NCBI RefSeq assembly: GCF_028858725.1
Contig: NC_084767.1
Span: 3,027,501-3,091,500 of the forward strand
Reading direction: 5' to 3'
Source of the DNA: Colius striatus
Taxonomy: Eukaryota; Chordata; Aves; Coliiformes; Coliidae
DNA length: 64,000 nt
Below the pieces are notes generated by a model. The model did not search any database. It was not told the origin of the DNA and saw nothing but the letters and a program-made list of their open reading frames with translations. This document shows positions 1 through 64,000 of this stretch, piece after piece. The position numbers and the translations under genes were made by a program. Each line of letters opens with the position of its first letter. The first letter of the stretch is position 1.

Positions 1-248
1 CCCTTCTGTCCCTGACCGTAGGACCTTGCCCCACGGCTGCCAGGCAGCAGGGTCAGGGAATAGGCCCTGCCCCAAGTCCTGCCTGCCCTGCCTGGTAGTC
101 CGGCCCTTTGCAGTGGCAATGGACAAGGGGTCGGGGTGGCTGTGTGGCACCTTGGGTCCCCTCAGACCTGCCCTGCCCTCAGTGTCAGCCGGATAGGGAG
201 GTGCCCCACGCTTCCTCCAGCCAGGGTTCACCCACGCTGTCTCCCCAG

Positions 249-3200
249 GGCCCTCTACACTTATGAGGATGGCTCCAATGACCTGAAGCTGGCAGCGTCG
301 GGAGGTAAGGCCCTCTGTCCCCACAGCCGGTTCGGCTCTGCCGGCTTTTTTCCCCACACCGTCCTGGTGCCGGCACCCACCTGTCCGTGCCGGTGCCGGC
401 TGGACGTGGGCTGATGGTGCCATGCCAGGCGGAGGTTTGCTGGAGCTCTCGGGCCACTTTGAGATCCAGAAGGTGATGTACGGCTTCTGCAGCGTCAAGG
501 AACCCCAGGCCGTGCTCCCCAAATATGTCCTCGTCAACTGGGTGAGTGGGGAGTGCTGGGGTGAGCTGTGGGCCGTGCTCACTGGGGCCGCAGCATGGGC
601 AGAGGAGTGGCTGGGTGCCAGGGAGGAGCCGTGGTGCTGTCGGGGCTGTGGGTGCCCCACGGTCTCGCTGCCCTGAGGTGGTCAACGGGGTGGGGGTCAC
701 CCTGCCGTCCCTCCCCGGCTCAGCCCCTCCCCGGCTGCCACAGGTGGGCGAGGATGTGCCGGATGCCCGCAAATGCGCCTGCGCCAGCCACGTGGCCAAG
801 ATCGCCGAGTTCTTCCAGGTGGGTGCCGCTGGGGAGGGGGACGATGGCGCCGGGGCACCTGCCCCAGTCCCTGATGGCCGCTTGCTCCCCCTGCCCAGGG
901 GGTGGATGTCATCGTCAACGCCAGCAGCGTGGAGGACATCGACCCAGGGGCCATCGGGCAGCGGTTGTCCAACGGGCTGGCCCGTGTCTCCAGCCCGGTG
1001 CTGCACCGCCTGCGGCTGCGGGAGGACGAGAACACTGAGCCTGTGGTAATGTCCCCGTGGCGGCGACGGCGGTGGGCGCGGGGGGTGTCCCTCCCTGCCC
1101 GGGCTCCGCCGCAGCCCCTCACCCCCTGTGCCGCTTGCTGTTATTGCCCTTTGCTGATCCCAGCCCCTCTGCCCCCCACCCCACCTCTCCTCCGTCCCAG
1201 GGCACCACTTACCAGAAAACCGACGCCACGGTGGAGATGAAGCGGCTCAACCGGGAGCAGTTCTGGGAACAGGCCAAGGTGGGGTGCAGGGAGCGGGCAG
1301 CCAGTAGCCCCTGGGGAGCAGGGCGAGCTGCTGGTGGGCAGCCCCATCCTTCTCCCTCCCCCCTACCAGAAAGAGGAGGAACTGCGTAAGGAAGAGGAGC
1401 GGAAAAAGGCCCTGGACGCGCGGCTGCGGTTCGAGCAGGAGAGGATGGAGCAGGAGCGGCTGGAGCAGGAGGAGCGGGAGCGGCGCTACCGGGAGCGCGA
1501 GGAGCAGATCGAGGAGCACAGGCACGGCAGGGCTGGGGAAACTGTGAGGAGCAGATCGAGGAGCACAGGCACGGCAGGGCTGGGGAAACTGTGAGGAGCA
1601 GATCGAGGAGCACAGGCACGGCAGGGCTGGGGGAACAGTGTGAGGAGCAGATCGAGGAGCACAGGCACGGCAGGGCTGGGGGAACAGTGTGAGGAGCAGA
1701 GAGAGGAGCAGCACAGGCATGGCAGGGCTGGGGGAACAGTGTGAGGAGCAGAGAGAGGAGCACAGGCACGGCAGGGCTGGGGGAACAGTGTGAGGAGCAG
1801 AGAGAGGAGCACAGGCACGGCAGGGCTGGGGGAACAGTGTGAGGAGCAGAGAGAGGAGCACAGGCACGGCAGGGCTGGGGGAACAGTGTGAGGAGCAGAG
1901 AGAGGAGCACAGGCACGGCAGGGCTGGGGGAACAGTGTGAGGAGCAGAGAGAGGAGCACAGGCACGGCAGGGCTGGGGGAACAGTGTGAGGAGCAGAGAG
2001 AGGAGCACAGGCACGGCAGGGCTGGGGGAACAGTGTGAGGAGCAGAGAGAGGAGCACAGGCACGGCAGGGCTGGGGGAACAGTGTGAGGAGCAGAGAGAG
2101 GAGCACAGGCATGGCAGGGCTGGGAGGAACAGTCTGAGGATGGGTGTGAGGAGCAGAGAGAGGAGCACAGGCATGGCAGGGCTGGGGAAACTGTGAGGAG
2201 CAGAGAGAGGAGCACAGGCACGGCAGGGCTGGGGGAACAGTGTGAGGAGCAGATCGAGGAGCACAGGCACGGCAGGGCTGGGGAAACTGTGAGGAGCAGA
2301 TCGAGGAGCACAGGCACGGCAGGGCTGGGGGAACAGTGTGAGGAGCAGATCGAGGAGCACAGGCACGGCAGGGCTGGGGAAACTGTGAGGAGCAGATCGA
2401 GGAGCACAGGCACGGCAGGGCTGGGGGAACAGTGTGAGGAGCAGAGAGAGGAGCACAGGCATGGCAGGGCTGGGGGAAACAGTGTGAGGAGCAGATTGAG
2501 GATGGGATGGGGTTGGGGCAGGAACTGTCAGGAGCCCGTGCCATCCCCTGTGCTGTGCCCTGGCCGCAGGAGGAAGCAGCAGAGCATGGAGGCGGAGGAG
2601 GCCCGGCAGCGCCTGAAGGAGCAGTCCATCTTCGTAAGTGCTGTGCCGGGCACAGGGCCGGGGTTGGAGCCAGAGCTGCTGCCTGGCATCACCCCTGGGA
2701 AGGGGCTTTTCCCAGGCTGGTGCCGGGGGGTGACGCCGTGTCTCTTCCCAGGGGGAGCAGCAAGAGGAGGACGACAGGCAGCAGCTCAGGAAATCCGAGT
2801 CGGAGGTGGAGGTGAGTGTGGCGGCCGTGCCTGGTGGATGTGGTGCCCACAGCTGGACGGGGACACAGCTGGTGTGGGTGAGAGATGGTGCTGCAGCCCC
2901 GTGCCACTGCAGTGGTGGGTCTCAGCCTGCCCCGTCCCCACAGGAGGCTGCTGCCATCATTGCTCAGCGGCCCGACAACCCCCGGGACTTCTTCAAGCAG
3001 CAGGAGCGGGTGGCATCGGGCAGCAGCGACGCCATCTCGCCGGGCAGCCACAGGACAGGTGAGGGGCTGGGCGAGAGCTGGGGGCACTGGGGGTGGGCAC
3101 AGAGAGGCCGGGGGGAGCTGCAGGTTGTGGAGCAGGTGAGTGTGGTGCCGCCGGGGCTCCTGGCAGGTGGTAGTGGGATCTGGGACTGTAACGTGGGATG

Positions 3201-6200
3201 GGAATGTCCCTTCTGCCACCGCTGGCACCGCAGTTGTGGGTACCAGGAGCCCAGGGATGGCAGGGGTTTGTCCTGCTCTGCCATGCCACCATCACCGCCA
3301 CTACCACTGCATCTCACTTGGCCCCTGCAGCTGGGGCAGCTTGGAGGGGCTGGATGCTGGGGTGTAAAGGGGGCGCTCATCGTGCTACTGTCTGGGTGTC
3401 ATCTGCTCAGCTGCCATGGCATTGGGCTGCCAGCCGGGCTGGCAGCATGGTCAGCGTGACAGGACCAGGCAGGGGAAGGAAACTCACCCCACGGGGGCAG
3501 CTGAAAAGGACAGGAGTGAGTGGGGCAGGTGTGGGGCACCCAGCGTGCTTCCAGATGGCAGGGAGTGCCCCATGGGAAGACTGGGGTGCTCCATGACCTG
3601 AAGTCCAGCCCTGGGACGCTCCCTGCAGTTCTAGGGCAAGGGCTGGCTGGCTGGATGGGGACCTCTGGCCGTGGGGCTGTGCTGGGGAGCTGTGCCGTGG
3701 GGCTGTGCTGGGCCAGGGGCACTGTGATGTGTGTTCTTGCTGTGGGGTGATGCCATGGGTCATGCCATGGGCTGTGCCATGCGGCTGCGCTGTGGGGCTG
3801 TGCCTCGAGGCGATGCTGTGGGGCTGTGGCGTGGGGTGTGCTGTGGGCTCTGTGTTGTGGCTGTGCCGTGAGACCGTGCTGTGGGTTGTGCTGTGGGTTG
3901 TGCCGTGGGGCCATACTGTGCCTGAGCAGACACTTGGCTCCATAGACGTGTTCTGGGGCCTCTCTTCCTTCAGGCCACGCAGCACTGCCTCCTGTATTTC
4001 TGTCCTGCTATTTCTCCATGCTCTTGTCCCATCATCCTACCGTCCTTCCATCCCATTATCCTCCCGTCCTTCCGTCCCATTATCCTCCTGTCCTTCCATC
4101 CTGTCCCAGTGCCCTGGCCCCGCCACGGCTGCGCTGAGCAGGGACTGACCCATCTCTGCTCTCTGTCTCTCTCTGTCTGTTTGTCTGTCTTTCTCTTGGC
4201 AGGTCGTCTGCACTGTCCTTTCATAAAGACAGCTGACAGTGGGCCACCTTCTTCCTCCTCCTCCTCCTCCTCCCCCCCGCGGACCCCTTTCCCCTATATC
4301 ACCTGCCACCGCACCCCAAATCTCTCCTCTTTCTTCCCATGTAGGTAGCTGGGAGCCCCTGGGTGTGCAGCTCAGAGGCACAGTCCACTCCAGTCCCATG
4401 GCACAGCGGACCAGCAGCAGAGGCAGCCCCCCTCCCCTGGGCAGCCCGAGGGGGCCAGGCACGGGCTGGGAATGCAGGCAGGGGCTGTACCTGCACCTAC
4501 AGCACTCTGCACACCCCAGTTCTGCACCCCTGGGCTGGGGGAATGTGGCAGGCTGTGCCCCTCGTATGGGGAGGTGGCACTGGGCACGCTGTGGCCCTGG
4601 GACAGACAGGGGCAGGGCAGAGCGGCGCCCAGAGAGACGATGCTCTGTCAGAGCAGGAGCAGACTGTGCCCGTGGGGCTACAGGGCAGGCTCTGCTCATG
4701 GGGCACAGGTGACAGGGCAGGCTGTGCCCATGGGTCTGGCTGTTCCCTGGCCTATGCAGGATTGTGCTCATGGGGCAGCACGGGATGGAAAAGGCTGTGC
4801 CCAGGATTGTGTGGGGCTGTGCAGAAAGGGCCAGATGGTGCCTGTGGCCATGTGGGGCCGTGCCTCCGTGGCGCAGCGGTAGCAGGGCACAGAGTGGTGC
4901 CTGCAGAGACGAGGCTGTGCCAGAACCCAGCTGGGCCACATGTTGCCACACACGGCAGGTACGGGGCTGCCTGTCCCCGTCCCTGGCAGCTGGGGGGGCC
5001 GTGTCTGCGTGGGGCCGGCGGGCATGCCCGCAGGAGGGGCACAGCGGCTGCGGCACCTCTGGGTGCGGCAGGGACAGCGTGGCGGCAGGCAGATGGTGAC
5101 ACGTGCCTGACAGCGATGGTTGGTGTGGGGCAGGAGCAGGGGCAATGCTGGGGTGCTGGTTCCCCCCTCCTGGTACGTTGGCAGCCCCCCGCCACGCCAC
5201 CCCGTCTCCTTGTCTGCAGGCAGCCAGTCGGACGCGTACCGCAAGGCCTCGGCCGCGGGCTGCAGCCCCTGCGAGCCCAGCGCGCCCGCCACGCCGCTGG
5301 CTCAGCCGGCCCCCCGCGCCTCACCCGACGAGACGCCGGCACAGCCCAAAGGTGGGCACGGGGCTGGCGCTGCACCCCCCAGCCTGCACTGCCCCGAGAG
5401 CCTGCACTGCCTGGGCACGTCCCTGCTGCTCCCCACAGCGCAGCCCTTGCTGCAGCCCTGCCACCCTCCCCCGCATTGCTTGCTGCATCCCTGCTGCCCT
5501 GGCTGCGCCCCTCGCTGCACCCCTGGCTGCATCCCTTGCTGCATCCCCGCCGTCTCTGCTGCTCTGCGCCGGTCCATCCCCGCCGTCTCTGTTGCATCCC
5601 CCCCTCCCCCCGGTGCAGTCCCGCCGTCACATCCTCGCTGTCTGCAGTGCATTTTGTACCATGTGCCTCTCTGCTGTCTCTGCTGCACCCCCATTCATCT
5701 CTCCCATCTCCAGCACATCCCGCGCTCCCCACTTGCCTCCCCGTCCTGCAGCATTGCCCCAGGGCAGCCCCCTGTCTCTGCTGCAGCTGCCACCGTGACG
5801 CTGCTCTACCTGTGCCACCCCCCCGGGCCTCCTTGCCAAGCACTGCTGCATCCTCCCTGTGCCACTTCACCCCCAGCACAGCCCCCATGTCTCTCCTGCA
5901 GCCCCACTGTCCCCTTGGCATCCTCAGGTGCATCCCAGCTTTCTTTTACTCCACCCACCACAGCAGAGCCCAGCCACCTCCCACCTTGCCCTCCCACTCT
6001 CCACTCCCCTTGGTTCCCCAGTCCCCTCCCTGCCCAGCCCCTCCTCGCAGCCCCTCCCTGCTGCATCCAGCTCACAGGACCCCCCCACCAGCTGCAGCCC
6101 TGTCCATAATGTCCCTGCTGCATCCAGCTCACAGGACCCCCCACCAGCTGCAGCCCTGTCCATAATGTCCCTTAGCCTCAGACAAGGCAAGGGGTCTGTC

Positions 6201-7119
6201 CCCACTGACTGCTGTTCCCCCCCTTGCAGACTCCCCCAGCCCCAGCACCCAGGAGGTCGAACCAGCCACTCCCGAGCAGCACTGGCCCTTCCCGGGGCCT
6301 GAGGACAAGGCCACCGAGCCCCCCGGGGATGAGCCCAGCCCCAGGCCCGTGTGGACGGCGGAGGGTGATGCCCTGGGGGACCTGGTGACCCTGGAGCCCA
6401 CCGAGCCCTCCCCACCGCCTGCAGCCACCGAGCCTCAGCCTGGGGGATGTCCCAACCCCGAAAGCCTCATCGACCTGTGGCAGAGCGATGGGGTGACCCC
6501 GCCGGCTGCCTGGCCCCTGCCTGCAGCCCCCGTTCCCGAGGGCCCCCCAGCCACGCTGCCTGACGAGGGGGCCCTGTTGAGCCTGGATGAGCTGCCCGAG
6601 CCCCCCGCCACCTTCTGCGACGTGGAGCAGGAGGAAGAGGAGGAGGCAGCCGGAGGGGGGGACTCCCAAACCCGGGGGCTCGGCTGCCAGCACACCCCCC
6701 AGGAGGACACCCCCGGCCGAGAGACACCCCCCATCACCAATGGCGAGATGGCCCCCAAGGACGGGACGCCGGGTCGTGGGGAGCAGGTGAGCATCGCCGC
6801 AGGGTGCGGGGGGCTGTCAGGGTGGTTGAGGGGGATGTCTGACCACGTGCCCCCTGCCTCCCCCAGGCCAGCGAGGGCTACTTCAGCCAGTCCCAGGAGG
6901 AGGAGGTGCCCCCACCTGAGGAGCCATCTGCCAAAGCCCCACAGCCCATCTTCTACAACAAGCCCCCAGGTGAGTGTGGACAGTTTTGAGGAAGGAGGAG
7001 GGTCTGTGGGGCACCCCACACTGCTCTGACCCCCCATCCTCCCACCAGAGATCGACATCACGTGCTGGGACGCAGACCCCCTGCCCGAGGAGGAGGAGAG
7101 CTTCGGGGGGGGAGTGTGA
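249..7119 (+). CDS. DBN1: Drebrin, partial (exon 2 to stop)
   Basis: Drebrin is an actin-side-binding protein of dendritic spines. Coding exons read by frame and splice sites: 249-304, 429-541, 744-818, 899-1045, 1201-1278, 1370-1521, 2570-2633, 2752-2811, 2944-3058, 4203-4340 (cassette), 5220-5351, 6230-6786, 6867-6969 and 7049-7119. The first five complete most of the ADF-H domain ([39 protein letters not shown]). Exon 1370-1521 and the next encode the charged Glu/Arg coiled coil. The long exon 6230-6786 is Pro/Glu-rich and contains ELPEPPATF, a PPxxF Homer-type ligand. The C-terminus ([17 protein letters not shown]) is typical of drebrin. The start codon lies upstream of the window. The donor after exon 1370-1521 is abnormal because a minisatellite begins there (separate entry). 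Identity is very sure; exon ends follow reading frame and AG/GT rules except at 1521. Confidence 0.96.
1497..2512 (+). repeat. 47-49 bp minisatellite across a DBN1 exon/intron boundary
   Basis: About 20-21 head-to-tail units, mostly 47 or 49 bp. Each unit starts with GAGGAGCAGATCGAGGAG or its variant GAGGAGCAGAGAGAGGAG, followed by CACAGGCACGGCAGGGCT and a GGGGAA(A/C)A-type spacer ending in GTGAGG. The first copy starts inside coding exon 1370-1521, so the repeated motif includes the last codons of that exon. The array ends in unique intron sequence near 2512. Two unit families (ATCGAG and AGAGAG) lie in blocks, consistent with recent expansion. One unit near 2130 carries a small insertion. 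Long open frames on both strands here are only the repeat translated. Confidence 0.95.
3655..3925 (+). repeat. Degenerate GC-rich repeat in DBN1 intron
   Basis: The intron between exons ending 3058 and starting 4203 contains many imperfect copies of a short motif like GTGCTGTGGGGCTGTGCC. Similar diffuse repeats (for example GGCTGTGCC next to GGGGC) recur around 4540-4900 in the next intron. No coding signal is seen. Confidence 0.7.
4027..4100 (+). repeat. ~25 bp short tandem repeat
   Basis: About three copies of CATCCCATTATCCTCC followed by CGTCCTTC lie just upstream of the pyrimidine tract of the drebrin A exon. The repeat is pyrimidine-rich and may add to the polypyrimidine context. Confidence 0.75.
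4203..4340 (+). CDS. DBN1: Drebrin A-specific cassette exon
   Basis: This 138-nt exon (46 codons) keeps phase 1 on both sides, so it can be included or skipped without changing frame. It encodes HCPFIK, then a run of eight serines from a TCC repeat, then [16 protein letters not shown]. That matches the adult, neuron-specific insert separating drebrin A from drebrin E. The donor used is GTAGGT at 4341; the alternative GTAGCT four bases on would break the frame. The acceptor follows about 45 bases of CUCU/UCUGU-rich pyrimidines (4155-4199), the kind of tract bound by PTB proteins, which repress neuronal exons in other cells. Confidence 0.93.
6059..6171 (+). repeat. 57 bp direct duplication in the last long DBN1 intron
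   Basis: Two nearly identical adjacent copies (6059-6115 and 6116-6171) begin with TGCTGCATCCAGCTCACAGG and end with CCATAATGTCC. They differ mainly in the length of a C run. The surrounding intron (5400-6200) is rich in CTGCATCCC-type motifs. Confidence 0.9.
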
Positions 7120-7506
7120 GGCGGCGCCCGGCGCAGGCAGCTTGCCCCGGCCGGCGCGGGGCGGGAGGGGGCTGCAGCTGGGGGCCGGGCCCCCCCCCAC
7201 CCCGCCGGGGCCCCGCAGGATGAGGCCTCTGGGTGGGGGCTGCCCCGCTGCCCCCCACGCCCCGGGGCACCTTTTACAGCCCCCTCCCCCCCCCCCCTTT
7301 TTTTAAGTTGTCGGTAGGAGCCGTGACAGCCCCCCCCAGCCTTTCCTTAGCAGTTCCCCCCCTGCTGCCCCCAGTGCCCCTCGGAGGGGTGGGGGGGGGA
7401 GTACAGACGCTCGCATCCCCTGCCTGGCTGTGGGACAGGGTCCTCATTCTCTTTGTGCCCCCCCTGCCCCGGGAGCCCCCCAGTACTTTGCACGAGTTCA
7501 AAAAGC

Positions 7507-7541
7507 AAAAAAAAAAGGAATAATAATAATAATAATAATAA
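7507..7541 (+). repeat. Poly-A and (AAT)n microsatellite in the DBN1 3' UTR
   Basis: A run of A is followed by about eight TAA/AAT triplets, ending at TAAATG. It lies immediately before the first DBN1 poly(A) hexamer. Confidence 0.95.
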
Positions 7542-7552
7542 ATGAATATGGC

Positions 7553-7781
7553 AATAAAGTGACCCGACCGAGGCGAGGCTGTGGCTGGCGGCCCCCCCAC
7601 CCCCAAACCCCAGCAGGGAGCTGGTGTGGGGCTTTTACCCCCCCCTTCCTCGCCGGGAGTCCCCTCCCCGCCCCGTGCCCCGCTTGGCCCCCGCTTGGCC
7701 CCTCTCCCCCTCCCTACGGTAACTGTTTTTGGAAAGCACAAGTTCTGTACGGCGGTGTGCTCATGTCTGTTAATAAATAAA
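7553..7781 (+). terminator. DBN1: DBN1 poly(A) signals (two sites)
   Basis: AATAAA occurs at 7553-7558, then two overlapping copies at 7772-7777 and 7776-7781. This suggests short and long 3' UTRs of about 450 and 680 nt after the stop at 7119. The distal site is about 140 bp from the convergent PRR7 hexamer. Confidence 0.85.
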
Positions 7782-7919
7782 GCGACTCCCACGGGGGCTG
7801 CAGCCTGCTAGGGGTGGGGGGGAGGTGCAGGGAGAGCTTGGGAGGGGAGGGGGCTGCCACCGCCCCGGAGGGAGCCCGGGGATGCCAGCCCGGCAGGAGG
7901 CGAAGCCGAGCCACAAACT

Positions 7920-7925
7920 TTTATT
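7920..7925 (-). terminator. PRR7: PRR7 poly(A) signal
   Basis: Reverse-strand AATAAA about 235 nt beyond the PRR7 stop codon. The expected cleavage site near 7900 leaves only about 100 bp between the PRR7 and DBN1 transcript ends. Confidence 0.85.
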
Positions 7926-8160
7926 CTCAAACTGTAACAAACAAAAAAGTTAAGAAACAGAGCAGAGTCCGGGTCCCCAGCGCCCCCGGCCATGGGGGGG
8001 GCCGGCGGGGGCCTGACGGGGAACCAGCCCCTTCCGCGCCGGCGGCCGTGGCCCACAGCAGAGCGGGCGTCCCCGAGGTGACGCGGGCAACCACAACCAC
8101 CCCCTTTCCCCCCGTCCCCGCTCCGGTGCCGGACGGGCACCCACGGTGAGGTGGCCGCCG

Positions 8161-8986
8161 TTAGACAGCGGTAGTCCTGCCGAAGAGGGGCATGGAGACC
8201 GGGAGGTGCCAGGGGCCAGTTTCGTAGGTGTCCCTGCTGCTGAGCTCCGAGTCCGTCCAGCTGGGAAACATGCGGGGGGAGCATTCTGCCTGCAGGTAGA
8301 GGTCCGGGCAGGCCGGGCCGGGGCTGGCCGAGCGGGGCAGGTGCAGCGCCGAGCCGTACCCGGCGTCCAGGAAAAGGGGTTTGTAGCTGGGGGGCTGCTC
8401 CTGCTTCTCCAGCCGCTCGTGGCTCAGGAAAGGGGCATTGATTTTGCGGTACAGCCCCCGCGTGTCCATCAGCACCTCGCTGTACGGCGGGGGGGGCTCC
8501 GCCATCAGCAGCGCTTCCTCGTAGCACGGTGGCTTCGACAGGTCCGACTCTGCAAGGCCAAGCCCCCCCCCGCGGCCCCCCGCTGCCGTCAGCGCCGCGC
8601 CCCGGCTTCCGTGCCGTGGCCCCCCCTCCGAACCACGGGGGAGGCGGGCGCACTCCGGGGACGCCGAGGGCCCCTCCCTGCTCCTTACCGTGCCGGCAGC
8701 TCCAGGGCCGGGGGGGCGGGATGTGGTGGGGGTGATGGTGGTGGGGCTCGAGGCGGAGGCGGTGGGGGATGGCGATGCCGGGGGGGCTGCCCCCGTAACC
8801 CTCGTAGTGCAGCGGCTCCAGCTCCAGCGCGCGCAGGCTCTGCTCCCGCAGCCGCTCCTCCTGCTGCCGCTTCACCCGCCGCCGCAGGTAGCTGCAGAAG
8901 CAGCACAGCAGCACGATGAGCCCCCAGATGAGCCAGAAGCCCGCGAAGCAGGTGAGGAAGGTGTAGGTGCCCTGGGACATCACCAT
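8161..8986 (-). CDS. PRR7: Proline-rich protein 7, synaptic membrane protein
   Basis: Two coding exons on the minus strand, 8986-8689 and 8549-8161, join to give 228 aa. PRR7 is a small postsynaptic and T-cell transmembrane adaptor. The protein starts [14 protein letters not shown]; a single membrane segment at about residues 10-32 is followed by a cysteine-rich juxtamembrane stretch (LLCCFCSYL), fitting palmitoylation. Next come a basic segment, a His/Pro linker, the PPPPYSEV motif (WW/SH3 type) and a C-terminal TTAV, a class I PDZ ligand. It is shorter than the human protein (about 274 aa), mainly in the His/Pro tract. The start at 8986 was chosen because homologues begin MVMSQGTY; the open frame continues upstream only through GC-rich 5' UTR. 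It is tail to tail with DBN1. Confidence 0.95.
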
Positions 8987-9330
8987 CTTGGCTGCTGGCC
9001 CCAGCGGGGAGGCTCGCGCCTCTCTCCCTGCACTTGGGACGGGGGACGGGATGCTCAGGGCGGCGGCAGGGCCAGGGCGGGACCCGATGCTGTCGGGGGC
9101 ATCTCTCCGGGCCGTGCCCGGTAGTGTCTCCTCCGGCCCGTGGGCACCCGCCGTCAGGGGTCCGTCCTCGCCATGGAGCCGGGGGGGGGGAGCTGGAGCG
9201 GGCCGGTCAGGCCTGGGTGCGCTGGGTGGGCGGCGGGGCGGGGGGGCCGGCGGGGCGGGCGGTGGGGGGCCGGGGCCGGCGGGGTCCGGCTGCCCATCGC
9301 TGGGAGGGGGCCGCCAGGGAGGGGGCCCTG

Positions 9331-12300
9331 CAACGAGACAGACGCGAGCGTGAGCGTGGCGGGAACGCGGCCGCCCCGTTCCCATGGCGACTCGCTCCAC
9401 ATGCGCAGCGGCGCCTGGAGCCGGCAGGGAGCCCCACGCGCGCCCCCGCCGCCGTCGCCCCCACGGCTGCAAATCTGCACACCTCCCACCCCCCCACTTC
9501 CCCTCGGCACCCCAGCACGGCGCTGCCGAGCACCCCGGGCCAGGACACGGATGTCATGGCCCCGCAGCGTTGACGCCATTGAGATCGTGGAGCGTCCGTT
9601 GGCATCCCCCGCTCCTGGCCGCTCAGCGCACCCCAAATGGGCTGCAGAGCCCCGGCAGCTCGGTCCTCTGACGCGGCCCCGCTGTGGGGTGCCCCGAGGA
9701 GATGGAGGGGCAGGTCAGCACGGAGCCGCTGTCTGCCTGCGGCACGTGGCGTGCCCCGGAGCACATGCGCCACGGCCATTGCTGGCCCCGCGGCCAGCGG
9801 GGACACTCTGGGAGGTGGCAGCAGCCTGACACGGCAGCTCGGCGGGGATGGCGACGGGAACCGTCTCCACTGCCAGGTCCCTGCCCTTGGGCAGGGTGAC
9901 AGCTCGGTCCCGTCCAGCCGGCAGCGTGTGCTGGGGTGGCCACGCACACCAGCGAGTGGGGAGCAGCACCCATGGGTGTTCGCAGGCAGGCACGTAAGCA
10001 CCCAGCAGGATTATTATTATCGTGGTGTGGGAGAAAAACGGGCTCTCTGGCAGGGAGGAGGGAGAGTGCCGGAGCGGCAGCAGCCGAGGGCAGAGCGACC
10101 GTGGAGGCACCACTGCTCCCACGTGCCTCCGCTCAGTGAAGGGGTGCCTGGTCACCCCGTGGGGCAGGGTCACGCTGATGGCAAGGGCACCTTGGCAAGG
10201 CCACCAGGCCAGGGCCATGGGTGCCACGGGGGATGGAGCCCAGGTGGAAGAAAAGAGGGATGGGGAGGGAGGGGTGTGCTCAGGCCAGTGGCAGGGGCTG
10301 CCCCGTCGTTCATACAGAAGTAGGGCAGTGGCAGCGCCCGCGTGGGGGGGGTCTCGGGAGAGGGGGACGCGACCCTTTCTGGGCTGTCCCAATCCACCAC
10401 AGCTGCCCGGCAAAAGCCAGCTCGGAGCGAGCAGGGCTCACCGGCCCTGGTTGCAACAGGCTCCCTTCCTGCAGCCTGGGTATCCCCGGGCGGGGGGACG
10501 GGAGAGCCGTGCGGGAAGGGCCGTGGGTCGATCTGCGGGGTAACGGCCCCGGGGTTCGAGACCAAGGAACCGGAGCAGCGCGGGCTGGCGGCCGCTGGGG
10601 ACCGGCTGGGGCGTGCGAGGCGAGCGGGGATGCCGCGGCCGGGGAGGTGAGGACTGGGGGAGGCGCGGGGCCGGGCTGGGGAACACCCACACCCGGTTAG
10701 GAGCAGCCACCGAATCGGGGCTCGGCGGTACCCCGAGGCCGCCCCGCTGACCCCGGCGGCGGCCTGGGCCCCGCTTGCCCGCGTCGCATCCGCGCTCGGT
10801 GCCTCCGGCAGGAAGGGGACATTCCGGCGGGGACCTCCCCACTCCCGGTGCCGGGCGCGGCAGCTCCCCCCTTCCTCCTCTTCCACCTCCTCCTCCTCCT
10901 CTTCCACCGCCCCTACCCTCGGTGCGCGCGCCCGCCGCGGACAGACCGGAGGCGCGCGCCCCGGTACGCGCCGCCGCCCCGTCCCCCAGTCACCGGCAGC
11001 GGCGGCCCCGCGCGCCCCCGCCCCGGCCCCGCCGCCCTCGCGCAACAGGCGGAGGCGCCGCGCCCGCTCCCTCCGCGGCTCCCGTTACCGGCGGCGCACG
11101 TGGCTCAGGCGGCGGGCGGCGGCTCCATGGGGCGGCGGCGGGAGCGAGGGGGGCGGGGAGGGCGGCCCGGTGCGCGCCCGGTGCGCGGCGCCGCCGCCGC
11201 CTCCCGGCGCTGCCTTTGTCTCCGGTGAGCGCTCCCGCGCCGCCGCCGCGCGCCGCCCCGCCCGGGCTCCCGCCCCGCCGCTCCGCCCCGCCCCCGGCGC
11301 GGGGAGGGACCTGGGGGCCGGCGGGGCCCCCGCACCCCACAGAAGGGGCTACGGGCGCGGGGTGTGTGTGGGGGAACGGGCACTGCCGCGGGAATCGCCC
11401 CCATCCCCCCCCGGCCCAGGAAGAACGGCCGCGGGATGCCGGTGGCGTGAGGGTCGTGGCGTCCGCGGGGGCGGCCGCGGGAACCCCGCGGGGTGGGGGC
11501 CGGGGATCCCCGGGTGACGGCCGTGCCATGCCCCGTGGGGTGGTGCCGCGGGCCGCCTCGTCCGCCGGCCACGCGCTTGCCCTGGGGGTGGCCGTGGGTG
11601 CCGGTCCCCGCCGGGGCTGGCCGCCGGCGCAGAGCCGGTGCCGGGGGGCAGCGCAGCCGCCGACGGGACTGTGGCAGCCCCCGCCACAGCCCGCCCGAGT
11701 GCCGAACGCGGCGAGGGGCAGAGCGGGCACTGGGTGAAAGCCCTGGGGCACCCCGCTCCCTGGGGAGCCGCTCTTGCCCTGGAGCACACCCCTCGCCCGG
11801 CTTGCCCAAGCATTTACCCCCTGAGCTACGGCCCCCCCCCCCGCCATTTGCCGGGGGGGACACGTCACCAGCCGCTCTCTGCTGCGCCCGAGGCTGGCGG
11901 TCACGGCCCCCACTGGAGACCCCCCTCCTCCCCCGGGCTCCTTGTGACTGTGCCCACCCGGGTGCGGAGCACCCCCTCTCCCTCTGCAGCATCCCCGTGC
12001 CGCGGGGCTGTGCCAGGAGCCGCAGGACGGCGGTTGCAGGGCCGAGCTGAGCCAGCCCCGGGGCCCCGGTGCCCGAGGGCGGGTGGCTGACCCGGTGTGG
12101 GCGCCCGGCGGGGAAGCCCGAGGACGTGACCCGCTGCCGCTTCCTCCCCGTGGGCAGAGCGAGGGGCACCCGCATCCACAGCGCATTGTTCTGCCGAGGC
12201 CTGGCCGGAAGGACTTCCTCCATCCCGGCCGGGGGCTGAGCGGGGGAAGCCGGGCAGCGCCAGCCCGCTCCCGCCGCGGCTGGGCTCCGGCAGCCGGCCA

Positions 12301-12375
12301 AGCCCCGACGCCTCGCTCGGAGCGGGGCCGTGGTGGCCGCGTCTCCCCCGGCCCCCCTCGGCTCCAGCCCTGACT
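9331..12375 (-). other. PRR7: Probable PRR7 5' UTR intron
   Basis: A good minus-strand acceptor (pyrimidines then TTGCAG) ends at 9331, with exon sequence starting at 9330. A strong minus-strand donor (CAAG/GTGAGTC) lies at 12376/12375 inside a CpG-rich block. Together they suggest that PRR7 transcription starts near 12.4-12.5 kb and a roughly 3-kb intron is removed from the 5' UTR. Other donors in 10.4-11.6 kb cannot be excluded. This is inference from splice signals; no coding sequence lies in this interval. Confidence 0.5.
10400..11650. promoter_or_regulatory. CpG island between PRR7 and GRK6
   Basis: Dense CpG, many CCGCCCC/GGGGCGG Sp1-type boxes and almost no A/T-rich sequence. It sits inside the proposed PRR7 5' intron, so it could be an alternative PRR7 promoter or an enhancer-type island. 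A second CpG-rich block lies at 12240-12700. Open frames across both blocks are composition artefacts. Confidence 0.6.
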
Positions 12376-12720
12376 CACCTTGCTGGAACTCAGCTGCTGC
12401 GATCGGACCTCAGAGCGTGGCCGCGGCAGCCCGGCAGCGCCGGCGCGACGGCTGTGCCCGAGCAGCACCCAGGGCGGGCAGGGGGCTGCGGCCGTGCGGG
12501 GGGGCTCGGGGGCTCCCTCGGGGCACGGGTGCCGCAGAGGCGGGGGGCACGGCGGAGCCCGCGGGCATCGTCAGGCCAGGGCGAGGGCGAGCGGGGGGAG
12601 CCGGGCCTCCGGCCCCGCCAGCGCCGGGGGCCGGGAGCTGCCTTCCCCTTCCCCACGGCGGCGGGGGGAGGCAGGCGGGGGAGCGCTCCCCGAGCCACAT
12701 GGTGGGCTGGAGGAGGAGCC

Positions 12721-12734
12721 GTTGCCCAGGCAAC
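12721..12734. promoter_or_regulatory. X-box (RFX-type) palindrome
   Basis: GTTGCCCAGGCAAC is a complete inverted repeat of the RFX half-site GTTGCC, with the two-base spacer of the X-box consensus. It lies about 350 bp upstream of the proposed PRR7 first donor. Related motifs are at 9378-9391 (GTTCCCATGGCGAC), 12929-12944 and 13328-13352. Confidence 0.55.
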
Positions 12735-13859
12735 AGCTGAGAGCATCCTTCACCCCTGAAAATCGTGCTGGCACTGCCGCCACAGCCCCAGAGCAGCGCC
12801 CAGGGTCTCCAGCCCCCCAGGTGTGTGTCCCCCCCCCCCGAGCTCACCCAACACTTGCTGTGTATGTGGGGCTCAGCCCCCCCAGTCTCAGCTCCGGCTG
12901 TACACCCTCAGCCCCTCACCCTCACGCTGTTGTCCCCTGGCAACGACAGGGATGGGGACTGGGAACCCCCCAGGCACCGGGGTTAGGACACTGTGGGGCA
13001 AGGGAGAGCAGGGGGGAGGCAGAGCCCCTTCCCCAGCCTGCTCCTGGCTCGGCCAGGGGCTGCCACAGCCGGCCCTGCCCGCAGAGCCACACCACCCCCA
13101 GGACAGCCCACGAGCACTCGGGTGACTTGAGGGCCCCGAGTGCTGAAGTGCCACCACGCAGGTAGCCCTGGGAGCAGCACCAGCACCCCTGGCCTGTGCG
13201 GTGGCAGCAGCGGGCCCCAGGCAGTCCCCATCCCCCCGCCCCGCCCGCCTTCCATGGCTGCAGAAAAATCCTGGATTTTACCCCAAGATGCCCCCTTGGA
13301 GTGTGAGAACTCCTCCTCGGCCCGCTCCCATAGCAACCGTTCCCTAGCTACCCAGCCGCACTTGCTATTCTCATCCCTGTGCAGCTGCGTGCGGCCCCCC
13401 CGCGCTGCGCACCAGGCTGCTGCCAGCCCCGGACCCCAGCCCCCGCCCAGAACCCCTGCCCTCCTCAGCAACCACCCCCCTGCCACCTGTCCTCACCTTA
13501 ACCCTGCTCCCACCGTGTCCCCCCTTCGAGGGGCCGTCCCTTGGGCTAAGGGGACTCTGTGCCAGCATAAGGTTCCTCACTGCCCCCATCCTCACAGCAC
13601 AGCCCTGACTGTGCCCACATGAGCAGGGGAACGTGCCCCAAAGGAGACCACAGCAAACACCTTGTACCTGTCCTACCCTTACACTCGCCCAAAGCACCCG
13701 TGGTCCCTGTGGTTCAGCCCCAGCCCTTCCCTGCAGGATAGAGGCACACACAGAGCCCCTGGCAGCCCAAGAACAGGGAGGCTCTGCTCCTCTCCACCTT
13801 ACAGCCCCCACCCCGTAGGGCCTGGAGTGGGCCCCTGCTCCCAGGGCAGCGATGCAAGG

Positions 13860-15215
13860 CAGAGCCAAGCTTATGCTTAACAAAAGGTTAAAAATTTAAA
13901 TACTCTCCAACTTTAGTGCAAGGCCAAGCAAATGATACCACAGGTCTGAGTAGGTGCTCAGCCCCCCGGGGGGCCTGGCTCAGAGCGAGCACACGGGCAC
14001 GCACAGGTGCGTGCGCACACACACACGCACACACACACACACAGAGGAGATGAGTTATTGCTCAGGACACAGCTGGGATGAGTGTGATGCACAAGAGGGG
14101 ACAAGATGAGGAAGAGGGGGATCAAGTCCCACGCAGATCCCCAGGGGCAGGCAGGGCTCCAGCCCCTCAGCCCCTGCCCTGGTTGTGGGCACAGGAGCTG
14201 TGCGGGCTCCCCAGGACACACACACATTGCTGGTCCAGGCCCTGCTTGCTCTCAGGCCACAGTTTACAGCAGGACCCTGGGAAGAGATATTCCCTTTAAA
14301 ATGGCTTTGGTCCATGAGCAGGGTCCCTCTGTGACTGCTCCTCTGCAACTGCACTAGGCGCGGGACCCGCGGAGTGAGCCTGTGCCGGGGCTGTCCTGCC
14401 CCACAGTGGGGATCAGCCCGGCCCTCGGGGCCCTTCTAGGCAGGAGGGGTGGGAATGGAGGGTCCTGGGCTGAGCGTCCCAGAGCTGGCAGCGTGTGGCA
14501 GCCCAGGCAGGAGGAAGCAGCTCTGTGAGGATGAGGCAGTGCCGTGCTGCTGCCAGGATGCGGGGGGAGACGCTTTGGCACAGCCTTTTCCTGTGCCTCG
14601 GGGCTGAGCAATGGACTCCGCTGGAGCCAGGGACGGCTCAGCATGGCCAGAAAGGTCCAGCAAAGATGCTTTGGACGCCCCAGGGCACAGAAGGCCTCTG
14701 CCCAGGCCTCTCTGGTACAAAGCTGGGACCGTCGCTTCCCCCCATAGGAGGGCATTTGTGCCTGTGACAGGATGGGGGCAGTGCAAGCCCCCCCCTGTAG
14801 ATTAAAACCCGACATGTGATATGTACAGACATACATAAATATACACCAAACCTGCAGTGCCGCTCTGGCACCGTGGAATGTGTCAGCAGAGCTGCTCCAG
14901 CCTGGCCTGGGCCCACCCCAGCGCCATCCCTCCGTCCGTGCCAGGCCCGGGAGGGGAGCGGCTGCCGGCAGCACCGCGCTGCCCAGTGGCACATCTGGCC
15001 CTGGACGAGGGGTGAGGGCCTGCTCAGGCTCAGAGGCATCTCAGCCCGAGCTGTGTGCTGCTGCCAGCCCTGGAACCACCTCAACAGTCTTCAAATACAG
15101 ACGGGTAAAACTGTAAACAAATCCACTTTGCGGGGCCGTGGCTGCCTTGTCCTTCAGCTGGGCTGCTGCTCCTGAGAGGAGAGGGGTCCCCAGGGGCTGG
15201 AGAACAAGCTGTGCT
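13860..15215 (-). other. GRK6: GRK6 3' UTR region and downstream sequence
   Basis: No coding exon is seen after the GRK6 stop at 15216. The AT-richer patches at 13870-13935 and 14800-14850 could hold a 3' end, but I found no clear reverse AATAAA. A (CA)n-type run lies at 14011-14043. The 12.75-13.86 kb stretch upstream holds no gene I can support, only X-box-like motifs and GC-rich sequence. Confidence 0.4.
14011..14043. repeat. (CA)n microsatellite
   Basis: Alternating CA/CG dinucleotides ending in about 10 pure CA units. Confidence 0.9.
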
Positions 15216-29119
<13,904 letters not shown>

Positions 29120-29591
29120 GGGCCCGGGCGGCACGGCCGCTCCGCTCCGCTCGGCCCGCGCCCCGCCGCCGCCGCCGCCGCCTGCCCCCGCCGCCGCCGC
29201 CAGGCGTCCCGCCCCCTGAGCCCAACCCGCCAATGCCTGGCCACGCTCCTCCCGCGCCACGCTCCCATTGGCCCGCCCCCAGAAAGCCCCGCCCCCTCCG
29301 CCGCGCCGCTGCCCTTCCGTTGGCCCCGCGGAGGGCGGAGGTGTGCGAGGGCGGGGCGAGGCGCCAGGGGCGAGCGTCATTCGGCCGCCATTGCCGGAGC
29401 TGGTCGGCAGCGCTGATTGGACCCCGAGATGTCACTCAGCGAACGCAGCCGCCGCTCCGACAACGGATTGGGCGAGCCTCAGCGGCGCCCACCGCGGGCA
29501 GAGACCCGCCCCCTGCGGCGTCTGATTGGCTGCCACGCCGCTGCAGAGTGGGCTGTGATAGGGTTATTCGGGGGGCGGAGCCGAGCGGCTC

Positions 29592-29770
29592 TATATAAGG
29601 GGACCACGGGGGCATGGGGCTCATTGGGGGCGGTGGTCGCGGCGGTTTAACAGTTGGCTGTCCCTGATGTGTCTCTGCTGATAGGCGGTTATGGGGAGCC
29701 TTTCCCCCTCTTTTCAGCCAGGTCCTGTGTTTGTGATGACCTCAATAAAACCTTCTAAGCATCCGTGTGT
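29592..29770 (+). other. Candidate tiny divergent transcription unit
   Basis: TATATAAG at 29592-29599 would place a start near 29625. AATAAA follows at 29744-29749, with a GT-rich element (GTGTGTTCTGCGGTGTTGG) at 29764-29782 typical of a cleavage site. The implied transcript is about 140 nt. An acceptor-like CTCTTTTCAG lies at 29708-29717. No meaningful open frame is present. It could instead be the last exon of a spliced antisense RNA from the GRK6 promoter. This is a pattern-based call only. Confidence 0.4.
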
Positions 29771-29782
29771 TCTGCGGTGTTG

Positions 29783-32700
29783 GGTCCCTGACTTGCAGGA
29801 TGGGTGACGTGACTTCCAGTGCTATACCTTCTGTCACCACTGCCCCTGGTCACAGCTGCCGTGGAGGTTGGGGTTTCCTCATCCCTTGGTGCCTGTGGTG
29901 ATGGGAGGTTTGGTACTGCCAGCCTTGTCCTGCCTGGGCTGACTGGTGGCTGCTCTCTGTCTCTTCTGGTGTTGAAGCTTCTTTTGGGCTCTTGAGTGAG
30001 TGTTTTTGCTCCTGCAGTCTTTTCCCCTCTCACAAATTTGCTCTAAAAGGTGTTTATTTTACTGGGATTTCAATTCTCTGCAGCCTGGGAGCCTCTCCCT
30101 GCCTCCTCCGCAGCAAATAAGTTCCTGATTTCCCTGTTCCTCCCTCCTGCAGAGAGAGAGACACAGAGTCTTACTCAGGCAGCCCTTGGGTGATCTGTCA
30201 ACCCTGCAGATGACCTGCCCAGCTCGGGATAAAACTGCTCCTTAACCTTCTTAATCGATAGCAAGTGATGCCTGCCCTTTTTTTTTCTGGTTTTCAGGTA
30301 CAGATATCCCCTCTGCCTCCCAAGGCTCCTCCCATCTTTTGCTCCAGCCCACGGGTGATGCCTCCTTCCCACCTTAGTGAGGCTGGTGGTGGCCATAGCA
30401 TGGAGGAGTACATGGTGATGGGCACGTCCCTCCACCAGCCTCTGTCAATGGCAACCTGCTGGTGGGGACCAGCCTGGTCCCCAGGCACTGCTCAGCCTGG
30501 CCATGCTAGTGAGCAGGAGGGAAGGGGTTCGTTTCCTCAGGCTGTAGCAAGGCTGATAATAACACAAAGTATTCCAAGCACTTCTTGGTTATTTCACATC
30601 TTCTGGTTACAAACCCTCAGTGCTAATGAGAGGAGGATGCTTTGCCCTGCTGTACCTCTGAGCTGATCTCCCGTGTCACTCTGCCATGAGAGATGAGCTC
30701 ACACTGTGAGCTTCTTTTAGAGACGCTTTCCTTTTAAAGGTGGCACATACTTATTTTGAGCTTCAAAGGCAGTGACTTTGTTCCCATGCTTAACCCTTAG
30801 GTTGCTGCTTTCTGTTTCCTCCCAGATGGCATTTTGCAGTGCTGTTCCCACCACCAGCAAGAGTCATCAGCCACGGGGTGCTGCTGGAGCAGCACAAGTG
30901 TCCAGTGGGGTCCTAGTGTCCCCAACAGTGGTGGAACCAGGACTCTGCCTTTTAGCTCTGCAGAGGAGGTGTGGCTGGAGAGGTCTCCAAAGCCAAGCCT
31001 ATCAGGGAAGTAATTCAAAGCAATCTGGAGAAACAGCCTGAAAATGCAGGATGTGATTCCAGGCAGACGAGCACAGGTGTAATCAGCACTTTGAGGAGAG
31101 CTGCTTTCCTAGCAGGGAACTGCTTTCTCACCATGGCTTGTGAGCAGGGCAGGAATAAGGCTCATGCTGTGGCAGATTAGACAGACTTTGTAGAACCTTG
31201 GCTTGGAAGGGGCTTCTGAGGAGAGATTGAGCGACCTGCTTGACCTGTCTGCTGCAGGCAGGATGATATGCTAGATGGTAATGCAGCAAGAGATATTTGG
31301 TGGGGAGCTCTCCCTGGAGCATCCCAGCACTTCAGCAGTGCTTGAAGCAGAGGTGGGGACCAGTTGCTCCCAGACCCTGTCCAGCCCTTGGGATTTGATG
31401 TTTTGGACATCATCCTGAAGCTCTCTTCAGTTGCTTCGTCGTTGCCTGATGCCAGCACAGGCTGGATGACTTCTTGCCCAAGCAGGGTGGTCCCTGCGTG
31501 GTCCCACTGCATCCTAGTCACTGCCTCTCCTGCCCTGCAGCATCCCAGAGCCATGCACACCTACCCAGCAGGAGAGGTGATGCCTGGTCCCCTGGTCAGG
31601 GCTGGGCAAGGATGAGGGCAGAGAGCATGAGCCAGGGCACTGCAGGGCCCTGGGGTGCTCCCCACAGGGCTGATGCCCCTCAGAGAGAGCTCCTCTCCCC
31701 CCTGAGCTGGCCTAGCCAAGTCCCTGCCAGGCACCCTTGTCTCCCTGGGTATTTTTAGAAGCAAAGTGCTGTTTGTTTGTGAAGAGGCGGGAGGGGAAGT
31801 CAGGCGGCAGTGATAGGGCAGCTCCTTCCGCAGACCATGCCCATGCGGTTCCAGCCCGGGGGGTAGGTGCCATCGGGAGCCTCTGCTGGCCCCAAAGCTC
31901 GTGTCATGAGCCTCCACACGTGGGGCCAGTGGGCACAGAGGATGGCCGGAGGATCCAGCCCTCCAGTCCATATGGCTGAGCTGCACCCCTGCCACGGCGG
32001 GGGCCGCTGGGGCCGGCGGGGGCTGGCATTCCTTGGGCTCCAGCTCCTGGGCGCCAGTGGCTGTTTTTAGCCAAGTGAAAGTCCGATGTTTTGAGATTTT
32101 CTATTCTGAGCAGCAAAGCTGGAGAAGTGGAGCAGCCTCTGACCCCTGGATGTCTGTGCAGAGCAGGGAAAGGAGCTGGGCAGGGCAGCCATGGGGCAGC
32201 TGCTGTCCCCAGGGAGATGTGGCTGCCCCAGTCTTTGCCCCACGATTGCACCTGTGGCCTTTTGCACCTCGGACTGTGCCAGAGCTTGTTGCCACCCAGC
32301 CCCATCTTCCACACTCTTCCAAGGGCGGACAGCCTTTCCAGCACCAAGATATTCCTCTTTTGCCTCCTGCAGCAAGAAGCCCTTAAGCAGGTTGTGAGTG
32401 TCCTACCACAGCCCTGCACCCCTTGTACCACACTCTGGGGTACATTTGTGCCCCACACAGAGCCCCCCTGGCACGGCACAGCCATGGGCTGGCAGGCAGC
32501 CAGAGAGGACAGCCCTAACAGAAGCACAGGGCTTGGACCAGGTTGCTGTGATGGCACAGCCAGCTCAGCCTGGCACCGGTGATGCCGACACACAGGGGGG
32601 TGATGCTGACATATAGGGAGTTTGTGTCCTCCCTACACAGCCGCGGGGTCTGTAAGAGGATGCTGGAGGCCAAGAACGTGCAGAGGAGCAGAGGTTTGCC

Positions 32701-32863
32701 TCCCTGGCAGCAGGACAGGTGGGCTCTTGCCAGAGCTACCGTGGCAAGTTGTTGCCTCCAGCGGGTCACCCACGTTGCAAGGGGGACAGAGTGAGGTGAC
32801 CTGGGTGACGATGGGCGCGGCAGAGGGGTAGACGCCAGCCCCAGGCACAGGCTTTGGCCACAT
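29783..32863. other. Gene-free interval between GRK6 and ADRA2D
   Basis: In mammals F12 and PFN3 sit between GRK6 and SLC34A1. I searched the translated frames by eye for kringle, fibronectin, trypsin-like (GDSGG, TAAHC) and profilin motifs and saw none. The sequence is ordinary unique DNA of moderate GC without recognised repeats. Confidence 0.6.
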
Positions 32864-32869
32864 TTTATT
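32864..32869 (-). terminator. ADRA2D: ADRA2D poly(A) signal overlapping its stop codon
   Basis: On the minus strand GAA TAA A gives both the last codon plus stop and the hexamer AATAAA. The 3' UTR would be only about 20 nt. It is the only hexamer near the end of this gene. Confidence 0.7.
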
Positions 32870-34025
32870 CAACCCTACGTTTCCAAAACTGCCTCGAGAT
32901 GCAAACCAGCGCTGCAGCACAGGCTGTGCAGTGGGGCTGGGGGCTGCCAATGGTGAGCGAGGCTGGGGGCCACGTCCCCCATGTCCTGGCAGGGCCTGAG
33001 GTGCAATGTCGGTGCGGGATGGCGAGGAGCCGGCGGAAGGCGGCACGAAAGTCCCGGTTGAAGAGGGTGTAGATGAGGGGGTTGAGACTGCTGTTGCAGT
33101 AGCCAATCCAGAAGAAGAAGTTGAAGAGGGGTTTGGAGACGCGGCAGCCCTCGCCACAGACAGCCCCCAGGCTGTAGGTGAAGAAGAAGGGGAACCAGCA
33201 GAGCACGAAGGCCCCCATCACCACGGCCAGCACGATGGTGAAGCGCCGCTCCCGCGCCCGCACCAGCCGCTGCCGGCACAGGGACACGCTCTGGTGCTGG
33301 CTCCGGTGCCTCCAGCCCGGCACCGCCACCCCCGGCCCCCTCTTGCTGGCCCCCGCGGGACACGGGGACCGGGTGGTGAGGAAGGCCGCAGTCCGCCGGG
33401 CGGTCAGGCGGTAGATGCGGCAGTAGACAGCCACCATGATGAGGCAAGGGGCGAAGAAGGAGGCAGCACAGGAGGCCAACACGTACCAGGTCTCCTGGCT
33501 CAGCTGGCACTCCCGACCCTCCGGCCGGGCCCGCAGGAGTGGTGGCAGTGCCACCAGGGCTGCCGCTGCCCACACCGCCGCGATCATCCCCTTCACCCGC
33601 GCGGGGCTGCGGCGCAGGTTGAGCCGGGCCGCCCGCGTGACGGCCCAGTAGCGGTCGAGGCTGATGGCACAGAGGTGCCCGATGGAGGAGGTGCAGAGCA
33701 AAACGTCCAGCGCCAGGTACAGGCTGCACCACAGGCCGCCAAAGTACCAGTAGCCCATCACCTCGTTGGCCAGCGAGAAGGGTAGGACGAGGACGGCCAC
33801 CAGGATGTCCGCCGAGGCCAGGGACACCAGGAAGAGGTTCTGCGGGGCCCGCAGGACTCGGCTGGTGGAGATGGCCACCACCACCAGCATGTTGCCCAGC
33901 AGCGTGGCCAGCAGGACAGCCAGGGCAGCTAGCAGGATGAATCCTGTGGCCGTGGGCGAGTGTGGGGTGCTGCCAGCGCTGCTGCCGTTACCGGAAGCAT
34001 TGGGGACGGTGCCGGTTGGCTCCAT
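32865..34025 (-). CDS. ADRA2D: Alpha-2-type adrenergic receptor, probably alpha-2D
   Basis: An intronless 386-aa class A receptor, as expected for alpha-2 adrenoceptors, which sense noradrenaline/adrenaline and couple to Gi. Seven membrane segments are clear. Diagnostic alpha-2 features: [11 protein letters not shown] (ligand aspartate of TM3), [10 protein letters not shown]5 [18 protein letters not shown] with the S-C-x-x-S catechol positions, TM6 [13 protein letters not shown]7 [18 protein letters not shown]. The N-terminus has two N-glycosylation sequons (NAS, NGS). The third intracellular loop is only about 60 residues, far shorter than the 130-180 usual in alpha-2A/B/C. The C-tail past helix 8 is about 45 residues longer than usual. 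Subtype D is inferred from its place beside GRK6 and from known loss in mammals; a search against 2A/2B/2C is needed. Confidence 0.85.
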
Positions 34026-34689
34026 GCTGGCCCAGCCCCTCAGGCAGATGAAGCCCCATGGAGCTGCCCCCTGCCACCTGTGCCCCGCTTACCAGCCCTG
34101 CTGAGTCCCCAGGGATGTGTCCCGGCCACCACTGCTCCTGTACTGACCCGGTCTGGCAGCCACGCAGAGGTCGTCGTGGCTCGGTGGTCGCCTGGACTGG
34201 CACATGGGGTGGCAGCAGCGCCAGCAACACCGGAGTGGCGCCCACAGCAGCCCCACTGCTGGCTCTGCTGGTCACAGCCTGGGAAGAGGGCGGGAGGGAG
34301 GGAGGGACGAGCCGATAGCGCTGGCAGGAACCCAAGCATCTGCGGGCAGTGGGAGAAACAGCTATTGCCAACAATTAAAGGGCTCCTGCCAGGGTCACCG
34401 TGTGGAGTGGGTTTCTGCCAGGCAGGTCAGGGTGCCCCGTGGGCCACGGGCACTGCCTGGTCATGCCCAGTCGACAACCCACTGAGCCCCAGGGCACAGC
34501 AGCACCACAGCACCTCGCTGGCTGCCCTGTGCCCTGGGGCTTGCTGGCACGCTGCGGTGGCACAGCCCTGCGGCACAGACCCTGCCAGCACAGCCCCCTG
34601 GCACCAGGCAGGTGGGAGAAGGTGCTGCCCATGACACCTTGTACAAAGTAGGGTTGCAAACCTAGGGTTTAGCTGGCAGCGTTAATCAA

Positions 34690-35102
34690 CAGCCAGCTGA
34701 CCGTGAGCCAGCAGGGTGCCCAGGTGGCCAGAAAGGCCAATGGCTTGTACCAGAAATAATGTGACCAGCAGGACCAGGGAAGTGTTTGTCTCCCTGTTCT
34801 CAGCACTGGTGAGGCTACACCTCTTCTCCCCAGTAATGAGCCGTAGGACAAGAGGAAATGGGCTCAAGTGCCAGGGGATTTGACATTAGGAAGAACTTTT
34901 TCACTGAGAGGTTTATTAAGCACTGAACAGGCTGCCCAGGGAAGTGGTGGAGTCCCCATCCCTGGAGGTTTTAAAAGACACACAGTTGAGGTGCTGAGGG
35001 AGGTGGGTCAGTGGTGGGCTTGGCAGTGTGAGGGGAGGGATTGGACTTGATGATCTTAAAGGTCTTTTCCAACTGATGTGATTCTATGATTGAATGACTC
35101 TA
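34690..35102 (+). mobile_element. CR1 LINE fragment with internal deletion
   Basis: It begins with CR1 reverse-transcriptase-region sequence (GTGAGCCAGCAGGGTGCCCAGG, GTGACCAGCAGGACCAGGGA, CTCAGCACTGGTGAGGC). It then jumps to the 3' end (AACAGGCTGCCCAGGGAAGT, GGTCTTTTCCAACTGATG) and the terminal ATTCTATG-type tail. It lies between SLC34A1 and ADRA2D. It is moderately diverged from memory of the avian consensus and is not recent. Confidence 0.9.
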
Positions 35103-35305
35103 TCTGCAGCATCATCAGCGCGTGCCCCATGGCATCAGCAGCACCTTCGGTGCATCCCCAGCAGCGGGGCTGGGCTGTGCTGCGGTGGGGGTGTGGGCAT
35201 GAGGTGGGTGGGTGGTGGGTGCCTGCAGCTCCACAGGGTTTGCAGAGGCAGGAGCTGCCGGGACACACACACACACATGCAGAGCCGGGGGGCGAGCACT
35301 CAGCG

Positions 35306-35311
35306 TTTATT
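35306..35311 (-). terminator. SLC34A1: SLC34A1 poly(A) signal
   Basis: Reverse-strand AATAAA about 65 nt past the stop codon at 35374, implying a very short 3' UTR. Confidence 0.85.
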
Positions 35312-35373
35312 AGACACCATCTGAGCGGGGACTGCGGAGCCACGGGAGCGACGGGCCGGGTGTCTGGTGCCGG

Positions 35374-39402
<4,029 letters not shown>

Positions 39403-39415
39403 CGCTCCTGCTGAG

Positions 39416-39725
39416 GCTGAGCAGAGGCAGCTGCACGTCACCACGGTGAAGCTGCACTGAGCACCACCAGCCCCCAAGTCCCCGAGGTGCCGGCACCACC
39501 CAGGAGCACCATCCCATCACCCGATGGTCCCCTGGGCCACTGGCCACTGCTATGACACCCCGGCGAGCTCTTGCACGGGCAGGCAGGGGATGTGGGGAGA
39601 GACTCTCCTGCCCAGGGCCCTGCTCACCTGGGGCTGGCCAGGCACTCAGGGCAGCACCATGTCCACATGCCACATCCACGCACTCCTCCAGTGAAGTGGC
39701 CCACAGGGCACCGCAGCCCTTTATA
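39416..39725 (-). promoter_or_regulatory. SLC34A1: SLC34A1 TATA box and non-coding first exon
   Basis: Minus-strand TATAAAG at 39725-39719 predicts a start near 39692. A donor (CCCCAG/GTGAGC) at 39628/39627 would end a roughly 65-nt 5' UTR exon. An acceptor (TCTGCTCAG) ending at 39417 opens exon 2, which starts at 39416, 14 nt before the ATG. Unlike its CpG-island neighbours, this gene has a TATA promoter, fitting tissue-restricted expression. Confidence 0.65.
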
Positions 39726-39729
39726 CTCA

Positions 39730-41420
39730 AACCAAGAGCAAAGTCTAAGGAGCCCCGTGCTGCCCCTGGCGCTGCCCCTGGCGCTGCCCCTCACCTCCAC
39801 GCGCTGCTTACCTCCTCCCCAGAAATTCCTGCAGTTAATGGGTAACTCCCCCAGCATCCCACATCAACCACAGCCCCGGGGAGGGATGGGGCACATGCCC
39901 CTGGCTACCGCATCTTCACACGCCCCTCCTCGCCTGCTCCAGGCTCTGCATTGCCCCTGGGCAAGTGGTGGCCACAGGTGAGGTGGGGAGTGAAGCCCTG
40001 GGCAGAGCTGAGAGGTGGTGCTGGAGCATCCTCAGCTTTCCATCACTTGGTCCTTGGGGCTTCATCCTCTGCATGAGAGGAGGAGGAGGAGGAGGAAGGC
40101 TTGGTGCTGGTGCTGCTGTGGTGTCTCAAACTGGACATGAGGCCATGCACACACCCACCACCCTCAGAGCCATCTGAACACCAGCCAGGAGGGACTGGGC
40201 TCTGCCCAGGGTACACACTGCCCTCGCCAGCGGGGTCTTGGCACTGGGTTACACCAGCACGGCCCTTGAGTCCCATCACTGACGGTGATGGTGGCACACG
40301 TCCTGGCTCAGCCAGTGCCAGTGGCTCAGCATGGAACAGCCAGCAGCGCCAGCATGGGCAATGTGGGCAGCACCAGCATGGGCAATGTGGGCAGCACTGG
40401 CGTGTGCAGTGTGGGCAGCACCAGCATGGGCAGTGTGGGCAGCACTGGCATGGGCAGTGTGGGCAGCACCATGAGGGCAGTGTGGGCAGCACCAGCATGG
40501 GCAGTGTGGGCAGCACCATGAGGGCAGTGTGGGCAGCACCAGCATGGGCAGTGTGGGCAGCACTGGCGTGGGCAGTGTGGGCAGCACCTGCGCCTTCCCC
40601 ACACGTGCAGTGCCAAGGTGGGTAGGAGCAGAGCGATGCTAGCATTGCCGTCACCACCTCCTCCACGTTGTTTATCATTACCCGCTGTTTATGCACCTCT
40701 GGCCAAGTTTCCATCCACCCACGAGGTACCCCATCAGCTTGGTCAGCCCAAGGCTGAGCCAGGGGCCAAAGGCCCCTCCAGCCCCGGGGCCCATGGAGAA
40801 CGGGCACAGAGAGTGTTGTGTGGATGCCACATCCCTGTTCCTCTGGCACTGGGCACTCCCAGGACCCATCACCATGGACAAGCCTACTGTGATTGTACTG
40901 GGGGAGTAAGGGGAGCTCAGGGACAGCCTGGGGACATCCCTGAGCACCACTGAGCCTCTGTCAGTGGAGCTGAATGCCTGGCAGGTGCCAGCACAGGGGA
41001 CATGTCCTAGCCCTGCAGGACCTGGGGTGCAGCTGGTGGCACCCGCAGAGCCCTGTGCCAGGCTGCAGTGGGCAGGAGGCCTGTGTCCACACATGCCCTG
41101 AGCCTAGGGGCACTTGGCCAGTGATCCCCACAATCATTAACCCAGTGAGGCCCTGGCAGCTCAGGCTGTCACTCATTGACAGGGTCGGGGCTGAAGTCCT
41201 TGGCCATGTCGGCCCCACAGCTTCCCCAACAGTCAGCAGTGCTGGGAAAACAAGCTCCTGGCACTGGTCCCCACTGCTGGGCAAGGTGGCACCGGCCGAG
41301 GGCTGTCTCCGGCGCTGCCCTGGCCCCGGGGGGTCTGTGGGGCACAGGAGGACAGCACTGCTGGGAAAAGCACTCCTCCTTGGTGGCAGAAGAAGGAGAG
41401 GGATGCATGGTCAGGCAACG
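39730..41420. other. Intergenic, SLC34A1 upstream to RGS14 3' end
   Basis: No gene is supported. It contains a 24-bp minisatellite at 40340-40600, a GAGGAGGAGGAGG run near 40080 and GC-rich unique sequence. Long minus-strand open frames here are repeat translations. Confidence 0.6.
40340..40600. repeat. 24 bp minisatellite
   Basis: About ten units of GGGCAGTGTGGGCAGCACCAGCAT, with CACTGGCGT and a shorter CACCATGAG variant (21 bp). All units are multiples of 3, so every frame stays open over the array, producing false repetitive proteins on both strands. Confidence 0.93.
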
Positions 41421-41423
41421 CTC

Positions 41424-41429
41424 TTTATT
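41424..41429 (-). terminator. RGS14: Probable RGS14 poly(A) signal
   Basis: Reverse-strand AATAAA about 1.25 kb past the RGS14 stop at 42680. It is the first clear hexamer downstream, giving a 3' UTR of about 1.27 kb if used. Confidence 0.6.
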
Positions 41430-42679
41430 TCCCCTGGTTTCACACCACAGACGGGACTGAGCAGCACCATGGAGACACGGGAGGGCTCTGAACAGGGCCG
41501 CAGCTGTCCACGGCAGCTTGGGGCTGGGTGGCCATGACCTCATCCCTGTGTGAGCCCCTGGGCTGCCCTGGGCCATCCCTCTGCCTCTGTCTGGGCAGTG
41601 GTGATGGAGTGGTGATGCAGGGCACAGCCAGGAAGGGCCCCAGCCCCAGCACGCATGTACGATGGAGGGATCAGCTGGCTGCTGGCTGAGGGCTGTCTCC
41701 ATTGCAAACTGGGACCCCTGGAGACATGGGGCTGCTGGGGATGGGGACCTACAGGGCACAGCTCAGGGTTACAGCCCAGGCCAGCCGCTGTCAGGGATGC
41801 CAGGCCAGGCACACGCTGGGTACCTACACACCAGGCTGAGGTGCTCAGCAACAGGCAGGCCTGTCCCGCAGCCCCAGCATCTGCAGCCCCAGCCAGGATG
41901 GGGCAGGGCATCTACATGCCTACATCTACACCTACATCTGCTCCTGTTTCAGCAGCCGCCCATGCAGGCTCTCCTGCGAGGAGGAGGAAGGCTTCTTTGG
42001 CACGACCTGCTGGCTCTGTCTCTGCTCAGGCAGGAACCAGGTGCCTGCTCCACACCAGCAGAGCTATAGTGGCGGCATCAGGCCCAGCCACGCTCATGTG
42101 ACACAGATGGTGACAACCTGGTAGGGCACAGGCTGGCAAGGCCACGCTCACCCTCCTGGGAAGCTCTTTTCCTGTGAGGTCAAGGACTGGATCTGACCCT
42201 CAGCTCTGGACACGCGTTCTGACCCTGCCTGCCCTCAGCACCGGGGCTTGGGGCTGGAGCCTGCCTTGCCACCCCACCCACCCTCTCTATCTTGTGCCCT
42301 TTGGTTGGAAGGGTGCTTTCCCCACCTAAACAGTCAGTGGAGCCATGCCAACCCAACACAGGTATGATTTGGTGGGTGGGCAGCTCTGCCACAGGCAGAG
42401 GCACCAGCCAGGACAGTGCCAGGCATGTGTGGGACATTGCAAAGTGCTTTCCAACAAGGGTTCAAACTATGTACAAGACCCCCTTGATGTGCACCGGGAT
42501 ATGACCCCACTGAGGGGCACAGCAGCTGCTCAACCACTCACAGCGACACGACACGACAGTTTGGGACAGGACGTGGATGAATCTGCGGTCCGGGCGGTGT
42601 CGGTGCAGGGCAGGGGCCGGTGGGGCCCCGTGTTGGACCCTGGGGGTACCGTGTGCCGGGCGTGGACGTGCAGCGGGGC

Positions 42680-45600
42680 TCACCGGAGCTCGCGGTCAAC
42701 CGGAGGCTGAGCCGGTGCAGGCTCTGCGGGCTGAGGGCGGCCGTCTCGCTCCGAGCCTGGCTGAGGGGTGCGGGGCTGATCTGACCCCTCGCGGGCACTG
42801 TCGTCCTGCCCAGGGAGCTGGAGGAAGTCAGGCAGGACCAGGTCCTCCTTGGAGAGCAGCCCACGCTGGTCGTTGGCCCGGCAGCTCTGGGCACGGCTCA
42901 GCAGCTCCACTAGCCCTGGGGGAAATGCAGGTCATGCACCTGAGCCTGACACTCGGGCTCCCGTCCTAACGCTTCGTCTGCCCGCTCCACCTGACGTGAC
43001 CCTGAACATGTCCCAGGCACAGCACCTGCACCTCCTGCCTGCTCCATGCCAGCCCCCGTGGGACCCTCTGCTCATCCCCAGCACGCTCGGGGACCCCAAG
43101 TGCCCCATAGCCTCCCTCTGCTCATCCCCAGCACGCTGGGGGACCCCAAGTGCCCCATAGCCTATCTCCAGCTTCACAGCACCCTGCACCCACCTCCAGC
43201 AAACCAAGGGCCCTGCATTCCTCACCCTGTGTTTCTCCCCAGCCCACAGGTTTCAAACACATCATTTCTCACCTTCCAGATCATATGTGCGGCGGTTCAG
43301 GTTGGTGGAAGCCGAAGTCTGGGGCCGGGAGAAGGAGGAGGGCATCTCCCAGAACATGTCGGGCCCTGCTCCTGTTGGGCTTCCCTCCTGCTATGAACAG
43401 CCCAGGTCTCAGTGATGGGGCAAGGAGGCAGCGTTCCCCCAGCCCACGTCCTCATCATCCCCCTGCAACCTGCCCCTGCTTCAGCACCTGCTGCCCAGCC
43501 CTGCAGCATGTGCTGGGTTTGCAGCAGGGCGCATCTTCCCCACGGACCACGGCAGCAGCCACGGAGGCAGTTCTGACCCAGGGTGGTGGGATCTTGAGCT
43601 CACCTCACTCCGGAGCGGGGAGGGGGCAGCTGCAGCCTCAGCGTTCTCCATCACTCGTGTGTCTGCAAGAGAAGTGATGCTCAGCCCTGGCCCTGGTCTG
43701 GCCAGTGACAGAATGGAGCCCATCTCGGGGAGCAGGAGCCAGTAGAAAACAGCCATGGGGACACGGCTAGCAGGAGAGGACACTTTACCTCCTGGCATTT
43801 CCAGGATGAGCTTCTGAGCAGCCACAGTGCTGACCAGCTTCTCCAGGTCCAGGGCAGCTGGCTCACCTTGCTGCAACAGGAAGAGGCAGCTGGTGTCACA
43901 CTTGCTGCAGCACAGCAAGGGCAGCCAGGCTGAGGGCCAGCCCTGGCCGGGTCACAGGCTGCACAGTACAGAACCCACCACGAGTCCTTCCCAGATCACA
44001 GCATGTGCCAGGGCCCAGCTCAAACACCGGTGACCCTCCACAAACCCACAGGCTGTCCATGGCATGGACTGCTGCTGCTGCCCACCCCCCGGTCGGGCCC
44101 AGCAGCCCCTGGCCTCAGCCCCAAAGCCCGGGGAGGAGGCGGGGGCCGTGGCCACGAGGGCTCACCCGCCGCAGCAGCGCCCGCGCTGTGCTCACGCCGT
44201 ACTTCCCCAGCACGGGCTGCAGCGCTTCCCGGATGCGCTTGGTCGACTTTGCTGTGATGCGGATGGTCTTGTTGAGGGAGGAGATTTCCAGACTGCAGAG
44301 GGGGACAAGAGGCTGTCTGCAGGCAGGCACGGGCAGGCAGGGCCAGAGCCGGGGTGCCTGGGACTGCCTGTGGAGCCGGGTGTGGGGCACCGTGGGTGGC
44401 CCACGTGCGATGTGGACTTGATGCCCACGTGTGGGCAACAGCATCAGCCCCGACGTTCCCACTCACTCAAAGCTTATCCTGTTCTCCAGCTTCACCTCCT
44501 GGTCTGCCAACACGGAGCACTCCTGGTCCAGCACCAGCGCTTTCTGCAAGAGCCAAACCATCAGCAGAGCACAGGCAGAGCGGTGTGTGCTCCCAGCCCA
44601 GGGACGGGGGCTGGTAGGAGCCCCCTCTCCCCCTGCCTGCCCTACCTGCTCGTTCCCCACCAGGTAGACCTTGATGTCGGGGAGGCTGAAGCCGCGCTTC
44701 TCGCAGATCCCCGCCAGCATGTCACGGATGGAGTGGCCTGGCCGGATGGAGGCCAGGGAGGCTGTGCCATCGGGCAGGTACACGCAGCAGTACTTCATGG
44801 GCTTGGCTGGCAGCTCTGCCTCACTGCCCCCCAGGCTCTTCCGATGGCCCTGCGGGAAGGAGGGAGGAAGGGAGGGATGCAGTGGGATGAGCCCGGCCGG
44901 CGGCAGCTGATGCTGCGGGGCTGACGCGGTGACCACTCACCTCTGTCCAGGGGCTGGCGGTCGTGCTGGCAGAGGACAGGAAGCCCAGGTCCAGGCTGGC
45001 CGAGGAGTTGAGCGAGCCCTGGGACTCCCGCCACAGTATGGCACTCCCACCGCCTTCTCCCCCATCTAGGACAGAGAGGGATGGCGGTGGGGACTGCGGG
45101 CACCCTCCAGGGGTGGCCCAGCCTCCCTGCCCTGCTGGGCACAGCACCCACCTGCCCAGGAGGGCTCCCGCCGCTCTCCCTTCCTGAAGGACCGGCGGGG
45201 GCTGCGGTTGGCACCGCTGCCTGCCGTCTCCACACCCAGTGGCAGCGACTTGCCCAGCTTCAGCTTTGACTTCTGGGGCAAAGAGAGAAGCATCTCAGCA
45301 TGGGGACATCTGAGGCTGCCCCTTCCCTTTCCCCAGTCCCCTGACTACTTGTCTCTCCTCAGCCCAGGGCTGGGTTTGCTCTAAGCAGTGAGGAAGGGAC
45401 CCAACACCGTTTTCTCAGGCAAAGAGACAGGTCCCTGTGCCCAGCTTCCCACCCTGCTCACCTTGCTGAGGTCGGGTGGGGGGCTGCTGCTGCGGGAGTG
45501 GGGCCGCAGGTCGGGCAGGGGCTGCCCCTGGCTCTCTGCTCGCAGGCAGGCCTGGTAGAGCGGGGATTTCACAAAGCGTGTGTAGCTGTCAAACTTCATC

Positions 45601-48600
45601 AAGTTGAAGATCTGCAAAAGGAGATGCATGTGCTCCAGACCCCTGCCCACCCACAGCTTGCTCCAGCCACTGCACCACGGCACGGCCCCATAGTGACGCT
45701 GGGTGCTACACAGGGGGTCCCCCAGCCCCGTTCCTGTGGGTGCTGCTCATACCTGGAGCTGCTGGATGCGAAACATGTCTGGGGAGGGGGTGGCCAGCAT
45801 GTCCTCCCCGATCCAGGCCTGCTTGTCGATGTTCACGGGACTCACTGAGTGGCTGGAGAGGAACTCATCGTAGATCCACCGTGCCTCCCGGGCCAGCTGG
45901 GGAGCAGGGAGTCAGGCTGAGACCAGGACCCCCCTCCTCACTGATACCCTGCGCAGCCTCCTGAGCCCTGAGGGGCCAAGTTTCCCCTGGGACCAGCTCG
46001 GTACTTGGGCAGGCACTGGAGCCAGACACCAATCCCAACACCAACCACAGAGGTACAGCCCAGGGTAGGAACTGTCCCTGCTAGTGATGTGACTCTATCC
46101 CCTTGAGCCCCCATCCAGCTCCCTGCCCTTGCTCCCGTCCTCCCAGCACCACCCTCCACTCTCAGGCCACCTGGAGAAGCATGACCTACTCGCACAGGGA
46201 AGGCAGTACCAGCTGTGGCTCTTCAGATGCACCATCACATCCATCCCCTTATTCCTCCCACACGAACCCCCAGCCTGCTGGGCCTCCCAGAACAGGGACC
46301 CCGGGACATGCAGACACGACATCCACCTCCCCCTGCATCCCTCCCAGCAGCTGTGTGGCACAGGCCCAGCCGGGCCAGTACCTGCTGCGTGTCGCTGGCT
46401 GGGATCTGCTGGAAGCGCTCGCACGCCTGCCAGAAGTAGACGTTTTCAGCGCTGAACTCCTTCTTGAGGAACTCCTGCAGGGCAGAGGGAGCTGCTGGCT
46501 GTGGGCCAGGTGGGGGGCAGGGGGAGTGTGGCCGAGGCCTGGGCTGAGGCACTCACGGTGAAGTAGGTGACTGCCACGCGGTCCTGCAGCAGTGTCTCGA
46601 AGGACTCGGCCCAGCTGACCACGGAGCCGGGTGCGGAGCCGCAGGGGCCCGGCGGGCCGGGCAGGCTGTTCACACTGTGGTTGCTGCCACGGGCCCTGGA
46701 GGCGTTTAATTCTGAGGGAGATAAAGGGTCAGTTCTGGCTGCCTGGGCGTCCCCACCACCAGCACCTCCCTGCATCTGCAGCGAGTTCATCCACCCCATG
46801 CCGATGGGAGCCTCAGGTAGGGAACACGAGGAGCATCACAGCGGCATCCTCGGCAGATCCATGATGCCACAGCTGGCACTTGCCACCATGACGGCCCTCC
46901 CTGCCAGTGCTGGCTGTCCTCCCCTGCCCAGGTGCCACCAAGACTCCAGCTGTGGGTCACCTCCCAAGGGAACAAATTCAATGTGAGGGGGAGGCACCCA
47001 GTGGGGAGGGAAAGCGGGATGGAAGGGGACACGGGGGGCACACGGCACAGAGGGAAGCTCGGAAGATGAGGAGAGGTGCCTGAACTTATCTCCTCCATTC
47101 CTCCAGCCATGATAAGGAATAAACCCCGTGAGACAATGGCACAGAAAAGAGTCATCCCTGGCTCCTGACCCTGAGGAAATCCTCCCTTGGGGAAACCCAA
47201 GATGCTCAGGCACTCAAATGGAATCCCTCTGTCAGAAAGATGGAAGTTCCCAGGGGCAACTCCAGCTTTTGAACTGGTTTGGTTGGTGAGCAACAGCAAA
47301 CAGAGGGTCATTTGCAAGAGGAGGTAAGAGTATGGAAGCAGAGTTCTCTAGGCAAAGCTGCTTGGGAGCAGAGGAGGCAGTAGGCTGCTGCCTTGTTGGG
47401 CTCCCCACTCCTGCTTCCACCCAAAACACGGAGTAACTGCGCACACCCCGCGTGTGATCCCGGGATCTGAGGGGCTGAGGCGGCAAACGGGCCACCTGGG
47501 ATATCCAACGCACACAAACAGACAGACTCCCTCAGGAAACCGAAGGCTGGCTGGTACATGGGTTCTGCTTGTCCTGGGTGCCAAGGGTGCCAGCTGAACA
47601 GCCAGAAAGGAGGGACAGGCACAAGGGGAGACGTGGGAGGGGTGGGGGGTACAGCGAGTGCCTGGCAGCAGGCTCAGCCCAGCACTGGGCGAGCCCGGCC
47701 ATGCACCCACCCACGGCACAGCCTGTGCTGACACAGCACCTGGCTCTCTGCTGGTTTCTTGCCCCTGGCACCAGGCTGGCTGTGGGCTTCCCCCTCCCCT
47801 AGAGACAATGCCAGGCTCCAGTCCCAGAGCAAAGAGCAGCCTTACCTCCATCTGACACAGCCGGGCCCTGTGGGAGGGGAGAGAAGAGAGGTCAGAGGGG
47901 CCACAGGGCCTCTGCCAGCCTGGTGCCGCAGGCAAGTTCTGGTGCTACTTGCTGCCCCACGGCAGAGGCAGGACACGGAGCTCCCAACCCTGGGTGCTGA
48001 GTAAGGATGGAGGATTACCAGAGGTTCACAGCTTCTCTCCCACCCGCTGTGCCTTGCATCTACTGCCCTGGGGCCAGACCAACAACTGGGAAAGGGCAGA
48101 GGCTATCAGATGTAACCCTGCCGCTGCTGCCTGGGGAGGAGAGAAGCAACCTCCCCAGCACAGGAAGAGGAGGGGAGGGGAGGGGAGAGAGGGAAGGAAG
48201 GACAACCACAGCCGTAGGCAGGCCTGCTCTCTTCTTGCTCAGGGCTTGGGGCTATAGGAGGGTGAATGACCAAAAACAGGGACCGGGTGCTGCCTCCCCA
48301 GCGTATGGCAGGACAGGATGGGCTGGTCCACCCCATTTACCATCTGTGGGGATGAGGTACCCCAGGACCCACAGCAAGCAGGGAGCTGTGCAGAGCCTCT
48401 GCAGTCAAAGCCCAGCCAAGCACACTCAGCGTGGCCCAGCCTCTCATTGCCTGCCCAGTGCCACGCTGAAGCGATGCCCTCAACTTGGGGGGCCAGTGCC
48501 AACCCCTCTGCCAGCCCCACACACTGTAGCCTGCCCTGCACACCCCCTGCCTGTCTTCATCCCTGCCCAACTATCTGACCCCAGCCTATCCCTGCTACCC

Positions 48601-49410
48601 TACCTCACAAGCTGCTGCCACACTCCTTACCCCATCCCCATGTACTCCCATCTCACCAGCTCCTTGCTCTTCTCCATCTATCCATCCATCTACCCCTGCT
48701 GCCCACCCCCTCACAGCCCTGCCCCGCCTGTGCCACTCAGCCCCACACACACCAAACCTGCTTGCCCAACACCCCAGTGCCATCAATCCTCACTTATATC
48801 ACTGTCTCAGCCTCATAAATCCCTGCCTGCTCGTTGCCCCATTCCCATACATCCCCATCTGCTGCGCACCCCATACACTGCTGCCTGCCCTAACGCCCCT
48901 CTGCATCTCTGCCTGCTTTGGATACCCAAGCCCCGTACAGCCCTACCCGCCTGGTACCCAGCCCCACACCCTCTGCCTGCCTGTTATCTGTCCCATACCC
49001 TTCTGCCTGCCCAATGCCTGTCCCCATACTCTGCCTGACCACTATCCACACCCCCCGCCTGCCTGATTCCTGGCCCCACAGCCCCTGCTTGCCCTGTGCC
49101 CAGCCCCACAGCCCCTGCCTGTCCAGTACCGAGCCCCTGACCAGCAGCCCCATAGGTCCATCTTCCTGCCCGTTATCCAACCCGCCCCCCAAACCCGCCC
49201 GGTACCCGGCCCCACACGTCCATCTTCCTGCCCGTTATCCACCCCACGGCCCCTCCCCGCCCGGTTCCCGGCCCCACGGCCGCCGCCCGCCCGGTACCGC
49301 CGCTCCGCGGGGCGGGGCAGCTCCGGAGGATGGAGACCGGCGCCCGGGGCCCCGCCGAGCCTCACCATGCGGCCGTTGTGGACCAGCAGCAGCTTGGCCT
49401 TGCCCTGCAT
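42680..49410 (-). CDS. RGS14: Regulator of G-protein signalling 14
   Basis: Fifteen coding exons: 49410-49366, 47867-47846, 46711-46557, 46474-46382, 45896-45753, 45611-45462, 45272-45152, 45065-44941, 44849-44646, 44543-44467, 44292-44166, 43870-43789, 43662-43604, 43318-43273, 42915-42680; 561 aa (human 566). RGS14 is a Gi/o GAP, Ras/Rap effector and Gi-GDP GoLoco protein, enriched in hippocampal CA2. Domains: RGS box about 56-180 ([39 protein letters not shown]); basic/serine linker with LGKSLPLGV; tandem Ras-binding domains from about 304 ([25 protein letters not shown]); GoLoco near 484-506 (GLVELL then DQR, the triad contacting the nucleotide). Exon 2 is only 22 nt. All exon joins keep frame. 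Confidence 0.97.
48555..49260. repeat. Degenerate C-rich minisatellite in RGS14 intron 1
   Basis: Imperfect units of roughly 30-40 bp built around CCCCACAGCCCCTGCCTG and CCCGTTATCCA-type motifs. Later copies are more alike (for example the doubled CCATCTTCCTGCCCGTTATC near 49160 and 49220). Plus-strand open frames here are translations of the repeat. Confidence 0.75.
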
Positions 49411-49640
49411 GCCTGGCTCCGCCCGGCCCAGCGCGCTACCGGCGCGGCCCGCGGCCCCGCAGCATCCCCGGGCTCCCCCGGCGCGGCTCCCCCGGAGCTC
49501 CCGGCACTACCGCTTTCGGCTGCCACAGGAAGTGTCGCCCTGGGAACCGAGACCGCAGCGGGGGGAGCGGAGCCGCCCTCCCGCCCCGCGCCGCCACCGG
49601 CCCCGGCCCCGGCCCCGCCCCGCGCCGCCACCGGCCCCGT
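49240..49640. promoter_or_regulatory. RGS14: RGS14 CpG-island promoter
   Basis: High CpG density with CCCCGCCC and GGGGCGG boxes around the RGS14 first exon. No TATA is seen on the minus strand. Confidence 0.65.
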
Positions 49641-49654
49641 CGCTGTCCCCATCC

Positions 49655-49810
49655 CTGTCCCCGTCCCAGTGCCCACCGCCATCCCCATCGCTATCCCCAT
49701 CTGCATCCACACCCATGACCGCACCCCAGTCCCAATCCCCATCCCTGTCTCCGTCTGCATCCACACCATCTCCGTCGCTGCCCCCCTCTCCAGCGCCCTC
49801 AGTCCCCATC
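49655..49810. repeat. CCCATCCC-type simple repeat
   Basis: Short 6-12 bp C/A/T units (CCCATCCCTGTCCC, CATCCCCATCGCTATCCCCA) just upstream of the RGS14 promoter. Confidence 0.8.
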
Positions 49811-49844
49811 CACATCATGGCCCGTGCCACCTCAGGGTCGCAGA

Positions 49845-50035
49845 ATCACGGAATGGTGGGGGCTGGAAGGGACCTTTGGGAATCATCTAGTCCAACCCCT
49901 GCTAAAGCAGGTTCGCCTGGATCAGGTCACACGGGAATGCATCCAGGCAGCACTTGAAAATATCCAGAGAATGAGACTAAAGGGTCACCAGCCCATCGCC
50001 ACCACTCCCAGCCCCTGGGCAGCCCAAAGGGGCTC
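49845..50035 (-). mobile_element. CR1 LINE 3' fragment, reverse orientation
   Basis: On the plus strand it starts with CAGAATCACGGAATGGTGGG, the reverse of the CR1 tail, then GGAAGGGACCTTTGGGAATC and ATCTAGTCCAACCCCTGCTA. It fades out after ATATCCAGAGAATGAGACTA. The far boundary is uncertain. Confidence 0.9.
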
Positions 50036-50309
50036 CTCCAGGGCATCACATCCCCCTAGAGAAAGGGGAACAGGAGGGCGTCAGCACCCCCAACACACTC
50101 CATCACCAGTGTGACGCTGCTTGTCCCAGTCACCCAGCAGCGGCCCTGGGGTGGCCCTCAGAGCTGTGCCACTGCCATCAGTGGCCACCGGCAGAGCCTG
50201 GCAGAGAGGAGCTGCGGACGTGCAGCCTGGAGTCACCAAACTGATGCCTAAGCAGTTTTGCCCATCTCCCAAGGTCGGGGTTCCATGTTGATCAGCAACC
50301 ACAAACCAG

Positions 50310-51600
50310 TTGAGGATATTTTAAGGTTATTTGTTAGGAAATATAAGTAACTAACAGTTGAAGGATAAACCGCAGAGCACCATGGCAACCCGCTGATGGA
50401 AATGCTAATAACTGGGACATAAGGTGGGTGATTAACCTATCAAAAGCAGAACCCTAACATTAAGTTGGGTGCAGATCTATGCAGAGAAGAATGAAGCGTT
50501 CCCACCATGAACGTGCACAAAAGCAGGGCAGGAGGGTGGGGGGTAGGAGGGTGGCCCCAGCGCTGCCTCACTGCCCTCTGCCGCAGCACACAGCGTCACT
50601 GGGGTGGGGGGTGACCATGCTTCTCCCCTTCCCTTTGTCGGAGCGTAGCGATGCTGTTTGCCTTGGCTTTCAAACGGGAGTTATAAATAAAAATGTCTCA
50701 CCAAGGGTGCATGACTCACGGTCCTCGCCGCAAGGATAACCTCTCTGCTAGGAAACCTGATCCCAGGGCTGAGCTGCAGCCTGCAGGGATCAAAGCCATC
50801 GCTTAACTCAGATATTTCATCCAAAAGGCAAATGGATGACGCCCTCAGCCCCATCTGGGCTAGGGTGGGCTGCCTGTGCCACTCTGGACTCGCGTGCTCT
50901 GCCAGCCCCCACCTCAGGCTGCCAAGAGTCCAGTCCTCGTCCTGCCCCAGCGCCTTGTCCTGTTTCCCTGGGGTGGCAGCAAGGAGCTGGGGCTGACATG
51001 TCCTCGAGCAGCTCAGCACCACTTCCTGCCACCCTCCGAGACTGCCGCTCGTGGGTACTGGTGTGGGATGGTACAAGAGGTAGGGATGTGCCGAGACATC
51101 TCCCCTCACCTGGGAGGCCATGTCAGCCCTGTGCTCCAGGCCATGGCCGTGCCCTTGCCTCCCCCCTGCCTGGGCAGCAGGCAGCAGCTCCCTTCCCAGC
51201 TGAGGCCTCTCCCAGCATCTCACACCGGCTGCACATCTCCATCCCCCCGCCATGCCCTGCCTGCAGGATGCCCACGGGGCCAGGTCAGCACACCCTTCCC
51301 CTGCGCTGCCATCCCCAAGCCAGAGCCTGGCCCCATGGGGAGAGGGACGCCCCGTGCCCTAATGCCCCGGCCCGCTGGGACCAGCTTTATCCCTGGGGCA
51401 GGCGATGTCGGGGCGACAGCTGGCTGGAGGATTTGCTGAGGGCATTATTTAATGCTGTGGGTAAATGGAGAAACAACAGCTAATTCTGGAGCCCGTAATC
51501 CTCTTCCTCCCCGCAGGGATGGGGCTTGTGCCAGTGGCAGGCCCCAGGGACAAGCCCCCGGCAGCTCCCGAGCCGTGCTGTGGGACGGAGCGACTCCCAG
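50310..51600. other. Intergenic, upstream of the ARL3-like gene
   Basis: 50310-50500 is an AT-rich patch unlike its surroundings and contains CACCATGGCAACCC, an RFX half-site context. The rest is GC-rich, with no coding signal until the ATG at 51604. The interval belongs to promoter/upstream sequence of the ARL3-like gene and RGS14. Confidence 0.5.
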
Positions 51601-51603
51601 ACC

Positions 51604-53642
51604 ATGGGTGATGTGCAGCAGGTAAGTGAGGTCTGGCAACGTCCTGCCTGTGCCAGGGTGGCTGTGCTGGCACCAGGGCCCGGCTGTGGCATTTTGCAGC
51701 CTGGTAGAGCCGTCCCAGGGCTGTACCCTGTGTTGGTCCTCGGGCAGGGACAGCACATCCAGGGGGGGATGGCATTGGGGCTGGGCAGATCTACCATGAG
51801 GCTACCCCAATAAGCCTGGACACCTCAGGAGCCGAGCCCTGGCCCTCACTCAGGCTACAGACACGGGGTACCTGCAGTCAATGGTGCATCCTGCACCTCC
51901 TCCCTGAAACAAGAGTGCTCTGCAGCGACCTGGCACCCCACAGGGCTCCCCCAGCACCCCGCAGCCCCAGGGGCTGCTCTCAGTCATCCAGAGGCTGAAG
52001 GGCTCCCCAGAGCAGGAGCTCCGCATCGTCCTGCTGGGGCTGGACAATGCGGGGAAGACCACGCTGCTGAAACGCCTGGCGTCCGAGGAGGTCAGCACCA
52101 TCACACCCACCCAGGTGAGTGCTGCCGGGGGCCACGGGCAGCGGGAGGGTGGCAGGTCCTGCCCTCCCCTTGGGTGATGCCAGGGTTTGTGTGGTGTCCT
52201 CCCCACGCAGGGCTTCAACATCAAGAGCGTCCATTCGCACGGCTTCAAGCTAAACGTCTGGGATATTGGGGGGCAGCGCTCCATCCGCCCGTACTGGAGG
52301 AAGTATCTGGGCAGCACAGACCTGCTGGTGAGTGGGGTGGCCACCCCCAGCCCCCTCGGTGTGGGGAGCCATGCCCTCTGCACAGGGCTGCGGAGCCCAG
52401 CAGAGCTGTATGGCCCCACGGAAGGCAGAGGGCTGTGCAGTTGGGTGTGAGGAGCAGCTGCTGACTGTCCCTTTTGTCCCCATGGCAGATTTATGTAATT
52501 GACAGCGCAGACCAGAAGCGTTTCGAGGAGACAGGGCAGGTATGAGGGGACCAAGTCGGGAGGGAGCTGTGGAGCTCTGAGGCCTTGACCCATCTGGCAC
52601 CAGCTCTTTGAGGACTGGAGCAGGGAGCGAAGCAGCCTCTCTACTGTGGGGCGGCGCTGCTGTGGGGGCCAAGCTGTCCCCGGAGTGATGTGGGAAGGGG
52701 TTGTGATCCAAGCCTCAGCATGCAGAGGTGCCTCACTCTATGGCAGAGCTGTGCCCAGCAGCATTTACGAGTGGGCTGTGATGCCCCAGAGGTACCTGGC
52801 ACAGGGGTGACCTGCTGAAAGCAACCCCTCAGCCACCAGCCCTCCCAGCAACAGGTTAGTGATACAACCGAGCAAAGGTTTATGAGGTAATTCCATTCCA
52901 AGCCCTGGGAATGAGGCTGGAGAGGAGAAGGTGAGACATAGACTGTCAGCCTCGGCTGTGCCAGCAGCAGACAGCAGCGTGGGTGTGCCAGACAGCATGG
53001 GGCTGGCAGCAGCCTCCTGTGGCTGCCCTTTGCCCAAGAGTCTGGCTGCCAGGAGTGCTTCAGCCTTCAGGTAGAACTGCGTGCATCTCCCAGGGTCTCT
53101 TTGGGGCAGGTAGGACTTTGAGGGCACATGCTTCTCCCTCAGGATGTTGAGACCTTGTTGCTTCTTTGGCTGCCATAAGAGCACCAGAGGGAGGGCACTG
53201 AGGCAATCTAGGGGCCTGAAGTGCCCCAGCCAGCCCTGGGCAGCTCAGGCAAGTGGCCTAGCAGCTCCATGCAGGAGGGCAGAGGCCCTGGAAGATGGTT
53301 TTTCTCTTGGCAGGAGCTGGCAGAGCTCACTGAGGATGAGTCCCTCGTAGGGGTCCCATTGCTGGTGTTTGCCAACAAGCAGGACCTAGTGACTGCGGCA
53401 CCTGCAGCTGAGATTGCAGAAGGGCTGAGCCTCCACACCTACCGGGACCGGGAATGGCAGATCCAGGCCTGCTCAGCCCTGTCTGGGGAAGGAGTGCAGG
53501 TAGAGGTGGGAGCTGCAGGCTCTGCAGAGGTGGGAAATGACACAAGGACCTGCCGTTCTCTTGGGGCAGTGCTCACAATCTCTTTTCCCTACAGGATGGG
53601 ATGAACTGGATTTCTAGCCAGATCATGAACAGGAAGAAGTGA
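51604..53642 (+). CDS. ARL3L1: ARL3-like small GTPase (ARF family)
   Basis: Six exons: 51604-51621, 51971-52114, 52211-52327, 52489-52539, 53314-53499, 53595-53642; 187 aa, every intron in phase 0. ARL3 proteins release lipidated cargo from PDE6D/UNC119 carriers at cilia. All GTPase motifs are intact: P-loop GLDNAGKT, switch [12 protein letters not shown], switch [14 protein letters not shown], and [11 protein letters not shown]. The C-terminus MNRKK fits ARL3. It is distinct from canonical ARL3: exon 1 gives MGDVQQ before [10 protein letters not shown], so the amphipathic N-terminal helix is four residues longer. It reads as an ARL3 paralogue kept in non-mammals; the symbol follows zebrafish-style naming and is provisional. 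It lies between RGS14 and LMAN2, where mammals have no such gene. Confidence 0.9.
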
Positions 53643-54983
53643 GAGCTGCAAAGTGCTGGACAGGACTGAGCTGCAGGTCCCTAAGCCATGGCCAACACCC
53701 CTGGTACCTAGACTCCCTACAACAGCCCAGCTGGGCCCTGAGTCTTAGGCTTCCATGCTCAGATGGGCTTCCCACCGGGTCTGTCACTGCTCAGGCGGCT
53801 CCCCGTCTCCCTGCCTCCTTGGCTTCCTTGGGCTCCTCATCCCCCCTAACCCTCCTGCAGCCTCCATGCTGTTGGAGGGAAGCACGTGTCCCACCGTGTC
53901 AAGGTCTTGCACACCTCCAGAATGAGAATCTGCTCAGGATTTGTCCACCCACACTGCTGGCACATCCCACAGACGCCATGGCAATGTGCTGGCTGTCTGG
54001 GGCACGCTGGGCACCACACTGCGGCACCAGCTGCGCCTGCAGACATGTCACCTACAGACAACCAGAGGACATGTGTTCCACTCGCCTCCTGTGGGATGTG
54101 GCCAGTGCAGCCCCAGCCATGGCAACCGGCGCAGAAAAAACCCTCAGCTCAGTCTGTTTTTGCTGGCCAGAGGAGCTCCCGCGTGGGCACAAGACCTGGG
54201 ACAAGCACAGCGGCACAGAGAGGACCCGGCTGGGCAGCCACCGCGGGAGGGGTTTCACGGCCTGGTGATGGCTCCGGGTGCAGCCGTGCTGAGAGGGACT
54301 GGTCGTTCTGGACACCAGAACTCAGAAACGAGGTGACTGTAACGGACCAAATTCAACCCCCAGGGCAGGGCAGTGTAAACTCTGACTTGAATTATCCGGT
54401 GTTTTTCCTCGTCATTTAAACCCCCCCAAACCTCACTCGTGCAATGCTCGTGCTCTCTCCAAGGGCTCATACCCGCTGGGAAGCGCGTTATGCTACACGC
54501 ACCCCACCGCCCCGCTGAAGACACCCATCCCGCGGGCCCCGCTGACCCCCGCGGCTGCGGGGCGGAGAGACGGGATGGGCCTTGCGGGGCCCAGAACTGC
54601 TCCGGGCTACCCGGGCCACTGCTCCCCGCGGGGCTCGGCTCTTGCGGGGGCCGCTGCTGCCCGCGGCGCGCCGGGGTCTGCCGGGGCCGGGCGCCGTTGC
54701 CATGGCGACGCCCCGCCGGGGAGCGCCCCGCACGTTCCCGGCACGAGGAGAGGGAGCGCGGACTACAGCTCCCGGCATGCCGCGCGCCGCCGCTCCTCCG
54801 CTTCCCCTCCCTCCCCGCGCGCCCGACGTACGGCGGGAGCCGCGTGCCACCCTGGCCCCGCCCCCTCGCTCGCCATAGGCCGGCGGCGGTGACGTTAGCC
54901 AGTGGGGGCGGGGCCGGGATGACGTAGCGGGTTCTGATTGGCGGCGCGCGGCGCCCGTCCCGGGGGGGAGGCGGAAGCGGAGC
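53643..54983. promoter_or_regulatory. ARL3-like 3' flank and LMAN2 CpG-island promoter
   Basis: 53643-54450 is the 3' UTR/flank of the ARL3-like gene; no clear AATAAA is found. From 54520 to 54983 the sequence is a CpG island with GC boxes and an inverted CCAAT (ATTGG at 54937). GTTGCCATGGCGAC, one base off a perfect X-box palindrome, lies at 54696-54709, about 290 bp before the LMAN2 ATG. Confidence 0.6.
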
Positions 54984-57900
54984 ATGGCGGCGGGTGCGGG
55001 CGCGCTGCTGGCGGCCGCGCTGCTGCTGGCGGCCGGACCGCGCCCGGCGCCCGCCGAGCTCACCGACGGCAACAGCGAGCACCTGAAGCGGGAGCACTCG
55101 CTGATGAAGCCGTACCAGGGTGAGTGCGGGGCCGGGCCGGGGCGGGGCGGGGCGGGGCGGGACGCGGCGGCCCGGGCTGAGCCGCGTTCTCTCCGTCGCT
55201 CTGCAGGCGCGGGCTCCGCTGCCATGCCGCTGTGGGACTTCCAGGGCAGCACCATGGTCACCAGCCAGTACGTCCGCCTGACGCCCGATGAGCGCAGCCG
55301 GGAGGGCTGCATCTGGAACCGTGTGGTGAGGACCCGGCGGAGGGGCGGGGGGAGACCGGCGGGGCCCGGGCGCCTTTCCCGGCCCCTACTCTAACACCGC
55401 CGCGCGATCTCTCCGCACAGCCCTGCTTCCTCAAGGACTGGGAGCTCCACGTCCACTTCAAGATCCACGGAGCCGGCAAGAAGAACCTGCACGGGGACGG
55501 CCTGGCGCTGTGGTACACGCAGGAGCGCCTGGTGCCAGGTACAGGGCACTGCCTTGTTCAGCTGAGGCCTCCTCAGTGCTTGCCAGGCCCTGGGGCAGCT
55601 CAGGGAGCTGTCCCTGCCCTGCGGGTCTTTGGCCAGGGACAGCATTTGAGCTCCCCTCTGCCTGCCTTCACCAGACTGGAATGGTGTGTCCTGAGAACAA
55701 GTGCCCTCAGTCACCTGCCCGGCATCAAACAACTCTCACTACTCTTTTCAGTGTTCTCTGAGCACAAATTCTGTCTGAGAACCGTCTGATCCCAATGCTC
55801 TGCCCTTTTCCAGGTCCTGTCTTTGGCAGCAAGGACAACTTTCATGGACTGGCTATTTTCCTTGATACTTATCCCAACGATGAAGCGACAGAGGTGAGTG
55901 TTTCGGGGGTCTGATACAGTGCCAAGGGGGCTGTTTACTCGAGCTCCGAGTGCTTTGTGCCCATACCAAGGAGAAGTCTCTCCTCACATGAGAGTGGGCT
56001 GCTCTTCTCTCATGGGAGCTAGTAAAGGGAAGAGTTTTTATGTGCATTAATAGAGATAAGAAGGTCCTCGCTCCATTCTTCTTCTGTTGTTGAGTACACA
56101 GATGCTTCCAAGGCCTTTCTCTCTGTGTGAGGGTGGCAGAGGGCTGCTGTAAGCTATGCACTGCCTGTTCAGTCAGAGGAATAGACCTAAAAGTGTATTT
56201 GTCCCAAGTGTCATTTCCTGAACTTCTCAGTGCTTTGGTTGCTCAGTTCCTGTTGTTTCTGGCCTTGCTCTCGTTTGCAAACCTGAGTGTCCCTGAAAAA
56301 GAAACTCCTGAACTGCCTTTTCTGCTTCAGAGTTCCTGTGCCTGAACTGTGCTCAGCCCCGTGGGGCTGATGGTTCTTCCCTTCCATCCCGCTCTGCGCT
56401 TCTGCGTTGCCTTACAGCACAGTTGGAAAACATGACTGTGCCACTGAGATCTATTGCACCAAAAACTTGGTGTGCTTGAGCTGTAAAGCATCTGGAAATG
56501 ACCCATCTCCTCTTGTCTTGATGCTCCCTGTGGGTTGATTCCTTGCCCACGATTGGCCTCTCCTGGTGTACTTAATCTACTGACTGCAGTAGTGGTTGTG
56601 CTGTGAGATTTCTGCCCCTTCTGGGTCCTGTGCTCTGCTCTTCCACATCTTCCCCAGTCAGGTGCTTACTCTGCAAGTGTGGGGCAGTGTCTTTGCCCCA
56701 GCTCTGCGCTGCACTCGCAGCTCAGGGGGAAATTTGGTGCAGAAGGTCACAAACGGCTGCTGTTGCTCTGTTGTGGAGAAGATGTGCTTCCATTGTTCTG
56801 TAGCCACCCTTGCAGCAGAGCCGGGGCTCTGTGGCTGTGCTCCTGCTCCCACTGAGGGTCTGACTGGGCAGGGGAAGGTGGTGGCTCTTTGTCCCACGGC
56901 TCGAGGGCTCCCGAGAGCAGCCGCGCTCTGCTGTCTCCCCGCAGCGCGTGTTCCCCTACATCTCCGCCATGGTGAACAACGGCTCCCTGACGTACGACCA
57001 CAGCAAGGACGGGCGCTGGACGGAGCTGGCGGGCTGCACCGCCGACCTCCGCAACCAGAACCACGACACCTTCCTGGCCGTCCGCTACTCGCGGGGCCGC
57101 CTGACGGTGAGACACGCCGGGAGCCTTGGCGGGTGCTGCCGGGCCGGAGCCTGGAGCTGGCAAAAGAGCTGTGGGTGGGCAGGATGGTGCCGTGTGTGCC
57201 GGCCCTGACGCTCCCCTGCTCTTGCAGGTGATGACCGACGTGGAAGACAAGAATGAATGGAAGAACTGCATTGACATTGCGGGGGTGCAGCTGCCCACAG
57301 GCTACTTCTTCGGAGCCTCTGCTGGCACTGGAGATTTGTCTGGTGAGAGGGGCTTTGCCCACGGGCATACACACGCTGTTTGGAGCCTGGACTGTAACGC
57401 TGTGAGTGTGCTGCATGGCTTTGATGGCTTCCTTTCCCTGAATGGACCTCTTGGGTAGAGACCTGTGGCCCGGGAAAGGTGGCACCTGAAGAGCTAAGGA
57501 GTTTGCAGTTTGGTCCCAAGGTGGGAGGGTGGCCTGAGAGGGAAGGAGCCGTGGATGTGGCAGAGCATGATCCTGGCAGTGCTACGGGTGTGTGCACACC
57601 TTTCTGAGCTCCTGACGGTGTTTGGTGTGTGCTGGCGGCTGTTTCCTAGACAACCACGACATCATCTCGATGAAGCTGTTCCAGCTGATGGTGGAGCACC
57701 CCGTAGAAGATGAGTCTGTTGACTGGACCAAGATCGAGCCTAGCGTCAGCCTCCTTAAATCCCCCAAAGGTGAGTCTCGGGGTGGGCTCTTGAAGGCCTG
57801 TTGAACGGTGTCAGAGCTGTGACACCCTGTGAGGTGTCGCACGGTCTCTGGAGTTGCCCTTTTCCTCACAGACAACGTGGATGACCCGACGGGGAACTTC

Positions 57901-58032
57901 CGCAGCGGGCCTCTGACGGGCTGGAAGGTGTTCCTGCTCCTGCTCTGCGCGCTGCTGGGCATCATCGTCTGCGCCGTGGTGGGGGCCGTGGTCTTCCAGA
58001 AGCGCCAGGAGCGGAACAAGCGCTTCTACTGA
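54984..58032 (+). CDS. LMAN2: VIP36 lectin, mannose-binding 2
   Basis: Eight exons: 54984-55119, 55207-55325, 55421-55538, 55814-55893, 56945-57106, 57228-57342, 57650-57769, 57872-58032; 336 aa (human 356). LMAN2 is a type I membrane L-type lectin that cycles high-mannose glycoproteins through ER, ERGIC and Golgi. An Ala/Leu-rich signal peptide is followed by the lectin domain (GAGSAAMPLWDFQGST, HGDGLALWYT, FGLAIFLDTYPND-like segment, DHSKDGRWTELAGC), with metal-binding D/N residues and the DNHDIISMKLFQLMVEH stretch. Then come a single membrane segment (VFLLLLCALLGIIVCAVVGAVVF) and cytosolic tail KRQERNKRFY, near identical to human and including the KRFY trafficking end. The start is the first ATG after the CpG island. 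Confidence 0.97.
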
Positions 58033-58371
58033 CCGAAAACCTGGGCCCCCGGCCTGGGCCCAGACCCGTCTTTTCTATGAGGAGCTGTAAAAACTGTGGT
58101 TTCTAAAAGCTGTTTCTGAGAAATATCAGAAGTATTTTCTTATCTGTCTGTCTGGCTGTAACCCCTGTCTGGCCCTTGGCCTCGGGAGGCTGGGACTGAG
58201 GCAGGCGATGCCCGTTGGGGCCCTGGGGGGTTTGGGGTGGGGGCCTGGAGCTTGTTCCCCTGTTTTTCTGGTGCTCCCCCTGCCAGCCGGGCCCTGCCTG
58301 TGCCGGGGAGAGGGGGGTGAGCGGCGGGTGTGAATGTAAGGGGCTGTGGGGAGGGGGTGGGGAGCAGGGGC

Positions 58372-58377
58372 ATTAAA
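58372..58377 (+). terminator. LMAN2: LMAN2 poly(A) signal
   Basis: ATTAAA about 340 nt after the stop codon, followed by a GT-rich TCTTGTCTCTGTCGGGG stretch. Confidence 0.8.
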
Positions 58378-58504
58378 GAACTGACACCATCTCTGGCTCT
58401 CTTGTCTCTGTCGGGGGAGGTCCTTGGATGTTGGGGTTGAGAGAGGGGGATGTTGCCTCCTGACAGGGTCATTCCTGGAGAGGCCCAGAGGCCTTGGACT
58501 GCTC

Positions 58505-58770
58505 CCAGGTAACAAGTGTCAGGACAAGAGGAAATGACCTCCAGTGGCAGCAAGGGAGCTTTAGCTTGAATGGGAGGAAAAACTTCTTCACTGAAAGCCT
58601 TGTCAAGCACTGAACAGGCTGCCCAGGGAGGGGGTGGAGGCCCCATCCTTGGAGACATTTAAAAGACAGATGATGTGCTGAGGGAAGTGGGTTAGGGGTG
58701 GGCTTGGCAGTGTGAGGGGAGGGGTTGGACTTGATTCTAAAGGTCTTTTCCAACTGAAATGATTCTGAGA
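58505..58770 (+). mobile_element. CR1 LINE 3' fragment
   Basis: Contains AGGACAAGAGGAAATGACCT, AACAGGCTGCCCAGGGAGG, GGCTTGGCAGTGTGAGGGG and AAGGTCTTTTCCAACTGAA, the same 3' block as the copy at 34.7-35.1 kb. It is 5' truncated and inserted just past the LMAN2 poly(A) site. Confidence 0.9.
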
Positions 58771-58779
58771 CAAGAGGAG

Positions 58780-59425
58780 GCACCGTGGAGGTCTCTGGTA
58801 CAGGTCTGGATGGGGTGGGATGAGATGGGGATGGAGTAGCGTAGGATGGGGATGGGATTAGGGGATGGGATGGGGTGGGATGGGATTTGGGGATGGGGTG
58901 GGATGGCAATGGGATGAGATGGGCATGGGATTAGGGGACAGGATGGGATTAGGGGATGGGAATGGGATGAGATGGGGATGGAGTATCATAGGATGGGGAT
59001 GAGATTAGGGGATGGGGTGGGACGGGATGGTATTAGGTGATGGGAATGGGATGAGATGGGGATGGTGTAGCATAGGATGGGGATGGGATGGGGTGGGATG
59101 GTGAGGGGATGGGATGGGATGGGATGGGGTGGGATGGGATGGGATTAGGGGATGGTGAGGGGATGGGATGGGATGAGGGGATGGGATGGGGTTAGGGGAT
59201 GGGAATGGGATGGGATTAGGGGATGGTGAGGGGATGGGATGGGATGGGATGGGATGAGGGGATGGGATGGGGTTAGGGGATGGGAATGGGATGAGATGGG
59301 GATGGAGTAGTGTAGGATGGGGTGGGATTAGGGGATGGTGAGGGGGGGGATGGGATGGGGGGATGGGAAGAGATGGGATGAGGGGATGGGGTGGGATGAG
59401 GGGGTGGGATGAGGGGGTGGGGGCT
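58780..59425. repeat. GGGATGGGAT / GGATTAGGGG minisatellite
   Basis: About 640 bp of short G-rich units (GGGATG, GGATTAGGGGATGG) with a longer higher-order period of AGGATGGGGATGGGATTAGG. One strand is almost free of C, giving many G4-capable runs. It sits directly before the B4GALT7 CpG island. Confidence 0.95.
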
Positions 59426-59559
59426 GTCCCCAGGCCCGCCCAGCCCCGGCAGGCGGAAGGGAGCGTGGCGGAACGGCGGGCCCGGGCGGTGTTTCCGGAG
59501 GGAGAGGGGGCAGCGGCGGGCGCAGCCAGCGTGTCCCGGCGGCGGGGCCGGGCGGCGCC

Positions 59560-61955
<2,396 letters not shown>

Positions 61956-62244
61956 GCCTGTCTCCTGCGTGCCACTCGTGTGCTGTGCTTGTGCCGAGAG
62001 GCTGGGGCTGCCGCCGGGCTGCAGCAAGCGGGCAGTGGTTCTGCAGCAGATGAGCAATAGCGGTGCTGATGAGACACAGAGGAACAGAAAAGGCCAAGAA
62101 CCAGACTCTGCTGGGACCAACAGAAGAGGCTGAGAGCGGGACTCGATGGCGTTGCTGTGGATGCTGGTGTTGCCTCCCAGGGCAGGTGCAGGAGACAATT
62201 TTCCTGCGCTGGACATGGCTGAGCTGCCACCCAGCTCAGAGGAC

Positions 62245-62250
62245 AATAAA
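62245..62250 (+). terminator. B4GALT7: B4GALT7 poly(A) signal
   Basis: AATAAA about 290 nt past the stop codon. Confidence 0.85.
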
Positions 62251-62269
62251 GAACTGTCAGGGCACCTGT

Positions 62270-63290
62270 GAGTTGTGAATGTCCTGAGCCACACCATCAC
62301 GGTCCTTCTTCCCGCTCCCTTCACCTTACTGGCTTCAGTGCACCCATTCCTGGCTTGGCCCCAGCTCGGGTCTGTTTGGACAGGTGATCTGCTCTGGCTT
62401 GGAGGCCAGGTTGGGCTGAAACAGGCTCTGGGTGAGGTGGTGTCTGTGTTTCAGCTGCCAGGTTCCCCCAGGGCTGTGCTGTGGTTGCTCCATTACAGGA
62501 AGCGGTTGTGGCCGAGCAGTGCCCTCAGCCCCAAAGCTCTGCTGGATGTCAGCAGCTGAGGCAGCCCAGGACTTCTCTCTGTGGAGTAAGAAGGAGAGTT
62601 CTGGCTGAGCTGCTCCCTTCCTTGCCTGCTTTCTGTGGCACTTGCTGCCTTGGCCTTTTTGGAGGGGTTGGAGTAACCTGATGCGTGCCCAGAAGCACTG
62701 AGGGGAACTGGGATCTGCTCTGGCCCTGTATGAGGTGTCTTGGGAAGAACATTGGCTGGTTGCCCCTAACCTACTTGAGCAGAGGTGGATCAGGAGTTTC
62801 CCTGGGCAAGAAAGGAGCTGGGACCTCCCCTCAGAGGTGGGAATGTGGCACAGGGGGTTGTTGAGGAAGGGGCAAGGCTGGGGGACCCAGGCTGCAGGTC
62901 TCACCTGCTTGCTCTAGCTGCCAGGCCCTTGCTACTAGGCTGGTTTATCTCATGTGTCTCTGGACTGGAAGACAATGAGGAGGAAGAGGAGGTGAATGTT
63001 CTCCTGTGGCTGCTGGGAACCCTCCTGAGTGTTCTACAGCACTGAACCCAGCAGGTGGGGAAGCTGGGAAGGTCCCAGTGGGTGAGGGAGGGTGCTGGAC
63101 ACTGCCAGTTGTTTGAGTTTGGTAGAAATTGACCACACCAGCACTTTTTGCTGGGCAGCGGGATGTGTAGAGCTGGGCAATGCCTGCATGTGCTGGGAAC
63201 AATCAGACACCATGGCCTTTGGGATGCTGCTGCTGAGGGGTGGCAGAGATGCCCACTGATACTTAAGGGAGATCCCTGCCAGCACTAGGC
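62270..63290. other. Intergenic sequence after B4GALT7
   Basis: No coding exon or recognised repeat is seen before the CR1 element starting near 63300. Confidence 0.5.
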
Positions 63291-63299
63291 CCCTCTCCT

Positions 63300-64000
63300 G
63301 TGTTGGGTGGAAAACTGGCTGCGAAGGCCCAGAGAGTGGTGGGGAATGGAGTTAAGTCCAGTTGGTGCCCAGTCACCAGTGGTGTTCCCCAGGGGTCAGT
63401 GTTGGGGCCTGTTCTGTTCAAGATCTTTATCAGTGATCTGGATGAAGGGATTGAGTGCATTCTTAGTTTGCAGCTGACACCAAGCTGGGCAGGTGTGTAG
63501 AGCTGCTGGAGGACAGGAAGGCTCTTCAAAGGGGCCTGGCCAGGCTGGGTTGATGGGCAGAAGCCAATTATATGAGGTTCAACAAGGCCAAGTGCTGGGT
63601 GCTGCACTTGGGCCACAACAACCCCAAGCAGTGCTGCAGGCTTAGGGCAGGGTGGCTGGAAAGCTGCCCAGAAGAAAAGGACCTGGACTGTTAATGGACA
63701 GCCAGCTGAACATGAGCCAGCAGTGTGCCCAAGGAGGCCAGTGGCATCCTGGCCTGTATCAGAAACAGTGTGACCAGCAGGACCAGGGCAGTGATCATTC
63801 CCCTGTACTCAGCGCTGGTGAGGCCACACCTCCTATACTGTGTTTGGTTTTGGGCCCCTCACTACAAGAGGGATATGGAGGTGCTGGAGCGTGTCCAGAG
63901 ATGGGCAACAAAGCTGGTGAAGGGTCTGGAGCACAAGTCTGATGAGGAGCAGCTGAGGGAACTGGAGGGGGATTTTGCCTGGAGAAAATGAGGCTGAGAG
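63300..64000 (+). mobile_element. CR1 LINE fragment with reverse-transcriptase remnant
   Basis: Translation gives [20 protein letters not shown], the conserved RT motif of CR1 ORF2, followed by LDEGIEC. Downstream sequence (AGCCAGCTGAACATGAGCCA; CTCAGCGCTGGTGAGGCCAC; TTTTGGGCCCCTCACTACAA) matches the CR1 region after RT. It runs off the window end. The frame is broken, so the copy is inactive. It is the longest CR1 piece in the window. Confidence 0.93.

Follow-up and report, generated by a model that had tools for sequence, protein, structure and literature searches.

A minisatellite carrying the 5′ splice border of a drebrin (DBN1) intron, with a probable GC-AG junction

Among human protein-coding introns, about 0.8% (4351 of 525149; PMC7242645, available excerpt) are of the GC-AG type, and, according to the accessible parts of PMC2490688, conversion of GT to GC donors has been recurrent in mammals, with GC donors usually standing closer to the consensus at their remaining positions. 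On these partial sources, one GC donor in a conserved coding gene is therefore not strange. By analogy, and as far as the available text of the papers goes, the nearest precedents found for the locus described here are a border duplication in potato, the TERT VNTR and camel WAP. The potato report (PMC4974935, in excerpt) describes a tandem duplication over an intron/exon border of an RdRp gene by which splice signals were copied; it was a single duplication at the 3′ border and was accompanied by intron gain. TERT intron 6 carries a VNTR of 38-bp units that alters splicing, with repeats more than 1 kb from the exon borders and RNA:RNA pairing described in the available part of PMC3948165. In the accessible text of PMC6350295, camel WAP, a conserved gene, has a rare GC donor and an insertion of 4 in-frame residues, by which exon 3 is extended upstream, with proof from cDNA and protein.

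The locus compared here with these systems lies in a 64,000-nucleotide stretch of the Colius striatus genome (the window). In common with vertebrate U2-type GC-AG introns, the DBN1 intron has an AG acceptor and a GC donor that follows CAG and carries A at +3 and G at +5; it differs by its non-consensus C at +4 and G at +6, and by a donor present in 20 copies, the first of them at the exon end and the other 19 within the intron. Positions −3 to −1 also agree with the consensus, and the deviations at +4 and +6, which count against the GC reading, set the site apart from GC donors as described in the accessible parts of PMC2490688, which usually are closer to the consensus elsewhere. As in potato RdRp, splice signals have been copied by tandem duplication over an intron/exon border, although here at the 5′ border, about 20 times and with no new intron evident. 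As in TERT, an intronic minisatellite could influence splicing, but the DBN1 unit contains the border itself and the effect is hypothetical. The likeness to camel WAP lies in a conserved gene with a rare GC donor and in extra in-frame residues, which for DBN1 are a possible, predicted product. The unusual feature of the locus is a minisatellite with the splice border itself as its unit. Among the titles and abstract openings listed for open-licence papers, no report stood out on a drebrin repeat or on the chicken drebrin exon structure, nor on a splice border spanned, or a donor multiplied, by a minisatellite or VNTR.

The DBN1 (drebrin) gene was already underway at the window start, and nine of its exons were read. 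When these were joined (exon ends including 818 and 3058), a single open frame of 286 residues with zero stops was obtained. Comparison of 285 of the 286 residues with solved structures gave PDB 5y1z for the ADF-homology domain (E 2.3e-59), the helical part of the same 285-residue query was matched to PDB 9tg8, 'Drebrin' (E 1.4e-84), and Pfam Cofilin_ADF was found in the translation at 3.4e-16. This order of an ADF-homology domain and then the conserved helical region in the predicted protein is the basis of its assignment to DBN1. The seven other complete introns between the exons are all GT-AG and measure 80 to 202 nt. A further exon at about 4203-4342 was translated, and its product resembles what we take to be the neuronal drebrin A insert. 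Downstream of DBN1, a minus-strand frame within 7811-9553 gave a Pfam WBP-1 match below the cut-off; judging from its start it is presumably PRR7, which we take to be the downstream opposite-strand neighbour of DBN1 in human. Gene order, together with composition and the compactness of the introns, probably points to a bird or another sauropsid.

The array was delimited by TRF with a period of 49, 20.3 copies, 93% matches and a score of 1596, the highest among the window arrays listed at a score of 150 or more (Table 1). Its 20 full units stand head to tail and are of 47 nt (five units), 49 nt (twelve), and 50, 52 and 62 nt (one each), within the range of about 10-100 nt that characterises a minisatellite; unit 1 consists of the final 23 nt of the coding exon and 24 nt of intron. 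The border CACAGG is present in 20/20 units, always with C at the second position of the donor, and the donor hexamer is GCACGG in 16 units and GCATGG in four. CACAGGT was sought in the array, with 0 occurrences. GTGAGG was counted 20 times in the array, in agreement with the 'about 20 decoy donors' of the initial annotation, and the decoy donors and purine-rich copies that it had placed next to the exon are present as sequence, where they constitute candidate elements only. An ATC variant, as in the coding exon, is carried by 8/20 units (1-4 and 16-19) and an AGAGAG-type variant by 12/20 (5-15 and 20), and the array holds a run of 342 nt with exact period-49 identity. Units 1 and 2 (1499-1592) have the same sequence and belong to the 47-nt type, in which TGTGAGG is not preceded by the CAG (CAGTGTGAGG register) that improves U1 pairing in 14 other units. 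Whether selection accounts for this type in both of the first two units was considered, but the chance value (5/20 × 4/19 = 0.05) is too weak for such a claim, which was dropped. On the minus strand, open frames of 570, 426 and 400 residues run antisense across the array (1212-2921); they probably result from composition and from units that are stop-free on that strand.

Table 1. Positions of features at the DBN1 border and in the array (window coordinates; a slash marks the exon/intron cut).
Feature	Position	Strand	Evidence
DBN1 coding exon, contains ...EEQIEEH + AG; last 23 nt open repeat unit 1	1370..1521	+	Translation, PDB 9tg8 alignment, upstream acceptor CCCTACCAG
Minisatellite, 20 full units and start of a 21st; full unit = exon tail + intron head	1499..2502	+	TRF, unit split
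GC donor CAG/GCACGG, giving conserved HRRKQQ junction	1522..1523	+	Frame, homology, U1 duplex
First GTGAGG; frame lost on joining to 2570, kept on joining to 2752 with exon 2570-2633 skipped	1544..1549	+	Frame check
Second GTGAGG, ACT/GTGAGG; +69 nt (23 residues), TGA at 1592 removed	1591..1596	+	Frame check, U1 duplex
Probable degenerate 21st copy without CACAG/GC stretch	2486..2535 (end approximate)	+	Local alignment
Intron remainder, possible branch-point A at 2543 (CCAT), acceptor GGCCGCAG	2536..2569	+	Pattern reading
Next DBN1 coding exon, G AGG AAG CAG CAG ... TTC, 64 nt, then GTAAGT	2570..2633	+	Translation, 9tg8 alignment

The exons on either side of the array join in frame, and EEHRRKQQ is read across the junction with no gap there against 9tg8; a gap of three residues in that alignment lies far downstream. 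This ungapped alignment upholds the proposal of the initial annotation that the exon ends CAC AG and continues with G AGG at 2570, so that EEHRRKQQ is encoded, and the genome does read GCACGG rather than GT after CACAG, as had been pointed out. The intron so delimited (1522-2569) is 1048 nt long. With GC at +1/+2 and an ordinary AG at the 3′ end, at a junction fixed by homology, it would be classed from its sequence as a U2-type GC-AG intron. We consider it, with a probability of about 0.7, to be a genuine weak U2-type GC-AG intron of DBN1 that has grown through a minisatellite formed by duplication of the intron's 5′ border. Since, among the donors tested, the conserved drebrin sequence is restored by 1522 only, the spliceosome most likely still picks this first GC, and correct splicing of the gene is probably still possible.

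Donor strength was estimated in bits with a matrix in which +1/+2 were ignored, and by the energy of the duplex with U1. By the matrix, GC 1522 scored 4.4 bits, mid-range relative to the 0.3 to 7.4 bits of the seven GT donors of the gene. By duplex energy, it was the weakest of 11 sites at −4.5 kcal/mol, against −5.3 to −12.7 kcal/mol for the seven GT donors, −4.9 for both 1544 and 1591, and −5.9 for 1640. When a bulged nucleotide was allowed, 14 units (those of 49, 50 and 52 nt) obtained −8.3 kcal/mol with U1, and bulged U1 registers have been linked to alternative donor choice in the available excerpt of PMC9311317. On paper, then, the decoys beat the conserved donor by U1 energy, and this is the chief result against the use of GC 1522.

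All GT (41) and GC (123) from 1380 to 2544 were checked for frame and for stops up to 2570, and the same check covered each of the 41 GT in the intron 1522-2569. Inside the exon, 17 sites (16 GC and one GT) were in frame and stop-free, every one with a negative score. From the exon end onward, three sites were in frame and stop-free to 2570, namely GC 1522, GC 1579 and GT 1591; GC 1579 (AGG/GCTGGG) scored −2.1 bits and is implausible as a working donor. Rejected candidates were the later GC copies (stop in 19/19), GT other than 1591 joined to 2570 (of all 41 GT, 14 keep the frame, and 13 of these 14 carry stops), and read-through or intron retention, which meets the TGA at 1592. That TGA (1592-1594) is the stop by 1594 that had been foreseen for read-through, and every donor past 1594 retains it. 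The first GTGAGG had been placed at 1546 and described as shifting the frame; it starts at 1544, and the shift was found for joining to 2570 and disappears if exon 2570-2633 is skipped.

The chief alternative to the GC-AG intron is donor GT 1591 in unit 2, which was overlooked in the initial annotation and whose cut falls at the very stop codon on which that annotation relied. Use of this site, as the main donor or for a regulated isoform, would make the array a donor supplier and place 23 residues within the helical part of drebrin. No other GT among the 41 of the intron both keeps the frame and avoids stops up to 2570, the U1 pairing of GT 1591 is slightly above that of the GC site, and a GC-AG intron is combined with a cryptic-site insertion at the upstream end of exon 3 in the accessible text on camel WAP (PMC6350295). 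Against it, its exonic −2/−1 are CT instead of the consensus AG, it scores 1.4 bits as opposed to the 4.4 of 1522, its glycine-containing insert would fall in a stretch that is gap-free against solved drebrin, and one in three donors keeps the frame by chance; we regard its use as unlikely.

The finding of GC in 20/20 units and GT in none makes a hidden or polished-away GT at the first border unlikely as well. An assembly or polishing error, by which a true first border with GT or another junction was altered or misplaced in the repeat, might be suspected, as the 342-nt run of exact periodicity is hard to assemble and GC donors are rare (PMC7242645, available excerpt). Such an error is judged improbable: no CACAGGT exists in the array, the flanking exons and the frame are intact, and unit 1 retains the minority ATC, so that simple overwriting by the majority unit did not occur. 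A GT in unit 1 alone would, moreover, require a change from T to C in the founder copy, which was then amplified alone. As to the three options that the initial annotation had left for the border, the GC-AG intron is thus the best supported, a donor supplied by the array is possible (GT 1591, or GT 1544 with exon skipping), and a junction lost in the assembly is less likely because of the lack of a CACAG/GT unit and the ATC kept in unit 1. Its observation is confirmed with small corrections, and its interpretation is partly supported.

For the preferred GC-AG intron, the following history may be proposed. Short GAGGA repeats probably underwent slippage or unequal exchange, so that a minisatellite of 47-49 nt would have formed over the 5′ border, and growth of the array would have lengthened the intron to its present size from an ancestral intron reconstructed at roughly 65-70 nt once the repeat copies are removed. 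Every unit holds a copy of the exon tail, of the GC donor, of the G-rich intron start and of GTGAGG. Because GC stands in all 20 units, the founder unit most likely had GC, which suggests, for an order of events deduced from the copies, that the GC donor is older than the array. The exonic purine-rich sequence and the downstream G runs may assist the weak GC site through a putative enhancer effect, and the remaining donor copies would be mostly passive, although some may leak and give stop-containing RNA or a minor in-frame isoform from 1591.

An old border duplication is in keeping with the probable degenerate 21st copy. The part of this copy beyond the TRF end scored 24 when aligned to the unit, and the seven other introns reached at most 17. 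The same score was matched by 1/1000 shuffles, a control that preserved single bases only, and by 28/2000 random 67-nt pieces of the window, a control that was much less favourable; because 28/2000 real pieces reach the score, the extension to a 21st copy is likely, not certain. The weaker 21st copy concerns the history and not the donor, so the odds of the readings are unchanged by it. If the copy is real, 34 nt only of intron follow it. The stricter yTnAy branch-point pattern gave no match in 2503-2569, a point against the GC-AG reading.

An effect of the array on splicing is plausible as a hypothesis. The stronger proposal that the array is a splicing regulator, in which many donors and purine-rich copies would titrate U1 and SR proteins and copy number would set the ratio of productive to premature-stop drebrin RNA, appears quite unlikely. 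It can draw on the 20 GC copies, the 20 GTGAGG and the 14 units with a strong bulged U1 register, and on the intronic 38-bp repeat reported, in the available part of PMC3948165, to promote TERT exon skipping at at least 9 copies. By eye, however, no polypyrimidine tract for new acceptors was seen within the array. Many intronic repeats, to our knowledge, have no known role, which also counts against regulation by this one. Very unlikely, and put forward as speculation, is the further idea that, in this gene for a synaptic actin-binding protein, the GC-border minisatellite has become a splicing element tunable by its length, whose copy number would balance conserved drebrin, the form with the 23-residue insertion from 1591 and stop-containing RNA, and would vary between individuals or species.

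If the GC donor is used beside 19 identical or near-identical copies, the locus is a natural test of how the first is chosen among many equal donors; if it is unused, the drebrin of this lineage carries an insertion or another junction. Under either outcome, gene prediction limited to GT-AG introns is expected to mis-annotate exon 1370-1521.

An Rfam scan of the window gave 0 matches. A pattern scan of viral contigs with the exon peptide returned 70 stretches that fit the pattern, none of which was confirmed. A single 407-residue frame at 32868-34088 on the minus strand encodes an alpha-2 adrenergic receptor-like GPCR (Pfam 7tm_1 4e-61), with the alpha-2B, alpha-2A and alpha-2C receptors as best PDB matches. 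As a guess, it may be the fourth subtype ADRA2D, which is treated in the available part of PMC6504862. A second large low-complexity array, of the GGATG/GGGATGGGG type, was observed at 58808-59411, and a 24-nt tandem array of 10.3 copies with 86% matches at 40343-40588.
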